Source: Larkinella soli
Lineage (GTDB): Bacteria; Bacteroidota; Bacteroidia; Cytophagales; Spirosomataceae
Direction of reading: 5' to 3'
Assembly: GCF_003703975.1 (NCBI RefSeq)
Contig: NZ_QTJY01000012.1
Location: 186,001-250,000, forward strand
Length of the DNA stretch: 64,000 bases
Positions 1 to 64,000 of the stretch are shown here, piece after piece. The stretch's first letter is position 1. Each line of letters begins with the position of its first letter. The notes under the pieces were generated by a model that saw nothing but the letters and a program-made list of their open reading frames with translations, was not told where the DNA came from and ran no database searches. The translations under genes were made by a program, and so were the position numbers.

Positions 1-1299
1 ATCCCCCTGACTGCCGACCCACAGATTGCCGTCGCGGTCTTCGAGCAGGGCGTTGACATAGACGGGGCGGTCCCGGGAGCGACCGTCCTCGAACCGGTAG
101 TTCGTAAACCGGCCCGTTTGCGGGTCCAGGCGGTCCAGCCCGGCGCCGGTCGCCAGCCAGACCGTGCCCGAGCGGTCTTCCAGAATGGCATCGACGTATT
201 TATTGCTCAGGGCCGAAGCGGTTCCGGGCAGCGGGCGGTAATGCCGGAACGGCTGCTGCCCGGGATTGGCTTTGGCGACTCCTTCGCCCCAGACCCCCGC
301 CCATAACAGCCCTGACCGGTCCACCAGGGTGGTCCGAACCAGGTTTGCCCTCAGACTCTGCGGATGCCCCGGGTCATGCCCGACCGCTTCGAACCGGGTT
401 CGGTCGCGATCGAGCCGGACCAGGCCGTGGGTGTTGGTGCCCATCCAGAGGTTCCCCAGGTGATCTTCGGACAGGTGCCGTAAGTTGCGGTTGATGAGCG
501 CATTCACGGCCGGCGACGGATCGAGCCGGTACGGGAGCGGGGTCAGCCGACCGCTTTTCCGGTCGAACCGGCCGAGGCCCCGGCCGGTAATCACCCACAG
601 CACACCGGCATGATCTTCAAAAATCTCCCACACGGGGCCGAAGGGCCAGGTCGTGAACCGGATGCCGGGTGGTTGGCCCGCTCCGTCCGGGTGCATCCGG
701 TGCAGCCCGCGGGTGCTGCCTGCCCAGATCGTACCGGACCGGTCGCGGTAGACGTCGTGGAGGTGGGGCCGGCGGCCCGGCCGGTCGGTGAGCAGGTCGG
801 CATAATTGAAGCGGGAGTAGGCGCCGGTGCGGGGGTCGAACCGGCGGAGTTCCGGATTGCCGTTCACCACCCAGACCTGCCCTTCCGCATCCTCCACCAG
901 CGACTGGATGGAGCCCTGGCTGAGGGTGTGGGGGGTCGGGCCGTAGCTCGTGAACCGTTCGGTGCGCCGGTCGAACTTACAGAGGCCCTGCCCGAGCATC
1001 CCCAGCCACAGATTCCCCTGCCGGTCTTCCATCAGCCGGATCACGGCATTGCCGGAGAGAGAGGTCGTATCGCCGGGAATTTTGCGGTAGTTGGTAAAGG
1101 TGTAACCGTCGTATTTGCTGAGGCCGTTGTCGGTACCGAACCAAAGGAATCCCTGGCGGTCCTGAAGAATGGCATACACCACGTTATGGGCGAGACCATC
1201 CCGGGCGGTCAGGTGTTCGAAGCGGAGCGGGGCCGGCGTCTGCCCCCGGGCGATTACCGGAAAAAGAAAAAGCAGAGTGATAAACCACGGCCGGTTCAT
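1..1299 (-). CDS. Two-component-propeller sensor protein, N-terminal part (3' end outside window)
   Basis: The reading frame is open from an ATG at 1299 to the window edge, giving 433 codons without a stop. It begins with a hydrophobic signal peptide (residues 1 to about 20, ending ARGQ). Repeated blades of the two-component regulator propeller type follow, with recurring motifs such as ILQDRQGFLWFGTDNGLSKY, LMEDRQGNLWLGMLGQGL and LLEDRDGNLWVGS. In Bacteroidota this periplasmic propeller, usually about 14 blades, precedes a Y_Y_Y domain, one membrane helix and either a histidine kinase (often hybrid with AraC) or a LuxR-type output. The output domain lies beyond position 1 and cannot be named. 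Such sensors often respond to carbohydrates, but no ligand is evident here. Confidence 0.9.
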   Translation of the reverse strand, partial: MNRPWFITLLFLFPVIARGQTPAPLRFEHLTARDGLAHNVVYAILQDRQGFLWFGTDNGLSKYDGYTFTNYRKIPGDTTSLSGNAVIRLMEDRQGNLWLGMLGQGLCKFDRRTERFTSYGPTPHTLSQGSIQSLVEDAEGQVWVVNGNPELRRFDPRTGAYSRFNYADLLTDRPGRRPHLHDVYRDRSGTIWAGSTRGLHRMHPDGAGQPPGIRFTTWPFGPVWEIFEDHAGVLWVITGRGLGRFDRKSGRLTPLPYRLDPSPAVNALINRNLRHLSEDHLGNLWMGTNTHGLVRLDRDRTRFEAVGHDPGHPQSLRANLVRTTLVDRSGLLWAGVWGEGVAKANPGQQPFRHYRPLPGTASALSNKYVDAILEDRSGTVWLATGAGLDRLDPQTGRFTNYRFEDGRSRDRPVYVNALLEDRDGNLWVGSQGD

Positions 1300-1833
1300 G
1301 GCGAAGTTCTTTGGGTGGAAAAGACAGAGGGTTGAACAGACACGCGGCCGGCAGTCGGTCAGTTCTCGAAAAATACCATAAAAACCGGAATGTCACTCCC
1401 CGGAAATGGTTAAAAAATTGCTGCTCATCCCCCATTTTCCCCCAACCCTCTCAGAGGTACTGGGTGGAAGCGTTTTTGTCCTCCCGACGCAGGAGGGATC
1501 CCGGGCGTAGGACTCGGTCAGATGGGGTATTCGGCCACAAGGTCCCTCGTTCCTCGGGATGACAAAACGAGAGAGTTGACAAAAATGTGGAACCACCCCC
1601 TCCTTAGCAAGGAGGGGGCCGGGGGTGGTCCGGCCGGGGTGACAAAAACGCTTCCACAAACCACCTCTAAAAGGGCTTCGCTCCGCTGGTTTGGCCTGGC
1701 AGCGCAAAGCCCCTTGCAGGGGGTTGGGGTAGGTTGAAGAAATCGGGACGGTTTTTCCTGTTTTTTCGGATATTCGTCGGAAGGGAGGGCAGTTCTCCCT
1801 TTCCGTCTTCGACTCATCTTTTCCGGCCCTGTC
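1300..1833. repeat. Gene-free stretch with GC-rich palindromic repeat elements
   Basis: No credible gene lies here. The stretch holds several short inverted repeats. A perfect palindrome at 1596-1618 has arms CCCCCTCCTT and AAGGAGGGGG around AGC, inside a longer CCACCCCC...GGGGGTGG context. A 17-bp inverted pair, GTGGAAGCGTTTTTGTC at 1464-1480 and its reverse complement at 1641-1657, surrounds it. A CCCCTTGCAGGGGGTTGGGG motif sits near 1710-1729. The same palindrome and a related CCCCTGAAGGGGGTTGGGG motif recur at 32.0-32.2 kb. This looks like a composite of a dispersed REP- or MITE-like family. The rest of the region shows no promoter I can support. Confidence 0.75.
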
Positions 1834-3264
1834 ATGAAATTTCTATTCTGCCTGCTGCTCCTGTCGGTTTCCTTTCAGCCATCGGCTCAGATACCGGCTC
1901 GTCCGTCGGACGGGCCACCGTCGAAACTCCGGGTGCTGGTGCTGACCGACATCGAGAACGAACCCGACGATGCCCAGTCGATGGTCCGGTTCCTGACCTA
2001 TTCGAACCAGTGGGACGTCGAAGGGCTGGTGGCGACTACCTCGGTTCACCAGAAAAACCGCGTCGCACCGGAAAAAATCCGGGAGATCGTGACGGCCTAC
2101 GGCAAGGTGCGGGCCAATCTGCTCCTGCACGAACCCGGGTACCCCGAAACCGATCGTCTGCTGGGCCTCATCCGGGAAGGGCTGCCCCAGTACGGGATGC
2201 AGGGCGTCGGGCCGGGCAAGGACTCGCCGGGTTCCGACTGGATCATTCAAACGGTCGATCAGGCCGATCCGCGCCCGGTCTGGGTGCTGGCCTGGGGCGG
2301 TACCAACTGTCTGGCGCAGGCCCTCTGGAAAGTGCAGATGACCCGCCCGCCGGAGGAACTCGACCGGTTTGTCGCCAAAATCAGGGTGTATACCATTTCG
2401 GATCAGGACGACGCGGGTCCCTGGCTGCGGAAGACCTTTCCCGGCCTGTTCTATGTGGCCAGCCCCGGGGTCCACAGCCGGGGGGCCTATCATTACTCGA
2501 CCTGGAGCGGCATCAGTGGCGACCGGTTCCACGGCCGCTTCGTGGGGGCCGACTTCACCATCGTGGATAATCCCTGGCTGGACGAACACGTTCGCCGGAA
2601 CCACGGCCCGCTGGGGGCGGTGTATCCCGTCACGAAGTTTCTCATGGAAGGCGACACGCCGTCCTTTCTGTTTCTGATCGACAACGGGCTGAGCGACCCC
2701 GAACATCCGAACCATGGCAGTTGGGGCGGCCGGTATGAGCTGTATATCCCCCCGACCCGCAGGTGGTTTTCGGAGCCGGAAACCCGGCCCCTGTGGACAG
2801 ATGCCATGGATGAGGTGCTGGGGGTTGACGGGGCGTATCATACCGGCAACCAGGCAACGATCTGGCGCTGGCGGAGGGCCTATCAGCATGACTTTGCGGC
2901 CCGTATGGACTGGTGCGTCAAACCGTTCAAGGAGGCCAACCACCCGCCTGTGGCTGCGCTGGGCCATCCGCACCGGCTTCAGGTCCGGAGCGGAGAAACC
3001 ATCACCCTCAGCGGGCAGGGCTCCCGCGACCCCGACGGTCAGGCACTGACCTACGAGTGGATCTATTACCGGGAAGCGGGCAGTTTCGAGAGCAGCCGGC
3101 CGCCGGAGATTCAGAAGGCCGGGGAGATCACGGCCCGGGTCGTGGCGCCGGAGGTGGCCAAACCCGAAACGATGCATTTCATCCTGGCCGTCAGCGACAC
3201 CGGAATGCCGGCCCTCACCCGGTATCGGCGCGTCATCGTGACGGTGCTGCCCAAAAACCCGTAA
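1834..3264 (+). CDS. DUF1593 (Sde182-type, nucleoside-hydrolase-like) secreted protein
   Basis: The 476-residue protein has a signal peptide (residues 1-19, ending PSAQ). The N-terminal domain begins [20 protein letters not shown], an acidic cluster like the metal site of nucleoside hydrolases and characteristic of DUF1593. The C-terminal part (about 365-476) is an Ig/PKD-like sandwich with [16 protein letters not shown], matching the Sde182 C-terminal domain. Family members sit in polysaccharide-degradation settings and some were called cellulose-binding; the reaction is not established to my knowledge. Length is normal for the family. It converges on the molybdopterin gene with 23 bp between the stops. 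Confidence 0.88.
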
Positions 3265-3287
3265 ACGGGTTCCGCAGCCCGATCGGC

Positions 3288-4034
3288 TCAGATGCCCACA
3301 TACCAGGCCCAGCCGGTGTCGCCCGGATCGACGAACTCGTCGGTAACCACGATGCGCTGCAGGTATTTCAGGCTCTTGTACCCGATCTGAGTCTCGACCC
3401 GCAGCCGGACCGGGGCGCCGTGCGGCACCGGCAGGCTGCGGCCGTTCATCCCGTAAGCCAGAATCGTCTGGGGGTGAAAGGCATCGTAGAGGTCGATGCT
3501 GTCGGAAAAGCCGTCGTAGGCGTAGAAATTCACGAAACGGGCGCTGGGAAGGATGCCGGCCTTCTGAAGCACCACGCTCAGGGGCACCCCCGTCCATTCG
3601 GCAATGGCCGTCCATCCCTCCTCGCAGGTGTGCCGCGTGATCTGCTTCCGGGCGGGCAGGCGCTGGAGGTCCGCCAGGGCAAACCGGCCCGGCCGCGCCA
3701 CCCGGCCCTCCACCGACAGCCGCCAGTCCTGAAAGGCGTCTTTCTGCAGGCGTCCGTAGACCTCTCTCAGCTCCGGGACGAAGCCCCGGTCGGCCGGGTT
3801 GGTGGTTCCCGTGGCGGGAAACGAGGAGATGTCCCGGGAGTCGTACTCCTTCGCCAGCGACTGACCGGGCAGGAGCGTCCGGTGGGACAGGTAGGTGAGC
3901 GCGTCGCCCATCCGCAGGAGGTTGCCGTAGGTGGGCGGCAGCGGCTGCGAACAGCCGGGAAGCATCAGCCCGCTCAGGGAAGCCAGCCCGGTGATCAGCG
4001 CCCGGCGCCGGGTGATGAGTTGCGGTTTTTCCAT
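3288..4034 (-). CDS. Molybdopterin-dependent oxidoreductase, sulfite-oxidase/MsrP-like
   Basis: This 248-residue protein carries the oxidoreductase molybdopterin-binding fold of the sulfite oxidase and MsrP family. RHTCEEGW places the likely Mo-coordinating cysteine at C137, and the later AYGMNG and PHGAPVRL segments are typical cofactor-pocket stretches. The N-terminus combines a twin-arginine-like RRRALITG with a lipobox-like LPGC (C28), so export as a folded, possibly lipid-anchored protein is likely. The partner cytochrome b gene begins 1 nt after this stop-to-start junction on the same strand, so the two form an operon. Substrate is unknown; methionine sulfoxide or another S/N-oxide is only a guess. 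It has no dimerisation domain, consistent with the short MsrP type. Confidence 0.85.
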   Translation of the reverse strand: MEKPQLITRRRALITGLASLSGLMLPGCSQPLPPTYGNLLRMGDALTYLSHRTLLPGQSLAKEYDSRDISSFPATGTTNPADRGFVPELREVYGRLQKDAFQDWRLSVEGRVARPGRFALADLQRLPARKQITRHTCEEGWTAIAEWTGVPLSVVLQKAGILPSARFVNFYAYDGFSDSIDLYDAFHPQTILAYGMNGRSLPVPHGAPVRLRVETQIGYKSLKYLQRIVVTDEFVDPGDTGWAWYVGI

Positions 4035-4035
4035 G

Positions 4036-4800
4036 TTATTTTCCCAGCGTCATGGCCCGAATCTGCCGCCGGAATCCCGACAGTACGACCATCAGGACGT
4101 GAACCAGCAGAAACAGGACGAGCAGAACGGAAGCAAAAAAATGAATCGTGCGGGCCGACTGCGCCCCGAAAAAGAGCTTCAGCAGGAACGGAAATACGGC
4201 CGTGATCGCCGGCGACATCGTCAGCCCCGTCAGGACGATCAGCGGCAGCAGCCCGAAAACGACCGTCAGATAGGCGCCTTTCTGCAACAGCCCGTACGGG
4301 TTTTCGGCGGTCTGGAACGGAATCCGCAGTTGCAGATGCTCCCGCACATCCTGACGCAGCGCCCGGAAGGAGAATTCGCCCGCCCCCGGCCAGAACTTCC
4401 GGCGGAAATGACCGCTGAAGAAGCCGGCCGGCACGTAGAGCAGCCCCGTCAGCACCAGAAACCAGGCGGAAAGAAAATGCAGACTGCGCCCCCAGCCGTT
4501 CTGGTTGAAGATGTCGTAGGTCCGGCTTGCACTGACGGGCGATCCCGCATACCCGAAAAAGGCTCCGTTCTGTTCCCAGCCGCCGTGGCGGTAGTTGCGG
4601 CTGATGGGCAGCTCGAACAGGGCGGGCGTCAGATCGTTCCCGACCTCGCCCCAGTAGAGCCGCGGGTGGCACATCAGAATCACCACCCCGCTGAACACCA
4701 GTACCAGGAAACTCATCGCTACAATCCAGTGTGAGAGCCGGACCCAGGCCGGATGACGCACCAGAACCGGATGCAGCGTGGGAGCAGGCATCGTTTCCAT
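4036..4800 (-). CDS. Membrane cytochrome b (b561/thiosulfate-reductase type)
   Basis: I place the start at the ATG at 4800 (254 residues, METMPAP...), because an upstream in-frame ATG at 4917 adds 39 residues with no membrane or conserved character. The protein has about four to five hydrophobic helices with histidines suited to haem ligation, for example RLSHWIVAMSFLVL, LHFLSAWFLVLTGLL and IHFFASVLLVLFLLVHVLM. These fit the prokaryotic cytochrome b561 family. It would pass quinol electrons to the periplasmic molybdenum protein encoded immediately downstream. Although transcribed first, it is separated from that gene by one base only, so translation is probably coupled. Confidence 0.82.
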   Translation of the reverse strand: METMPAPTLHPVLVRHPAWVRLSHWIVAMSFLVLVFSGVVILMCHPRLYWGEVGNDLTPALFELPISRNYRHGGWEQNGAFFGYAGSPVSASRTYDIFNQNGWGRSLHFLSAWFLVLTGLLYVPAGFFSGHFRRKFWPGAGEFSFRALRQDVREHLQLRIPFQTAENPYGLLQKGAYLTVVFGLLPLIVLTGLTMSPAITAVFPFLLKLFFGAQSARTIHFFASVLLVLFLLVHVLMVVLSGFRRQIRAMTLGK

Positions 4801-5064
4801 TGTAAGAGGAAGGTAAGAGATTGATTTCAAAAAGATTATCTGCTCAATATACCTTTTTATCCGGCAATCGGAAAACCACCTGAAAATGTTTTCCCCAACG
4901 GCCGGTTTCCGCGTCACGCTCGGTTTTCTGAAAAAATGACTAAGTTTTCAGTTTTCCCGAAACCCTCTTTTTTCCATAGAGTTAACCTGATGACCCTCCG
5001 GCTTAATTTAGCTATAACCGGGGACGGGTCGTTCACGCAAACATCTATACTTCTAAATCAACGT

Positions 5065-6294
5065 ATGAAAAATGTATCCGTTCTGGGGCTGGGCATCGCC
5101 CTGGCCTCCCTGGCCGTGATGAGTTCGTGCTCAAAGGATCACCTCATTGACGCTAAAATCCCCGAAACCAACCGCGAACCGACCTCGGCCAGCATCCAGG
5201 GCAACGTGTTCGAGCCGGCCCTGGTAGACGCCACCGACGAGCGCATCGCCCAGCTGAAGGTGCCGGCCGGTTTCAAAATCGCCAAATTTGCCGACCAGCT
5301 CAACAAACCGCGCATCCTGGCCGTCAGCCCGGAAGGCCGCGTCTACGTCAGCAGCCGGGCCGCCGGCACCGTCACCCTGCTGAAGGACACCAACAACGAC
5401 GGCGTGGCCGACTCGAAGGAGACCGTGGCGACCATCAAAAACGTCCATGGCCTGGCCATTCATGACGGCAAGCTCTACATGGTGGCGATCAAGGAGCTGT
5501 ATGCCGCCCCCATCAACGGAGACGGTACCCTGGGCACTGCTCAGATGCTCATCAACAACCTGCCCGACGCCGGTCAGCACCCCAACCGGACCATCGACTT
5601 CGGCCCCGACAACATGCTGTATATCACCGTCGGCAGCACCTGCAACGCCTGCGCGGAACCCAACGCCGAACACGCAACGATCCTGAAGGCCAACCCGGAC
5701 GGTTCGGGCCGGATGATCTACGCCAGCGGCCTGCGCAACACCATCGGTTTCGACTGGCATCCGCAAACCGGCGAGCTGTTCGGTCTGGACCACGGCATCG
5801 ACTGGCTGGGCGACGAGCAGCAGAAAGAGGAGGTGAATCAGATCAAACAGAGTGCATTCTACGGCTGGCCCTACATCTACGGCGACGGCAACTACAACCC
5901 GCATCCCCGGCCGATGGGCGACACCACCTACGCGCAGATTCTGGCGAAAACCACGCTGCCCTCCTACTCCTATGAGGCCCATGCCGCCCCGATGCAGATG
6001 TTCTTCTATACCTCGTCCGGGGCGCCGGGCAGCTTCCCGGCCGACTACGTGAACGACGCCTTCGCCACGATGCGCGGGTCCTGGAACCGCACCAAACCGT
6101 CGGGCTACAAGGTAGTTCGGATTCACTTCGAGAACGGCAAGCCCACGGCCATCGATGATTTTGTGACCGGCTTCCTGGTCAACAACAACCAGGCGCAGTT
6201 CGGCCGGCCGGTCGGGCTGGCTTTCCTGCCCGACGGCTCGCTGCTGTTCTCCGAAGACAACAACGGCGTCATCTACCGCGTCAGCAAACAGTAA
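5065..6294 (+). CDS. Sorbosone-dehydrogenase-like (PQQ glucose/sorbosone fold) lipoprotein
   Basis: From the ATG at 5065 the protein has 409 residues. That start gives a lipoprotein signal ending SLAVMSSC, whereas the longer frame from 4936 adds a non-signal leader, so I prefer 5065. The body is a six-bladed propeller of the glucose/sorbosone dehydrogenase fold: VPAGFKIAKFADQLNKPR, GLAIHDGKLYMV, FGPDNMLYITVGSTCNAC, GLRNTIGFDWHPQTGELF and RPVGLAFLPDGSLLFSEDNN are standard stretches. Family members oxidise aldoses with PQQ, or bind sugars without known turnover. The CNAC pair (about residues 193-196) is characteristic of the sorbosone subgroup. A strong terminator follows the stop. Confidence 0.87.
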   Translation: MKNVSVLGLGIALASLAVMSSCSKDHLIDAKIPETNREPTSASIQGNVFEPALVDATDERIAQLKVPAGFKIAKFADQLNKPRILAVSPEGRVYVSSRAAGTVTLLKDTNNDGVADSKETVATIKNVHGLAIHDGKLYMVAIKELYAAPINGDGTLGTAQMLINNLPDAGQHPNRTIDFGPDNMLYITVGSTCNACAEPNAEHATILKANPDGSGRMIYASGLRNTIGFDWHPQTGELFGLDHGIDWLGDEQQKEEVNQIKQSAFYGWPYIYGDGNYNPHPRPMGDTTYAQILAKTTLPSYSYEAHAAPMQMFFYTSSGAPGSFPADYVNDAFATMRGSWNRTKPSGYKVVRIHFENGKPTAIDDFVTGFLVNNNQAQFGRPVGLAFLPDGSLLFSEDNNGVIYRVSKQ

Positions 6295-6310
6295 GAAAGG
6301 CACACAAAAA

Positions 6311-6350
6311 CCGGGTGTCCCGCGGAATTCCGCGGGGCACCCGGTTTTTT
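6311..6350 (+). terminator. Rho-independent terminator after the sorbosone-dehydrogenase-like gene
   Basis: A 15-bp stem (6311-6325 with 6330-6344, one G-T pair) closes an AATT loop and is followed by six T residues. It begins 16 bases after the upstream stop and stands between convergent genes. The A run before the stem may let it work weakly in the other direction. Confidence 0.9.
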
Positions 6351-6364
6351 ATTTCCGCCCGGGC

Positions 6365-6748
6365 CTATTTTTCTCTGGTGCCCTCCAGATTGTACTCCAT
6401 GATTTTCATGCGGAAGCCCGTCACGGCCTTGGTGTTCGGATCGCGGGTGAAGGTGAAGACGGAGCCGTAGGAACTGGTGGATTTGAAGGTATCCGGTTCC
6501 GTCTGTTTGACGAGTTTGTACCGGTCGTTGGCGTCCACCTGGCCGTACAGGTCGCCGTTTTCGACGGTGACGGTCAGTTTCTGGAAGTTATCGTTTGCGG
6601 TGAACTTGTAGGAACCGGTATATTGCTGAAGCTCTTTTTCGTCGAGCAGGGCATTGATGGTGACGCCGACGGCCGTCTGGTGGGCGGTTTCAAAGGAGAC
6701 GTGGGCGGCCATCCCCAGAATGATGGCGGGCAGAAGCAGGCTTTTCAT
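6365..6748 (-). CDS. Small secreted protein, DUF3471-like
   Basis: The 127-residue product starts with a hydrophobic signal-like segment (MKSLLLPAIILGMAAHVS). The rest, LDEKELQQYTGSYKF, KLTVTVENGDLYGQVD and SVFTFTRDPNTKAVTGFRMK, looks like the small beta-rich module (DUF3471) often attached to the C-terminus of serine hydrolases. Here it stands alone, so it could be a detached module or a free periplasmic protein. It is convergent with the upstream gene. No function is assigned. Confidence 0.65.
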   Translation of the reverse strand: MKSLLLPAIILGMAAHVSFETAHQTAVGVTINALLDEKELQQYTGSYKFTANDNFQKLTVTVENGDLYGQVDANDRYKLVKQTEPDTFKSTSSYGSVFTFTRDPNTKAVTGFRMKIMEYNLEGTREK

Positions 6749-6885
6749 AGCGGGTCGAAATTTCCCTAAACTTACAAAATCGGTTTTATATTCGGATGGT
6801 TTGATCGTTCAAACGGCGGTGTTGAGTAAAAGGATCTGAGTAATCACCTTTCTCTCCCGGAAGCCAAACTCAAGCCTGCATACCG

Positions 6886-8919
6886 ATGAAAAAACCGGAA
6901 GCCCTGCGAATACCGGCCGTAGCCGCCCTCCTGGGATGGCTGGTCGTGGCCCCTGTCCTGGCCCAGAACCCCGCCCAGCCGGAGCTGGGTTACCGGTCCG
7001 TGAAGACGCTGACCCAGAACGGGCGCACGTTCAAGGATCTGAACAAAAACGGGAAGCTGGACCCCTACGAAGACTGGCGGCTGCCGGTGGAAAAACGTGT
7101 GCAGGACCTGGTGGGCCGGATGAGCCTGGAAGAGAAAGTGGGCTTCATGCTCATCAGCACCACCCGCATGGCCGGCGACAACGCCTTCCAGGCCAACGCC
7201 CCCCGGACCGAAATCACCAGCGGCTTCAACGAGGAGGACCTGGTGCAGGCCAACAACATTTTCACCCGCAAACCGCTCCCCGCGCCGATGATGTCGGCTG
7301 CCGGGACGACCAAAGGCGTGAAGCAGTTTCACCTCCGGCACTTTATCCTGCGGGCCAACCCGCCGGCCGGAACGCTGGCCGAGTGGGCCAATAACCTCCA
7401 GGCGCTTTGCGAATCGACTCCGCTGGGCATCCCGGCCATCGTAGCCTCCAACCCCCGCAACCACATCACCATCGATGCCGCCGTCGGGCTGAGCGTCGGC
7501 ACCACCGCCTTCTCGAAATGGCCGGGCGAGCTGGGCCTGTCGGCCATGCACGACCTGAAGCAGACCCGGGAGTTTGCCGACATCGCCCGGCAGGAATGGG
7601 CGGCCGCCGGCCTGCGCAAGGGCTATATGTATATGGCCGACCTGGCTACCGAACCCCGCTGGCAGCGCGTCGAAGGCACCTTCGGCGAGGATGCCGACTG
7701 GGCCGCGTCCATGATCCGGGAAGTCGTGCTGGGCTTTCAGGGAAGCAAGCTGGGAACGACCTCCGTTGCCCTGACCACCAAGCATTTCCCGGGCGGGGGG
7801 CCGCAGGAAAACGGACTGGACTCCCATTTCGATTATGGCAAATTCGCCCACTATCCGGGCGGCATGTTCGACTACCATCTCAAACCGTTCAAAGCGGCCG
7901 TCGAGGCCGGCACTTCCGCCATCATGCCCTATTACTCCAGCCCGAAAGGAAAGGAATTCGAGGAGGTGGGATTCTCTTACAACAGGGCCATGATTCAGGA
8001 CCTGCTGCGGAAAAAGCTGGGTTTTCAGGGAATCGTCAACTCCGATACGGGGCCGATCGAGATGATGCCCTGGGGGGTCGAGAGCCTGACGCTGCACCAG
8101 CGCTACCAGAAAGCGCTGAACGCCGGCGTCGACCTGTTTTCGGGAGCGGCCGACCCGACCCTCCTCCTGGAAACCGTCAGGCAGGGGCTGGTGACGGAAG
8201 CCCGGATCGACGAATCCGTCCGGCGGCTGCTGAAGGAGAAATTCGAGCTGGGGTTGTTTGAAAACCCGTATGTGGACGTGGAGAAGGCCCGCCAGATCAT
8301 CGGCAGCGCCGGGTTTCAGAAAAAAGCCGATCTGGCGCACCGCAAGTCGATCGTGCTGCTGCGGAACGACGCGGGCCTGCTTCCCCTGAAACAGAAAACG
8401 AAGGTGTATTTCGAAACCTATTACGACAACGGCCGCAACGGCAACCCGGTCACGGTATACAAACCTACGCGGACGTTCCCGCAGATCGAGTTCGTGGCCA
8501 CGAAGGACGAAGCCGATGTGGTGCTGCTGTGGCTGGTTCCCTCCGCGGGAAGCCTGTTCAGCTCCACCGCCAAGCCGATCGAACTAAGCGTATCGAAAAA
8601 CCGGATCGATGTGGGGCACGTCACCGGTCTTCTCCAGAGCAAACCGACCATCCTGGCCGTCAATTTCTCCAGCCCCTGGGTGCTCGCCGAAATCGACGGG
8701 GCTGCTACCAAAACCGTGCTGGCCACCTTCGGAACCACCCCCGACGCTCTGCTCGACATCGTCACCGGGGCCTACAACCCGACCGGAAAGCTGCCCTTTA
8801 CCATCCCGGCTTCGGAAAAAGCCGTGGCCGACAACCAGTCGGACGTGCCGGGCAGCCGGGAGCCGAAAGGCTACGCGCTATTCCCCTTCGGCCACGGCTT
8901 GGGCTACGGTCCGAACTGA
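6886..8919 (+). CDS. Glycoside hydrolase family 3 protein (beta-glucosidase-like)
   Basis: The 677-residue protein has a signal peptide (to about residue 26, VLAQ), then an EF-hand-like DLNKNGKLDPYEDWR and a GH3 N-terminal barrel starting RVQDLVGRMSLEEKVGFML. The lysine-histidine pair of the substrate pocket is in LTTKHFPGGG, and the likely nucleophile is D387 in GIVNSDTGPIEM. The C-terminal alpha/beta sandwich (about 480-675) includes SIVLLRNDAGLLPL and GAYNPTGKLPFTIP. This architecture fits a periplasmic exo-acting beta-glucosidase or related enzyme. The linkage specificity cannot be read from the sequence. The VOC gene follows 14 bases after the stop. Confidence 0.93.
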   Translation: MKKPEALRIPAVAALLGWLVVAPVLAQNPAQPELGYRSVKTLTQNGRTFKDLNKNGKLDPYEDWRLPVEKRVQDLVGRMSLEEKVGFMLISTTRMAGDNAFQANAPRTEITSGFNEEDLVQANNIFTRKPLPAPMMSAAGTTKGVKQFHLRHFILRANPPAGTLAEWANNLQALCESTPLGIPAIVASNPRNHITIDAAVGLSVGTTAFSKWPGELGLSAMHDLKQTREFADIARQEWAAAGLRKGYMYMADLATEPRWQRVEGTFGEDADWAASMIREVVLGFQGSKLGTTSVALTTKHFPGGGPQENGLDSHFDYGKFAHYPGGMFDYHLKPFKAAVEAGTSAIMPYYSSPKGKEFEEVGFSYNRAMIQDLLRKKLGFQGIVNSDTGPIEMMPWGVESLTLHQRYQKALNAGVDLFSGAADPTLLLETVRQGLVTEARIDESVRRLLKEKFELGLFENPYVDVEKARQIIGSAGFQKKADLAHRKSIVLLRNDAGLLPLKQKTKVYFETYYDNGRNGNPVTVYKPTRTFPQIEFVATKDEADVVLLWLVPSAGSLFSSTAKPIELSVSKNRIDVGHVTGLLQSKPTILAVNFSSPWVLAEIDGAATKTVLATFGTTPDALLDIVTGAYNPTGKLPFTIPASEKAVADNQSDVPGSREPKGYALFPFGHGLGYGPN

Positions 8920-8933
8920 CCACCGACGAAATT

Positions 8934-9299
8934 ATGGAACATAAGGCGAAGTCTATCCGGCCCTTCATCGGCGCCCGGAACTATGATCGGTCCCGGCGTT
9001 TTTACCGGGATCTGGGCTTTCAGGAAAGTGTGCTGTCGGCCCAAATGTCGTATTTCCACACCGATGGCCTTGGCTTTTATCTTCAGGATGCCCACGTTCC
9101 CGACTGGATCGACAACACGATGGTGTTTCTGGAAGTGGACGACGTCGGGCGGTACTGGAACGAACTGCTGGCCCTGGACCTGCCCGCCCGTTACGAGGGC
9201 GTCCGGCTCACGCCCATCCGGGAACACGACTGGGGCCGCGAATGCTTCCTGCACGACCCCTCCGGCATCCTCTGGCACTTCGGGGAGTTCTACCGGTAG
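8934..9299 (+). CDS. VOC superfamily (glyoxalase/bleomycin-resistance-like) protein
   Basis: Starting at the ATG at 8934 the protein has 121 residues. It shows the paired beta-alpha-beta-beta-beta repeats of vicinal-oxygen-chelate proteins: SIRPFIGARNYDRSRRFYRD opens the first module, MVFLEVDDVGRYWNELL starts the second, and ECFLHDPSGILWHFGEF closes it. Proteins this small act as dimers, either as metal-dependent enzymes or as drug-binding proteins. It lies 14 bases downstream of the GH3 gene, so it may be cotranscribed, but no shared pathway is apparent. Confidence 0.85.
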   Translation: MEHKAKSIRPFIGARNYDRSRRFYRDLGFQESVLSAQMSYFHTDGLGFYLQDAHVPDWIDNTMVFLEVDDVGRYWNELLALDLPARYEGVRLTPIREHDWGRECFLHDPSGILWHFGEFYR

Positions 9300-9467
9300 G
9301 ATTACCCGAAGCCTCTTGCCTAAGATTACGTCCCGTAGCCTCTGATTAATGATGGAACGGCTGGTCATTGGGTCATGAAACGTATATATTCACCGGGTTA
9401 AACCGATTTTAGCACTTGCTGGAGCCGCCCGGATGGAATGGAGCCGCACGAAATGCCCTGTTAGCGA

Positions 9468-11708
9468 ATGAATGAGTTCAGAGTTGATCTGACAAACTGC
9501 GAGCGCGAGCCCATTCACATTTTAGGTCACGTCCAGTCCCACGGTTGCCTCGTCGGCCTTCTTCCCGAAACCTACACCATCGCCCACGTCAGCGCCAACA
9601 TCGGCGAGCTGAGCGGCCGCGCGCCCGAAGAGGTTCTCGGTCGGCCCCTCGACGTGCTGCTGGAAAAGACCGACCTCCCCGCATCGACCCTCACCGAACT
9701 GCTGAACGTGGGGCAGCGGAACCAGTCCTGGGAAACCATCAACCCCCAGTTGTTTCAGCTCAGCGGCCGCTCCTGGAACCTGATCGTGCATCAGCACGAC
9801 GGCCTGCTGCTGCTCGAATGGGAACCGGCGGTCGGGTCGGCGCAGGCCGTGCTGAACCAGCGGCTGATTGCCGAAGCCCTCACCGAGGTGCAGGCCAGCC
9901 GCCGGCTCGTCGACCTGCTCCAGAACACGGCCCGACGCGTGAAAACCATCATCGGCTTCGACCGGGTGATGGTCTATCAATTTGCGGCCGACTGGCACGG
10001 ACACGTCGTGGCCGAGGAGAAAGAAGACCACCTGGAGCCTTTTCTGGGGCTGCACTACCCGGCCTCCGACATCCCGAAACAGGCCCGCGAACTGTATAAG
10101 AAGAATCTGGTCCGGCTGATCGCCGACGTTCACAGCACGCCCTCCCCGATCCTGTCGGAACCCGGCTGGCCCGCCGACCGCCCCGTCGACCTGACCCACT
10201 CCACGCTCCGGTCGGTATCGCCGATTCATATCGAGTACCTGAAGAATATGGGCGTGGCGGCTTCCATGAGCATTTCCCTGATCTACCGGGGCGAACTGTG
10301 GGGCCTGATGTCCTGCCACCACGATTCACCCCGCTTCGTCGACTACGGCTCGCGGCAGGCGGCCCGGCTTGTCAGCCAGCTGCTGTCGGCCGCCCTCGAA
10401 TTCCGCAAGGACGAGGAAGACCAGAGCCAGTTCAAACAGCGGGACGAAACCGGCAAACGCCTGCACGACCAGCTGCTGGCCGACGAGGATGTGGCCCGCG
10501 CCCTGACGCGCCGGCCCGTGACCGCCCTCGACCTGACCTCGGCCACCGGGGCCGTGCTGGTGTTCAACAACCAGCAGTACCACCTGGGCCGGACGCCCGA
10601 CGCCGAGGCCGTCGGGGCCGTGACCGACTGGCTGAAAACGACCGGCAGCGACACCTTCCTGGCTACCCACCAGCTGCCCAACCTGATTCCGGAGGCCGAA
10701 GCCTTTGCCGCCACGGGCGCCGGGCTGCTGGCGATCGTGCTGTCGCGGGAGCTGAACGAATACCTGCTGTGGTTCAAACCCGAGCAGGTGCAGGAGGTGA
10801 CCTGGGCCGGCAACCCCGAAAAACCGGTCACCGTCTCCGACGACGGCCGGCCCCACCTCAGCCCCCGGAAGAGTTTTACCGCCTGGACCCAGATGGTCCG
10901 GAACACGGCCGAGCCCTGGTCGGAGGCCGAAATGGCAGCCGCCGTCAAGCTTCGCGAGGACATTCTCCAGGTGGTGACGCGTCAGGCCAACGAGATCCGG
11001 CAGCTCAACCAGAAGCTCCAGGTGGCCTACGAAGAACTCGATGCGTTCAGCTATACGGTTTCCCACGACCTCCGGACGCCCCTGTCGTCCATCCGGTGTT
11101 ACTCCGAAATTCTGGTGGAGGAATACGGCCGTGAACTGACCCCGGACGCCCAGGAATTGCTCCAGAAAATTGTCGATTCCACCAGCCGGATGCGGTCGCT
11201 GATCCGCCACATCCTGTATTATTCGCGCATGGGCCGGACGGAGATCAATGCGCAGGCCATCGACATGAACGCGTTGCTGAAAAGCATCCGGGACGAGGTG
11301 CTGGTGACCGAGAAAGACCGTTCCGTGGCGTTGGAAATCGGCGACACCCCGCCCCTCCACGGCGACCTGGTGATGGTGACGCAGCTGTTCACCAACCTGA
11401 TGGCCAATGCCGTCAAGTATACGCAGCCGATGCCGGAGGGCCGCATCCAGGTCGCCGGGCGGCAGGCCGGACAGGAAATCATCTACTCCGTTTCCGACAA
11501 CGGCATCGGCTTCAACATGAAGGAAGCCGGGCGGATGTTCGACCTGTTCAAGCGGCTCGACAACGCCCGCAACATCAAGGGCACCGGCGTGGGCCTGGCC
11601 ATCGTCAAACGCATCATCGACCGGCACGGCGGTAAAATCTGGTACCAGAGCGAACCCAACCGGGGCGCTACGTTCTTCGTTGCCTTTCCGGCGGCTCCTA
11701 ATTTCTGA
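9468..11708 (+). CDS. bphP: Bacteriophytochrome histidine kinase
   Basis: This is a 746-residue photoreceptor kinase. The N-terminal TNCEREPIHILG puts the biliverdin-attaching cysteine at C11, before the PAS domain (about 15-125). The GAF domain (about 140-310) carries PASDIP at 198-203, with D201 as the key chromophore contact, and the conserved histidines H254 (SPIHIEYLKNMG) and H284 (SCHHDSPRF). The PHY domain (about 325-500) has its tongue motif PRKSF at 466-470. A HisKA domain with SHDLRTPL (H533) and a HATPase domain (NLMANAVKY, GTGVGLAIV) follow. All canonical photochemical residues are present, so a red/far-red responsive kinase is expected. It is first in an operon with a response regulator and heme oxygenase. 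Confidence 0.97.
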   Translation: MNEFRVDLTNCEREPIHILGHVQSHGCLVGLLPETYTIAHVSANIGELSGRAPEEVLGRPLDVLLEKTDLPASTLTELLNVGQRNQSWETINPQLFQLSGRSWNLIVHQHDGLLLLEWEPAVGSAQAVLNQRLIAEALTEVQASRRLVDLLQNTARRVKTIIGFDRVMVYQFAADWHGHVVAEEKEDHLEPFLGLHYPASDIPKQARELYKKNLVRLIADVHSTPSPILSEPGWPADRPVDLTHSTLRSVSPIHIEYLKNMGVAASMSISLIYRGELWGLMSCHHDSPRFVDYGSRQAARLVSQLLSAALEFRKDEEDQSQFKQRDETGKRLHDQLLADEDVARALTRRPVTALDLTSATGAVLVFNNQQYHLGRTPDAEAVGAVTDWLKTTGSDTFLATHQLPNLIPEAEAFAATGAGLLAIVLSRELNEYLLWFKPEQVQEVTWAGNPEKPVTVSDDGRPHLSPRKSFTAWTQMVRNTAEPWSEAEMAAAVKLREDILQVVTRQANEIRQLNQKLQVAYEELDAFSYTVSHDLRTPLSSIRCYSEILVEEYGRELTPDAQELLQKIVDSTSRMRSLIRHILYYSRMGRTEINAQAIDMNALLKSIRDEVLVTEKDRSVALEIGDTPPLHGDLVMVTQLFTNLMANAVKYTQPMPEGRIQVAGRQAGQEIIYSVSDNGIGFNMKEAGRMFDLFKRLDNARNIKGTGVGLAIVKRIIDRHGGKIWYQSEPNRGATFFVAFPAAPNF

Positions 11709-11711
11709 AGT

Positions 11712-12143
11712 ATGATCGACGTTTTATACGTAGAAGATAACGCCGACGATGCGGACATCTTCAGCCGGCTGGTCCGGAAGTTCGATCAGTCCGTGGCCTA
11801 TACCATCCTGAACAGCGGCTCCGAGGCTCTGGAATACCTGTCCGGACAGGGCCGGTATCAACACCGCACCGAACGGCTGCCCAAACTGCTCCTGCTGGAT
11901 CTGAACCTGATGGGAATGAGCGGCATCGAGATTCTGGAGTGGGCCCGCTCGAACGACCGGACCCGGTTTCTGCCCATCGTGGCCTTTACCACCTCCGACA
12001 ATCCCCGGGACGTTGAAAACGCCTATCAGGCCGGAATCAACGCCTACATTGTGAAACCCGGCAGCTACCTGGCCACCGGCACGCTGCTGGAGCGGCTGTT
12101 CCGGTTCTGGCTGATGGACAATACCCGAACCGACCTCACATGA
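11712..12143 (+). CDS. Single-domain response regulator, Rcp1-type, partner of the phytochrome
   Basis: The 143-residue protein is a lone receiver. VEDNADDADIF gives the acidic pocket, LLLLDLNLMGMSG gives the phospho-acceptor D63, and AYIVKPGSY gives the conserved lysine K115. There is no output domain. The extended C-terminus (LLERLFRFWLMDN) and general pattern match the small regulators that accompany cyanobacterial and bacterial phytochromes. It starts 3 bases after the phytochrome stop and its own stop overlaps the heme oxygenase start, so it is almost certainly the kinase's target. What it acts on next is not encoded here. Confidence 0.94.
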   Translation: MIDVLYVEDNADDADIFSRLVRKFDQSVAYTILNSGSEALEYLSGQGRYQHRTERLPKLLLLDLNLMGMSGIEILEWARSNDRTRFLPIVAFTTSDNPRDVENAYQAGINAYIVKPGSYLATGTLLERLFRFWLMDNTRTDLT

Positions 12144-12736
12144 CGTTACTGGAACAACTGCGGGCCGAAACCCGCCTGCTGCACGAACAGACCGAACAGC
12201 TTCTTTACGCCGACGCCCTCCGCTCCGGCACGCTCTCTCCCCGGCAATACGGCCATCTGCTGCGGATGCAGGCGGCTTACCACGACGCCCTCGAAAAGGC
12301 CATCGACCGGCATCCCGCCTTTTTTGCGGACTACGAACCGGACCGCCGTCGCAAAACGCCCTGGCTCCGGGCCGACCTGACCTCGGCCGGGCAGACCCTG
12401 CCCGCTCTGTCGGAGGGGTTTGCCGACTGGTCGCCTGCCCAGCTGCTGGGGGCGGCTTATGTAGGGGAAGGCTCGATGCTGGGTGGAAAAACCGTCTGGC
12501 ACTACCTGAACCAGAGTCCGGCGCTCCGGCCCCTGCTGGCGGACGCCCGGTTTTACCGGGGCTACGGACCCGAAACCGGAACGCTCTGGCGGACATTCAT
12601 CGACTTTCTGAGCCGGCAGGATGCCGCCCCGGCTGAAGTGGTGGAAGGCGCCCGGCAGGCGTTTCGGCTGTTTCAGGAATTGTTCGACCGCACCAGGGCC
12701 GACCTCCGGCCGGAACCGGCTTATTCAGCAGACTGA
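12140..12736 (+). CDS. bphO: Biliverdin-producing heme oxygenase
   Basis: The 198-residue protein fits bacterial heme oxygenases. The likely proximal haem ligand is H15 in ETRLLHEQTE, and GAAYVGEGSMLGGKTV corresponds to the conserved distal-helix region. It would cleave haem to biliverdin, CO and iron, supplying chromophore for the phytochrome in the same operon. The start codon overlaps the response regulator stop in an ATGA arrangement, so translation is coupled. The 3' end overlaps the end of the convergent PAS kinase gene by 16 bp. Confidence 0.95.
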   Translation: MTLLEQLRAETRLLHEQTEQLLYADALRSGTLSPRQYGHLLRMQAAYHDALEKAIDRHPAFFADYEPDRRRKTPWLRADLTSAGQTLPALSEGFADWSPAQLLGAAYVGEGSMLGGKTVWHYLNQSPALRPLLADARFYRGYGPETGTLWRTFIDFLSRQDAAPAEVVEGARQAFRLFQELFDRTRADLRPEPAYSAD

Positions 12737-14469
12737 TATACCGGCACGAACAGCCGGAAGGTGGTGCCCTCATCCGGGCGGCTGCTGACCTCGATGGCCC
12801 CGTCGAGGGTTTCCATTACCCGGTGGCAGATCGCCAGCCCGATACCGGTGCCGTGATGCAGCCGCTGGAAGGGCTGGAAGATGCGGTTCTTGTATTTTTC
12901 GTCGAAGCCGATGCCGTTGTCGCTCACCGTGATGAGCCAGTAGGCTTCGTGGCGGGTCAGATCGCCCGGTAATTCCTCCGGGATGGCCGGGCGGGCGTTG
13001 ATCCGGATCAGCAGCGGACGCTCCGGCTGCCGGAACTTGATGGCGTTGGAGAGCAGATTCTGGATCAGCTGCCGCAACCGGGAGGCCGTTCCCAGCACGG
13101 TCGGCAGCGACCCGACTTCCACCCGGGCGCTGCTTTCGCGGATCAGCACCTCCAGGTCGCTGACGACGTCCTCCACGATCTGGTTCAGGGGAATGGGCTT
13201 GTCGGCATTGCGCTGCACGCCGACCTGCGAGTAGGTCAGCAGGTCCTTGATGAGCTGCTGCATCCGGCCGGCCGACTTCTGAATCCGGCCCGTCATGTCG
13301 CGTTCACCTTCCGAAAGGTTGTCCTGAAACTGACTTTGCAGCACGTCGCCGAACGCCTGAATCTTGCGCAGGGGTTCCTGAAGGTCGTGGCTGGCAACGT
13401 AGACGAACGATTGCAGCCGTTCGTTGGTCCGGACGAGGTCGACGTTGGCCAGCTTCAGGGCGTAGTTGCTGGCGGCCAGTTCTTTATTGGAAATCCGGAG
13501 TTCTTCGGTCCGCTGCTGCACCAGCTGATCGAGCTGCTCGGACAGCGCCCGGAAATGGGCTCCGCTTTCCTGTACTTTCCGGCGGCTTTCCACCTGCCGC
13601 GTCACATCCCCGACCACCACCAGCACACCGGTGATCCGGTCGTCGTCGCGCAGGGGCTGGTACGTCACGTCGACATAGAGGGTTTCCGTCCGGTTGCCGC
13701 GCAGGAGTTGAATCGGCACTTCACTGCTGACGTGGGAACTCCCGGTTTCCATGACCTTTTCCAGAAGCTGATCGAAGCCCTGATCGGCCAGTTCGGGCAG
13801 GGCGGAGCGGAGTGACTTTCCCACGAGTTGATCCGGTTCCCGGCCCACCAGCCGGCAGTAGAAGGAGTTGACCATCTGAAAGGTAAGCCCTTCCCGACTG
13901 AGGATGGCAAACCCCACCGGCGACTGCTCGAAAAAGGCCAGCGCCTGGTTTCGGGTCTCCAGCAGCTTCCGGCGGTTCTGCACGGTCTCGGTCGTTTCCT
14001 GACAGGTAAGCAGGACGCCCGCGGGCCGGTCGGCATCGTCGTAGAGGGGGCTGTAGTCGAGTGACCAGTAAGTGTCGATCCACCGGCCGTTGCGGTTCAG
14101 CGGAACCCGCATATCCTCCCCGCCGACGGAGTCGCCCTGCATGGCCTTGTCGATCAGCGGTTTAATGACCTCCCAGGCATCGGGCCAGCTCTCCTCAGCT
14201 TTTTGCCCGAGGATGCGCGGATGCCGGTCGTCGGTCCCAAGCAGCTTCCGGTAGGCGTCGTTGTAGAGCTGGATCAGATCGTCGCTCCACAGGATGAACA
14301 TGGGAACCCGGGAGTGGAGAATGAGCCTGACCATGATCTGAAGGCTCCTCGGCCATTGATCCGGCACACCGAGCCGGGTCTTCGACCAGTCGAAGTTTCG
14401 GATCAGCTCACCCATTTCGCCCCCGCCTTCCAGAAAAGCCAACTTTGCCACTGCCGTCTCCAAACTCAA
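12721..14469 (-). CDS. PAS-domain sensor histidine kinase (cytoplasmic)
   Basis: This is a 582-residue soluble kinase without membrane segments. Two PAS modules (about 40-160 and 170-292) are followed by a coiled-coil stretch (about 292-352). HisKA follows with the phospho-acceptor H361 in VASHDLQEPLRKI, then a HATPase domain (NLLSNAIKF, SDNGIGFDEKY, GTGIGLAICHRV). The first PAS-like block, MFILWSDDLIQLYNDAY, is typical of kinases common in Cytophagales. It has no receiver and no adjacent response regulator on its own strand. Its last codons overlap the end of bphO on the other strand, and it may or may not feed the phytochrome pathway. Confidence 0.92.
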   Translation of the reverse strand: MSLETAVAKLAFLEGGGEMGELIRNFDWSKTRLGVPDQWPRSLQIMVRLILHSRVPMFILWSDDLIQLYNDAYRKLLGTDDRHPRILGQKAEESWPDAWEVIKPLIDKAMQGDSVGGEDMRVPLNRNGRWIDTYWSLDYSPLYDDADRPAGVLLTCQETTETVQNRRKLLETRNQALAFFEQSPVGFAILSREGLTFQMVNSFYCRLVGREPDQLVGKSLRSALPELADQGFDQLLEKVMETGSSHVSSEVPIQLLRGNRTETLYVDVTYQPLRDDDRITGVLVVVGDVTRQVESRRKVQESGAHFRALSEQLDQLVQQRTEELRISNKELAASNYALKLANVDLVRTNERLQSFVYVASHDLQEPLRKIQAFGDVLQSQFQDNLSEGERDMTGRIQKSAGRMQQLIKDLLTYSQVGVQRNADKPIPLNQIVEDVVSDLEVLIRESSARVEVGSLPTVLGTASRLRQLIQNLLSNAIKFRQPERPLLIRINARPAIPEELPGDLTRHEAYWLITVSDNGIGFDEKYKNRIFQPFQRLHHGTGIGLAICHRVMETLDGAIEVSSRPDEGTTFRLFVPVYQSAE

Positions 14470-14590
14470 GCGCTTTTAACCGAATGCTACGATCAAATAT
14501 AGACGAAGCCGTCGTCTTCTGCCAGAAAATAGGCAATGAAGTATCCTATGGTCAGTTTTATGGTTACAAAGAAAACCGACTTTGCTCCCT

Positions 14591-15334
14591 ATGGCCAGTG
14601 CCACCTTCCGATTCTACGACACCCTGAACGATTTTCTGCCGGTTTCCCGGCGGCAGACGGCTTTTTCCCTGACGTTCATTCACCGGATGTCGATCAAAGA
14701 TACCATTGAATCCATCGGGGTACCGCACCCGGAAGTCGGTCTGCTGCTGGTCGACGGCGAATCGGTCGATTTTTCGTACCGGGTGGCCGACGGCGACATG
14801 ATCAGCGTTTACCCGGCTTTCTCCCGGTTCGAGGTCGCGGGCGTCTCGCGGGTGCTGCCCCCGCCCCTGCCGGAGTTCCGGTTTGTTCTCGACACACATC
14901 TGGGCCGGCTGGCCGGCTATCTGCGAATGCTGGGCTTCGACACCCTCTACCGCAACGACTACGACGACCCGGAGCTGGCCGAAGTTTCCGCAAGGGAAAA
15001 CCGCATTCTGCTCACCCGCGACCGGGGTCTGCTGATGCACGGCATTGTTCAGTACGGGTATTACGTGCGGTATACGCAGCCTCAGGCTCAGGTTCGGGAG
15101 GTGATCGGGCGGTATGGGCTTGCCGGGCTGGTCCGGCCCTTCACCCGCTGTCTGCACTGCAACGGTTTGCTGATTCCGGTGGCGAAGGAGGTCGTACTGG
15201 AGCAGCTGCCGCCCCTGGTCCGGGAAGCACAGGAGACGTTTTTCCGGTGTCCGGACTGCGGTAAAGTCTATTGGCCCGGAACGCATTACGAGCGAATGCG
15301 GCAGTTTCTCGATACCGTCCTGCGAAACCCGTAG
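14591..15334 (+). CDS. Mut7-C RNase domain protein with N-terminal ubiquitin-like (ThiS/MoaD) fold
   Basis: The ATG at 14591 gives 247 residues. Residues 1 to about 85 form a small beta-grasp domain of the Mut7-C ubiquitin type (HRMSIKDTIESIGVPHPEV, VADGDMISVYPAF). The rest is a Mut7-C PIN-like nuclease: FVLDTHLGRLAGYLRMLGFD supplies the first acidic residue, ENRILLTRDRGLL the next. It ends in a zinc ribbon built from CLHCNG and CPDCGKVYW. The domain pair is widespread in bacteria and is thought to process RNA; its targets are unknown. The gene diverges from the PAS kinase and its stop lies 89 bases before the GH13 start. Confidence 0.9.
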   Translation: MASATFRFYDTLNDFLPVSRRQTAFSLTFIHRMSIKDTIESIGVPHPEVGLLLVDGESVDFSYRVADGDMISVYPAFSRFEVAGVSRVLPPPLPEFRFVLDTHLGRLAGYLRMLGFDTLYRNDYDDPELAEVSARENRILLTRDRGLLMHGIVQYGYYVRYTQPQAQVREVIGRYGLAGLVRPFTRCLHCNGLLIPVAKEVVLEQLPPLVREAQETFFRCPDCGKVYWPGTHYERMRQFLDTVLRNP

Positions 15335-15423
15335 TTAACCCCGGCAGAAGGGGTATTTTTACGGTTTCGGGCCGATGGTTTTTTGCGGACCTTTACCAAG
15401 TAAAGCGAAACCGCTTTCCGACC

Positions 15424-17403
15424 ATGTCCGCATCCCAGCAACACATCCACGCCGGAACGCCCCTCGGCGCCAATCTGGTCGACGGCGGGGTGACCTTCCG
15501 TACCTGGGCGCCGAACGCCCGGGAGGTTTACGTGGCCGCCTGCGATCCCGGTACGGCCTTCCCGGTCAACTGGCAGAAGAACCCCGACGACCTGCTCGTC
15601 AGGGACCCGAACGGCTACTGGGGCGGCTTTTTCCCGGGCCTGTCCGACGGCGACGAATACCGGTTCTTCGTGGTCGGGCCGACCGGCATCGAAGGCTTCA
15701 AGCGCGACCCCTACGCCCGCGAGCTGGTCCTGGACGGCTACCCGGAGTGCAACTGCATCGTCCGCGACCCGGACCGCTACGTCTGGCACGATCAGGGCTA
15801 CCGTACCCCCGACTTCAGCGACCTGATCGTGTATCAACTGCATTTCGGGGTGTTCTTCGCCGAAGACGGGCAGGGCAACGACATCCGGCGCCACCGCGTC
15901 TGCAAGTTTCTGGACGTGGTCAACCGGATCGAGTACCTGGCCGACCTCGGCGTCAACGCCATCATGCCCCTGCCCTTTCAGGAGTACCAGGGGGCCAACA
16001 GCCTCGGCTACAACGGTACCGACCTCTTTTCGCCCGAAATGGACTATACCGTCCGGCTGAATGACCTTCCGCCCTACCTCGCGGCCGTCAACCGGCTGCT
16101 CCAGGCCAAAGGACACCCGCCCATGACCCTGGAAGAACTGAGCGGACAGATCAGCCAGTTGAAAACGCTCGTCGATCTGTGCCACCTCTACGGCATCGCG
16201 GTGATCATGGACGTCGTCTACAACCACGCCGGTGGCGGCTTCGACGCCCAGAGCCTATATTTCTTCGACCAGAAACCGCCTGGCGACAACGCCGACAGCC
16301 TCTATTTCCTGCGCGACGGCCACGCGGGCGGACTGGTGTTCGACTTCCGGAAGCCGGAGGTCCGGCAGTTTCTGATCGACAACGGCAAAATGCTGCTTCA
16401 GGAATACCACATGGACGGCCTGCGCTACGACCAGGTCACCGTGATCGACGAACACGGCGGCTGGTTTTTCTGCCAGGACCTGACCGACACGCTGCGCTTC
16501 GTCAAGCCGGAGGCCGTGCAGATCGCCGAATACTGGGCCGGCGAACGCTGGAAAGGCATCGCCCGCCGGCCCCACGGCATGGGCTTCGACCTGGGCTACA
16601 GCGGCACCCTCCGCGACACCCTCCGCCGGGTGATCGGGCAGACCAGCGGGGGCGCCCACGCACCGGTGCAGCTCGAACCGCTGCGCGACGCCCTCCGGAT
16701 GACCTATGCCGACGGCAGGCGCTGGACGGTGTATCAGTGCATCGAAAACCACGACCTGCTCGACTTCAACCACGGCGACCGCCAGCCCCGCATCCCGGCC
16801 CTGGCCGACCCCTCGGACGCCCGCTCCTGGTATGCCCGCAGCCGCGCCCGGGTGGCCGCCGGGCTGCTGATGACCGCCCCCGGGGTGCCGATGCTGTTCA
16901 TGGGGCAGGAGTTTCTGGAACAGAAATACTGGACCGACTGGCAGGGCCGCCCCGACCTGCTCATCGACTGGGCGGGCCAGCAGGGCCGCGACCGCCACAT
17001 GGTCGACTACCACCGGTTCATGCGGGACCTGCTCCGGCTCCGGCGCAGGCATCCGGCCCTGCGCAGCAACGGCCTGAACGTATTTCACTGCCACAACGGC
17101 AACCGTATTCTGGCCTTTCACCGCTGGGTTCCGGGCACGGGGCGGCATGTGGTGGTGGTTGCCGGCCTGAATGAGAATACGTTCTACGACCACAGCTACC
17201 GCATCGGAATGCCCTTCGGCGGGCATTGGCACGAGGTCTTCAACAGCGACGTCTACGACACCTTCTTCAACCCCGTCGTGCAGGGCAATCCCGGCGGTCT
17301 GGACGCCGGCGGCCCGGGCTGGGACGGCCTGCCTTTCTCGGCTACGCTCACCCTTCCCGCCAACAGCCTGCTGGTCTTCGCTCAGGACCGGGGCGATTTC
17401 TGA
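15424..17403 (+). CDS. GH13 alpha-amylase-family protein with N-terminal CBM48 (branching-enzyme/trehalohydrolase-like)
   Basis: I choose the ATG at 15424 (659 residues); the frame remains open upstream to 15271 but overlaps the preceding gene and lacks conservation signals. Residues 15-105 form an early-set CBM48-like module (GVTFRTWAPNAREVYVAA). The GH13 barrel shows region I DVVYNH (263-268), region II DGLRYDQV with nucleophile D336, region III IAEYW with acid/base E369, and region IV ENHD (441-444). The pattern fits 1,4-alpha-glucan branching enzymes or maltooligosyltrehalose trehalohydrolases. No signal peptide is seen, so it is cytoplasmic. No glycogen or trehalose genes are adjacent to settle the reaction. 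Confidence 0.88.
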   Translation: MSASQQHIHAGTPLGANLVDGGVTFRTWAPNAREVYVAACDPGTAFPVNWQKNPDDLLVRDPNGYWGGFFPGLSDGDEYRFFVVGPTGIEGFKRDPYARELVLDGYPECNCIVRDPDRYVWHDQGYRTPDFSDLIVYQLHFGVFFAEDGQGNDIRRHRVCKFLDVVNRIEYLADLGVNAIMPLPFQEYQGANSLGYNGTDLFSPEMDYTVRLNDLPPYLAAVNRLLQAKGHPPMTLEELSGQISQLKTLVDLCHLYGIAVIMDVVYNHAGGGFDAQSLYFFDQKPPGDNADSLYFLRDGHAGGLVFDFRKPEVRQFLIDNGKMLLQEYHMDGLRYDQVTVIDEHGGWFFCQDLTDTLRFVKPEAVQIAEYWAGERWKGIARRPHGMGFDLGYSGTLRDTLRRVIGQTSGGAHAPVQLEPLRDALRMTYADGRRWTVYQCIENHDLLDFNHGDRQPRIPALADPSDARSWYARSRARVAAGLLMTAPGVPMLFMGQEFLEQKYWTDWQGRPDLLIDWAGQQGRDRHMVDYHRFMRDLLRLRRRHPALRSNGLNVFHCHNGNRILAFHRWVPGTGRHVVVVAGLNENTFYDHSYRIGMPFGGHWHEVFNSDVYDTFFNPVVQGNPGGLDAGGPGWDGLPFSATLTLPANSLLVFAQDRGDF

Positions 17404-17452
17404 CAAACGGACGCGGGCCTGTCCACCGGTGGACAGGCCCGCGTCCGTTTGT
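17403..17452. terminator. Perfect 50-bp palindrome after the GH13 gene, terminator-like
   Basis: The 50 bases starting at the last base of the TGA stop form a perfect palindrome with 25-base arms centred between 17427 and 17428. The arms are GC-rich inside and end in ACAAAC and GTTTGT. There is no long T tract, so it is either a weak intrinsic terminator or an mRNA-end stabilising hairpin. Confidence 0.65.
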
Positions 17453-17533
17453 GGACAGTCCTCTCCTGCCCTATCCCGTTTTTTCGCTCCCAGGCCCCCT
17501 TTCGACGTTTGGCACCGGATTTGATTTAAGAAA

Positions 17534-20266
17534 TTGTATCTAATAGAAACCGCTTCTTCGGCTTTGAAAAAGAACGATTCTTCCGTACCCGGCGGCTCCC
17601 CGAAACCGACCCGGCCCCCGCGCTGGGCCGACCGCCTGCTGAGGGGATTTGTGGCCCCCCATCTGCTGGAGTATGTGCAGGGCGACCTGCTGGAGGTCTT
17701 CCACAAGCGGGTCCGGGCGGTCGGCCCGGCCCGGGCGCGGTTCGAATATGTCTGGGGTGTTCTGCACTGCCTGACGCCTTTCTTCTTCAGACGTTCTCCG
17801 GCGGACCGACCACTCCGGCCGGCCTACGGCCTTGATTATCAAAACCCTGCCATGACTGATATGCTACGCAATTATCTCAAAATCGCCGGGCGGAACCTCC
17901 TGCGCTACCGGCTGAACAGCACCCTGACCATTAGCGGGCTGGCGCTGGGACTGGCCTGCGCCCTGCTGATGATCCTGCACGTAAAGCACGAACTGAGCTA
18001 CGACCGGGGCTTTTCCAAAGCCGACCGGATCTACCGGATCACGGCGGAAAACCTCGGCCAGACCACCCGCGCCTGGGCGGCTACCTCCCCGATTCTGGGC
18101 GTGGAGATGCAGCGGCAGATTCCGGGCATCGAACGGGTCGCCCGCTTCCACAGGCCTTACCCGGACCGGGTGCTGAGCTACCGACCGACCGGAGGGGCGT
18201 CCCGGCAGTTTGAGGAAAAAGGCGGTTTTTTTGCCGATTCGACGGTGGTCGACGTGTTCGATCTGGTCTTCGTCAGGGGCGATCCGCAAACCGCCCTGAG
18301 CCGGACCAACGCCATCGTGCTGACGGAGGCCATGGCACGGAAGTACTTCGGCCACGAGGAGCCGCTGGGACGGGTGCTTCAGGACGACCTGGACAAACGC
18401 CCTCTGACCGTAACCGGGGTCATTCGGGAATTCCCGGCCCCCGCGCACCTCCGGTTCGACTATCTGATTTCCCTGTCTACCTGGTCTGCCGCTACCGACC
18501 GGGAAACGCAGCAGAGCAGGGGCTGGGCGGGATTCTATAACTATATCCTGCTGAATGAACACACGTCGCGGGCGGCCGTCGAGTCCCGGATTCCGGGGTT
18601 CATGGTGAAATTTTATGAGGCCAAAGGAGAAACCCGGAAGGAGATTCTGGCCAACCGCCGGCTTCCTCTCCAGCCGATTACGGACATTCACCTGCGGTCG
18701 AAGCTGGAAAAGGAAATGGGACCGAACAGTGACATCACCTACGTCTATGTCTTCTCGATTTCCGCCCTGTTCATTCTGCTGATTGCCTCGGTCAATTTCA
18801 TCAACATGGCCACGGCCCAGGCCTTCACCCGGATGAAGGAGGTGGGCGTCCGGAAAGCCCTCGGCGCCCGCCGGGTGCAGCTCTTCAAACAGTTCCTGGG
18901 CGAATCGTTCCTGCTGACGCTCGTCTCGACCCTGCTGGCGCTGGCCCTGTTCCGGATGGCCCTGCCGATGTACAACACCCTGACGGACAAGCAACTCCGG
19001 TTCGAGGTGCTGTTCACCCCGACGAACGTGGCGCTGATGGTCCTGCTGACCGCATCGATCAGCCTTGTGGCGGGGTTGTACCCGGCCTGGTTCGTGGCCG
19101 GTTTCGATCCGGTTCACTCCCTCAAGGGCCGGAAAAATGCGGCTCCGTCGGTGGCGCTGGTCCGGAAGGGGCTGATCGTGTTTCAGTTTGCCGTATCGGT
19201 CTTTATGCTGTTCGGCACCATCGTCGTGTACCGTCAGATGCGGTTTTTTCAATCCAAAGACCTGGGGTTCAACCGAGAGCAGGTCGTTGCCGTCAAACTC
19301 TACGGCCCCGATATGCAGAAGAACCTGAACACGCTGGAGCAGGAATTCCGGAAGAACGCGGCCATTGTCGGGGTGGCCCGGACGTCCACCCTGCCCGGCG
19401 ACCGGTTCGGGACGGACATGCTCACGCTGCCGGGCCGCTCGGAACCCGCAAGCCAGCTTCGGTTCATGTGGACCGACGAACAGGCGCTTCCGCTGCTTCA
19501 GGTCGGTCTGAAGGCCGGCCGGTATTTCTTCCCGAAAGCCGAAGGCGCACCGATGTCGGTGATTCTGAACGAAGCCGCCGTGAAAGACCTTCGGCTGACT
19601 TCGCCCATCGGTCAGAAAATCCTGACGCAGGGCGTTCAGGGGGAGGTGGTCGGCGTCGTTGAAAACTTTCATTTTGCCTCCCTGCATACGGCCGTGGAAC
19701 CGCTGGTGATCGTTTACTACCCGAATGCCGCCAATTATTTTCTGCTGCGGATCAAAGGCGATCAGCTGGCCCGGACGCTGGAGTTCGCCCGCTCGGCGCT
19801 GGCCCGGGTGGTGCCGGGGAGCGTCTTCAGTCATACCTTTCTGGATGAGAAGCTGGACCGGCTGTACGAGGCCGAACAGCGAACCGGTCAGGTTCTGAAC
19901 GTGTTTGCGGGATTTGCGGTGCTGATTTCCTGCCTCGGTCTGTTCGGACTGTCGGCCTATACCGCCCAGCTGCGGACAAAGGAGGTCGGCATCCGGAAAA
20001 CGCTCGGAGCCTCGGTTCCGGGCATCGCCGTCCTGCTTTCGAAAGATTTTCTTCAACTGGTGGTGGTGGCCATTCTGATTGCCTCGCCCCTGGCCTGGTG
20101 GGCCATGAGCCGGTGGCTGAACGGTTTCGCCTATCGCATCGACCTGGAATGGTGGATGTTTGTGCTGGCCGGTACCGGGGCCGTCGCCGTCGCCGTGCTG
20201 ACGGTCAGTTTCCAGAGCATCAGAACCGCCCTGACTAATCCGGTCAAAAGCCTTCGGGCGGAATGA
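17534..20266 (+). CDS. ABC transporter permease, MacB/FtsX type with permease prefix domain
   Basis: The 910-residue protein starts with a Cytophagales-type prefix domain (about residues 28-100: PRWADRLLRGFVAPHLLEYV, FEYVWGVLHCLTPFF). It continues with two MacB-like halves, each with a large periplasmic loop and FtsX membrane helices (VSNFINMATAQAF-like SVNFINMATAQAFTRMKEVG and RTKEVGIRKTLGASVPGIA). Such proteins export or mechanically signal across the membrane with a separate ATPase, which is absent here. No ATG lies between the in-frame stop at 17522-17524 and the prefix domain, so the start must be TTG, at 17534 or at 17564. The first ATG, at 17851, would delete the prefix domain. Confidence 0.87.
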   Translation: MYLIETASSALKKNDSSVPGGSPKPTRPPRWADRLLRGFVAPHLLEYVQGDLLEVFHKRVRAVGPARARFEYVWGVLHCLTPFFFRRSPADRPLRPAYGLDYQNPAMTDMLRNYLKIAGRNLLRYRLNSTLTISGLALGLACALLMILHVKHELSYDRGFSKADRIYRITAENLGQTTRAWAATSPILGVEMQRQIPGIERVARFHRPYPDRVLSYRPTGGASRQFEEKGGFFADSTVVDVFDLVFVRGDPQTALSRTNAIVLTEAMARKYFGHEEPLGRVLQDDLDKRPLTVTGVIREFPAPAHLRFDYLISLSTWSAATDRETQQSRGWAGFYNYILLNEHTSRAAVESRIPGFMVKFYEAKGETRKEILANRRLPLQPITDIHLRSKLEKEMGPNSDITYVYVFSISALFILLIASVNFINMATAQAFTRMKEVGVRKALGARRVQLFKQFLGESFLLTLVSTLLALALFRMALPMYNTLTDKQLRFEVLFTPTNVALMVLLTASISLVAGLYPAWFVAGFDPVHSLKGRKNAAPSVALVRKGLIVFQFAVSVFMLFGTIVVYRQMRFFQSKDLGFNREQVVAVKLYGPDMQKNLNTLEQEFRKNAAIVGVARTSTLPGDRFGTDMLTLPGRSEPASQLRFMWTDEQALPLLQVGLKAGRYFFPKAEGAPMSVILNEAAVKDLRLTSPIGQKILTQGVQGEVVGVVENFHFASLHTAVEPLVIVYYPNAANYFLLRIKGDQLARTLEFARSALARVVPGSVFSHTFLDEKLDRLYEAEQRTGQVLNVFAGFAVLISCLGLFGLSAYTAQLRTKEVGIRKTLGASVPGIAVLLSKDFLQLVVVAILIASPLAWWAMSRWLNGFAYRIDLEWWMFVLAGTGAVAVAVLTVSFQSIRTALTNPVKSLRAE

Positions 20267-21206
20267 TGCCGGAAGCCGGTTGTGCGGTCCGGCTCAAGTC
20301 GGATTTCAGCTTCGTCAGTTCGCCGAGCAGGCGGGTCTGGGACACCCGGTGGCCGAGATTCAGGCTTTCGGCGACGCGGGCCACCTCCAGGTTGAGCGTT
20401 TCGATTTCGGTGGGCCGACCGTTGCGGATGTCCTGAAGCGTCGAGATCAGCTGTCCGTCCGACGACCGGCTGATCAGCAGCAGGCTCTCCGTCACCTCGT
20501 CGGCGTTCAGCGCCACCCCGGCGGCATTGGCGACCTCCACACACTCCCCAATGACCCGACGGGCCAGCGCGAGCACTTCCGGGCTGCGGTGAAAAATACC
20601 GTTATCGACCTCCAGCAGCGGGCAGATGGAATTGAAAACGCAGTTGGTGACGGCCTTCTTCCAGGACACGGTCCGGATGTCGGCTTCGGCTCGGAAGGTC
20701 AGGTGCGGATTCCGTAGGGTCTCGACTACCCGGTTCAGGGTCGGCTCGTTGCCCCGGACGATGCCGACGGGTGATACGGCGACGGGTTTGAAGCTCAGCC
20801 GGGTGTCGGAAACCGTCTGGCTGGTCGTGAACAGCACGCAGCGATACACTTCCGGAAACCCGGCCTCGACGAACGGCTTCTCGACACCCAGCCCGTTCTG
20901 CAGCAGCACGACCGGCGACCGTCCGATTTTTCCGCCCAGGCTGCGGGCCAGCCCCTCGTTGCCGTAGGATTTACTGGTCAGCACGACCAGCCCGTCCAGC
21001 GCCGGGAAGTGGCTCAGCGTGGCGATGTCGACCTCCGCTTCGAGTTCGGTTCCGTCCGGAAAAGCCACCTGAACGGTCTCGGTGGTGGCAGCCAGGCCGT
21101 CGACACTGCCGCGCAGCAGTACTACCTCCCGCCCGGCCCGTTTGAGAAAGACCGCCAGCACCCGGCCGACGGCCCCGGCCCCGATGATAAAAATCCTGTC
21201 TTCCAT
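20244..21206 (-). CDS. panE: 2-dehydropantoate 2-reductase (ketopantoate reductase family)
   Basis: The 320-residue protein begins with a Rossmann motif IFIIGAGAVGRVLAVFLKRA. Conserved stretches include VVLTSKSYGNE, VVLLQNGLGVE (the QNG turn) and the C-terminal helical domain with WKKAVTNCVFNSI, in which the lysine and asparagine are catalytic in the family. The last segment DIRNGRPTEIETLN is the usual family signature. It would reduce ketopantoate to pantoate with NADPH in coenzyme A synthesis, although several paralogues of this family have other substrates. Its 3' end overlaps the convergent permease gene by 23 bp. The MarR and GNAT genes upstream read in the same direction. Confidence 0.88.
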   Translation of the reverse strand: MEDRIFIIGAGAVGRVLAVFLKRAGREVVLLRGSVDGLAATTETVQVAFPDGTELEAEVDIATLSHFPALDGLVVLTSKSYGNEGLARSLGGKIGRSPVVLLQNGLGVEKPFVEAGFPEVYRCVLFTTSQTVSDTRLSFKPVAVSPVGIVRGNEPTLNRVVETLRNPHLTFRAEADIRTVSWKKAVTNCVFNSICPLLEVDNGIFHRSPEVLALARRVIGECVEVANAAGVALNADEVTESLLLISRSSDGQLISTLQDIRNGRPTEIETLNLEVARVAESLNLGHRVSQTRLLGELTKLKSDLSRTAQPASGIIPPEGF

Positions 21207-21222
21207 CTTTTCCGTAGTTGCT

Positions 21223-21714
21223 TCAATCTTCCGGTTTCTTTTCGGCCAGGAGCTGAAGCGCCCGGTCCGTGAAGCTTTTTTTCTTCAGTTCTTCTTCCAC
21301 CTCGATGATGGCCTGCATGAGGTTGTGGCGGGTGCCGGTCAGGTCGGTCATGGCCGCGGCCATCCCCTGCCAGACCGGCTGCATCCGTTCCACCAGCGCC
21401 CGGCCCTTTGCGGTCAGCTGGAGGAGCCGTTTGCGCTCGTCGGTTTTGTCTTTCTTCGAGCGGATCAGCTTCTCCTTCTCCAGCTCCTTCAGCAGGCTGA
21501 TCGTGGAGGGGTGCGTATACCCGATTTCGGCCGCGATCCCGACCACGCTCAGGACCGGCTTCCGGTGCAGGGCGTAGATGACCGGAAACCATTTCGGCTC
21601 GAAGTCGATGCCGTGCGCCCGGTAGATCAGCAGGCCGTCTTTTCGGATCAGCTCGCTCAGGCGCTGGAGCCGGGTCGAGAGGGCCAGAATTCCGGCATCG
21701 TCAATCACGCTCAT
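21223..21714 (-). CDS. MarR-family winged-helix regulator
   Basis: The 163-residue protein has a winged helix in the middle: VVGIAAEIGYTHPSTISLLK is the helix-turn-helix and LIRSKKDKTDERKRLLQL the wing. N- and C-terminal helices for dimer formation flank it. The start codon lies inside the last 14 bases of the GNAT gene upstream, so translation is coupled. MarR and GNAT are often found fused or paired, where the pair senses a small molecule. It is separated from panE by 16 bases and all three probably form one unit. Confidence 0.87.
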   Translation of the reverse strand: MSVIDDAGILALSTRLQRLSELIRKDGLLIYRAHGIDFEPKWFPVIYALHRKPVLSVVGIAAEIGYTHPSTISLLKELEKEKLIRSKKDKTDERKRLLQLTAKGRALVERMQPVWQGMAAAMTDLTGTRHNLMQAIIEVEEELKKKSFTDRALQLLAEKKPED

Positions 21715-22216
21715 CGGATCGTGGGGCGAGGTTCAGGTGGTAAAAATGCGTATCGACCTGCATTTTAGGAAAATAAGGCGGTAAGGCATCCCTGTCGATC
21801 GGAATAAACCCGTTTCGTTCGTAAAACCGGCGGGCCGCCTGGAGCTGCGCCACGGTGCCGAGGTACAGGTCGGTCATGCCGCGGGCAGCCCCGTAGGCGA
21901 TCAGCGTCTCCAGCAGCCGCCGGGCGAGGCCGGTCGTCCGGCCCCGGTAGTCCCGGGCGACGAACATCTTCCGGATGGCTCCGGCGTGGTGCCCGGTATC
22001 GATGAGGGCGATCGTGCCGACCAGTTCGTCTCCGTGAAAAGCGCCCCAGAACCCACCGCCCGGCCGGAGGTAATGCGTCTCGATGTCGAGCAGGTCGGGT
22101 TGAGATTCCAGCGTAACCGGCACGTTGAACTCGTTCTGCTGAATGGGCAGTATCAGATCGACAATCTGCCGGCAATGGCTGTTATTCAGCGATTTAATTT
22201 CATAAAGGGAATCCAT
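21701..22216 (-). CDS. GNAT-family N-acetyltransferase
   Basis: The 171-residue protein shows the GNAT core. AGAIRKMFVARDYRGRTTGL is the acetyl-CoA pyrophosphate-binding stretch (an R-G-R-T variant of the Q/RxxGxG/A motif), and YLGTVAQLQAARRFYERNGF is the B-motif near the C-terminus. It would transfer an acetyl group from acetyl-CoA to an amine on an unknown substrate. It overlaps the downstream MarR gene by 14 bp and diverges from the TetR gene, with the shared 133-bp intergenic region holding the TetR operator. Confidence 0.85.
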   Translation of the reverse strand: MDSLYEIKSLNNSHCRQIVDLILPIQQNEFNVPVTLESQPDLLDIETHYLRPGGGFWGAFHGDELVGTIALIDTGHHAGAIRKMFVARDYRGRTTGLARRLLETLIAYGAARGMTDLYLGTVAQLQAARRFYERNGFIPIDRDALPPYFPKMQVDTHFYHLNLAPRSDERD

Positions 22217-22292
22217 TCCAGCGTCATTTTTACAAAAATAGGTAGAAGGCTACGTATTTATGAACCTTTTATTGAAAAAATAATTCTCATTA

Positions 22293-22314
22293 TTTTTGAA
22301 CGATCAGTCAAAAA
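22293..22314. promoter_or_regulatory. Inverted-repeat operator upstream of the TetR gene
   Basis: The core TTGAACGATCAGTCAA at 22296-22311 is an imperfect palindrome flanked by T and A runs. A nearly identical site lies at 22953-22968 after the tetR gene and before the SDR gene. Two matched sites, each upstream of one gene of the module, are what an autoregulating TetR protein would use. Confidence 0.7.
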
Positions 22315-22321
22315 CTTCTTT

Positions 22322-22329
22322 TACCTTTG
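22322..22329 (+). promoter_or_regulatory. Bacteroidota-type -7 box (TACCTTTG) for the tetR gene
   Basis: TACCTTTG matches the TAnnTTTG consensus of the main Bacteroidota sigma factor and lies 20 bases before the tetR start. A TTTTTG run about 23 bases upstream could be the -33 element and overlaps the operator, so bound repressor would block the polymerase. Confidence 0.6.
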
Positions 22330-22349
22330 GCTCATCAATCACCCGAATA

Positions 22350-22937
22350 ATGGCCCGACCCGTTAAATACGACCGTGACATCCTGCTGCAGAAAGCGATG
22401 GATATCTTCTGGACGAAGGGCTACGAAGCCGCGTCCGTGCACGATCTGCTCACCGGCCTCGATATTCACCGGGGCACGCTCTACGACTCGTTCGGCGACA
22501 AACACTCGCTGTTCATGGAAGTGCTGGAATACTACGAACGGAACGTCGGCTTCCCGCTGCTGCGCATCCTGGAACAACCCGGCCCGAAGAAAGCCGCCAT
22601 CCGCGACCTGTTCGACCGGCTGGTGACGGTCCTGAGCAGCGAGTCCGGCCGGCGCGGCTGTCTGATGACCAACGCAGCCATCGAACGGGCCCTCTGCGAC
22701 GATACGGTGGCCGCCAGAACCGAACGGGTCAACGCGGTCTGGATCGGCAGCTTCCGAAAGGCGCTGGAAACCGCACAGTCGGCCGGTGAGATGCCGCCCC
22801 GCGACCCGCAGGCGACGGAGGCCCTGGCCCGCTATCTGTATGCAACCGTGCAGGGCCTCCGGGTGTTGGCCCGGACGAGCCGGTCGTCGGCCGAACTGCG
22901 GCCGGTCGTCGAAATTGCCCTTACATCACTCGATTAA
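22350..22937 (+). CDS. TetR/AcrR-family transcriptional regulator
   Basis: The 195-residue protein begins MARPVKYDRDILLQKAMDIF, a typical TetR N-terminus, with a helix-turn-helix in ASVHDLLTGLDIHRGTLYDS followed by FGDKHSLFMEVL. I prefer the ATG at 22350 to the in-frame one at 22296, which lies within the operator. The C-terminal helical domain (about 80-195), with RRGCLMTNAAIE, is of the TetR_C type common among regulators of SDR enzymes and efflux. It diverges from the GNAT gene and sits 67 bases upstream of the SDR gene, which it probably represses along with itself. Confidence 0.92.
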   Translation: MARPVKYDRDILLQKAMDIFWTKGYEAASVHDLLTGLDIHRGTLYDSFGDKHSLFMEVLEYYERNVGFPLLRILEQPGPKKAAIRDLFDRLVTVLSSESGRRGCLMTNAAIERALCDDTVAARTERVNAVWIGSFRKALETAQSAGEMPPRDPQATEALARYLYATVQGLRVLARTSRSSAELRPVVEIALTSLD

Positions 22938-22948
22938 TTTTTTACCCG

Positions 22949-22970
22949 GTTTTTGACCGATCAGTCAATT
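22949..22970. promoter_or_regulatory. Second TetR operator, upstream of the SDR gene
   Basis: The core TTGACCGATCAGTCAA at 22953-22968 is a near-perfect palindrome (one mismatched pair) and differs from the tetR-proximal site at one base. It begins 16 bases after the tetR stop codon and ends 37 bases before the SDR start. Confidence 0.7.
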
Positions 22971-23004
22971 TAAAGCCTCGTTTCACCAACTCATCTTTTA
23001 ACGC

Positions 23005-23763
23005 ATGGAAACTTCACAAATCATCGGAAAACTGAACGGAAAAGTAGCCGTCGTCACGGGAGCCTCGCGCGGCATCGGCCGGGCCATCGCCGAACGTCTG
23101 AGCCACGACGGAGCCGCCGTGGTGGTCAATTACTCGCAGAATGCCGACAAAGCCTGGGAGCTGGTGGCCCGGCTGGAAGCCGACGGCGGCCGGGCGCTGG
23201 CCGTCAGGGCGGACCTCAGCAAGCTCGCCGACGTCCAGAACCTGTTCGAGCAGGTGGAACAGCATTTCGGGCATCTCGACATCCTGGTGAACAACGCGGG
23301 GGTGGCCGGCGGCAGCCCGCTCGACGGTCTGGACGAGAACGATTACGCCCGCATCTTCGACCTGAACGTGCGCGGAGTGGTGTTTGCGACGCAGGAAGCC
23401 GTCCGGCGGTTCGGGCCGGACGGCGGCCGGGTCATCAACCTGTCGTCGGTGCTGGGCCGGATGGCTTCGCCTTACAGCTCGCTTTACGCGGCCTCCAAAG
23501 CCGCCGTCGACTCGATCACCCGCAGCCTGGCGGCCGAACTGGGGTCCCGTCACATCACGGTCAATGCCATTGCCCCGGGCCTGACGGCCACCGACATGGG
23601 CGACAGTTTCCCAACGGAAGTGAAGCAGACCGTCATCCGCAATACTGCCCTCGGACGCCTGGGCGAACCGCAGGACATTGCCGACGTAGTGGCCTTCATC
23701 GCCAGCGACGAAGCCCGCTGGATCAACGGCCAGACGATCTACGCCGACGGCGGCCTGCGGTAA
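23005..23763 (+). CDS. Short-chain dehydrogenase/reductase (FabG-like)
   Basis: The 252-residue protein is a classical SDR. The cofactor motif TGASRGIGRAIA is at about residues 18-29, with NNAG at about 95-98. The catalytic Ser is in VINLSSVLG, and Tyr and Lys are in YAASK. The final segment NGQTIYADGGLR is typical. The residue after beta-2 (VVVNYSQN) suggests NADP. The substrate is unknown. It is the likely target of the upstream TetR repressor, an arrangement seen with stress- or xenobiotic-inducible ketoreductases. Confidence 0.92.
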   Translation: METSQIIGKLNGKVAVVTGASRGIGRAIAERLSHDGAAVVVNYSQNADKAWELVARLEADGGRALAVRADLSKLADVQNLFEQVEQHFGHLDILVNNAGVAGGSPLDGLDENDYARIFDLNVRGVVFATQEAVRRFGPDGGRVINLSSVLGRMASPYSSLYAASKAAVDSITRSLAAELGSRHITVNAIAPGLTATDMGDSFPTEVKQTVIRNTALGRLGEPQDIADVVAFIASDEARWINGQTIYADGGLR

Positions 23764-23959
23764 ACGCTTTGTGAATGCAGCCTGTGAAGAAAAAGGGCCT
23801 TCGATGCCGACCGGGCGATAGGGCTCGGTGAGGGGGCTCTTTCGGACGGAAACCTGCCTGCTTTAAACCGGAATGGTGCCGCTTCGAACGAAGCCGGGTT
23901 CCGGACCGGGGGCGGGGTGTGCAATTTTGTCGTCAGAACCAACTTCCAACGACTTGCTT

Positions 23960-24631
23960 ATGAACACCTCCCTCCCTTCCCTGGCCGGCATTCAGCCCTT
24001 TATGGTCGCCAACGGAATGATTTACTCCGTTGTCCAGCTTCTGATCTTTCTTTTCTGCGCGGTCTTCATCCTGCCCGAACTGGGGCCGCCCGACGCGACG
24101 GTAGCGCAGCGCTTCGACGCCTACGCCCGCAACGGCGACCTGCTCCGGCTCGGCAATTACCTGATGATTCTGCCGCCCCTGTTCTTCTATCTCTTTCTGG
24201 GCGGAGCCTATTCTTATTTTGACGGCCGGCTCGACTCGGCGAAAAGCCTGCTGTTTACGGCCCTGCTCAGCGGGGCCATTCTGATCATTATCTGGCCGTT
24301 CGGCATGGTGATTTCGCTGCTGGGCGTGAACATCGCCGGTCAGGGCGGAGATCATATCACCGGGGCCGCGCTGGATGCCATACCGCCCTACTCGCTGGCC
24401 CTCAGCACCATCCCGCGCTCGGTGTTCCTGCTCTGCTTCTCGTTGCTGCTGTCGAACCACAAAGGATTGTCGCGCGCCGGCTTCGTCATTGCGGGGCTGA
24501 GCCTGCTGGGGTCGCTGACGCTGGTTCGGGGGTATTTCCTGCCTTTCTCGCTGGGCAGCGCCCTGTGTTTCCACTTCTGGATGTTCTTCTGCAGCCGGAC
24601 GATGTTTCGGGAAACCAAATCCGCCCGGTAA
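23960..24631 (+). CDS. Multi-pass membrane protein of unknown function
   Basis: The ATG at 23960 gives 223 residues with about six hydrophobic helices, for example MIYSVVQLLIFLFCAVFILP, YLMILPPLFFYLFLGGAYSY, SLLFTALLSGAILIIIWPFG, and SVFLLCFSLLLSN. I do not recognise a motif that assigns a function; the spacing resembles small DUF4386-like integral proteins. It lies 196 bases after the SDR gene on the same strand and might share its control, but I see no operator directly in front of it. A symmetrical terminator begins at its stop codon. Confidence 0.75.
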   Translation: MNTSLPSLAGIQPFMVANGMIYSVVQLLIFLFCAVFILPELGPPDATVAQRFDAYARNGDLLRLGNYLMILPPLFFYLFLGGAYSYFDGRLDSAKSLLFTALLSGAILIIIWPFGMVISLLGVNIAGQGGDHITGAALDAIPPYSLALSTIPRSVFLLCFSLLLSNHKGLSRAGFVIAGLSLLGSLTLVRGYFLPFSLGSALCFHFWMFFCSRTMFRETKSAR

Positions 24632-24667
24632 CAAAAATGCCCGCTCCTGGTGAGCGGGCATTTTTGT
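24631..24667. terminator. Bidirectional intrinsic terminator
   Basis: A perfect 16-bp stem (24631-24646 with 24652-24667) surrounds a CTGGT loop. It has an A run on the left and T runs on the right, so it can end transcription from both convergent genes. Confidence 0.9.
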
Positions 24668-24685
24668 TTTGAAAGAGCCGGACGC

Positions 24686-26212
24686 TTACTGTTTGTCCCA
24701 CCAGACGCGGGTCGTGAACAGGTCCGGTCCCTGCCGGGTGATGGCCTCCTGGATGTTCGGATTGATGCCCGGTTCGCCCTGCGGGTAGCGCAGCCGGCGC
24801 GGAATCTGGCCGTTGGTTTCGTTGCCCGGATAGTTGACCGGCGTCAGCTTCGGATAGCCCGTCCGGCGCCAGTTCGACCAGCCTTCGATGTGGTTCAGGG
24901 TGGTGCCGGTGATGAGCCACATTTCGGTATGGATGGCGTTCATCTTGTCGTCGAGCGAACCGGCGGCCGGGTACGGGTTGGCCGTGTTGTAGGCTGCGGC
25001 TTCGGCATCGGGGATGACTCCGCCGTAGGACGTCAGTTGCTTCACGCCCGCCATCTGCCCGGCGTCGAACTCGGCTTTGGCGTTGCCGGTCGCCCAGCCC
25101 CGTTCGATGGCCTCGGCTTTCAGCAGACGGGCCTCGGCGTGGGTCATGATGAAGAACGGGTTTTCCAGCAGGTACATGTTCGGGGCTACGCGCGAGTAGT
25201 TGTCGAGGTTGGTTTCGTCGAGCGTCTTCAGCACCGTCGGATCGGTGCCGGGCGGAATGCCGCGCTGTCTGGCCACGGTCCGGTCGCCGTTCTTCAGGGC
25301 CGAAACCACCGTCAGGCGCGGGTCCTTGCGGGCTTTCATGGCGTCGATGAACGTCTTGCTCCACTGGATGTTGTTGCCGTTGGCGATGCCGCGGCCCGCG
25401 CCGAGGTTCCAGGAGTTGGCGTTGGAGTTGGTGCCGGCGCCCGTGTTCGAGAACTTGATGGCGAAGGTGTCGTCGTTGCTCGCCATGATACCGCCGTCGA
25501 TGGCTTTTTTGGCCCAGGACTGGGCGGCCGCCGGGTCGACCTTCTGCATCCGCATCGCCAGCCGCAGCATCAGCGAGTTGGCGCCCCGCTTCCACTTTTC
25601 CAGATCCCCGGCGTAGAGGAAGTCGGCGGTTTTCGGGATATAGGAACCGGCATTGAAGGCCTTGATCGACTCATCCAGTTCCTTCAGCATATCGGCGTAA
25701 ATATCCTTCTGGGCGTCGTATTTCGGGGAGAAAATCCCTTCCAGAAAGCCCAGACCGGCCTCCCGGTACGGCACGTCGCCGTACAGATCGGTGAGGATGG
25801 CCATCTCGACCACCCGCAGAATCCGGGCCATCGACAGGATGTTCACGTTCTTCGGGTCGGCCTTCGCCAGCGTGATCAGGTTCACCAGATTTTTGACCGA
25901 GTTGGGATACGAGTTCACAAAATACGCTTCGCTAAGATCCCCCTGGTAGGTGTAGACCGTGCCCCGGTAAAAACCGACCTCCACCGACGACATCTGCTGG
26001 ATGACCGTGGAGGCATAGATGAAGTTGGCCCGCCAGGCCTTGTAGCCGGGGTCTCCGGCCGAACCCGGAATGTACAGCGTCGACTGCGACAGCAGATAAT
26101 CCAGCGGTACGGATGAGGGCGTGTTCGGGTTGACGTTGATCTTCTCGAAATCCTTCGTACAGGCGCCGAGCGTCGCCAGAAGGGTGGTGATTAAAAATAT
26201 TCTGCGGATCAT
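24686..26212 (-). CDS. SusD/RagB-like outer-membrane lipoprotein (SusD-like family 2)
   Basis: The 508-residue lipoprotein has a signal ending LATLGAC, followed by TKDFEKINVNPNTPSSVPLD, the usual start of SusD-like family 2. Helical TPR-type segments and a late stretch EMWLITGTTLNHIEGWSNWR complete the family profile. It would form the lid of a SusCD outer-membrane importer with the TonB-dependent protein encoded 12 bases upstream. SusD-like family 2 members are found with both glycan and peptide uptake systems. No glycosidase, sigma/anti-sigma pair or sensor lies beside the pair, so the substrate is open. Confidence 0.93.
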   Translation of the reverse strand: MIRRIFLITTLLATLGACTKDFEKINVNPNTPSSVPLDYLLSQSTLYIPGSAGDPGYKAWRANFIYASTVIQQMSSVEVGFYRGTVYTYQGDLSEAYFVNSYPNSVKNLVNLITLAKADPKNVNILSMARILRVVEMAILTDLYGDVPYREAGLGFLEGIFSPKYDAQKDIYADMLKELDESIKAFNAGSYIPKTADFLYAGDLEKWKRGANSLMLRLAMRMQKVDPAAAQSWAKKAIDGGIMASNDDTFAIKFSNTGAGTNSNANSWNLGAGRGIANGNNIQWSKTFIDAMKARKDPRLTVVSALKNGDRTVARQRGIPPGTDPTVLKTLDETNLDNYSRVAPNMYLLENPFFIMTHAEARLLKAEAIERGWATGNAKAEFDAGQMAGVKQLTSYGGVIPDAEAAAYNTANPYPAAGSLDDKMNAIHTEMWLITGTTLNHIEGWSNWRRTGYPKLTPVNYPGNETNGQIPRRLRYPQGEPGINPNIQEAITRQGPDLFTTRVWWDKQ

Positions 26213-26224
26213 GTCGGCTTCGGT

Positions 26225-29200
26225 TTAGAATTTCAGGTTCACGTTCAGACCCATCGAGCGGGTGGGCGGCACCCCGGCCAGTTCCAGCCCCTGCGCATTG
26301 GTGTTGTTGTACGTCGATTCGGGGTCGATGTTCGGCGTGTGCTTCATCAGAATGGCCAGGTTCCGGCCGACGAGCGACACCGAAATGCCCTTGAACGGCG
26401 TCCGGGCGTAGATTCGTGCCGGGAGCGTGTAGTCGATGATCACCTGCCGCAGCTTGAGGAAATCGGCGCTGTATACGAACGGATCGGCGATGTTGAACAG
26501 GCGCTGGTAGTACTGCTGCGCCGGTACCCGGACGGTATTGGGTTCGCCCTTTTCGTTGACGCCCTGCCCGACGATGCCGGTTTCACGGCCTTCGAGGGTG
26601 GTGTTGAGCAGCCCCCGGTTGTTGGCGTAGGCGTTCGTGCCGGAATAGATCACCGCCCCGAATTTCCCGTCGATCAGGAAGCTCAGGCCGACGCCCTTGT
26701 ATCGGAACGAGTTGTTCAGGCCGAGGGTGGTTGGGGCCACACCCGTCCCGAAGTTGACCAGATTGCCCTGCATCGGGTATCCCTGCGAGTCATAGACGAC
26801 GTTCCCGGCCGCGTCGCGCTTGTAGGTAAAGCCCTTCACCTGGCTGTAGGGCAGCCCGACGTCCTGGTGGATGTAGGCGATCCGGGTCCGGTTTTCGTCG
26901 ACACGCAGCGTCTTGAGGTCGCCGTACAGGCTCACTACCTCGCTCTTGTTGTACCCCATGTTGAACGAAGCATCCCAGCTGAAATCCCGGGAAGTGGCCA
27001 CGCGGTAGTTCAGCAGCAGTTCGATCCCGCGGTTGGCGATCTCGCCGACGTTGAAAAGTGCGCTGTTGTATCCGGACGTGTTGGAGATGGTGGCCCCGAC
27101 GATATCGTTGGTAGTCTTCCGGTTATAGACGGCGAAGTCGATTCCGAGCCTGTTGTTGAACACCCGGGCTTCCAGACCGGCCTCGGAGGTGGTCGAGGTC
27201 AGCGGCTGAAGATTCGAGTTCGGGACGCGGTCGCCGTTGATCTGGGCCAAGGGAGCGCCGAGGTGGGCACCGGCCAGACCGTAATACAGCGACAGGTTAT
27301 AGGGGTCGGTGTCACCTCCGGCCTGCGCCCACGAAGCTCTCAGTTTCAGATAGTTCAGGAAGTTCGGCAGCTTGAAGGCCTCCGACACCACGAAGCTGGC
27401 TCCCACCGACGGATACAGGATGCTGTTGTTGGCCGGCGACAGCGTCGAGAACCAGTCGTTGCGCGCGGTGGCCGTCACGAACAGGTAGCTGTTGTAGGAG
27501 AACTCGGCCGATCCGAACACGGAGTTGATCCGCTTCTCGATGTAGTTTTCGCTCAGGCTGCGGGCGGCCGGGTCGATGTTCGAGATGTCGTAAAAGAACG
27601 GAATGTTGAAGTTGCTGCCGCCGTAGCTGGAGTTCTGGTAGACCTGCTTCATGAGGTTCCCCCCGAGGAGGACATTCACTCCGAAGGCATCGCCGAACTT
27701 CCGGTTCAGACCCAGCAGGACCTCCAGGTTGGTTTCGGTGAAATTCCGGTTGTTGACGCTCATTCCGCCCCGAAGCTGGAACGGCGTCCCATACGGCGTG
27801 ATGGTGAGGCTGCGGTAGTTGAAATTGTCGAAGCCCAGCCGGCCCCGGACATACAGCCAGTCGGTGATGTTGTACCGGGGCTCGATCACCCCGATCACGC
27901 GGCCTTTCTTATCCTCCTGTTTCCAGTTGTAGGCGGCCACGTACGGGTTCTGGATGTAGATGTTGTCCGACCAGACCTTCTCCGAACCGTCGGGGTTGAA
28001 CTGACTTCCCTCCAGGGCGACCACGCCCAGCGAGGTCGGCATGGCGTTGACGGCGTAGGTGGCGCTGCCCGGCGAGTCCGACAGGCGGGGCCGGTTCTTG
28101 GTTTTTTCGAGAATGTATTTGACGTTCGTGACGATGGACAGGTTCCGGCCCAGGTTCGCGTTCAGGTTCAGGGCGAAATTGTTCCGGCGCAGGCCGCTGT
28201 TCGGGATGATCGACTTGTTGTTGAGGTCGTTCATCGACAGGCGGTAGGTGATGTTTTCCGTGGCTCCGGTCAGGGCGACGGAGTTGGTGAAGGTGCTTCC
28301 GGTGCGGTAGAAATTCGTCAGGTTATCCTTCACCGCCGAGTAGGGCCGCAGCTGGCCGTCGAACTGGATCGTCGGCGACCCGTCGAGTCTGGCGCCCCAG
28401 CTGTTGGAGGTCATGGCTTCCGTGATGGTGGTCGGCTTGATGCCGTTGCTGCCCATCCCGTATTCGTACTGATAGTCTTTGAAGCGCTTGATGAGCAGAT
28501 CCTCGGCCACGTAGTTGCTGTTGACCTCTACGCCGATGCCCCGGTTGGCCTTGCCGCCCTTGGTGGTTACCAGAATGGCCCCGTTCGAGGCCCGGGAGCC
28601 ATAGAGCGCGGCCGCCGTGGCTCCTTTCAGGACGGAGATGGTTTCGATTTCGTCGGGGTTCAGGCTGGAAATACCGTCCCCGCTGTCGCCCCCGCCCCAC
28701 ATCCCGGCCGAGCCGAGGTTGTCGTTGTTGATCGGTGTCCCGTCGACGACGATCAGCGGCTGGTTGTTGCCGGAGATGGAGCCGTTGCCGCGGATGATGA
28801 TCCGGGCCGAGCCGCCCGGGCCGGTGGCCGTGTTGGCGACGTTCAGACCCGCGACGCGGCCCTGGAGGTTATTGGCCAGGTTGACGGTCCGGGCCTGAAC
28901 CAGTTCCTCCCCCTTCACTTCGGATACCGAATAGCCGAGCGCCTTCTTCTCCTTCCGGATCCCGAGCGCCGTGACGACCACCTCGTTCAGGGTGGTTTCC
29001 TCGGAGGTCAGGGCGACGTCGATGGTCGTGGAGTTGCCGACAACGGCTTCCTTCGCCACGAAACCGATGGAGCTGAATTTCAGCGTGGCGCCCTTCTGCA
29101 CCTGGATCGTGTACTCCCCCTTATCGTTGGTAAGGGTTCCGCGGGTGGTGCCCTTGATCAGCACGTTGGCGCCGTTGATCGCCGTGCCCTGGCCGTCTTC

Positions 29201-29296
29201 CGTCACCCGCCCCCGGACTTCGACCGTCTGGGCAAGGCTCAGCGTTGACAGCAGACTGAGGAATATCACCCTCAGAATCAATAAATTTGTTTTCAT
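26225..29296 (-). CDS. SusC/RagA-family TonB-linked outer-membrane protein
   Basis: The 1023-residue protein has a signal peptide (to about residue 22, LAQ). A carboxypeptidase-regulatory-like domain follows (about 25-108: VRGRVTEDGQGTAINGANVL, TLTNDKGEYTIQV), then a TonB plug (about 115-230: NLQGRVAGLNV, IIIRGNGSISG, VLKGATAAALYGSRASNGA). The rest is a long 22-strand barrel ending MGLNVNLKF. This is the transport channel of a SusCD complex powered by TonB. It has no N-terminal STN domain, so control by an anti-sigma factor is not indicated. It is transcribed first, with SusD 12 bases behind. Confidence 0.95.
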   Translation of the reverse strand: MKTNLLILRVIFLSLLSTLSLAQTVEVRGRVTEDGQGTAINGANVLIKGTTRGTLTNDKGEYTIQVQKGATLKFSSIGFVAKEAVVGNSTTIDVALTSEETTLNEVVVTALGIRKEKKALGYSVSEVKGEELVQARTVNLANNLQGRVAGLNVANTATGPGGSARIIIRGNGSISGNNQPLIVVDGTPINNDNLGSAGMWGGGDSGDGISSLNPDEIETISVLKGATAAALYGSRASNGAILVTTKGGKANRGIGVEVNSNYVAEDLLIKRFKDYQYEYGMGSNGIKPTTITEAMTSNSWGARLDGSPTIQFDGQLRPYSAVKDNLTNFYRTGSTFTNSVALTGATENITYRLSMNDLNNKSIIPNSGLRRNNFALNLNANLGRNLSIVTNVKYILEKTKNRPRLSDSPGSATYAVNAMPTSLGVVALEGSQFNPDGSEKVWSDNIYIQNPYVAAYNWKQEDKKGRVIGVIEPRYNITDWLYVRGRLGFDNFNYRSLTITPYGTPFQLRGGMSVNNRNFTETNLEVLLGLNRKFGDAFGVNVLLGGNLMKQVYQNSSYGGSNFNIPFFYDISNIDPAARSLSENYIEKRINSVFGSAEFSYNSYLFVTATARNDWFSTLSPANNSILYPSVGASFVVSEAFKLPNFLNYLKLRASWAQAGGDTDPYNLSLYYGLAGAHLGAPLAQINGDRVPNSNLQPLTSTTSEAGLEARVFNNRLGIDFAVYNRKTTNDIVGATISNTSGYNSALFNVGEIANRGIELLLNYRVATSRDFSWDASFNMGYNKSEVVSLYGDLKTLRVDENRTRIAYIHQDVGLPYSQVKGFTYKRDAAGNVVYDSQGYPMQGNLVNFGTGVAPTTLGLNNSFRYKGVGLSFLIDGKFGAVIYSGTNAYANNRGLLNTTLEGRETGIVGQGVNEKGEPNTVRVPAQQYYQRLFNIADPFVYSADFLKLRQVIIDYTLPARIYARTPFKGISVSLVGRNLAILMKHTPNIDPESTYNNTNAQGLELAGVPPTRSMGLNVNLKF

Positions 29297-29683
29297 AAGC
29301 GGTTAGAGTTTAGAGTTCCGTTAACGATCCGTTTTCCACTCGCTGAGCCTTACTACTTAAAATCTATATGTCCGATTGGAAGATATAGGTAATCTAAGTA
29401 AAAATACAGTCCCTTAGGGCAAAAAATAATTGAATCGGGATGGAATGCCGGACAACCGGGGCGTAGCAGGCCGGCTTTTGTCACTACTCCTGCTCTCTTA
29501 TCGGTCCCCTGTGGAAATTTGGTTATCTTTGTCTCGTTTGCCTCCCGACAATAGGTACGATTTATCGTAAGATCTCTCCCTTGACCCGGAGCGACCGCTG
29601 ATCGACACTTCCGGGAGTTGCCTATGAGTTAAAAATCCGATTAACCTGAAGTAACCAACGAGAAATAGTAACCTGATTACCAC
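29297..29683. other. AT-richer intergenic region between divergent susC-like and dehydrogenase genes
   Basis: The 387-bp gap serves as leader for both divergent transcripts. On the plus strand TATCTTTG at 29524-29531 fits the Bacteroidota -7 box. I found no reliable ORF, operator palindrome, RNA gene or terminator in it. Confidence 0.55.
29524..29531 (+). promoter_or_regulatory. Candidate -7 box (TATCTTTG) for the GMC dehydrogenase operon
   Basis: TATCTTTG is an exact TAnnTTTG match, about 153 bases upstream of the small-subunit start. No convincing -33 TTG at the usual distance is visible, and the implied leader is long. Confidence 0.4.
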
Positions 29684-30226
29684 GTGGAAAGACGTAACGC
29701 ATTGAAAACGATGGCGATGGCGGCCGCCGGGCTGGTCAGCCTGCCGGCCTGGGCCAACGGCTGGACCCGGGCGACCGTGCAGACCGGAAAGCCGCTGCTG
29801 CCGGCCGTCGCGGAGGCCCTGCTGGCCGAAGTCGCGGAAACCATCCTGCCGGCCACCGAAACCCCCGGCGCCAAAGCCCTGGGCGTCCACCAGTTCATCC
29901 AGAAAATCGTCACCGACTGCCTGGAACCTTCCGCGCAGCAAACTCTTTCGAAAGGACTGACCGCGGTCGAGAGCCTCGCACAGCAGACCTACGGCAAGGC
30001 CTTCGCGGCCGGTGACGCGGGCCAGCGCATGGACGTCCTGAAAACGATGGAACAATCCGCCGACGCCGACCAGAAAGCTTTTTTCGGGATGGTCAAGGGG
30101 TTGACCATCCGGGGCTACCTGACCTCCGAATATGTCATGACCAACCTGACGCATTTCGAATTCGCCCCCGGCCGTTATCACGGCTGCGTTCCGGTCAAAC
30201 AAAAACCCATTTCCGCCAAAGAATAA
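29684..30226 (+). CDS. Gluconate 2-dehydrogenase subunit 3 family protein (Tat-exported small subunit)
   Basis: The 180-residue protein begins at a GTG (29684) and starts RRNALKTMAMAAAGLVSLPA, a twin-arginine signal. The mature part PAVAEALLAEVAETILPATE and PGAKALGVHQFIQKIVTDCL is the standard pattern of gluconate 2-dehydrogenase subunit 3. Such small subunits escort FAD-containing GMC dehydrogenases through the Tat pathway and support their activity. The catalytic GMC gene begins 50 bases downstream, so the pair is an operon. Confidence 0.9.
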   Translation: MERRNALKTMAMAAAGLVSLPAWANGWTRATVQTGKPLLPAVAEALLAEVAETILPATETPGAKALGVHQFIQKIVTDCLEPSAQQTLSKGLTAVESLAQQTYGKAFAAGDAGQRMDVLKTMEQSADADQKAFFGMVKGLTIRGYLTSEYVMTNLTHFEFAPGRYHGCVPVKQKPISAKE

Positions 30227-30276
30227 ACCCTGCGCCTGATCCGGCAGACCGGCCGGGAGGGCCTCCATGTAAAGAC

Positions 30277-31989
30277 ATGTCGAATCTTGCCATAGATGCA
30301 GTAAAAGCCGCGACCTACGACGCCATCGTGATCGGTTCGGGCATTAGTGGCGGCTGGGCCGCCAAGGAATTTACCGGAAAAGGACTCCGGACGCTTGTCC
30401 TGGAACGGGGCCGCGACGTCAAACACGTGACGGACTATCCCACCACCATGATGCAGCCCTGGGAGTTCGAGCACCGCAACCAGCTTCCGCGGGCCGTTCG
30501 GGAAGCCAACCCCATCATCAGCAAATGCTACGCCTTCTACGAGGGAACCACGCAGTTTTTCGTGAAGGACAACGAACACCCCTACGTGCAGGAGAAGCCC
30601 TTCGACTGGATTCGGGGGTATCAGGTCGGCGGTAAGTCGCTGCTGTGGGCCCGGCAGACCCAGCGGTGGTCGGAATTCGACTTCGAAGGCCCCGCCCGCG
30701 ACGGTTTCGCCGTCGACTGGCCCATCCGATACGCCGATATGGCGCCCTGGTACAGCTATGTGGAGAAGTTTGCCGGTATTTCCGGGAATAAGGACGGGCT
30801 GGACACCCTGCCCGACGGTGAGTTTTTGCCCCCGCACGAGTGGAACTGCGTCGAAAGTCACTTCCAGAAGCAGGTGGCGGCCCGCTACAAGGACCGGCAC
30901 GTGATCATGGGCCGCTGTGCGCACATCACCAAACCGCAGCCGATCCACCTCCAGCAGGGCCGGGCGCAGTGCCAGCACCGGACCATCTGCGAACGCGGCT
31001 GCCCCTACGGCGGCTATTTCAGCAGCAACGCGTCCACCCTCCCCTGGGCCGCCCGGACCGGTAAAATGACGCTGCGGCCCAACGCGGTGGTGCATTCGAT
31101 CATCTACGACGAGAAGAAAGGCAAGGCGACCGGCGTGCGGGTGATCGACGCCGATACGAAACAGATGACGGAATATTACGCCCGGATCATCTTCGTCAAC
31201 GCGGCCGCGCTCAACACCAACCTGATCCTGCTCAACTCCACCTCGAACCGGTTTCCGAACGGGCTGGGCAACGACAACGGCCTGCTGGGCAAATACGTGG
31301 CCTTCCACAACTACCGGGCGGGCATCTCGGCCGAATATGACGGTTTTCTGGAATCCACCACCGACGGACGGCGGCCCAACAGCCCCTACATTCCGCGGTT
31401 CCGGAACGTCTACAAGCAGGAAACCGGCTTCCTGCGCGGCTATGCGGCCGGTTTCTCGGCGGGCCGGATGTCCCGGACCAACCAGGAGGGCCTCGGCGCG
31501 AGCCTGAAGGAGAATCTGGTCAACCCGACGCTGGGCGGCTGGTACGTCGGTTCACACATGATGGGTGAAACCATCCCGAAAGAGAGCAACTACGTGGCGC
31601 TGGATTCCGGCCTGAAAGACCCGTTCGGTATCCCGCAGCTGAAAATTTCCATCGCCTATGACGACAACGACGACCAGATGGTGAAGGATTATCAGGAGCA
31701 GATGACGGAGATGTTCACGGCGGCCGGCTTCAAAAACATCCGCGTGCGCGACGACAAACGCAACCCGGGGCTGGACATCCACGAGATGGGCGGTGTCCGG
31801 ATGGGCAGGGACCCCAAAACCTCCCTGCTCAACAAGTGGAACCAGCTTCATGCCTGCAAAAACGTGTTCGTGACGGACGGCGCCTGCATGACCTCCACCT
31901 CGACGCAGAACCCCTCGCTCACCTACATGGCCCTGACCGCCCGCGCGGTGGATTATGCGGTGAAGGAGATGAAGAAGGCGAATTTGTGA
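30277..31989 (+). CDS. GMC-family FAD-dependent sugar dehydrogenase (catalytic subunit)
   Basis: The 570-residue protein has the FAD-binding motif AIVIGSGISGGWAAKEF near residue 20. A cysteine cluster in CQHRTICERGCPYGG (about 229-243) follows. The C-terminal GMC domain has HEMGGVRMG and STQNPSLTYMALTARA. It has no signal of its own and would ride with the Tat small subunit. In related bacteria this pair oxidises sugars, including glucoside 3-dehydrogenases that make 3-keto glycosides. That role is inferred from the family, not shown. Palindromic repeats start just after the stop codon. Confidence 0.88.
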   Translation: MSNLAIDAVKAATYDAIVIGSGISGGWAAKEFTGKGLRTLVLERGRDVKHVTDYPTTMMQPWEFEHRNQLPRAVREANPIISKCYAFYEGTTQFFVKDNEHPYVQEKPFDWIRGYQVGGKSLLWARQTQRWSEFDFEGPARDGFAVDWPIRYADMAPWYSYVEKFAGISGNKDGLDTLPDGEFLPPHEWNCVESHFQKQVAARYKDRHVIMGRCAHITKPQPIHLQQGRAQCQHRTICERGCPYGGYFSSNASTLPWAARTGKMTLRPNAVVHSIIYDEKKGKATGVRVIDADTKQMTEYYARIIFVNAAALNTNLILLNSTSNRFPNGLGNDNGLLGKYVAFHNYRAGISAEYDGFLESTTDGRRPNSPYIPRFRNVYKQETGFLRGYAAGFSAGRMSRTNQEGLGASLKENLVNPTLGGWYVGSHMMGETIPKESNYVALDSGLKDPFGIPQLKISIAYDDNDDQMVKDYQEQMTEMFTAAGFKNIRVRDDKRNPGLDIHEMGGVRMGRDPKTSLLNKWNQLHACKNVFVTDGACMTSTSTQNPSLTYMALTARAVDYAVKEMKKANL

Positions 31990-31998
31990 AAGAGTAAC

Positions 31999-32165
31999 CA
32001 CCCCCCAGCCCCCTCCTTAGCAAGGAGGGGGAGAGCGCTGCCCGATTCAAACCCTGCGGAGCCACCCCCTCCTTAGCAAGGAGGGGGTCGGGGGTGGTCG
32101 GGCGTCCATCGTTCTTCAGGATGAACGCTTCCCCAAACATCCCCCTGAAGGGGGTTGGGGGTCAA
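31999..32165. repeat. Two copies of the GC-rich palindrome plus a GGGGTTGGGG motif
   Basis: Two identical 23-nt palindromes, 32009-32031 and 32065-32087, each have 10-base arms around AGC and match the copy at 1596-1618. The second copy is followed by TCGGGGGTGGTC, as in the distant copy, while the first is preceded by its reversed equivalent. A CCCCTGAAGGGGGTTGGGGG motif follows at about 32142-32161. They lie between convergent genes and may also end transcription. Confidence 0.8.
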
Positions 32166-32181
32166 AAGCCGCCCGGACTCC

Positions 32182-33366
32182 TCAGTGTCCCGTCTCCCCG
32201 TGCGGGGTGTGCAGAAACTTCTTGCCGGCGGCTTTGATTTTCAGCAGGGAGCGGATCATGCGGAAGATCAGCATCGGAAAGGTCATGAAATCCCGTACGG
32301 AGATTTTCTGCCACAGGTAACCCGGAATGGAGAGCAGCAGGCCGGCCATCAGCAGGGTAAGCATCCCGCCGAAGGTGCCGAGCAGCAGGCCGCTGCCGGA
32401 AACCAGCCCCACGAACGTGCCCAGAAACAGGACGGCCAGAAACAGCGTGCGCGGCAGAATCAGGCCCTTGATGAAGGCGTTGGCCGCGTGGATATTCCCT
32501 TTCAGCAACTGCTGCACGCCGGTTTTGAAATACAGTTTGACGAAGTGAACCTGGGCCGCGATCCAGCGGGTCCGCTGGCGTTCGAACACCTCCAGGTTCT
32601 GGACTTTCTCATCGTAGATATAGGCGTCTTCCAGGTAGGCGATCTTTACGCCCTCGACCAGAATATTCATTTCCAGTTCTTTATCGTAACCGCCCACGGA
32701 TTTGATCCGGGCCATGTTGCGTTTCATGGTCTGCGGCTCGAAGGCCATGCCCGACCCGATCAGGGAGGCCGACAGCCCAAGCGCCCGCTGGCCTTTCCGG
32801 AACAGTTGGTTGTTGACCTCCTCGTTCATGGCGTCGAAGACCGCCACGCTGGTGTTGGTGTTTTTGGCGACGCGGTGGCCCTGTACGGCCCGCCAGCCCG
32901 CGTCGAACGCCAGGTTGATCCGCTCCAGAAAATCGGGGGCCATGTGATTGTCGGCGTCCGAGACGAGCACGATGTCGTAGACGTTTTCCGGCAGCAGGTC
33001 GAGCGCCTTCGTCAGCGATTTCTGAACGGTCGATTCTTCGAAGCTGACCACAAGCACTTTCACGGGCAAACCCGCCAGCCGCTCCAGCGTCTCGGAACGA
33101 AAGGAGTCGGCGATGACGAAAATGTCGTAGGAGTCGAACGGATAGGTCTGCTTCAGGTTGGCTTCCACCGAATCCAGAATGACCTTATCCTCCTTGTAGG
33201 CCGGGACCAGCACGGCGATGCGCCGGATGCGACCGGGCTTCCGGGAAAGCGGCTGGTCGTCGCGACCGCCGAGACGGCCCGCGACGGCCGAAATCAGGAT
33301 GTAGAAAACATTGAATGACAGGAAGCCTCCCATCAGAAGAAAAACCACGTATCCCAATACGTCCAT
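32182..33366 (-). CDS. Membrane-bound GT2 glycosyltransferase
   Basis: I place the start at the ATG at 33366 (394 residues, MDVLGYVVFLLMGGFLSFNV), since that residue opens a membrane helix; an earlier ATG at 33396 adds ten residues. One N-terminal helix is followed by a GT-A domain (IAVLVPAYKEDKVILDSVEA, LVSDADNHMAPDF with the metal-binding DAD, and ERQRTRWIAAQVHF, a QxxRW-like motif). About three to four helices form the C-terminal end. The layout is that of processive or lipid-linked GT2 enzymes. A stand-alone receiver gene lies 241 bases upstream in the same direction. Confidence 0.88.
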   Translation of the reverse strand: MDVLGYVVFLLMGGFLSFNVFYILISAVAGRLGGRDDQPLSRKPGRIRRIAVLVPAYKEDKVILDSVEANLKQTYPFDSYDIFVIADSFRSETLERLAGLPVKVLVVSFEESTVQKSLTKALDLLPENVYDIVLVSDADNHMAPDFLERINLAFDAGWRAVQGHRVAKNTNTSVAVFDAMNEEVNNQLFRKGQRALGLSASLIGSGMAFEPQTMKRNMARIKSVGGYDKELEMNILVEGVKIAYLEDAYIYDEKVQNLEVFERQRTRWIAAQVHFVKLYFKTGVQQLLKGNIHAANAFIKGLILPRTLFLAVLFLGTFVGLVSGSGLLLGTFGGMLTLLMAGLLLSIPGYLWQKISVRDFMTFPMLIFRMIRSLLKIKAAGKKFLHTPHGETGH

Positions 33367-33607
33367 AGCCGGGAAAAGAGTTGGTCTGGTGGGCAACCGG
33401 AAGCGGGGCCTTGTCTGATAAATAAAAATCCGGCGTCTGTCCCGCGGATGCGCTTTTCAGCCTGAGTTGCTCCGGTCACCGCTGAAAATTGATTTTTCAT
33501 GTGTGAGCAAATAGTATACCAGTCTGAAGGAGACGCGCCGGGCGGCAAAATGTTAGTATTCGGTAATTGGAGGCCGGCCGGGTTTGGAGGGTCCGGCAAA
33601 TGACTGA

Positions 33608-34042
33608 TTAAACGGTCCGCAGCCAGGACGAAGAAGCCAGGCCGGCGCCGGAGGTCCGGCGTAGAAGGGCCTGCACTCTGGCCCGGACCTCCCGGGGGCT
33701 GAACGGCTTGGGGATGCAGGCATCGGCCCCGGTTTCGAGGGAATGAATCAGGGCGGAATCGTCCTGAACGCCAGAAATGGCCAGAATTGGCAAATTCGTA
33801 TGCCGGGGATTGTTTCTTACCCGCCGGATCAGGTCCAGCCCGCCGGCCGGCAGCAGATCCAGATCGGTGATGAGAAAATCGGTCCCAAGGCCCTGATCCA
33901 GCCAGATCAACGCTTCCACGGCATCGTGCGTTACCCAGACGTTGTATTCTTCCTGAAACGTCTGTCTCAGGACATGGGCCAGAAACCGGTTCTCCTCGAC
34001 GATCAGCAGGCTCAACCGCACCCTGCACAGATCTGACGGCAT
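33608..34042 (-). CDS. Stand-alone response regulator receiver
   Basis: The ATG at 34042 gives 144 residues (MPSDLCRVRLSLLIVEENRF). Upstream frame to 34087 adds a leader without receiver character. The fold is a receiver with D60 as the phospho-acceptor (DFLITDLDLL) and the conserved lysine in DACIPKPFSP. The acidic pocket reads EE instead of the usual DD/ED. There is no output domain. It sits upstream of the membrane glycosyltransferase on the same strand, which suggests a link to envelope glycan production. Confidence 0.85.
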   Translation of the reverse strand: MPSDLCRVRLSLLIVEENRFLAHVLRQTFQEEYNVWVTHDAVEALIWLDQGLGTDFLITDLDLLPAGGLDLIRRVRNNPRHTNLPILAISGVQDDSALIHSLETGADACIPKPFSPREVRARVQALLRRTSGAGLASSSWLRTV

Positions 34043-34654
34043 ACTATTTTTTAAGATGAAGAAGGTAAAGACAGAGAAAACAGACAATTGTAATCTTTCA
34101 GAGGTATTACGCCCGCACTAGTTTTGTGCAGGGGAACCCGGAATCGAAAAAATATTGAGTAAATCTACTTAATAACCGTATAGTTGGCTTTCTGGTCGCC
34201 AGGAGGAGAAACCGGCCTCCGATAGGATAAAAACGCTTTTTTATAGCCGTTCCGATCTGACCTTTATGAATACCTGACCAAAGATAGAGGGGATACTCAA
34301 GGTAAACAAATAAAATGGTAAAATATTTTTGCGCTAAGTAGTTTCCTTCCCTGAAAAATATAACGCCGGTAATTAAAAATTAGATTTAACCGATACAAAC
34401 TTTTCGATGAGTCTGTTTTTCCGGGATAAAGGAGACATAAAATAATACAATTTATCAGGCTCTCCGGACCGCTTCCTTCCCCTTCATCCGCCCGGTGGTT
34501 CGGGGAAAAATTCCGGCTGATATAAATCAACTCAATATTCTCTTACTTTCTGATACATCTCCTATCAGGTAAAATCCCTAAAAAGCGGCAGAGTATTTGT
34601 TACCTATTAATCAGAATTTAATGCGAGATAAACACTTATTAAAAAACCCTCAAT
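34043..34654. other. 612-bp AT-rich intergenic region upstream of the secreted glycosidase
   Basis: This is the most AT-rich long gap in the window and separates a minus-strand receiver from a plus-strand glycosidase. It must hold promoters in both directions. I found no ORF with coding character, no exact TAnnTTTG box at a proper distance from either start, and no clear hairpin or RNA gene. Confidence 0.5.
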
Positions 34655-37453
34655 ATGAGAAAAGTTCTACTGTCCTTACTGTTTATTGTTTCTACCGTAA
34701 TTTGTTTTGCACAAACTGAAGAACGAATCAAATTTGTAACGATTACGCCCAGCGAAAACACAGGTCAGGACTATTCTCCCTGGTTGTCCGATAATCTGGA
34801 CAATCTGGTTCAACCTGTCTGGCAAAGTAATATGAAATACATCGACGTGACGCTCCAGCTCGAAAAGCGGGCGCTCGTCAGCCGGCTCGCTTTCTGGGAT
34901 CGGGAAGGCATCTTTACCGAAAACCCCGTGTCCATTTATGCGCTCAAGGGAACGACGAAGACCTACCTCGGCAAGTTCGAGGGCCTCGATTATATGGCCT
35001 GGGTCAACCTTACCCTGACGACCGCCGTAGAAGCCGATGCCATCGTGATTCATAAGTTCGGCAACGACATTCCGCAGAAAATCAATGTATACGGCCAGCC
35101 GACCGGGCCGAACCCTAACCTGAGCAACCCGCCGACGACCACCCCTCCCCCGACAACCACGCCCCCGCCCTCCGTGACGATCTCGACCACCAAGATTCCC
35201 ATCGACGGCAAGCGCTGGTATCAGCTGAATAATGCCACCAACAACCTGGAAGGGCTGTTCGACGGGGTTACGAACGTCCAGGTGCAGACCGGCTGGGGCA
35301 AAATCCTGAACAACTACGACGCCTACTACCCGCTGAAGGACGGCGAAAACATGGTGATCGACGGCATTAAATTCTTTGACGCGGAAGGGATTATCAGCGA
35401 CAACCCGATGACGCTTTCGGTCATTACCCAAAACTGGCAGCGGATTCAGATCGGTGTATTCAAAGGTTTCGAATATTACAGCTGGGTCGGCCCCGATCCG
35501 GCCCGGCAGGCCACGGGCGATGCCCGTTTCCGGGTCGACACCCTGGTTCAGAATGCCCGTTACCTGGTGATCAACAGCTACGGCGCCTTCCCGAACGAAA
35601 TCGAACTTTACGGTACCTATACGCCCCCCACGGGCCAGCCTTCGCCGGTGCCGCAGAAGTCCATCAAAATGAAGGATATGTTCGGCGTAAACGCCTACGA
35701 GTGGAACTTCGAGGACGGAAACACGCCCTGGCAGATCAACGAACTCAAAATGAACATTGCCAAGTCCTTCTCCGGCATCCGCCATTACATGGACTGGCAG
35801 AAGCTGGAGTCGTCCGAAGGCGTTTACAGCTACAACCCGACCATCAGCGGGGGCTGGAACTACGACCTCATCTACGAACGCTGCAAAGCCGCCGGGATCG
35901 AGGTACTGGCCTGTCTGAAAACCCTGCCCGACTGGATGGTGGCCACTTACCCGGCCGGTGAACAGGATCATGAAAACGTGCCCGTCCGTCACGGCAAGAA
36001 TTTCAGCGATCCGATGTCTTATATCGAGCAGGCTAAAATGGCCTTCCAGTATACCGCCCGTTACGGCAGCAATACCAATGTAAACCCGGCGCTGCTAAGC
36101 GTTCATAACACGCCCCGCTGGACCGGCGATACGCCCAATTCCGTCAAGATCGGGCTGAATTTAATCAAGTATATCGAGTGCGAAAACGAACGGGATAAAT
36201 GGTGGAAAGGCCGCAAAGCGTACCAGACCGCCCGCGAATATGCCGCCAACTTATCGGCTTTTTACGACGGCCATAAGAACACGATGGGTCCGGGCGTCGG
36301 CGTCAAAAATGCCGATCCGAACATGAAGGTGGTGATCGGCGGGCTGGCTTCAGCCTCCATCGGCGCCGACTATCTCAAAGGCATGATCGACTGGTGCAAA
36401 CAATACCGGGGTTACAAGCCGGACGGCACCGTCAACCTGTGCTGGGACGTGATCAATTATCACATGTACTCAGACAACACCTCTTCGGCCCAGAGCGGCA
36501 CTTCCACCCGCGGAGCGGCCCCGGAAGTGACTCCGGTCTACAAGGTGGCTCAGGACTTCATCAAAACCGCCCATGAGCAGTGCTACGACATGCCGGTCTG
36601 GATTACGGAAGCCGGCTACGACATCAACCAGGGCAGCCCGCTGAAGGCCATCCCCATCGGCAGCAAAACCGCCCTCCATACCCAGGGCGACTGGATCATC
36701 CGGACGGCTCTGTTCTACGCCCGCCAGGGCATCGAGAAGGTATTCTTCTACCAGATGTACGACGACAACGACGGCCCGGGTATGTTCGGCACCTCCGGTC
36801 TGGCCAACGGCAACATGACCCGCCGTCCGGCCGCCGATTACCTCTACCAGGCCGGGAAGCTGCTGGGTGAATACACCTACAGGCAAACCCTGCATCAGGA
36901 CCCGATCGTCGACCGGTATGAGCGCAACGGCAAATCGGCCTATGCGCTGATGGTTCCCGACGAACAGGGCCGCACGGCCTCCTACACGCTCGATCTGGGC
37001 AGCGCCACGCTGGCGAACATCTACCGCCTGAAGGCCGGCAGCGACAGCATGGAGGTGGAAACCGTCAGCACCGTGCAGGGCAAGGTGACGCTGACCGTCA
37101 CGGAAACGCCGATGTTCGTGACCGCGGCCGACCAGGCGCCCAACGCCCGCGTCAGCGCCACGCAGGCCCCGACGGCCGAAACCGCCCTGTCGCTGCACAG
37201 CACCGTCAGCGTCTATCCGAACCCCGCCGTCGAGCAGGTCACCATCCGCCTGGAAAACGACAACCCGGCCAAAGTGGAAGTGAATGTATTCGAAGCCGGT
37301 CGCGGCACGCTTCATCAGCAGGTCTCGATGAGCAAGGGCGGGCAGACGTTTTCCGGGAAGGTGGATATTTCCGGCCTGCCGCTGGGGGTTTACATCTTTG
37401 AGATCAAACAGGGCAATGACCGGGCGTTCCGGAAGGTGCTGAAAGTAAAATAA
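34655..37453 (+). CDS. Secreted clan-A glycoside hydrolase with tandem beta-sandwich modules and T9SS type A tail
   Basis: The 932-residue protein has a signal peptide (ending CFAQ, residue 20). Two related modules follow, about 27-148 and 185-325, both with the pattern FxDxEGIxxxNP and an aromatic YxxWV stretch. They are joined by a Pro/Thr linker (158-173). The catalytic (beta/alpha)8 barrel (about 335-745) has the acid/base E512 in CENERD and the nucleophile E652 in WITEAGYD, as in clan GH-A families such as GH5 and GH39. A YPNPAVEQVTI...GVYIFEI C-terminus is a type A T9SS sorting domain. It could trim or modify the nearby polysaccharide. The exact family is unassigned. Confidence 0.85.
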   Translation: MRKVLLSLLFIVSTVICFAQTEERIKFVTITPSENTGQDYSPWLSDNLDNLVQPVWQSNMKYIDVTLQLEKRALVSRLAFWDREGIFTENPVSIYALKGTTKTYLGKFEGLDYMAWVNLTLTTAVEADAIVIHKFGNDIPQKINVYGQPTGPNPNLSNPPTTTPPPTTTPPPSVTISTTKIPIDGKRWYQLNNATNNLEGLFDGVTNVQVQTGWGKILNNYDAYYPLKDGENMVIDGIKFFDAEGIISDNPMTLSVITQNWQRIQIGVFKGFEYYSWVGPDPARQATGDARFRVDTLVQNARYLVINSYGAFPNEIELYGTYTPPTGQPSPVPQKSIKMKDMFGVNAYEWNFEDGNTPWQINELKMNIAKSFSGIRHYMDWQKLESSEGVYSYNPTISGGWNYDLIYERCKAAGIEVLACLKTLPDWMVATYPAGEQDHENVPVRHGKNFSDPMSYIEQAKMAFQYTARYGSNTNVNPALLSVHNTPRWTGDTPNSVKIGLNLIKYIECENERDKWWKGRKAYQTAREYAANLSAFYDGHKNTMGPGVGVKNADPNMKVVIGGLASASIGADYLKGMIDWCKQYRGYKPDGTVNLCWDVINYHMYSDNTSSAQSGTSTRGAAPEVTPVYKVAQDFIKTAHEQCYDMPVWITEAGYDINQGSPLKAIPIGSKTALHTQGDWIIRTALFYARQGIEKVFFYQMYDDNDGPGMFGTSGLANGNMTRRPAADYLYQAGKLLGEYTYRQTLHQDPIVDRYERNGKSAYALMVPDEQGRTASYTLDLGSATLANIYRLKAGSDSMEVETVSTVQGKVTLTVTETPMFVTAADQAPNARVSATQAPTAETALSLHSTVSVYPNPAVEQVTIRLENDNPAKVEVNVFEAGRGTLHQQVSMSKGGQTFSGKVDISGLPLGVYIFEIKQGNDRAFRKVLKVK

Positions 37454-37480
37454 TCCGGACTTACCAATCTCTGACCTCCC

Positions 37481-37522
37481 CGGCCGTGAATCTGTTAACT
37501 CAGGTTTGCGGCCGTTTTTTTT
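37481..37522 (+). terminator. Intrinsic terminator after the glycosidase gene
   Basis: A 14-bp stem with three G-T pairs (37481-37494 with 37501-37514) closes a TTAACT loop and precedes eight T residues. It lies 27 bases after the stop codon. Confidence 0.85.
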
Positions 37523-37532
37523 GGTCCCCGGC

Positions 37533-38852
37533 TTACCGCACCAGCAGCACCCGGCCCCGGTTGACGATGGTCCGGGCCGGACGGCTGCCCTCGGCATATT
37601 CGAACCGGACCACCCAGAGATAGACGCCTTCCATGCAGGGCAGGCCGAGGTAGGTACCGTCCCACCGCTTGTCGGGATGGTCGCTGGCGAAGATGACGCT
37701 CCCCCAACGGTTGTAGATGGTCAGGCGGAAGGAAATGAAGTCCTTGCAGTAGACGTCCAGCTGATCGTTGGTGCCGTCCTGGTTGGGCGTGAATACGTCG
37801 GGGATGGAGATTTTGAACCGGGCGCAGTCCTGCGTCGAAACCGAGAGGGTGTTGGAGGTGGCCCGGCAGGGCGTATTGCCGATGCTGCCGAAATTGGGGG
37901 CCTGCGTGCAGAGCAGACGATAGTACTTTTTATCCGGAAAATCGGCCTCCAGCTTCAGTTCGAGGCCGTTCTGGCCCGGAACGGCCTTCCAGTTCACCGC
38001 GTCGTCGCTCACCTGCCACTGGTACGCGGGATTGACGTATCCCTCGCCGAGCGTGGACCGGATAACGGCCGGCCCGCCCTCACAGACCTGGAGATGATCG
38101 GCGGTGGTTTCGGCGAAGGCGATGGTCAGGGTCGGGTTGCAGGGCCGGAACTGGATGTCGTCGATGGCCAGGTCGTTGCCGCAGCCGCCCAAGCCCTCGT
38201 TGATCAGCTTCAGCAGGATGACGTCCCGTTCAGGCGGCACCGTGAACAGCATCGAGCAGCGGACCCAGGTGGGGCCTGTGGTTCGGGGGATGGAACCGGT
38301 GCTGACCGACTGGACCACTACGCCTGCGGCCGTTTCGATGCGCATGGCGATGATCGGGTCGCGCGGGACGAGCAGCCCGCAGGCGCCGGGCGGACGGATC
38401 AGGTTAACGTTCAGTACCCAGAATGAAAACTCGTAGGTGGTTCCGACACAAAGTCCCGAAACCAGCTGGCTATAGAACTCCCCCGGTTGATACGATGCAT
38501 TGACGACCAGCATATTGCCCCTCGTATCGCCGGGCGTATGGTCTTCCGGCGCTTCGTGCCAGGCCGTTCCGTGGCAGCTTCCCTCCACCGTGTCGGCTAC
38601 GGTATATTCGCCGTCGTCGAGACAGCTACGGGACCGGTAGTCATAGGTGGTTTTCCCGGCCGCCAGCGGACCGGTGGGACCGGCGCCGAACGTTTCGTTC
38701 AGAACGGCCGGGCCGAGCACCCCGCTGCACGACTGCGCCCGGACCGATCCGATCGTAACGAGGTGCAGCAGCAACAGGGCCGCCGTCGGCCGAAGGCGTG
38801 CCTTTATCCGACGCCAGGGGGCAGTATGAAGGAAACAGTCCGGCATGTTCAC
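37533..38852 (-). CDS. Secreted protein with T9SS type B (gliding-motility C-terminal) sorting domain
   Basis: The 439-residue protein has a signal-like N-terminus (TAALLLLHLVTIGSVRAQ at about 23-40). A lectin/laminin-G-like sandwich follows with NETFGAGP, YEFSFWVLNVN and DLAIDDIQFRPC, then an Ig-like repeat (AYQWQVSDDAVNWKAVPGQN). The last about 90 residues carry the CHU_C signature: VFTPNQDGTNDQL, YNRWGSVIF, WDGTYLG and GVYLWVVRF. It should be exported through the type IX system and attached to or released at the cell surface. Several cysteines suggest disulfides. Its role is not known, but it lies in the envelope-glycan neighbourhood. Confidence 0.88.
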   Translation of the reverse strand: MNMPDCFLHTAPWRRIKARLRPTAALLLLHLVTIGSVRAQSCSGVLGPAVLNETFGAGPTGPLAAGKTTYDYRSRSCLDDGEYTVADTVEGSCHGTAWHEAPEDHTPGDTRGNMLVVNASYQPGEFYSQLVSGLCVGTTYEFSFWVLNVNLIRPPGACGLLVPRDPIIAMRIETAAGVVVQSVSTGSIPRTTGPTWVRCSMLFTVPPERDVILLKLINEGLGGCGNDLAIDDIQFRPCNPTLTIAFAETTADHLQVCEGGPAVIRSTLGEGYVNPAYQWQVSDDAVNWKAVPGQNGLELKLEADFPDKKYYRLLCTQAPNFGSIGNTPCRATSNTLSVSTQDCARFKISIPDVFTPNQDGTNDQLDVYCKDFISFRLTIYNRWGSVIFASDHPDKRWDGTYLGLPCMEGVYLWVVRFEYAEGSRPARTIVNRGRVLLVR

Positions 38853-39029
38853 TCAAAACCATCCAAAAATAGGACCAGACCGGTCGGGCAAGTTGGTTAA
38901 TTCTGCCGTTTAACCCTAAATTAATGCGGGTTAAAGAGCCGCGTCACTTATTTAATCAGGTCCGGAGGAAGCAATTGGTACAATTTCTGATGATCAGGAT
39001 AGGAGTTGCATTCACCAAATTTTCATTAC

Positions 39030-39593
39030 ATGAAAAGCCTTTTCCTTTCTTTGATCCTTCTCGTTGGAATGTTCGGCTGCCAGCCGGCCGTGAAGCCGAA
39101 ACCCATCGCCGATTTTGCCTTCACCCCCGTCCCGAACGAGCCCGGTCATTTCAAGTTCACCAACAAGTCGCAGCATGCGGACCGGTATCAGTGGATCTTC
39201 GGCGACGGCCAGGCATCGACGGAAGAAACCCCGACCGTGACCTACCACCAAAACGGTATTTATACGATTTCGCTGGCCGTGAAGAACAACCAGGGGGCCG
39301 ACGAGGTGCAGAAAAGTGTCGAGGTGACCGGCATCCCGGCCAGCGGCACGGTGACGTTCTGGACCAATGGAGACAACGGGTCGGACGTGGAGGTCTTCGT
39401 CAATAACGTACTTCAGGGGATGATCACCCGCTTTCAGCCTTCGGCGCCGACGGAATGCGGGGGCGACGGCTTCGTCTCCCTGAGCATGCCCACCGGCACC
39501 TACGGCTTCTATGCCAAATCCAAAACCCGCAACTGGACCGGAACCTTCACGGTGAAAAACGGGGTCTGCACGACCAAGCTCATTGCCAAATAA
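39030..39593 (+). CDS. PKD-domain lipoprotein
   Basis: The ATG at 39030 gives 187 residues with a lipoprotein signal ending LVGMFGC (C17). An upstream TTG at 39006 would add eight residues and spoil the signal. The first half is a PKD domain (IADFAFTPVP, YQWIFGDGQASTEETPTVTY, NGIYTISLAVKN). The second half, SGTVTFWTNGDNGSDVEVFV, is a small beta domain with C148 and C185 which could pair. It is probably a surface-exposed binding lipoprotein. The stop is only five bases from the stop of the convergent GT2 gene. Confidence 0.82.
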   Translation: MKSLFLSLILLVGMFGCQPAVKPKPIADFAFTPVPNEPGHFKFTNKSQHADRYQWIFGDGQASTEETPTVTYHQNGIYTISLAVKNNQGADEVQKSVEVTGIPASGTVTFWTNGDNGSDVEVFVNNVLQGMITRFQPSAPTECGGDGFVSLSMPTGTYGFYAKSKTRNWTGTFTVKNGVCTTKLIAK

Positions 39594-39598
39594 TTCGC

Positions 39599-40462
39599 TC
39601 AGCGCTCGTTGGTCGACGTCTTCGTGTCGTGCGGAGCCTGCGGGGTGAACATGCTGGTGAACCGGTCCAGCTCCCGGGCAATCCGGTTCACCAGCGCCTT
39701 TTCGAAACTTCCGTCCTTCTCCAGCGTCCGGGTCCCCGTCCAGGCCCGGGCTTTGTTTGATTTTACCTGCATCACCGTGCCGTGCTTCATCAGTTCGAAA
39801 CACATCCGGCCGTCTTCCCCGCGGATTTTCTTCATCACGTAACCGATTTTCAGCCCCTGCTCCCGAACGTAGCCGATGCTGATGCCGTAGGCGTTCAGGT
39901 GCGGCCGTTTGAAGTGGCGCAGTTCGGCGATCACGTCCTTCATCGTCTCCAGAATCGACAGCTTCCAGCGCGGAAACTTCTCGCTCGGAATGAACGAATA
40001 CCGGCCGTAGACGCAGACGACGCCCGGTTGCGTCAGCACCTTCATCATCTCATCCACCCAGCATTCCGGGTACAGCCCGTCGGCATCGGCCGTCAGAATA
40101 TATTTGCCCCGGGCGGCTTCCAGCCCCTTCTGCCGGGCCGGTCCCCAGCCCTGGATCGGCTGGAAAACCGAACGGACGTGCAGCCGGTCCAGCGTATCCT
40201 GCATGTGGTCGGTCGAGTTGTTGTTCACGACGATGATTTCAAGCGGATATTTGGTCTTGAGATGCGACAGGGAAGCTACGCTCCGCAGAATGTTGACCTC
40301 TTCGTTCCAGGCCGGAATGACGATGCTGACCAGGGGGTCGGGGCTCTGGATGCGGTCCAGACCTTTGTTGATACTGTCGAACAGATAGGGAGGAATTTCC
40401 TCCGATTTGGTAAACGGATAATCGAACTGATTCAACCATGCCGGCGGACGAAAGAATCCCAT
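39599..40462 (-). CDS. GT2 family glycosyltransferase, last gene of the polysaccharide run
   Basis: Starting at the ATG at 40462 (287 residues, MGFFRPPAWLNQF) avoids overlap with the preceding acyltransferase gene; the frame is open further upstream to 40591. The GT-A domain has VSIVIPAWNEEVNILRSVAS, LEIIVVNNNSTDHM, and the metal-binding ILTADADGLYP. The C-terminal part (GEDGRMCFELMKHG) follows the usual ED motif of inverting GT2 enzymes. It has no clear membrane helix. As the last minus-strand gene before convergent genes, it closes the exopolysaccharide locus. Confidence 0.88.
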   Translation of the reverse strand: MGFFRPPAWLNQFDYPFTKSEEIPPYLFDSINKGLDRIQSPDPLVSIVIPAWNEEVNILRSVASLSHLKTKYPLEIIVVNNNSTDHMQDTLDRLHVRSVFQPIQGWGPARQKGLEAARGKYILTADADGLYPECWVDEMMKVLTQPGVVCVYGRYSFIPSEKFPRWKLSILETMKDVIAELRHFKRPHLNAYGISIGYVREQGLKIGYVMKKIRGEDGRMCFELMKHGTVMQVKSNKARAWTGTRTLEKDGSFEKALVNRIARELDRFTSMFTPQAPHDTKTSTNER

Positions 40463-40520
40463 ACCAGACTGCGATTTAAAAAGTGAATATTGAAGAAATT
40501 GCTCTGCGTATTTCAGGCGG

Positions 40521-41597
40521 TCAGACCGATGCGACGGCAGGCCGGTTTTTGATTTTCGAATGCGGTTTGCTCTGAAACCGAAGTTCCACATACCGGTAGG
40601 TGAATACCGACATGCCGTGGATGAGCGTCAGGCAGACCAGCAGGTAAACCCATTCTCCCCAGGCGGTGTGCGGCAGTTTCAGCACCTTGAACAGAAACAG
40701 GTCCATGGCCGCCAGCACGATGAAGTGGTTCAGGTAGTAGGAGTACGACAGATTACCCAGAAACTCGAACCGGGGCCGGGAAAGTACGCCGGAAACCGCC
40801 CCGGCTTCCCGGGAAAATACCAGGATGACCACCGCAAACCAGAGCGGCATCAGCCAGCTCGTCGGGTGGGTGAAGGAATACAGGAACACCAGCGTCAGGG
40901 CCGCCACCGCCCCTTCCAGGACCGAGTTGAACCGGAAACCGGCCGGCGGAACGAGGTTCTGATGAACCCGGTACGTCAGCACTCCGACCAGGAAACCGTA
41001 CAGACACCGGATGAAACCGTAGTCGTAATTGTAAATGATGTTGCCGCCGTGGGCCGCGATGAACCAGGCGACCAGGGCCAGATAGGTTCCGCACAGCGCC
41101 ACGAGGTTCTTCCGGAATACCAGCAGGGACAGGGCCCAGAGGATGTATACGTAAAACTCGGCGCTGATGCTCCAGCTCGGGTCATTCCAGGTCACCGAAT
41201 CGAACAGGCCCAGCGCCTGCGTCAGCGTCAGATTGGCCAGGAACGACAACAGGTTGTTCTTTTCAAAAACCGGGTTGGTCAGCGGCACGAAAAACCGGTC
41301 CACCACGTACCGGAAGCTTTCAAAACCCAGCATCAGCAGCAGCGTGAACAGGTGCAGCGGGTAGATGCGGTAGAACCGCTTCACCACAAACTGCCGGGCC
41401 GAAGCCAGGTCGTCGATCTTCTTCAGGTTGCTGTGGGTCATGACGAAACCCGACAGCACGAAGAAGAAATCCACGAACGTATCGCTCTTGGCGATAAAGG
41501 CATTGCCGGACAGAATCGAAAGGTGCTGCATGTGAAAAAAAATGACCATGACCGCAGCAATTCCCCTGAAAACGTCGATGGTCCTGAACCTCATCAT
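40521..41597 (-). CDS. Acyltransferase 3 family membrane protein
   Basis: The start is one of two adjacent ATGs (41597 or 41594), giving about 358 residues; two codons upstream there is a weaker alternative at 41615. It opens with MRFRTIDVFRGIAAVMVIFF, the Acyl_transf_3 signature, with the conserved histidine in FFHMQH. About ten membrane helices follow, with VKRFYRIYPLHLF and WSISAEFYVYILW as further landmarks. Such enzymes O-acetylate or otherwise acylate sugars of surface polysaccharides. It lies 41 bases after the GT4 gene. Confidence 0.9.
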   Translation of the reverse strand: MMRFRTIDVFRGIAAVMVIFFHMQHLSILSGNAFIAKSDTFVDFFFVLSGFVMTHSNLKKIDDLASARQFVVKRFYRIYPLHLFTLLLMLGFESFRYVVDRFFVPLTNPVFEKNNLLSFLANLTLTQALGLFDSVTWNDPSWSISAEFYVYILWALSLLVFRKNLVALCGTYLALVAWFIAAHGGNIIYNYDYGFIRCLYGFLVGVLTYRVHQNLVPPAGFRFNSVLEGAVAALTLVFLYSFTHPTSWLMPLWFAVVILVFSREAGAVSGVLSRPRFEFLGNLSYSYYLNHFIVLAAMDLFLFKVLKLPHTAWGEWVYLLVCLTLIHGMSVFTYRYVELRFQSKPHSKIKNRPAVASV

Positions 41598-41638
41598 ATT
41601 GACCGGATAGTGCAAAGTTTATGCCTGAAATACCATGC

Positions 41639-42736
41639 TCAGGCCAGCGCCCGATAGATGTCGAGCGTCTTTTCCATGGATTCTTTCAGCGTGAAATCGC
41701 CCAGCCGCTGCGTCCCTTTCCGGACCAGTTCCCGGCGCTTTTCACTATCGGAAAGAAAGCCGGTGATCACCGAAATCAGGTCGTCGACGGCGTGCGGGCT
41801 AAAGAATAAAGCCGCGTCGGCCCCGATTTCGCGAAAGCATTCGGTATCGCTCAGCAGCACCGGGCAACCGGCTTTGTAAGCTTCCAGAATCGGCAGGCCG
41901 AAGCCCTCGTGCAGCGACGGATAAACGAAAAGGGCCGCGTTCTGATACAGGTAGTTAAGTTCTTCGTCCGTCGCGTTGATGTGCCGCACCTTATCGCCGA
42001 GTTTCAGCCGGTGGATGAACTCCCGGTCGGCAATACCCGGATTCCCGCCCCCGGTCAGAATGAGGTGCAGGTCGGGATAGACCGACGAGAGTTGTTTGAA
42101 AGCGTTCATGAAAAGATAAAAATTCTTGTATCCGCTCCGGTCGCCCACATAAAGGAGGTAGTGCTTCGGCAGATGGGCGACGGGGCGGGTCACGAACGGA
42201 GCGTCGGTTTCCATCCCGTGATAAATCACTTCGATCCTGCTTTCATCTACCTCGTAATACCGCAGCAGGTCTTTCTTCGTCGTGTTCGAAATGGCGATGA
42301 TCTTGTCGGCGCGTTCCAGATTCAGCCGTTTCTGATACGTCAGCGGATCTTCCGCCCAGAAGTATTCCGGCAGCCGCTCATACGTCAGGTCATGGATCGT
42401 GACGACCAGCGGCTTTTTCAGATTTTTCAGAAAATAAGGATCGTAATACGTCGGGTGAAAGACGTCGAAGTTATCGCTGCTCAGGAGGTAGTTGCAGTAC
42501 TTTTCGTTGATGAAATAAGGCGGCTTCGACCGTTGCTTCAGCAGCAGATCGCCGAGGTTGTTATTCAGCAGAAGGTGCTCGTTATGGAGGTAATGATTCT
42601 TGGCGTAAAGCACACCGAGTTCATAATCCATATCCGGCGTATCCTTGATGAACTGGAGAATATTGGCGAAATACCGACTGATACCGCCGTACTTCTGCGT
42701 CGTGAACTTCTGGTGGTCGAATAGAACCTTGATCAT
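41639..42736 (-). CDS. GT4-type glycosyltransferase
   Basis: The ATG at 42736 gives 365 residues (MIKVLFDHQKFTTQKYGGIS); the frame extends upstream to 42895 into the fucosyltransferase gene without coding character. GT-B features include KYGGISRYFAN near the N-terminus, VVTIHDLTYERLP, KIIAISNTTKKDLLRYY, and the donor-site HEGFGLPILEAYKAGCPVLL, where the EGFGLPxLE motif carries the retaining catalytic glutamate. The pattern is like mannosyltransferases in O-antigen and exopolysaccharide synthesis. The sugar is not known. Confidence 0.92.
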   Translation of the reverse strand: MIKVLFDHQKFTTQKYGGISRYFANILQFIKDTPDMDYELGVLYAKNHYLHNEHLLLNNNLGDLLLKQRSKPPYFINEKYCNYLLSSDNFDVFHPTYYDPYFLKNLKKPLVVTIHDLTYERLPEYFWAEDPLTYQKRLNLERADKIIAISNTTKKDLLRYYEVDESRIEVIYHGMETDAPFVTRPVAHLPKHYLLYVGDRSGYKNFYLFMNAFKQLSSVYPDLHLILTGGGNPGIADREFIHRLKLGDKVRHINATDEELNYLYQNAALFVYPSLHEGFGLPILEAYKAGCPVLLSDTECFREIGADAALFFSPHAVDDLISVITGFLSDSEKRRELVRKGTQRLGDFTLKESMEKTLDIYRALA

Positions 42737-42774
42737 GCCGTTTGTCTTTTTATCAGACGGGATTAAGTTGAAAC

Positions 42775-43647
42775 TTATAGCCGGGTCCAGCCTTTCGGCA
42801 CCAGGTCTTTGGTATTCCAGTCCGGTTTGTTCCGGTACCATCTCGCCGGTGCGATCACCAGCTTGTCGGGATTCGGATTCAGCCAGGCGCCCCACCAGCT
42901 GAAGGAGCTGTTGGCGATGATGTTATGCCGGCACAGGCTCATCAGCTGCAGGTCTTTCAGGTCGGCATCCTGCCCCTCGTTGACGACGAAAACGTCATTC
43001 TCCCGGAGATCGAAATTGTCCTTTACCCACGCATGATCGTCCGAAAAGACGAAAAACCGGTGCGACGGAAACCGCTCCCGCACCAGCGCGACGGCTTGCC
43101 GGTAATACTCCATCCCGACAAACCCGAACGTCTTGCTGAAGTCGGGGTGCGTCACGTAGTCGCCCCGCCGGATGTGCATCGAAACCGGCGTTTCGCTGCC
43201 CGTGATTTCCTGTTTGTATTGGGTGAAATTCACCTCGTCGACGTCTTTGAACGACAGTTCCCGACGAATGACGTCCGCGTTTTCCCAGAAGTATTTTTCG
43301 GACTGCCAGAAACCGTCGAGCGTAATCCAGAAGCCGGTCGAATGCAGCACTTCCTCGTCGAAATGAAAGTGTTTTTCCTTTACTAAGGAGAAAAAGGGTT
43401 TGAAGGTCCGGTTCGGAAACAGCTTCGTGCCTTTCGAGATGTATTCGAGCGGGGAACGGTTCAGAACGCTGTAATTGATATGAAAGCGGTCGAGTTTAAA
43501 ATGCCGGACCGTATCGGTGTCATACGTCGATTTATAATAACTCAGATCGAAGTACAGGGACGTGCCGTTCAGCAGGGCCAGATTCCGGCCTACCGCGTAT
43601 TGAAACAGCTGATTTCCCAGACCACTCGTAATTTTCGTGACAATCAT
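42775..43647 (-). CDS. Alpha-1,2-fucosyltransferase (GT11)
   Basis: The 290-residue protein has the GT11 signatures: SGLGNQLFQYAVGRNLA at the N-terminus, MHIRRGDYVTHPDF (H158 to D163) as the donor-binding motif, and NSSFSWWGAWLNPNPDKLVIAP near the C-terminus. Members move L-fucose from GDP-fucose to galactose or related residues in O-antigens and capsules, so the polysaccharide probably contains fucose. GDP-fucose synthesis genes (gmd, fcl) are not in the window and must lie elsewhere. The gene and its neighbour are more AT-rich than the surrounding genes. Confidence 0.94.
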   Translation of the reverse strand: MIVTKITSGLGNQLFQYAVGRNLALLNGTSLYFDLSYYKSTYDTDTVRHFKLDRFHINYSVLNRSPLEYISKGTKLFPNRTFKPFFSLVKEKHFHFDEEVLHSTGFWITLDGFWQSEKYFWENADVIRRELSFKDVDEVNFTQYKQEITGSETPVSMHIRRGDYVTHPDFSKTFGFVGMEYYRQAVALVRERFPSHRFFVFSDDHAWVKDNFDLRENDVFVVNEGQDADLKDLQLMSLCRHNIIANSSFSWWGAWLNPNPDKLVIAPARWYRNKPDWNTKDLVPKGWTRL

Positions 43648-43701
43648 TTCCGATTTTCGTTTACTGACCGAATCCCGCCGGTTCCGCTTTTCCGCCTGTT
43701 T

Positions 43702-44658
43702 TTAATAGTAGGCCTTCAGGTAATTAAAAACCTCCTCCCTCGTCCGGGCGTGCAGGATGCGGGCACCGGAAAACTTCGGAAACAGGTTCGCATATTCGTT
43801 GAAGTGGTGTTCCATTCCCCAGTTCGGGTTGGAGAGGATAATATTGGTCCCGCCGAAATAACTGGCAAAGGCCGCCGTGCCGCCGTGCATCGAAATGAAG
43901 TGATTGCTGTTGGCGTAAACCATCAGCTGGAGGTGATTGAAATTCTTCACCACCGTGGATTTATACTGCTCGAAAAGGTCGCTCATCAGGATCACTTCCG
44001 GATGGTTTTCCCGCAGCCAGACGTGTTCGTTCAGGTCATATACCTCGCTGTTATCCTGCACGATATGCGTCGATAACGGCCGGTTGTAAATGATCTGGTA
44101 TTTTGATGTAAACGTGGTGATGATGCGCTCCAGATCGTCGATGCCGAGGTAGTTGATCGGCGGCTGGTCCCACTCCAGATTGTATTTATTGGCGATCACC
44201 AGAATGGGTTTATCGAAGACGAACACCTCGTTTTTATAATGCGCCTTGAACGGCACCGGCGCCCATTTCCGGTAGCTGTACGAATTGCTGTGCGTCATGT
44301 TCGGCACGTCGTAATGCGCGTAGGATTCGGTCCAGATGCGTTTGTCGTATCGCTCCTCGTGGTTTTCGCTGAAAAAGTAAAACTCTTTCGTATTCTTCGC
44401 CGAGATGGTTTTCTGAAGCGTTCCGTTCAGATGGTGCCAGTAGGCAAACGGAATCACGTACCGCATTTCCTGGTCGAATTCGCCCTGATAATCGGTTATT
44501 TTATATCTGCTTTTTACGACGTAATCCTGGAGCAGATACCGGACCTGATAGAGTTTACAGTAGTAGTTGTCCCGGATAAAATACCGCAGATCGTTCCGGA
44601 TTCTCGGATATTTGATCAGCGCGACCAGGTAGAGGCTTTTTAAGATCAGTCGTTCCAT
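43702..44658 (-). CDS. Unknown protein of the polysaccharide locus, possibly a glycosyltransferase
   Basis: The 318-residue protein has no signal peptide or certain membrane helix. It is rich in Lys, Asn and Tyr compared with neighbours. Towards the C-terminus HFISMHGGTAAFASYFGGTN resembles the donor-side region of some GT-B enzymes, for instance the HGA motif of GT61, but the match is weak. Its position between flippase (3 bp from that stop) and fucosyltransferase supports a role in glycan assembly. I cannot name a reaction. Confidence 0.6.
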   Translation of the reverse strand: MERLILKSLYLVALIKYPRIRNDLRYFIRDNYYCKLYQVRYLLQDYVVKSRYKITDYQGEFDQEMRYVIPFAYWHHLNGTLQKTISAKNTKEFYFFSENHEERYDKRIWTESYAHYDVPNMTHSNSYSYRKWAPVPFKAHYKNEVFVFDKPILVIANKYNLEWDQPPINYLGIDDLERIITTFTSKYQIIYNRPLSTHIVQDNSEVYDLNEHVWLRENHPEVILMSDLFEQYKSTVVKNFNHLQLMVYANSNHFISMHGGTAAFASYFGGTNIILSNPNWGMEHHFNEYANLFPKFSGARILHARTREEVFNYLKAYY

Positions 44659-44661
44659 CGA

Positions 44662-46098
44662 TCAGACCGCTTTTCTGAATTCCCGAATTTCACTGACCGA
44701 CAGCTTGAACAGCAGCGTCAGCACGACATAGACCATGCCGCCCAGCCCGATCTCCACGATGGTATGCGTCACCCCCTCGAACCCGATGAGCGACTTGTAG
44801 GTCGCCACCACTCCGATCATCAGCAGGCAGAAAATCACCGGCTTCATGACGTTGGCGAAAAACTCCCGGAGGAATTTCCCGATGAGCGAGTTGACGATGA
44901 AAAAGTTGAGAACCGTGTTGATGACGGTGGCCGTCAGGAAGGCCATGGCGATGCCGGTCAGCCCCCAGTTTTTGGCGAAGACGTACAGCAGCGGCACCTT
45001 GATGACCAGCGTCACGAGGTTCAGATAGAACAGCAGGTTCGGTTTACCTTTCGAGAAGGCCAGCGTGAACAGCGGGTGGCTCAGGCAGGTGAAAAAGCTG
45101 ACGAAAACGAAAATCCGGATCAGGTCGATGGTGGTTTCCCAGCCGGGGCCGTAGAACAGCGGCACGATGCTGTCGGCGGTGATGTACAGCCCGGCCAGCA
45201 GCGGCAGGTTGATGTAACTGATCAGGTCCAGAATCTGGATGTAGGACTTCTTCAGTTCTTCCTCGTTCTCCTTCATTTTAGCCAGCATCGGGTAGGCCAC
45301 CTGAAGCACGATCGGGTTCAGCCGCTGGATCGGGAAAACCGCCAGCTGCGACGCCAGCGTATAATACCCCAGCAGCTTGACGCCCAGCGTCCCTCCGACC
45401 ACCACATTGTCGGAGTTGGCCTGAATGAAGCCGATCAGCCCATCGCCGACGTTGTACATCCCGAAACGCAGGTGTTCCTTAATAATTTTCAGGTCGAAGT
45501 GCAGCACCGGCCGGAACAGGCCGTAGCCCGAAACGATCAGCAGAATCGTCTTGACGACCTGCATCGCCAGCTGCCCGTACATCAGCGACAGCTCCTCGAA
45601 GCCCTGGTAGGCCAGAAAAATAGCCACGCTCGTGCTGACGAAGGTGCCGATGATGTCGATCACCGCGACGGCCTTGAACCGCAGTTCTTTCTGAAGCAGG
45701 AAGGAATAGATCTGGCCGAAATAGACGATCAGGAAATACAGCGACGACAGTTTGACGACGCTGTCGAGCCGGGGTTCGCGGTAAAACGCAATGATCAGGG
45801 GCGCACTGAAGTACACGACCACCGAGATGATCGCACCCAGCGACAGGTTCAGCAGATAGAGCGTCGAAAGCACCTTTCGGTCACTCTCCTGCTTGTAAAT
45901 GATCGAGTTCGAAAAACCGAGGTTCCCGAAAATGTTGAAAAACGCAATGATCAGGGTGCTGACGCTGACCACCCCGAAAGCCGCCGGCTCCAGCAGCCGG
46001 GCCAGAATCGCGACCTGGAGAAACTGAAAGACCGTAGAGATGACCGTGGCAATGGTGATCCACTTCCCGCCGTTGATGGCTTTCTGCTTATTGCTCAT
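44662..46098 (-). CDS. Polysaccharide flippase, MOP superfamily (WzxC-like)
   Basis: The 478-residue protein has about 12-14 membrane helices. Its start, GGKWITIATVISTVFQFLQV followed by ARLLEPAAFGVVSVSTLIIA, is typical of lipopolysaccharide biosynthesis MOP proteins of the colanic-acid WzxC type. It would move undecaprenyl-linked repeat units across the inner membrane to the polymerase. This places the locus in the Wzx/Wzy-dependent class rather than ABC-dependent. The start is 60 bases from the Wzc-like stop. Confidence 0.92.
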   Translation of the reverse strand: MSNKQKAINGGKWITIATVISTVFQFLQVAILARLLEPAAFGVVSVSTLIIAFFNIFGNLGFSNSIIYKQESDRKVLSTLYLLNLSLGAIISVVVYFSAPLIIAFYREPRLDSVVKLSSLYFLIVYFGQIYSFLLQKELRFKAVAVIDIIGTFVSTSVAIFLAYQGFEELSLMYGQLAMQVVKTILLIVSGYGLFRPVLHFDLKIIKEHLRFGMYNVGDGLIGFIQANSDNVVVGGTLGVKLLGYYTLASQLAVFPIQRLNPIVLQVAYPMLAKMKENEEELKKSYIQILDLISYINLPLLAGLYITADSIVPLFYGPGWETTIDLIRIFVFVSFFTCLSHPLFTLAFSKGKPNLLFYLNLVTLVIKVPLLYVFAKNWGLTGIAMAFLTATVINTVLNFFIVNSLIGKFLREFFANVMKPVIFCLLMIGVVATYKSLIGFEGVTHTIVEIGLGGMVYVVLTLLFKLSVSEIREFRKAV

Positions 46099-46158
46099 GC
46101 GCCCTGGGTACTGTAATTGGTAGAGTGATGCGATCGGGTGGTCTGTTTATTTCCGGAA

Positions 46159-48360
46159 TCAGGCATTGGTCGGAACCGGGTTTTTCGATTCGGTAAGGCG
46201 CTCCGGCTTCACCGGGCCGTCCTTCACCTCCTTCAGCGTCGGGGCCTGGATGTAGTCGCTCTCCACCCGGTTCAGCACCGTCAGCAGCGGATGGCCGGAT
46301 ACCTTCAGGTACATCGACAGCAGCTGCTTCTCGGTCCGTTTCCAGCTCCCCCGGGCGTTCAGCACCAGCAGGCCGACCGACGTCCGGCCCAGCAGCGGCA
46401 CCGGAATCGGGCTGCTGACGAAGGGCGGCAGTTCCAGAAATATCTTGTCGTAGCCGGCATTCTTCACCGTAATATCCTCATCGCTCAGGTCTTCCACCGC
46501 CGTCAGGTTCATGAAATCGGGCCGGATGGGATAGGGCAGATAGGTCACCCCGTACTGTTCGACGGCCTGGGTGTTTTCCTTCAGGCTGGGGTAGTAATAG
46601 GCAATCTTCTGGCCGGATTCGGCATAGACCCGGGCCAGGCTGCTCGCCACCCAGCTCTTGCCGTCCTGGGCGTGCATACTGAAGAGCGTGATGACCGGCG
46701 GGTGCGTTTTCTGGGCGCTCTGGGCCATTTCGATGTTGATGGCGCTACAGAGCTGTTCGAACATCGTCATGGCCGCGCGGCTTTCGCGGGAGTTGAGCGA
46801 GACTTTTTTGACGACCGGGAAGACGGCGGTCACCGGCCGGCCGGTTTTCGATTCGGCCAGGTCGGGCGTGCTGAGCCGCTGATCCGTCACGAATCGCAGG
46901 GCCGTCAGAAACAGGGCCAGGAACAACCCGACCCCCACCCCCGCTCCCACGAACAGCCAGCGTTTGGAAGCCGTCGGCACGTAGGGAAAGTTCGGCGCGT
47001 CGAGCACCGAAACCGAACCGTCGATCTGGATGTCCTGACGCTGGGTGTTGGCCTGATCAAGCCGGTCGATCACATCCAGATATTCTTTTTCGGCTACGCT
47101 CAGGTCGCGTTTGAGCTGGCTCAGCTGCGGTCCCAGGGGGCTGAAGGCGGCCGCTTCCTTATCGAAATCGGCCAGGCGTTTCCGGTAGATGTCCAGCCGG
47201 GCCGCCGACTCCTCGAAGGCCAGGACTTTGCCGAGCCATTCGTTGATCAGCGTCCCCTGCGGAACGTTGTCGGCCGAGTTGTCGGCGGCAAAATAGTTGC
47301 GGGCGATGACTTTCAATTCTTCCGAAAGCTGGAAGATTTTAGCCTGCAGGCGGTTCAGAACGGCCGTCGGCTGGTTGTTGGCCCGGGCGTTGACCAGCTG
47401 GCTCTCCACCTCGGTGATCTCGGCCTGCTTGTCGGTCAGTTCGGTGTTGATTTTCAGCAGGCCGCTGCGCTTGCCCATCCGGTTGTTGAGGGCTTCCATG
47501 GCGGCCTTTGCGGCCCGGTTGCGCATCAGTTCCTGCTGGTATTCGCTGAGCAGGGCTTCTTTGGTAAGCGCCATATTCTTCGACTCCTCGTCAAAGTTCA
47601 GCACCTTATGCCGGACGTTGAAGGCCTGCAGCCGGGCCTCGGCCGCATCGAGGTTCTGCTTGGCTTTCCGCACCTTATCTTCGTAATAGTTCACCACCGG
47701 GTTCGACTCCTTCTTCTTGATGGAGGTATACCGGTCGTTCAGCGATTCGATGACCAGATCGAGCGTTTGTTTGGCCACCGCCGGATCGTCGGCTTCGTAT
47801 TCCAGGTCGAGCATGTCGCTGAAGCTCCGGCGCGACGACTTGAGTTTTTTCCGGATCACCTCGACCGAATAATACGTGGGCGAGTTGAACAGCAGGGATT
47901 TGACCGGATTGTCGGTCTCGGCCTTCAGCAGGCTGTCGAGCATCAGGTCCGTAAAGGCCGGGTTGCCGGGCCGGACGAGTGATTTTCTCAGACCGGCCGG
48001 AATGAACAGCTGAAGTTTCTGAAAACCGGCGGCCGACAGCACGCGGTTATCCGGTTTCTGAAGCTGCAGGTGGGCGGCCAGCAGTTTTTTACCGGTTTCG
48101 GCCAGCGTCTCCTTGGAGTTGAGGGTCGTAATGATATTGTCGAATGCATTGCTGACGGCCGTGTAATCGACCCGAAAACCGGCGGTGGCCGAGTTCAGGG
48201 AGTAGCCGGAACCCAGGCCGGTATAGAGGGTAGCCTCCGACTTATAGGTCCGGGTTTCGTTCCGGGTCAGGTAGAAGATCGTGCCTGCCGTCAGGGCCGG
48301 AAACAGGATAAACCAGAGGGCGTGTTTCTTTAGGAGAGTTATAAACGTCTGAAGTGTCAT
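46159..48360 (-). CDS. Wzc-like chain-length/export protein with degenerate tyrosine-kinase domain
   Basis: The 733-residue protein has a membrane helix at 14-31, a periplasmic part with long coiled coils (about 230-440), a second helix at 468-490 and a cytoplasmic ATPase-like domain (540-700), as in GumC/Wzc copolymerases. The nucleotide site is degraded. The P-loop reads MHAQDGKSW (about 562-570), the Walker A-prime aspartates are replaced by IAYYYPS (586-592), the Walker B-like stretch is FLELPP (642-647), and the C-terminus has no tyrosine cluster. It may regulate chain length and connect to the outer membrane without autokinase activity. It lies 9 bases after the TolC-like gene. Confidence 0.88.
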   Translation of the reverse strand: MTLQTFITLLKKHALWFILFPALTAGTIFYLTRNETRTYKSEATLYTGLGSGYSLNSATAGFRVDYTAVSNAFDNIITTLNSKETLAETGKKLLAAHLQLQKPDNRVLSAAGFQKLQLFIPAGLRKSLVRPGNPAFTDLMLDSLLKAETDNPVKSLLFNSPTYYSVEVIRKKLKSSRRSFSDMLDLEYEADDPAVAKQTLDLVIESLNDRYTSIKKKESNPVVNYYEDKVRKAKQNLDAAEARLQAFNVRHKVLNFDEESKNMALTKEALLSEYQQELMRNRAAKAAMEALNNRMGKRSGLLKINTELTDKQAEITEVESQLVNARANNQPTAVLNRLQAKIFQLSEELKVIARNYFAADNSADNVPQGTLINEWLGKVLAFEESAARLDIYRKRLADFDKEAAAFSPLGPQLSQLKRDLSVAEKEYLDVIDRLDQANTQRQDIQIDGSVSVLDAPNFPYVPTASKRWLFVGAGVGVGLFLALFLTALRFVTDQRLSTPDLAESKTGRPVTAVFPVVKKVSLNSRESRAAMTMFEQLCSAINIEMAQSAQKTHPPVITLFSMHAQDGKSWVASSLARVYAESGQKIAYYYPSLKENTQAVEQYGVTYLPYPIRPDFMNLTAVEDLSDEDITVKNAGYDKIFLELPPFVSSPIPVPLLGRTSVGLLVLNARGSWKRTEKQLLSMYLKVSGHPLLTVLNRVESDYIQAPTLKEVKDGPVKPERLTESKNPVPTNA

Positions 48361-48369
48361 ACGGTCGGC

Positions 48370-49161
48370 TTATTTACGTTTCAGTTGCTGGATGGGCACC
48401 CCCACGACGGCTTCCAGATTGTATAGATTTTTCAGAAATTCCCCTTTTGCCTGCTCGGCCGTCGATTTGGTCTGGGCATAGCGGTTCATATTGTAGGCAT
48501 GAGCCTCGGGCGTTACCTTTCCCTTCTGGATTTCCACTTCGGCGATCCGGAAGGCGGCCAGGGAAGCCTGTTCGTCTTCCAGCCGCACGTGGAGCACGCG
48601 CTGGGCGGTCAGCAGGTCCTGATACAGCCCGATGAGTTCCCGTTTGAGTTGCAGTTCGAAGGCTTCCCGGCGGTAAAGGGCGGCCTGCTGGTTGGCCCGG
48701 GCCAGCCGGATCTGCTGCGGCCGCCCGAAGATGTCGTGCAGGCTGATCGACAGCTGGACTCCGGTGCGGTAACCGTTCGAAATCTGCCCCAGAACGTCTC
48801 CGCTGCCCGCGCCGGTGGAAATGATGGCCTGGTTACCGGTCGAATAATTGACGAAAGCCACCCCGTTCTGCAGCACCTGCATCCTGGACAGCTTGTAGGA
48901 AGCGTTATAGCCCACGGTCATTTCCTTTTCGAACTTGACCTGGGGCGAATTTTTGACGGCCAGCTGATACAATTCCTCGAAAGGCAGCAGCTGGACGGAG
49001 ATGTCTCTGTTGAAATCGAAATAAACCGAGTCCGATACCGCCAATCCCTGCACCACCGGCGCCGGTTGGGCCGGTCCGTTGCCCTGGGCGAAGCTTTGTC
49101 GGACAAGTGTAATAAAAAGAAAAAACAGAGCGAGTCGGCTCAGCGTGGTATAGGTTTTCAT
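48370..49161 (-). CDS. Half-size TolC-family (OEP-like) outer-membrane protein
   Basis: I place the start at the ATG at 49161 (263 residues), directly before a signal peptide ending SFAQ; ATGs at 49173 and 49215 are possible. The mature protein matches one OEP repeat: LPFEELYQLAVKNSPQVKFE, then a strand pair around YRTGVQLSISLHDIFG. Long amphipathic helices follow (RELIGLYQDLLTAQRVLHVR, KSTAEQAKGEFLKNLYNLEA). Full TolC proteins have two such repeats and are over 400 residues, so this is about half. It is cotranscribed immediately before the Wzc-like gene, where a Wza-type export protein would normally stand. Confidence 0.75.
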   Translation of the reverse strand: MKTYTTLSRLALFFLFITLVRQSFAQGNGPAQPAPVVQGLAVSDSVYFDFNRDISVQLLPFEELYQLAVKNSPQVKFEKEMTVGYNASYKLSRMQVLQNGVAFVNYSTGNQAIISTGAGSGDVLGQISNGYRTGVQLSISLHDIFGRPQQIRLARANQQAALYRREAFELQLKRELIGLYQDLLTAQRVLHVRLEDEQASLAAFRIAEVEIQKGKVTPEAHAYNMNRYAQTKSTAEQAKGEFLKNLYNLEAVVGVPIQQLKRK

Positions 49162-49309
49162 AGTGGTTCCCATCGGTACGGGGCAAAGAGGCTGATCTCG
49201 CCGATACCGGTGCAATTATTGTTCCATTCAGGCCGGCCCGTCCCATTTAAATGAACTTTAACTGGTTTATTAAAAAGGGATTAAACCGGCTTTTCCGGTC
49301 AAAGCGCGT

Positions 49310-50566
49310 TTATTTCGATCCGGAGGTTTTATGAACCAGTGCGTTCCGGTGCGGCTCCGGTTCGGGCGGCCCGGCCGACCAGGCGGCCGGTATCCGGCGG
49401 AGAACGGCTTCGAACTCTTCGGCCCGTTTTGCCCAGGTGTTCCCCTGGGCCATCTCCACCCGTTTCCGGATACGGAAAGGCGTATTGTCGGACAGTCCCC
49501 GGCGCAGCGCCTGGGCAAATTCTTCCGGCGTTCCGGCCAGTTCGATCACCCCGTTGAAATCGTCGAGGATCGAGAAGGGCGTCGACACCACCGGCAGCCC
49601 GGCCGCCAGATACTCGTTGATCTTCAGCGGATAGATCGTATAGGTGTGTTCGTTGCAGGCAAACGGAATCATGGCCGCCGACAGCTTTGCCAGCAGCGGA
49701 GGCAGGTCCGCCGGCTGGTGGGGCGGGATAAACTCCACATTCGGGTATTTCGACAGGGCGGCCAGCCGCGGCTCCTTCACCTCCCCGATGAAGCGGAACG
49801 TGACGTCCGGCATCGTGCGGGCGCAATATTCGACCAGATCGACGTTGACCCGGTTATCGGCCGTTCCGAGGTAACCCACCACGGGCGTCGTGGGCGGATT
49901 CTCCCGGGCCAGCTTCCGGGCGGTATGGAACAGGTCGAAATTCGCCCCGTTCTTGACGCAGAAGGCGTTCGGCTGCAATACCGACTTGGCCTGCCGAAGC
50001 GTTTCGGAAGTCGTCACGACGGCGTGGACCCGCCGGAGATACTCCTGCTCGTAGCGGTGTCCGTGGCGGCTCATCCAGTTGCCGGCGGTGGTGATTTCGT
50101 CGAAACAGTAATAAATCGTCGCGCACTCGTTCAGCTGCCCCAGCATCGGCACCCCCCAGACCGGGTTGAAGGCGTTGATTACCAGCGGCCGCTTCATGTC
50201 CAGCTTTTTCATGACCCGGCGCAGCCCCTTCACCAGCCGTCCGACGTTCCAGTGGATCAGCCGGTCGTGCGCTTCCTGGTCCATCCAGTTGATGGGCAGC
50301 ATCAGGGGCGGCACCCACACCCAGGCTTCTCCGCCGTTGTCGAAGGTCCGCTTCGTCAGCGGGTCTTTCAGCCGGACCAGCTCGCGCACCGGCGCCGGCT
50401 GGCGTCCGCGCAGGCCGTTGACGAAGTCCTTGACGGTATACTGGTAATCCACATAAATCATGCGGTGCCGGACCGATAACTCGGTGGTCAGCTGCACGAT
50501 GGCTTTCTGGAAGTCTCCCTGCCAGGGCGTCTGACTGATGCAGATAATACTGTCGAATTTTTCCAT
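49310..50566 (-). CDS. GT4-like glycosyltransferase
   Basis: The 418-residue protein starts MEKFDSIICISQTPWQGDFQ. GT-B features include HAVVTTSETLRQAKSVLQPN, VVGYLGTADNRVNVDLVEYC (hinge and start of the C-terminal domain), and the donor-binding IYPLKINEYLAAGLPVVSTP, where KxxEYLAAGxPV is typical of GT4-like enzymes. The N-terminal part is like teichuronic or rhamnan glycosyltransferases TuaH and similar. The donor sugar is not known. It lies 12 bases after the polymerase gene. Confidence 0.88.
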   Translation of the reverse strand: MEKFDSIICISQTPWQGDFQKAIVQLTTELSVRHRMIYVDYQYTVKDFVNGLRGRQPAPVRELVRLKDPLTKRTFDNGGEAWVWVPPLMLPINWMDQEAHDRLIHWNVGRLVKGLRRVMKKLDMKRPLVINAFNPVWGVPMLGQLNECATIYYCFDEITTAGNWMSRHGHRYEQEYLRRVHAVVTTSETLRQAKSVLQPNAFCVKNGANFDLFHTARKLARENPPTTPVVGYLGTADNRVNVDLVEYCARTMPDVTFRFIGEVKEPRLAALSKYPNVEFIPPHQPADLPPLLAKLSAAMIPFACNEHTYTIYPLKINEYLAAGLPVVSTPFSILDDFNGVIELAGTPEEFAQALRRGLSDNTPFRIRKRVEMAQGNTWAKRAEEFEAVLRRIPAAWSAGPPEPEPHRNALVHKTSGSK

Positions 50567-50578
50567 AAGGGCGGTCGG

Positions 50579-52030
50579 CTATGCGGTGACGGGCTCCCGG
50601 CCGGCAGCGTCCGGACGGCAATCCCAGCGGTAACAGGTCGTAAAAAGGATCGAAGCGATGTAGATGAGGCTGCTGGTCGGAAACTGCCCCAGAACGGGGT
50701 TGGAGTAGCCCATGACGGCAATCCCGAAGAACTCGGCCAGAAAAGCGAACATGATCTTGACCAGCCAGGGGTCTTTCAGCCGCAGGACGTGGTAGGCGCC
50801 CACCCCGATGAAAGCCGCCAGCATACAGAGGTAGAGCGTCAGTCCCACCCGGCCGGTTTCCATCCAGAGTTCGACGTACCAGCTGTCCGGGGCGATCTGG
50901 GCGGCCCAGTGCCAGGGCGAAAACCGCGCACCTCCGTCGGCCGAGGTGCCGATGCCCGCTCCGAACGGCAGGCGCTCCAGGTGGGCGGCAATCTTGCGCT
51001 GGTTCTCCAGCCGCAGCAGGAACGAGGGATCGTTCATCGGCGTTACGGCCGAACGCATCCGCTGCACCTGGTAGTTGGAACTGCCCACGCTGGTATACAT
51101 CAGCAGGAACAGCAGCGGCAGGGCGGCACAGACGCCGATCAGCAGCTTGACGAAATCCCGCTTCAGCAGCAGATAGAACGGAAAACCGGCCAGCAGCACG
51201 AACAGCGCACTGCGCGTCCCCGAAACCGCATACCCCCAGAAAAATACCAGGGCCAGGACGAAGAACAGGGCTTTGGAAAGCCAGTTCTTTTCTTCAAAGA
51301 TGCGGATGATGCTCACCAGCGTCACCCCGGCCATCTCGGCCCCGAACTGCGCGGCATCCGAATAAAACGAGAAGCTCCGCAGCTGTCCGAAAAGCACGTG
51401 GGTTTTGGCGTTGCCGTTGTCGAGCCAGGCCTGCTCGCCGGCCGTCAGACCGACATACTGCTGCTTGAAGGCCCAGAAAGCCGCCAGCACCGACCAGAAC
51501 AGCCACGAATTCACCAGAATTTTGATATCCTTCCGCTGAATCGGGTTGACCAGCACGATGATCGCGACCAGCAGCCAGTTCCAGGAAAAAGACCGGATGT
51601 GCAGGAACCAGGCCGGCCGGTAGGGCGCTTCCGGGTTGAACAGCTCCAGGACATTATAAATAAACCAGATCAGAATCAGGAAGAAAGCCGGCTTTTTCAG
51701 CCGTTCCCACTGCATCCGCTTCCCGTTCAGGAAGGTACTCATCAGGGTCAGACCCACGATGGCATCGATGGCGATCCCGACCGGCGCATCCACCGGCAGC
51801 AGCCGCGTAAAGCCGATCAGAAAGCTAAGCTGGACATAAATCAGCAGGCCAAGCCGGGGTTCGATCAGCACGCCCAGCACCAGTGCCAGCGCCACCGGCA
51901 GCACCACCACCGCTACCGAAGCCACCAGCCCGAATTTCCCGATCAGGAAACCGGAGCCCAGCGCGGCCAGCACGCCCAGGAGGCTGTAGAACCAGCGCCG
52001 GTTCGAAAGGTGGTTCGAGAGTGCGTTCAT
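50579..52030 (-). CDS. O-antigen ligase/polymerase-family membrane protein (Wzy-like)
   Basis: The 483-residue protein has about 10-12 membrane helices and a large periplasmic loop (about 330-390, QRMRSAVTPMNDPSFLLRLE and AHLERLPFGAGIGTSADGGA). These match the O-antigen ligase/Wzy_C pattern, including the loop motif GxGxG near the H/W-rich segment FSPWHWAAQIAPDSWYVELW. It would polymerise flipped repeat units in the periplasm. The start overlaps the stop of the GT2 gene by an ATGA, so they are coupled. Confidence 0.87.
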   Translation of the reverse strand: MNALSNHLSNRRWFYSLLGVLAALGSGFLIGKFGLVASVAVVVLPVALALVLGVLIEPRLGLLIYVQLSFLIGFTRLLPVDAPVGIAIDAIVGLTLMSTFLNGKRMQWERLKKPAFFLILIWFIYNVLELFNPEAPYRPAWFLHIRSFSWNWLLVAIIVLVNPIQRKDIKILVNSWLFWSVLAAFWAFKQQYVGLTAGEQAWLDNGNAKTHVLFGQLRSFSFYSDAAQFGAEMAGVTLVSIIRIFEEKNWLSKALFFVLALVFFWGYAVSGTRSALFVLLAGFPFYLLLKRDFVKLLIGVCAALPLLFLLMYTSVGSSNYQVQRMRSAVTPMNDPSFLLRLENQRKIAAHLERLPFGAGIGTSADGGARFSPWHWAAQIAPDSWYVELWMETGRVGLTLYLCMLAAFIGVGAYHVLRLKDPWLVKIMFAFLAEFFGIAVMGYSNPVLGQFPTSSLIYIASILFTTCYRWDCRPDAAGREPVTA

Positions 52031-53238
52031 GAATGTGCCTTAAGTTCCACCTCCCCGGCCCGGCGGACTTTCTCCCAGGTGCCGGACTGATTGCCCCGCA
52101 GGTACCGGACCAGACCGGCCAGCGCGCAGACGTTCATGAAGGTGAAATAGAATGGAACAAACAGGAGCTTCCAGCGCAATTGCTTCTTTTCCAACCCGTA
52201 CCCCACCCAGGCGGCTCCGTAAAAAAGACATTGCAGGGCCAGCAGCACCGTCCAGCCCAAACCGGAGGAGTCGGCGGAAGTCAATGCCCCGGCCGCCAGC
52301 CAGACATTGGCCAGAAAAATCAGGGGCAGACACAGGGGCGCCACCGCCCACCGCATAACCCGGTGGGAAACGTATTCGAACGTCAGCACCCCGTAGCGGA
52401 ACGGGTTCAGAAGGTGTCTGAGCCGCACGATCGACTGAAAGCCGCCGGCCGCAATCCGGATTTTGCGCTTCTGTTCGTCCAGAATCGAGAACGACGGCCG
52501 CTCCATGGCATAGGCGTCGGGCGCGTAGGCGACACGGTAACCACGCCCGGCAATCCGGAGCGAAATGATGAAATCGTCGAGGATGGTATCCGTCTCGACC
52601 GGCTCGTACAGTTCGGTCCGGACGGCGAAAAGCTCTCCGGCGGCCCCCACGATGGTTTGCAGTTCGGCATCCCAGCGTTTGAGCTGCGACTCGTATTTCC
52701 AGTAAAGCCCTTCTCCCGACCCGGCTGCCGATTCGCTGTCTTCGGTCATGATCCGCTTTTCGCCGGCCACGGCCCCGACCTGCGGATCGCGGAAGTGTTC
52801 GACGAGGTTGCGGACGGCCTGCGGGTTCAGGTGCGTATTGGCATCGGTAAAAATGGCGATCGGCGTTTTGACGCGCAGCATGGCCTTGTTCATGGCGGCA
52901 ACCTTGCCCAGCCGGTCCGGCCCGCCCAGCACCCCGACGCGGTCGCCGAATTCGGCGCGCAGATACTCGTCGGAGCCGTCGTTGGAGCCTTCCGTTACGA
53001 ACAGAAAATGGATGTGTTCGGCCGGATAGTCCTGCGCCAGGGAGTTGGCGACCTTGGCCGGCAGGAACGCGCGTTCGTTGTAGGCCGGAACGATCAGCGT
53101 CACGTCGGGTGTAAAAGCGGTCTGGGGGGCGCTTTCCTTCCGGCGGCCCCGCAGTTTGAGTAGGATCCAGACCAGCAGCCCGTATCCGAGGTAGGTATAC
53201 AGCACCAGAGCTACGCCAATCGCCAGAATAATTTCCAT
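52027..53238 (-). CDS. Membrane GT2 glycosyltransferase
   Basis: The 403-residue protein has an N-terminal membrane helix (MEIILAIGVALVLYTYLGYG). The GT-A domain has VTLIVPAYNERAFLPAKVAN, AIFTDANTHLNPQAV (metal-binding DAN variant of DxD) and DTILDDFIISLRIAGRGYRV with the catalytic aspartates. About four helices follow near the C-terminus. This resembles processive and membrane-linked GT2 proteins of exopolysaccharide operons. Its stop overlaps the polymerase start by four bases. Confidence 0.9.
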   Translation of the reverse strand: MEIILAIGVALVLYTYLGYGLLVWILLKLRGRRKESAPQTAFTPDVTLIVPAYNERAFLPAKVANSLAQDYPAEHIHFLFVTEGSNDGSDEYLRAEFGDRVGVLGGPDRLGKVAAMNKAMLRVKTPIAIFTDANTHLNPQAVRNLVEHFRDPQVGAVAGEKRIMTEDSESAAGSGEGLYWKYESQLKRWDAELQTIVGAAGELFAVRTELYEPVETDTILDDFIISLRIAGRGYRVAYAPDAYAMERPSFSILDEQKRKIRIAAGGFQSIVRLRHLLNPFRYGVLTFEYVSHRVMRWAVAPLCLPLIFLANVWLAAGALTSADSSGLGWTVLLALQCLFYGAAWVGYGLEKKQLRWKLLFVPFYFTFMNVCALAGLVRYLRGNQSGTWEKVRRAGEVELKAHS

Positions 53239-53260
53239 ACCGAATTGAAGTTCCGTTGAA

Positions 53261-54214
53261 TCAGTGAATATCGGCCACCACCGCCGGGCCGGCTTTGGCC
53301 GGTCGGCGCACCTTGTGGGTGAGGTTCCAGACGACGGCCCGGCGAAGCGCCTTCAGGTAGTCGTTCTGCCGGCGCAGGGCATAGACAAGGGCGGCCTTGG
53401 GAAGGGCCACCGTAAAGTAAAAGAGGTAAAAAACCAGCAGCGGAAAGCCCGAGACGTTCCGGCGCATGAACAGCAGCCGGTTGCGGGTGTTGTAATACAC
53501 CTTCATCGGGTTGGTCTTGCCCACGCTGATCGACTCTTTATGGTAGATTAGCGCCGACGCCTGGTAATAGATTCTGAATCCGGCCCGCCGGATCTGCATC
53601 GACCAGTCGAGTTCTTCATAATAAAGGAAAAACGACTCGTCCATCGCGCCGGCCACCTCGATGGCCCGGCGGCTGACCATCATGGCCGCGCCGTGGGCAA
53701 AGGCCGTCGGCCCCGACGTATCGTGCTGGCCCTGATCGGTTTCGTGCAGGCCGATGGCCCAGGTCCGGCCCGTATACGGGTTCAGCGGGTAATAGCCGGC
53801 GTATTGAATCACCGTCGGATGGTCGAAATACCGGATCTTGGGGCAGACCAGGCCCACCTGCGGATCGGCCGCAAAGGGAGCGAGCAGCTGCTCGATCAGG
53901 TCGGGCGTCACGACGGTGTCGTTGTTGAGCATGAAAAAATACGCGCCGGAGGCATGCCGGAGACCCAGGTTGTTGCCGCCCGAAAATCCGAGATTCTCCC
54001 GGCTGACGACCACCTTCACGTTGGGGTAATGGCCCCGTTCGATGAGGTCGGTGGGGTCTTCGGCCGAGCCGTTATCGACCACGATCGTCTCGAACCGGGG
54101 GTACGTCAGGTTCCGGGTCGATTCGAGCAGATCGCAGGTCACCTTCGCCTGGTTGTAGTTGATGGTGATCAGCGATACCAGCGGTACGGTGCTTACACGT
54201 TCTCCTTCTGCCAT
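53261..54214 (-). CDS. GT2 glycosyltransferase (rhamnosyltransferase-like)
   Basis: The 317-residue protein has the GT-A signature VSLITINYNQAKVTCDLLES, with FETIVVDNGSAEDP, and the metal-binding FMLNNDTVVTPDLIEQ (NND in place of DxD), typical of WcaA/RfbF-like rhamnosyltransferases. ESFFLYYEELDWSMQIRRAG contains the catalytic ED pair. A hydrophobic segment (LLVFYLFYFTVALPKAALVY) near the C-terminus may contact the membrane. It overlaps the end of the sugar transferase gene by 22 bases. Confidence 0.9.
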   Translation of the reverse strand: MAEGERVSTVPLVSLITINYNQAKVTCDLLESTRNLTYPRFETIVVDNGSAEDPTDLIERGHYPNVKVVVSRENLGFSGGNNLGLRHASGAYFFMLNNDTVVTPDLIEQLLAPFAADPQVGLVCPKIRYFDHPTVIQYAGYYPLNPYTGRTWAIGLHETDQGQHDTSGPTAFAHGAAMMVSRRAIEVAGAMDESFFLYYEELDWSMQIRRAGFRIYYQASALIYHKESISVGKTNPMKVYYNTRNRLLFMRRNVSGFPLLVFYLFYFTVALPKAALVYALRRQNDYLKALRRAVVWNLTHKVRRPAKAGPAVVADIH

Positions 54215-55407
54215 AGCGCTTTCACCGTTCGGATGAGAATCAGAAGGTCGGTTTTGAACGAATACGTCTTGGCGTAGAGCACGTCGAGCTGGATGCGCTC
54301 CTCGTCCGACACGGCGGCCTTGCCCCGCTTGGTCACCTGCCAGAGCCCGGTCAGGCCGGCCGGAGCCGCAAACCGGCGGGCGTAGCCCGTAGCGGTCAGT
54401 TTTTCGGCCTCATACAGCGGCAGGGGCCGGTTGCCGACAAACGACATATCGCCTTTCAGGATGTTGAAAAACTGCGGCAGTTCGTCGATGCTGGTATTCC
54501 GCAGAAACTTACCCAGACGCGTCACGCGCGGATCCTCCTTGAATTTCGAGAACATGGCTTTCGCCTTCTGGCTCCGGAAATAGGCCTCTTCGCAGATCTG
54601 GCGGTTGTCCAGGAACAGCGGCCGCTGGCATTCCGTGCCGTTGCTTCGGCAGGCATCGCACAGCTGTTCGAGGGGCTGCTCGGCGCCTTTCTTGCTGTAC
54701 ATGTTCAGCGACGCCATGCCGGCCAGCATCTTGTCGGCGTCGGTCCGCATGGTCCGGAACTTGTACATATCGAAAATCTTGTATCCCGTTCCGACCCGTT
54801 TCGACCGGTAGAAGACCGGCCCTTTCGAGTCGAGTTTGATCAGGATCGCCACGACGATCAGCAGCGGGGAAATCATCAGCAGCAGCATCGACGACAGCGC
54901 GATGTCGAAAAGCCGCTTCCCGACCGGGATCCGGATCGAAACCGTCTTCTGGCGCTCATGCGGAGAATTTTTATACGCTTTCTTCTGAACCAGGTAGTTC
55001 AGTCGGGTCCGGAAAGCCTGCACCGGGATACTTTCGGGGAATACGTCGATCACGTGGCCTTTGAAGGGTTCCTCGGCCAGCCGGACCGCCGACCGGTCTC
55101 CGAGCAGGATGACGGGCAGTTCCCTGAAACGGCCGTCTTTCTGGAGCGGTTTCAGAAATTCCCCGCTGCCCAGCCGGGTGTTGAACACGACCAGGTCGAT
55201 GGTGGCGTCCGCCTTCAGACGGGTAAGGGCTTTCGCCCGGTCGGCGTCGGTCAGCACGGTCACCGGTCCGCCGAAGGTTTCGGTGAACGAGGCAACCCGT
55301 TTCGGATCGTCCTCGACGAGAAGGACCCGAAATGTCGTCCGTCCATCCGAAGCCGGTTGTCCGGACGAGGTTTTTGCGGAAGTTTCCACTGCTTTTGAAC
55401 GGCTCAT
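54193..55407 (-). CDS. Priming polyprenyl-phosphate sugar phosphotransferase with N-terminal pseudo-receiver
   Basis: The 404-residue protein is a fusion. Residues 26-140 form a receiver-like domain (FRVLLVEDDPKRVASFTETF) whose phospho-acceptor is Asn (N76 in LVVFNTRLG) and whose lysine is missing (IDVFPESIP). Residues about 161-404 are a bacterial sugar transferase: a re-entrant helix with S180-P181, KFRTMRTDADKML, the catalytic D308-E309 in SIDELPQ, KGDMSFVGNRPLPLYEAE and GLTGLWQVT. A four-cysteine insert (C250, C253, C260, C272) lies in the catalytic domain. It puts the first sugar phosphate on the lipid carrier. A complete response regulator is encoded 9 bases upstream. Confidence 0.92.
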   Translation of the reverse strand: MSRSKAVETSAKTSSGQPASDGRTTFRVLLVEDDPKRVASFTETFGGPVTVLTDADRAKALTRLKADATIDLVVFNTRLGSGEFLKPLQKDGRFRELPVILLGDRSAVRLAEEPFKGHVIDVFPESIPVQAFRTRLNYLVQKKAYKNSPHERQKTVSIRIPVGKRLFDIALSSMLLLMISPLLIVVAILIKLDSKGPVFYRSKRVGTGYKIFDMYKFRTMRTDADKMLAGMASLNMYSKKGAEQPLEQLCDACRSNGTECQRPLFLDNRQICEEAYFRSQKAKAMFSKFKEDPRVTRLGKFLRNTSIDELPQFFNILKGDMSFVGNRPLPLYEAEKLTATGYARRFAAPAGLTGLWQVTKRGKAAVSDEERIQLDVLYAKTYSFKTDLLILIRTVKALWQKENV

Positions 55408-55416
55408 GGCGGTGGC

Positions 55417-55824
55417 TTAGCGATTCATTGAATTTCCCGTCCGGTGTTCGGCCCGACGTAACACCGCCATGATTTTGGCTTTGACTTCCAGCGGGTTGAA
55501 CGGCTTGATCATGTAGTCGTCGGCCCCCAGTTCCAGGCAGGTGATCCGGGTGTTGCTGTCGTCGTACGTCGACAGAATGATTACGGGGAGGTGCTGAAAG
55601 AGGGCGCTGGCCCGAATGGTCCGGATCAGATCCTGACCGCTGAAGTGCGGCATCTGAAGGTCGGTAAGGATGATATCGACGGGGTTTCCCTCCTCCAGAT
55701 ACGTCATCGCTTCCATCCCGTTGGTCTGGGTGATCACCTCGAAGTCGGCTTTCAGGGTATGACGCAATACTTTCCGGATGAATGTGTCGTCTTCCACCAC
55801 AAGGACACGATACTGGCTTTCCAT
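55417..55824 (-). CDS. Single-domain response regulator preceding the priming transferase
   Basis: The 135-residue protein is a complete receiver: VVEDDTFIRKVLRH for the acidic pocket, IILTDLQMPHFSG with D55 as the phospho-acceptor, ILSTYDDS for the switch residue, and DYMIKPFNP with K107. There is no output domain. It is the first gene of the polysaccharide operon, 9 bases from the pseudo-receiver/sugar transferase fusion and 468 bases after the Hpt gene. It is a natural acceptor for the phosphorelay encoded upstream. Confidence 0.94.
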   Translation of the reverse strand: MESQYRVLVVEDDTFIRKVLRHTLKADFEVITQTNGMEAMTYLEEGNPVDIILTDLQMPHFSGQDLIRTIRASALFQHLPVIILSTYDDSNTRITCLELGADDYMIKPFNPLEVKAKIMAVLRRAEHRTGNSMNR

Positions 55825-56292
55825 AAATGTTTTATCAAATTGTCAAAAGGTTCAAATCCTCTCAGCCCCCCGGTCGCCCCGGTTGTAACCAGCTAAAACT
55901 GTACCGTAAATTGCATTTTGGTTTACCGGCCGGGTTAATTTGTGCTTAAATTTTCCTTTGATTCCGGCTGACAAATCCGGCACTTTAATGGAATTATAAT
56001 CTGGTTTCGCTTCGGCCCGTCCGGGCAAAAGACCTCCTCTGCGCCCCGGACCCTTGCAGGAAGAGATGCTTTGTTGGGAAAAAACCCGCCTTTATGGGTA
56101 TTTCCCCGATGTTCGTAAAAACTGTTACGTAATCAGCCTACCGATAAAAGAGTAGCAAAGACCGTGCTAACCGATAACTTTCGTGGTTGCTTATTCGGAT
56201 TTTGAATGTCTGATTATTGGCATTTGCGCACGGGTCCGGACAGCAGGAGACATCCTTTTGCCGAAGCCGGATCGGAGGGTAGGTGCGGAGGT
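55825..56292. other. 468-bp intergenic region between Hpt gene and response regulator
   Basis: This gap parts the sensor/phosphorelay genes from the polysaccharide genes on the same strand and probably holds the promoter of the latter. I see no coding ORF and no exact TAnnTTTG box on the minus strand at a useful distance. TAACTTTC at 56174-56181 on the plus strand resembles a -7 box but has no gene after it. Confidence 0.45.
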
Positions 56293-56667
56293 TCAGCCCA
56301 GGCGCTGTAATTCTTCTTCAAGGACAGGAGTCATCCGGGAAAGGCCGGCCCGGAACTGCGACCAGTGCGTCTGCAGAGCCTGAGGGTCGGGGCCGGTTTT
56401 AATCTGACTTTCAAGGTCTTTCAATGAGGATTCGAGGCTCGTCAGCCCGACGAGGCCCAGCCAGGGCCGAAGCTGATGCGATAGGCCGGCCAGTTCCTCC
56501 CAGTCCTGGCGGCAGACGAGGTTGTCCATCTCCAGAAAATTGGACAAAACGTCGGAAAGGAACATCTCGATGGCCGACGCGATCATGCCGTCGTCGTCGG
56601 CGTGGAGCTGTCGAAGTCGTTCATGATCCAGGCGGTGTCCATGGACTTCATTCGGATGGGTTTCCAT
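56293..56667 (-). CDS. Hpt (histidine phosphotransfer) protein
   Basis: The 124-residue all-helical protein carries the phospho-accepting H64 in LSHQLRPWLGLVGLTSLE, the Bacteroidota form of the HxLK...G motif. It has no other domain. It starts 11 bases after the hybrid kinase stop and would take the phosphate from that kinase's receiver to a soluble response regulator, with the one at 55417-55824 the nearest candidate. Confidence 0.88.
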   Translation of the reverse strand: METHPNEVHGHRLDHERLRQLHADDDGMIASAIEMFLSDVLSNFLEMDNLVCRQDWEELAGLSHQLRPWLGLVGLTSLESSLKDLESQIKTGPDPQALQTHWSQFRAGLSRMTPVLEEELQRLG

Positions 56668-56678
56668 AAATTACTCCT

Positions 56679-58208
56679 TTAATTCAGCCGGTTGCAGTAT
56701 CTGGCGATTTTCTGAAACAGGTCGTTGGGATTGAAAGGTTTTGTTACATAATCGTTGATGCCCGCGCTGATCGCCCGGTCCTTGTTGCTGTAGGTGGCCG
56801 AGGCCGTCAGCGCGATGACCGGAATGTGGGAATTCGTCGAGCGGATCTTTTCGGTCGAGGTATAGCCGTCCATCACCGGCATCTGGAGGTCCATCAGGAT
56901 CAGGTCGTAATTGCCCTTCTGGAACTTCTCGAACCCGATCAGCCCGTTTTCGGCCACATCGACCACGACTCCCCAGCGGCTGAGAAATTTCAGGGCTACG
57001 TTCACATTGACCGGATAATCCTCGACCAGCAGAATCCGGAGCCCTTTCAGGGTCTGGTCGTTGATCGAATCGACGGAATTGAAGGTCTGTGACGGCTTGG
57101 CCGCCTTCCCGATCCGGAGGTCGAGCGTAAAAAAGAACCGGGCGCCTTTGCCCTCTTCGCTTTCCAGCTGAATCGTGCTGCCATAGAGTTCGAGCAGTTT
57201 GCGGGTAATGACCAGTCCCAGCCCGGTTCCGCCGTACTGGCGGGTGGTGGCCGAATTGGCCTGGGTGAACATATCGAAAATCGCTTTCTGCTTCTCCGGG
57301 GGAATACCGATACCGGTATCCTCGACCGAAAGGTACAGCGTGGCCCGGTCCTGGGTTTTGTGCTGGAGCGACAGCTCGATCGTGACGGTTCCTTTCCTGG
57401 TGAACTTGATGGCGTTGGAAACCAGGTTGGAAAGCACCTGCCCGATACGGAGCGAGTCGCCCAGAAGCGAATCGGGCACATCGTCGTCGACCATGAGCCG
57501 GATGCGGGTCCCGTTTTCCTCGGCCCGCAGCTGGTGGGCGCGTTTGATGTTCGAAACGAGGTGTTTCAGGTCGAAGGCCATTTCCTCCAGTTCGACTTTT
57601 CCCGCTTCGATCTTACTGAAATCCAGAATATCGTTGATCAGGGCGTGCAGGTGCTCGATGGAGAACTGAAGCGTCTTCAGGTTTTCGGCAATCGCAGGCG
57701 GCACGTCTTCCTGAAGCATCAGATAGGTCATCCCGACGATCCCGTTGAGGGGCGTCCGGATTTCGTGGCTCATCATGGACAGAAACTCGGATTTGGCCTG
57801 GGTGGCACTCTCGGCCACCTCCTTTGCCGTCCGGAGTTCCTGTTCGATCTTCTTCCGGCGGTCGATCTGTCTCTGAAGAAAATCGACCAGGGAAACCAGA
57901 TTCTCAGGGTCCAGGTCCGGCAGATTATCGTCGTCCGGCATCTCCATGGACTGGATGGCCTCGATCAGTTTTTCTTCCGACTGCTGGCGCTGCCTGATTT
58001 CTTCCTTTAACTTCTGATTGATGGTTGCGTATTCGCGTTCGTTCAAAAAATAAGAGTGTTCGAACAGCTCCTTATCGCGGTCAAAACTCATATACGAATC
58101 GTTGACGGCCTTGACAAAAGCCTGAAACCGCTCGTGCTGCAGACATTCCGGCGTAAGGTGTTTATTGATTTGCCGGGCCAGCAGCTTATGCAGATCGTTA
58201 GTTTCCAT
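56679..58208 (-). CDS. Cytoplasmic hybrid histidine kinase with C-terminal receiver
   Basis: The 509-residue protein lacks membrane segments. A helical and coiled-coil N-terminus (1-140) precedes HisKA with H148 in [12 protein letters not shown], a HATPase domain ([43 protein letters not shown]) and a receiver (about 391-507) with D440 in [15 protein letters not shown]. Lacking its own sensor domain, it probably takes input from the FIST protein encoded 3 bases upstream. The signal would pass His148 to Asp440 to Hpt His64. Confidence 0.94.
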
Positions 58209-58211
58209 GGA

Positions 58212-59351
58212 TCAGTTCTCCGAGAAGGCGGTTACGGTCATCGTTTGATTATGCAGTTCACAACGCGCGCTGGGCTGGAGCGGGGAAATCTCCCCGTAGG
58301 AGTAAAAGCCGGTAATGACCGGGCCGGGGCCGAACATTTCCCGGGCGGCTTCAATTTCTTCGTCCGTACGCTGGCCCAGAACAAGTTTGCGGCCCACGCA
58401 GCTGATCAGGATGGCCAGTTCGGGTTCAAAATCCGCCCGGCCCAGCGAGGTATGGGCGGCCGTCGCGGAGGCATCGATCAGGCGGTCGAAGTTGGCGGTC
58501 ATGAACCGCACCAGCGCCTTCTCCGGCATCTCTCCGGCAAACGTCATACTTTTGGTTTCCTCATCGATCGTCAGGATCGTGCGCACCAGGGGCTGCGAGT
58601 CCTGCGTGGCCCGCATCGACAGCGGGAAGAGCAGGGCGGCCCCCGGCAGATCGTCGGCGTACTTGCCCAGGTATTCCTTGTAAAGGTCCAGAGCGGCCTT
58701 ATCGTCGATCTGATACAACACGTTGTAGGCCGAACGGGTCACTTCGCGCTCGGGCCCGAACACATCCCACCCGCCCATCGAGCCGTGGCCGACCCGGAGG
58801 CTGTCGCCGTAAAAGCCTACGCCCACCACCTTCCCGACCTCCGGGTGCTGGTTGAGGCCCACCAGCGTTTTTTCAAACCGGGCCGCATCGCCCGCCAGAC
58901 CGCCGGAAATGGGAATCGGCCGCTGTAAACGATCGTTCAGGGCGGCCGTCAGGTCGCTGCCGTTCACCCGCCCGCCGTCCGAAATGATGAACACGGCCGC
59001 CAGATCGGGTTCGTCCAGCGCTTCGGCCATCCGCTCACCGGCCCGGAAGCTCTCGGTATGATCGGCAATGTCGATCTGCACCGCCCGAACCGCCGTTTTC
59101 TCGAACTCGACGGCCGTAATGACCACCGAATCGTCGTGGACCTTGTCGAGGTAGATTTCACCGGAGGTGGAATTGATGATCACGTCGGCGGCCGGAAACA
59201 TTCGGCGGAGGTCGTCGTATAAGCCGGGCGTTTCCAGCAGCTTTCGCTCGCCGAACGCCAGCACCAGTTGCGCCTTTTCAGCCTGAAATCCCGGAGTTTC
59301 ACTGAGCCGGTTCCATTCCTGGTTGATAAAGACGGATTGATTGAGTCGCAT
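58212..59351 (-). CDS. FIST-domain sensory protein
   Basis: The 379-residue protein has FIST N- and C-terminal domains: DVIINSTSGEIYLDKVHDDS and ISGGLAGDAARFEKTLVGLN in the first, and VLYQIDDKAALDLYKEYLG and GFYSYGEISPL in the second. FIST domains are proposed from comparative genomics to bind small ligands such as amino acids and to feed histidine kinases. It has no signal peptide, so it would sense inside the cell. It is the first gene of the FIST-kinase-Hpt unit and the likely signal input. Confidence 0.93.
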   Translation of the reverse strand: MRLNQSVFINQEWNRLSETPGFQAEKAQLVLAFGERKLLETPGLYDDLRRMFPAADVIINSTSGEIYLDKVHDDSVVITAVEFEKTAVRAVQIDIADHTESFRAGERMAEALDEPDLAAVFIISDGGRVNGSDLTAALNDRLQRPIPISGGLAGDAARFEKTLVGLNQHPEVGKVVGVGFYGDSLRVGHGSMGGWDVFGPEREVTRSAYNVLYQIDDKAALDLYKEYLGKYADDLPGAALLFPLSMRATQDSQPLVRTILTIDEETKSMTFAGEMPEKALVRFMTANFDRLIDASATAAHTSLGRADFEPELAILISCVGRKLVLGQRTDEEIEAAREMFGPGPVITGFYSYGEISPLQPSARCELHNQTMTVTAFSEN

Positions 59352-59859
59352 AAAGGCCTTAGTTGTGTAAATCGGTTAGAACAGGAAAAGTATGAGTTAG
59401 CAGTCAGCAAAAACCAGGCCTGCACGGCCATCGGGCATCGATAAGTATTTTTACCCGAAGTCCGACTCTTGTAACCACCTTCCTTCTTCCTCTTTCTACC
59501 TCCGCTACTCCTGCTCCGACGCCGTGAAGACGCGAATGAAAAAGAAAGATCGGCACCCTATTACCAGACACGCATATAGGGCAATAATCATGCTAATGTA
59601 ACCGGGCGGTGGCAAATTGTTTGGTAAATATTCCCGAACCGGCCGGGCGGGCCGCTGAAACCGGAATCGCATCCTGCGGATTTCCCGGGTTCCCGGAAGG
59701 GGCCGGCAGGCCGGCGGAAAATCCCGACCAGGCACGACCGCGGAAAAAAGACGGCCGATGTTCCGACAAATACCTGGCCCGCGGAGTTGCGCGCATACGG
59801 TAATTGTACTTAATTTGGTTTTTTTGACTCCTGTTGTGCACCTTAACGTTTTACCAGCA
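59352..59859. other. 508-bp divergent intergenic region
   Basis: The gap separates the FIST gene (minus) from the sigma-54-activator-like gene (plus) and must drive both. A minus-strand TACTTTTC at 59385-59392, with a TTTTTG run at 59408-59413, is a weak candidate for the FIST promoter. The right end holds a better plus-strand candidate listed separately. I find no supported ORF or RNA gene. Confidence 0.5.
59787..59817 (+). promoter_or_regulatory. Candidate promoter of the sigma-54-activator-like gene
   Basis: A TTG at 59787-59789 and TTAATTTG at 59810-59817 are 20 bases apart and match the Bacteroidota -33/-7 layout with one mismatch in the -7 box. They lie about 43 bases before the ATG at 59860. 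Confidence 0.45.
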
Positions 59860-61290
59860 ATGGCCCCCTGCCGCATTTTCATTGTCGAAGATGATCCCTG
59901 GTATGGAGAAATTCTCAAGTACCATCTCTCTCCGGATTCCGAGTATGAAGTTCATCTGTTTACCAGTGGTCTTGCCTGTCTGAAAAACCTCGGCAGACAG
60001 CCTGATCTGCTGATCGTCGGCTTTTCCTTTTCCGACATGAACGGGACGGAGCTGTACCAGAAAATCCGGAAAACGCTTCCCACGGTCCCGGTCATCGTCA
60101 TCGGCCGGCCGGCCGAGGTTCGGAGCGGACTCCACTTACTGAAGCAGGGCGTATATGACCTTTTCGTCAAGGACGAAAACACGAAGGAGCTTCTCTGGAA
60201 TGCCGTGCAGAGGATCCGGGAGAAACACCATCTGCTGCAGCAGATCGCGGACCTGCGGGAGGAACTGGGAAGGAGCTATGCCTTCGGCCACCGGCTTCAG
60301 GCCGAAAGCGAGGCCATGCGGCACCTCTTTTCACAAATGGAAGCCCTGCTTCCGTTCGACCATCCGGTGCTGATCACGGGGGAAGCCGGAACAGGAAAAA
60401 CACTGATCGCCAGAGCCATTCACAGCCGGTCCGCCCGCCGGCAGAAACCGCTGGTGACCGTCGACCTGGGCTCTCTTCCGGCCGAACAGACGGAAATCGA
60501 ATTGTTCGGCCAGGGAAAAGGACCGTTTGCGGACGCTCCGGGTCAGAAGAAAGGTAAAATCGAAGAAGCCGCGCAGGGCACTCTGCTGCTGGAAGAAATC
60601 GCCGAGCTGAACCCGGCCCTTCAGGGCCGACTGCTTCGGCTCCTCCAGGAAGGAGAAATGGTTCGGGTCGGCGGAAACGAACGTATCCGCCCGGAAGTCC
60701 GTATCATCGCCACCACCGGACGGAATCTGGGCGAGGCCGTGCGGAAGGGCATGTTCCGCGAAGACCTCTACACCCGCCTTTCAGGATTGTCGATCCTTGT
60801 ACCGCCCCTGCGCGAACGGGCCGACGACCTCCTGCCCCTGGCCCGGTATTTCCTCGACGAATTCTGCCGCCGGAACCACCGGCCGCCCATCGCCATGGCA
60901 GGCGGGGTAAAGGACCGGCTGCTGGGCCATTCGTATCCGGGCAACGTGCGCGAACTGAAAACGACGATGGAAACGGCCGCCGTTCTGTCCGCCGGCCCGG
61001 CAATCCGGCCGGAGGATATCGTGTTCGACACCAGAAAAGCCGGTCCGCTGCTGATGACGGAGGAAAAGACCCTGCGCGAACACATGGCCCAGATCATCCA
61101 TCTGTACCTGAAAAAGTACAACTACAACGTGCTGGAGGTGGCCGCCCGGCTGGGCGTCGGAAAATCGACCATCTACAAGATGATCCAGGACAATGAACTC
61201 TCCCCCTTCATCGAACGGCCTCTGACCGGCCCTGCGGCTCTGCCCGGTGCAGCCCATAATCGAAACCGGATGTCGGGGCCGGTCAGCTGA
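59860..61290 (+). CDS. Sigma-54-activator-like regulator with degenerate receiver and altered GAFTGA loop
   Basis: The ATG at 59860 gives 476 residues. The receiver (5-118) has FIVEDDPWYGEIL, but the phospho-acceptor position is glycine (G54 in LLIVGFSFSDMNG); its lysine (FVKDEN) remains. The AAA+ domain (about 140-370) has an intact P-loop GEAGTGKT (174-181), Walker B GTLLLEEIAEL, and FREDLYTRLS. The loop that contacts sigma-54 reads GPFADA (221-226) instead of GAFTGA. A Fis-type helix-turn-helix (VLEVAARLGVGKSTIYKMIQ) ends the protein. It may act without phosphorylation or without sigma-54. The last 8 bases overlap the convergent oxidoreductase gene. Confidence 0.88.
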   Translation: MAPCRIFIVEDDPWYGEILKYHLSPDSEYEVHLFTSGLACLKNLGRQPDLLIVGFSFSDMNGTELYQKIRKTLPTVPVIVIGRPAEVRSGLHLLKQGVYDLFVKDENTKELLWNAVQRIREKHHLLQQIADLREELGRSYAFGHRLQAESEAMRHLFSQMEALLPFDHPVLITGEAGTGKTLIARAIHSRSARRQKPLVTVDLGSLPAEQTEIELFGQGKGPFADAPGQKKGKIEEAAQGTLLLEEIAELNPALQGRLLRLLQEGEMVRVGGNERIRPEVRIIATTGRNLGEAVRKGMFREDLYTRLSGLSILVPPLRERADDLLPLARYFLDEFCRRNHRPPIAMAGGVKDRLLGHSYPGNVRELKTTMETAAVLSAGPAIRPEDIVFDTRKAGPLLMTEEKTLREHMAQIIHLYLKKYNYNVLEVAARLGVGKSTIYKMIQDNELSPFIERPLTGPAALPGAAHNRNRMSGPVS

Positions 61291-62530
61291 ACCGCCCCGG
61301 ATCGAACGGGCCGACGTCCATCGAAGGCGGCCGTTCGTCGATCAGGTCCGTGACCAGCCGGCCGGTCGCAGGCCCGAGGCTCACGCCCATCATGCCGTGC
61401 CCCGTCGCCAGAACCAGATTTTCGTAGCGGCCAGACGTTCCGATATACGGAAGACCATCGGGCGAACACGGACGCAGGCCGCTCCAGACCTGCTTTACGT
61501 CCGGCAGCGAAACCGTCATATCCGGATAATAATTCCGGATGGAATTGACGATGCCGCGCACCCGGTTCAGGTTGACCGTCAGGTCCGTACCGGCCACTTC
61601 AAGCGTTCCGGCAAACCGGAGGTCCGGCCCCATGGGCGTGGCCGTGGCCCGGGCTTCCAGCAAAATCGCCGGCACCCGGATCTGTGGTTTCGGCTCCCGG
61701 ACCATAAAACTGTATCCCTTTCCGCCCTGCAGCGGCAGCGACGTCCCCAGGAGTCGCATCAGCAGCGGAGACCAGGCGCCCGCAGCCACCACCAGCGCAT
61801 CGACCGGAAGGTCGTCGGCCCCGGCCCGGACGGAGGTGATTCGTCCGCCCTGCACCCCGAAGCCGGTCACTTCCCGGCCTTCCAGCAGGGTAACGCCCTG
61901 AGCCTTCAATACCGCCGTCAGCGACCGGATGAGTTGGTCCGGGATCAGGTGGGCATCGCCGGGATAGTAAACCGCCCCCCGCACCTCGACCCGGGCGTCC
62001 GGCTCCAGCGCCTGCACCTGTGGCCCCGACAGCACCCGCGCTTCGATGCCCGACCGGTTGGCGACTTCGGCCTCCCCGGCCATCTCGTGTTCGGCGGAAG
62101 CGGTTTTATACAGTATCAGCAGCCCGTCTTCCTTCCACCCGAAGGACAGCCCCCCGGTCTGAGCCAGTTCCTGATACAGCCGCCGGCTCAGCAGGCTGAT
62201 GTCGCGCAGGGCCGGAATCGACCGCTCGACGTGTTCGGGCGTCGAATGCCGGTAAAAGAGCCAGCCCCAGCGCAGAAGGTCAGTACTCAGACGGGGTTTG
62301 ATGTAAAACGGGCTGGTAGATTTCATCAGCATCCGCATGCCTTTGGCCACCATGCCCGGCTGAGCCAGCGGGATGATGTGACTCGGTACGATCATGCCGG
62401 CGTTGCCGAACGAGCAGCCGTCGGTGAGCGGGTTGCGGTCGAACACCGTCACCGCATACCCGGCCTGGCGGAGGTAGTAGGCCGAACATAGCCCGATGAT
62501 GCCCCCGCCGATGATTCCGACCTGTTTCAT
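61283..62530 (-). CDS. FAD-dependent D-amino acid dehydrogenase (DadA-like), probable hydroxyproline catabolism
   Basis: The start at 62530 (415 residues) gives MKQVGIIGGGIIGLCSAYYL with the dinucleotide-binding GxGxxG; the longer frame to 63262 is the antisense-free shadow of the gene upstream. Further DAO-family features are SFGNAGMIVPSHIIPLAQPG, VDALVVAAGAWSP and the C-terminal FAD contact GLRPCSPDGLPYIG with ATGHGMMGVSLGPATGRLV. It would oxidise a D-amino acid, most likely the D-hydroxyproline made by the epimerase whose stop overlaps this start in an ATGA. Confidence 0.92.
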   Translation of the reverse strand: MKQVGIIGGGIIGLCSAYYLRQAGYAVTVFDRNPLTDGCSFGNAGMIVPSHIIPLAQPGMVAKGMRMLMKSTSPFYIKPRLSTDLLRWGWLFYRHSTPEHVERSIPALRDISLLSRRLYQELAQTGGLSFGWKEDGLLILYKTASAEHEMAGEAEVANRSGIEARVLSGPQVQALEPDARVEVRGAVYYPGDAHLIPDQLIRSLTAVLKAQGVTLLEGREVTGFGVQGGRITSVRAGADDLPVDALVVAAGAWSPLLMRLLGTSLPLQGGKGYSFMVREPKPQIRVPAILLEARATATPMGPDLRFAGTLEVAGTDLTVNLNRVRGIVNSIRNYYPDMTVSLPDVKQVWSGLRPCSPDGLPYIGTSGRYENLVLATGHGMMGVSLGPATGRLVTDLIDERPPSMDVGPFDPGRFS

Positions 62531-63528
62531 AGCACCTGAAAGCCGTGGACGTACGGATCGTCTTCGTCCAGAATGAGGTGATTGTACCCGTGAATGACCG
62601 CCCAGCCTTCGATGCTCGGCACGATGGCGGGTTGGCCGGCCAGTTCGGTTTCCTGCTCGATGCGGCCGGTGAAGATCGACCCGATGATGCTCTCGTGCAC
62701 GAAATCCTGCCCCGGTTTCAGGCGACCTTTGGCGTACCATTGCGCCAGCCGGGCCGAGGTTCCCGTGCCGCAGGGCGAGCGGTCGATGGCCTTGTCGCCG
62801 TAAAAAACCGCGTTGCGGGCGGTCGAGGTCGGAGCCAGCGGTTCGCCGGTCCAGAGGATGTGGCTCAGGCCGTGGATGGTCGGGTTTTCGGGGTGGACGA
62901 AGGTGTATTGCTCGTTCAGCCGCCCTCGCATCACCCGCGCCCAGGCGATGAGCTGCTCGGCCTTGAAATGCTGCAAACCGGGAAAATTCTCCTGCGGATC
63001 GACGATGGCGTAGAAGTTGCCGCCGTAAGCCACGTCCACGGTCAGCGTTCCCAGGTCCGGGCACTCGACGCTCAGGTTCTCGGCCGCCAGATACGACTTG
63101 ATGTTGGTGATCTTCACCGACTTGACCTTCCGGCCTTCCTGCCGGAATTCGGCCCGCACCCGCCCGGCCGGCACCTCCAGATTCAGGACGCCGGGCGTTC
63201 GGGGCGTCACCAGCCCCTGCTCGATGGCGACCGTCACGGTGCCGATGGTGCCGTGGCCGCACATGGGCAGGCAGCCCGAGGTCTCGATGAACAGCACCCC
63301 CACGTCGTTCGCCGGATCGCTGGGCGGATACAAAATGCTGCCCGACATCATGTCGTGACCACGCGGCTCGAACATGAGGCTTTTGCGAATCCAGTCGTAT
63401 TCCCGCAGGAAATGCTGGCGCTTTTCGCTCATGTCGGCCCCTTCCAGGTGGGGAATGCTGCCGCCGGTTACCACCCGGACGGGATTGCCGCAGGTATGGG
63501 CGTCGATACAGAAAAAATGGGATGGCAT
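62527..63528 (-). CDS. Proline-racemase-family enzyme, probable 4-hydroxyproline 2-epimerase
   Basis: The 333-residue protein begins FFCIDAHTCGNPVRVV, as usual for the family. Both catalytic cysteines are present: C90 in PMCGHGTIG and C253 in SPCGTGTSAR. The pair of cysteines separates epimerases and racemases from trans-3-hydroxyproline dehydratases, which have Ser or Thr at the first site. It would turn trans-4-hydroxy-L-proline into the cis-D form. It is followed, with a 4-base overlap, by the FAD dehydrogenase that can oxidise that product, and preceded by a DUF885 peptidase gene 15 bases away. Confidence 0.9.
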   Translation of the reverse strand: MPSHFFCIDAHTCGNPVRVVTGGSIPHLEGADMSEKRQHFLREYDWIRKSLMFEPRGHDMMSGSILYPPSDPANDVGVLFIETSGCLPMCGHGTIGTVTVAIEQGLVTPRTPGVLNLEVPAGRVRAEFRQEGRKVKSVKITNIKSYLAAENLSVECPDLGTLTVDVAYGGNFYAIVDPQENFPGLQHFKAEQLIAWARVMRGRLNEQYTFVHPENPTIHGLSHILWTGEPLAPTSTARNAVFYGDKAIDRSPCGTGTSARLAQWYAKGRLKPGQDFVHESIIGSIFTGRIEQETELAGQPAIVPSIEGWAVIHGYNHLILDEDDPYVHGFQVL

Positions 63529-63543
63529 AGGTGACAGACTCGT

Positions 63544-64000
63544 TCAGTGGGATGATCCGGTCGAAAGCCGGCCGGCGGCCGTGGGTTTGGTTTTCCGGCG
63601 AATATAGTCGTCGATCAGCAGTTCGAGCGCCGGCATCGTCAGCGTTCCCTGCGACAACACCGTATCATGAAATTCGCGGATGTCGAAGGTGGTGCCGAGC
63701 GCCTTCTCGGCCTTAGCCCTCAACTCCCTGATCTTCAGTTCGCCGATCTTGTAGGAAAGGGCCTGTCCCGGCCAGGAAATGTAGCGGTCGGTTTCCGTGC
63801 GGCATTCCAGCAGGGAGAGGGCGGTATTTTCGGTCAGGTAATTCAGCGCCTGGTCGCGGGTCCAGCCGAAGGCGTGCAGGCCCGTATCGACCACCAGCCG
63901 GCAGGCCCGCCACATTTCGTAGGTCAGCCGCCCGAAGTCGGCGTATGGGTCCTGGTAGAAACCCATCTCCCGGCCCAGATATTCGGTATAGAGCGCCCAG
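63544..64000 (-). CDS. DUF885 family protein (putative metallopeptidase), C-terminal part
   Basis: The frame runs in from the window edge and stops at 63544, so only the last about 152 residues are visible. WALYTEYLGREMGFYQDPYA and DFGRLTYEMWRACRLVVDTG are hallmark stretches of the DUF885 C-terminal region, followed by the WPGQALSYKIGELKIREL helix. Family members contain a zinc-type HExxH motif upstream, which would lie outside this window. The placement 15 bases before the hydroxyproline epimerase suggests that it releases the peptides that feed that pathway, which is an inference from order only. Confidence 0.88.
   Translation of the reverse strand, partial: WALYTEYLGREMGFYQDPYADFGRLTYEMWRACRLVVDTGLHAFGWTRDQALNYLTENTALSLLECRTETDRYISWPGQALSYKIGELKIRELRAKAEKALGTTFDIREFHDTVLSQGTLTMPALELLIDDYIRRKTKPTAAGRLSTGSSH

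Follow-up and report, generated by a model that had tools for sequence, protein, structure and literature searches.

A single-domain response regulator (RR) and the phosphoglycosyl transferase (PGT) that would prime polysaccharide synthesis are encoded side by side in the window that we analyzed, a stretch of 64,000 nucleotides from Larkinella soli, and a comparison of related loci indicates that the two genes form a module that is found across the Bacteroidota. We consider it highly probable that the two proteins are direct functional partners. At its N-terminus, the PGT carries a receiver-like domain that has lost its complete phosphorylation site, and the case that this pseudo-receiver serves as the adaptor for the RR appears to us about evenly balanced.

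The fusion protein and its operon

The PGT is encoded by an open reading frame that is present on the minus strand (54193..55407) and specifies a protein of 404 aa, in which the pseudo-receiver precedes the catalytic domain. The catalytic domain, which is WbaP/PglC-like, comprises residues 162-404 (54196..54924, minus strand), and residues 164-398 match the Pfam family Bac_transf (PF02397) with an E-value of 6.6e-61. The residue pair D308-E309 (54481..54486, minus strand), which we take to be the catalytic Asp-Glu by analogy to the role of this pair in PglC, is invariant in 14 of 14 alignment rows, and a catalytic-domain profile built from 20 diverse relatives matches the structures of WbaP and PglC. 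The invariant catalytic residues rule out a broken enzyme, and this half of the protein is predicted to be an intact PglC/WbaP-type enzyme; an earlier reading of the DNA (the sequence-only reading) had claimed an intact sugar transferase. By virtue of its Bac_transf domain and its Asp-Glu dyad, the protein is a member of the monotopic phosphoglycosyl transferases (monoPGTs). The N-terminal four-helix membrane bundle and DUF that characterize the large monoPGTs (WbaP/EpsZ type) were not found in the 404-aa protein; the TIGR03025 model aligns only from its position 255 of 445, and residues 25-147 are receiver-like instead. AlphaFold2 modeled the catalytic part with low confidence both in a full-length run and alone (mean pLDDT of 59.9 when modeled alone).

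Within the catalytic domain lies an insertion containing four cysteines, C250, C253, C260, and C272 (54592..54660, minus strand), which are invariant in 14 of 14 rows and are spaced as C-x2-C-x6-C-x11-C over residues 250-272. The four-cysteine pattern is present at 106 of the 167 family loci surveyed below (86 of 118 with a degenerate N-terminal receiver, 18 of 34 with no N-terminal domain, and 2 of 15 with a canonical receiver), and these cysteines might bind a metal or serve a redox function close to the active site.

The pseudo-receiver spans approximately residues 25-147 (54967..55335, minus strand) and was recognized using AlphaFold2, Foldseek, and its sequence likeness to domain D2 of PleD. 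Its match to the Pfam family Response_reg (PF00072) lies under the threshold (14.3 bits vs. 30.2, E-value of 0.046, residues 28-122). With a 14-row alignment as input, AlphaFold2 predicts residues 31-140 with a mean pLDDT of 86-94 per ten-residue block, and the predicted order of strands and helices is that of a receiver except at helix 4, where residues 103-118 form no helix as long as four residues. The top PDB matches of the predicted fold in Foldseek are DivK and other receivers, the best with an E-value of 1.4e-5 and a TM-score of 0.84 by target. The AlphaFold2 model and the Foldseek and profile matches rule out a chance likeness to receivers, and the receiver fold that had been claimed for the N-terminus on the basis of the sequence is thus upheld.

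The domain retains the acidic pair D33-D34, has an asparagine at the phospho-acceptor position (Asn76; 55180..55182, minus strand), and has no lysine aligned to the conserved lysine position. In PMC12632262, a pseudo-receiver is defined as a recognizable receiver without key phosphotransfer residues. Residues 25-147 fit this definition, since they possess the fold of a response regulator (PF00072) while Asn76 and the absent lysine leave them without the phospho-acceptor Asp and conserved Lys. Both of these features had been noted in the sequence-only reading and are confirmed for the L. soli protein, but asparagine itself is not a conserved trait. Among 27 non-redundant orthologues, column 76 contains Asn in 16, Ser in 6, Asp in 2, and Gly, Leu, and a gap in 1 each; in 118 degenerate domains, the acceptor column contains Asp in 28, Glu in 21, and Asn in only 12, although this profile alignment is unreliable in its most divergent rows. 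What these N-terminal domains have in common is not the asparagine but a phosphorylation site that is no longer complete.

Two alignments of N-terminal domains were used for profile comparisons. The alignment of the window's family contains 23 of the 33 survey domains of family f1 together with those of the window and three named loci, and the divergent alignment contains 73 of the 80 other domains together with that of the window. Response_reg is matched with an E-value of up to 0.1 by 15 of the 27 rows of the former and by 40 of the 74 rows of the latter. CoA_binding_3, which we take to be the name of the kind of N-terminal domain found in large monoPGTs, is absent among the Pfam matches listed for the 27-row set and for the 74-row set (25 of 27 families shown), and an N-terminal domain of that kind was rejected on these grounds.

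The RR gene (55417..55824, minus strand) encodes a protein of 135 aa that matches PF00072 with an E-value of 8.4e-26, and 9 bases separate the end of its open reading frame from the start codon of the PGT. The complete phosphorylation site of the RR (D12, D13, D55, S85, and K107) agrees with the earlier claim that a true receiver is encoded 9 bases upstream. Preceding the RR gene by a gap of 468 bases are genes for an Hpt phosphotransfer protein with the motif LSHQL (56293..56667; PF01627 at the cut-off, 24.6 bits), a hybrid histidine kinase with HisKA, HATPase_c, and receiver domains (56679..58208), and, first in the series, a FIST-domain protein (58212..59351; PF08495 and PF10442) that is the probable sensor input of the kinase. 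The PGT gene is followed by a gene for a GT2 glycosyltransferase whose 5' end overlaps the 3' end of the PGT gene (53261..54214), and then by genes for a second GT2 glycosyltransferase (52027..53238), a Wzy/O-antigen ligase-type polymerase (50579..52030; PF04932), a GT1-type glycosyltransferase (49310..50566), an outer membrane efflux-type protein (48370..49215; PF02321), a Wzc/Wzz-like chain-length protein (46159..48360; weak matches, under the cut-offs), a Wzx-like flippase (44662..46098; Polysacc_synt_3), and further glycosyltransferases and acyltransferases, all of these genes being on the minus strand.

The FIST protein and the hybrid kinase faintly resemble the nitric-oxide sensor pair NosP/NahK, a likeness that is weak (35.4 bits vs. 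a cut-off of 450 and 174.7 bits vs. a cut-off of 400, the latter score being exceeded by many other kinase models). Divergent from the operon is a gene for a sigma-54 activator (59758-61290, plus strand) whose receiver has Gly at the phospho-acceptor position (LLIVGFSFSDMNG), making it a second degenerate receiver that adjoins the operon.

At all 15 named loci from Larkinella, Spirosoma, and Arsenicibacter, the RR gene lies immediately upstream of the PGT gene, whereas the FIST, kinase, and Hpt genes precede this pair in 7 of 7 Larkinella loci and in 0 of the 8 others. Three of these eight (L033-L035) have other kinase genes upstream, and in L035 the PGT open reading frame is broken. Thus, the RR-PGT pair is the constant part of these loci and the kinase input is the variable part.

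Pairing of response regulator and transferase among relatives

Of 241 genomes of the order, 79 encode homologues of the PGT (E-value of up to 1e-60), as do 60 of 395 genomes of the class (1e-50) and 45 of 395 genomes of the phylum (1e-45), these three sets overlapping one another. A script was used to class 167 distinct PGTs drawn from the order (94 regions), the class (53 new loci), the phylum (14 new loci, matches in genomes G881, G889, G912, and G972 being left out), and 5 earlier loci. An upstream RR was scored when an open reading frame of less than 260 aa on the same strand and within 700 nt matched the receiver profile with more than 80 bits. By this measure, a single-domain RR is encoded upstream of the PGT at 140 of the 167 loci, including 53 of 53 from the class survey. 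The distance between the two genes ranges from -38 to 660 nt and is 161 nt or less in 137 cases. All 140 of these RRs possess the conserved lysine, and their acceptor residue is Asp in 126, Glu in 12, and another residue in 2. As a control, we inspected 29 ordinary sugar-transferase open reading frames at 28 loci, a non-random choice of weaker matches from the genome of the window and from related genomes; none carries a receiver of its own, and a same-strand receiver gene lies within 1.2 kb on either side of 0 of the 29.

A receiver-like domain is present on 133 of the 167 family PGTs, the receiver match being weak in families f77 and f53. Where this domain is degenerate (118 loci), an RR is encoded upstream at 116 (101 canonical, 12 with Asp changed to Glu, and 3 other), the exceptions being L162 and L296. 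This distribution favors the proposal of the sequence-only reading that chain initiation is under the post-translational control of a two-component system. Relatives that lack the domain with no change in gene order had been named as evidence against that proposal, and they were found in part: the PGT has no N-terminal domain at 34 loci, of which 24 keep an upstream receiver gene, or 22 of 32 once L157 (a broken open reading frame with the RR 660 nt away) and L144 (a neighbor without a phosphorylation site) are set aside.

The 12 RRs with Glu in place of Asp (L077, L084, L092, L094-L098, and L103-L106, all of family f1) keep the lysine, and six genomes that encode such an RR also hold a second, canonical RR-PGT pair. 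The Glu-acceptor RR looks like a duplicated, locked-on copy. Given the substitution of the acceptor, the pair at these 12 loci would be unable to answer to phosphate. These loci form one or two clades, inside which L089 reverts to Asp, and they therefore weigh little. The PGTs of L277 and L278, which belong to family f101 and come from outside the class, have a near-canonical receiver of their own with a Glu acceptor and a retained Lys, together with a canonical RR upstream, and this arrangement may represent an intermediate stage.

At the 15 loci where the PGT's own receiver is canonical, a same-strand RR is encoded upstream in 0. All 15 of these fusions belong to one family, f18, and each of the fused receivers scores higher against free RRs (81-117 bits) than against degenerate domains (34-67 bits). 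Across the surveyed loci, then, a live receiver either adjoins the PGT gene or is part of the PGT, which appears to be the pattern expected of interacting partners that have become fused. On a catalytic-domain tree of 136 of the 167 loci, from which near-copies and short catalytic parts had been removed, parsimony yields 3 changes for the canonical fusion, yet constraining the fusions to a single clade gives a higher likelihood (p-AU of 0.98), so independent origins were not accepted. Since one common clade has not been rejected, the 15 fusions should not be counted as 15 separate observations; we take the canonical fusion to have arisen in one to three events, and there are not enough independent pairs to yield a usable statistic on the fusion/RR pattern.

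In a receiver tree that is poorly resolved (128 columns, 137 rows), the free receivers nearest to the fused receivers of L108 and L124 are RRs adjoining PGTs of the same family, and for 8 of the 10 fused receivers included, the PGT-side RRs are more distant than other free receivers. Upstream of four canonical fusions (L155, L158, L159, and L160) are two divergent single-domain receiver genes at 130-781 nt, two more fusions are followed 2.8-4.6 kb downstream by a free receiver gene of opposite orientation, and 9 of the 15 have no free receiver gene in the stretch read. As for the degenerate domains, 102 of the 114 with any match are closer to the family RRs than to other receivers and 12 show the reverse; since the comparison set is unbalanced (136 family RRs and 59 other receivers), this is only suggestive of a derivation of the pseudo-receiver from the neighboring RR.

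A proposed switch and its alternatives

We propose that a phosphorelay would switch a Wzx/Wzy-type polysaccharide operon at the first committed step. Judging from the gene order and the intact motifs, the FIST sensor, hybrid kinase, and Hpt protein would deliver phosphate to the single-domain RR. The phosphorylated RR (RR~P) would then act directly on the adjoining PGT, as suggested by the conserved pairing, the canonical-receiver fusions in relatives, and the precedent of EpsW and EpsZ. The pseudo-receiver is probably an old degenerate copy of a receiver that was fused to the PGT, and RR~P would pack against this adaptor as D1 packs against D2 in PleD, thereby bringing PGT chains together or into an active state. 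The whole would amount to a PleD-like switch that is split over two genes and has a sugar-phosphate transferase as its output. Taken in its entirety, with the phosphorelay, the contact through which RR~P acts on the PGT, and the pseudo-receiver as a PleD-like adaptor, this explanation could in our judgment equally well be right or wrong. The half that concerns the action of the RR on the PGT is well backed by the comparative data and by precedent, and the adaptor half draws on the likeness to PleD and the prevalence of receiver-like domains (133 of 167), with the domain-less relatives that retain an RR speaking against it.

When the pseudo-receiver is searched as a single sequence, its best solved match is domain D2 of PleD (E-value of 0.004), with Asn opposite Asn, and it matches the NCBIfam PleD model at positions 142-280. 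PleD is likewise the top match of the window-family profile of 27 domains, with an E-value of 2.8e-15 over PleD residues 155-276, which correspond to D2, and the next other protein follows at 4.1e-10. The divergent profile (73 domains and that of the window) also has PleD at the top, but its best stretch is D1. In PleD, as described in PMC12632262, phosphorylation of the receiver alters its contact with the pseudo-receiver, leading to dimerization and activity, and the likeness to D2 suits a pairing of the L. soli pseudo-receiver with a true receiver. Among 14 close relatives, the mean entropy is 1.32 bits in the helix-4 region, 1.04 bits in strand 5, and 1.00 bits in helix 5, compared to 1.46, 1.77, and 1.72 bits in helices 1, 2, and 3; this contrast, drawn within the pseudo-receiver only, is compatible with an interface at the less variable region.

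The target of the RR might instead be the part of the PGT that is catalytic or faces the membrane, the pseudo-receiver being a spacer or a dimerization domain that does not bind the RR. Such direct action would account for the RR upstream of 22 of the 32 intact domain-less relatives and for family f12, in which an RR is present beside forms both with and without the N-terminal domain, and it would resemble the model of EpsW on the DUF and catalytic domain of EpsZ that is given in PMC12802240. However, a receiver-like domain on 133 of 167 PGTs would be a surprising choice for a spacer, and the window-family profile is best matched by PleD D2. We regard this reading as possible but unlikely. Since the intact domain-less relatives mostly keep the RR, the RR-PGT pairing is independent of the pseudo-receiver, and because of this independence the pseudo-receiver is more likely to be an adaptor or modulator than to be the only docking site.

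Autoinhibition, the second idea of the sequence-only reading, in which the pseudo-receiver would block the active site until RR~P displaces it, is also compatible with the RR-PGT pairing, but the 34 of 167 loci without the domain would then be unblocked, and yet they mostly keep the RR; we give this reading little credence. Mere co-transcription, with the RR serving another process such as motility or another enzyme, is compatible with the gene neighborhood alone and with the variation of the upstream kinase module between genera. It appears very improbable given that a receiver gene is near 0 of the 29 ordinary PGTs, some of which are from the same genomes, and given that a canonical receiver is fused to this same enzyme at 15 loci. 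Finally, it is scarcely credible that the pseudo-receiver is a small-molecule sensor independent of the RR, as in the kinase ShkA, whose pseudo-receiver binds c-di-GMP (PMC7010744), since column identity is low across the pseudo-receiver group.

Extending the PleD-like adaptor to the phylum, we tentatively suggest, while holding it somewhat more doubtful than not, that a Bacteroidota-wide "split PleD" would exist, in which the free live receiver would join with the dead receiver of the PGT as a hetero-receiver pair and thereby turn on the first committed step, and which individual lineages would have rewired by fusion of a live receiver, by loss of the dead receiver, or by an Asp-to-Glu lock. 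Control over the spending of polyprenyl phosphate on surface polysaccharide is known mostly at the level of transcription. If the proposed switch is real, then much of the Bacteroidota would be able to switch the priming enzyme quickly at the post-translational level, with a logic akin to that of myxobacterial EpsW/EpsZ and a built-in pseudo-receiver in addition. If the "split PleD" is real, then pseudo-receivers would have a general job as docking partners of true receivers encoded next door. The activation and inactivation mechanisms of bacterial pseudo-receivers are called a mystery in PMC12632262, and this family offers more than 100 natural pairs, fusions, losses, and Asp-to-Glu variants for a direct test of one such mechanism.

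Comparison with known systems

In Myxococcus xanthus, according to PMC12802240, phosphorylated EpsW stimulates EpsZ, and a 2:2 complex has been modeled in which EpsW contacts both the DUF and the catalytic domain of EpsZ. The same source cites a survey by O'Toole, Imperiali and Allen 2021 (PNAS) that reportedly found receiver domains on small monoPGTs, which share with the L. soli protein the presence of a receiver domain on a PGT. Given these two precedents, an RR that acts on a PGT is not a novelty, and neither is a PGT that bears a receiver. In the literature that we searched, which mostly lay outside subscription papers, we found no report from the Bacteroidota of a PGT that carries a pseudo-receiver and is paired with an RR.

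As in the EpsW/EpsZ system, a single-domain RR in L. soli is encoded with the initiating PGT of a Wzx/Wzy-type exopolysaccharide, and post-translational control is proposed. EpsZ differs in that it belongs to the large monoPGTs and contains a DUF as well as four transmembrane helices, whereas only the catalytic part of the L. soli PGT matches models of that type and a pseudo-receiver stands in front of it. Moreover, the RR and PGT genes are adjacent in L. soli, and the activity of EpsZ has been assayed, whereas the L. soli pair is known from its sequence. PglC and WbaP have the catalytic domain in common with the L. soli PGT, which is set apart from both by its N-terminal pseudo-receiver and its four-cysteine insertion.

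PleD of Caulobacter consists of a receiver, a pseudo-receiver, and a diguanylate cyclase, and thus resembles the L. soli pair in combining one live receiver, one dead receiver, and one enzyme. A single-chain fusion of RR, pseudo-receiver, and PGT was found at none of the 167 loci, at which the longest N-terminal part is 215 aa. Unlike PleD, in which all three parts belong to one chain, the L. soli system has its live receiver as a separate protein encoded by a separate gene, and it has a PGT as its output.
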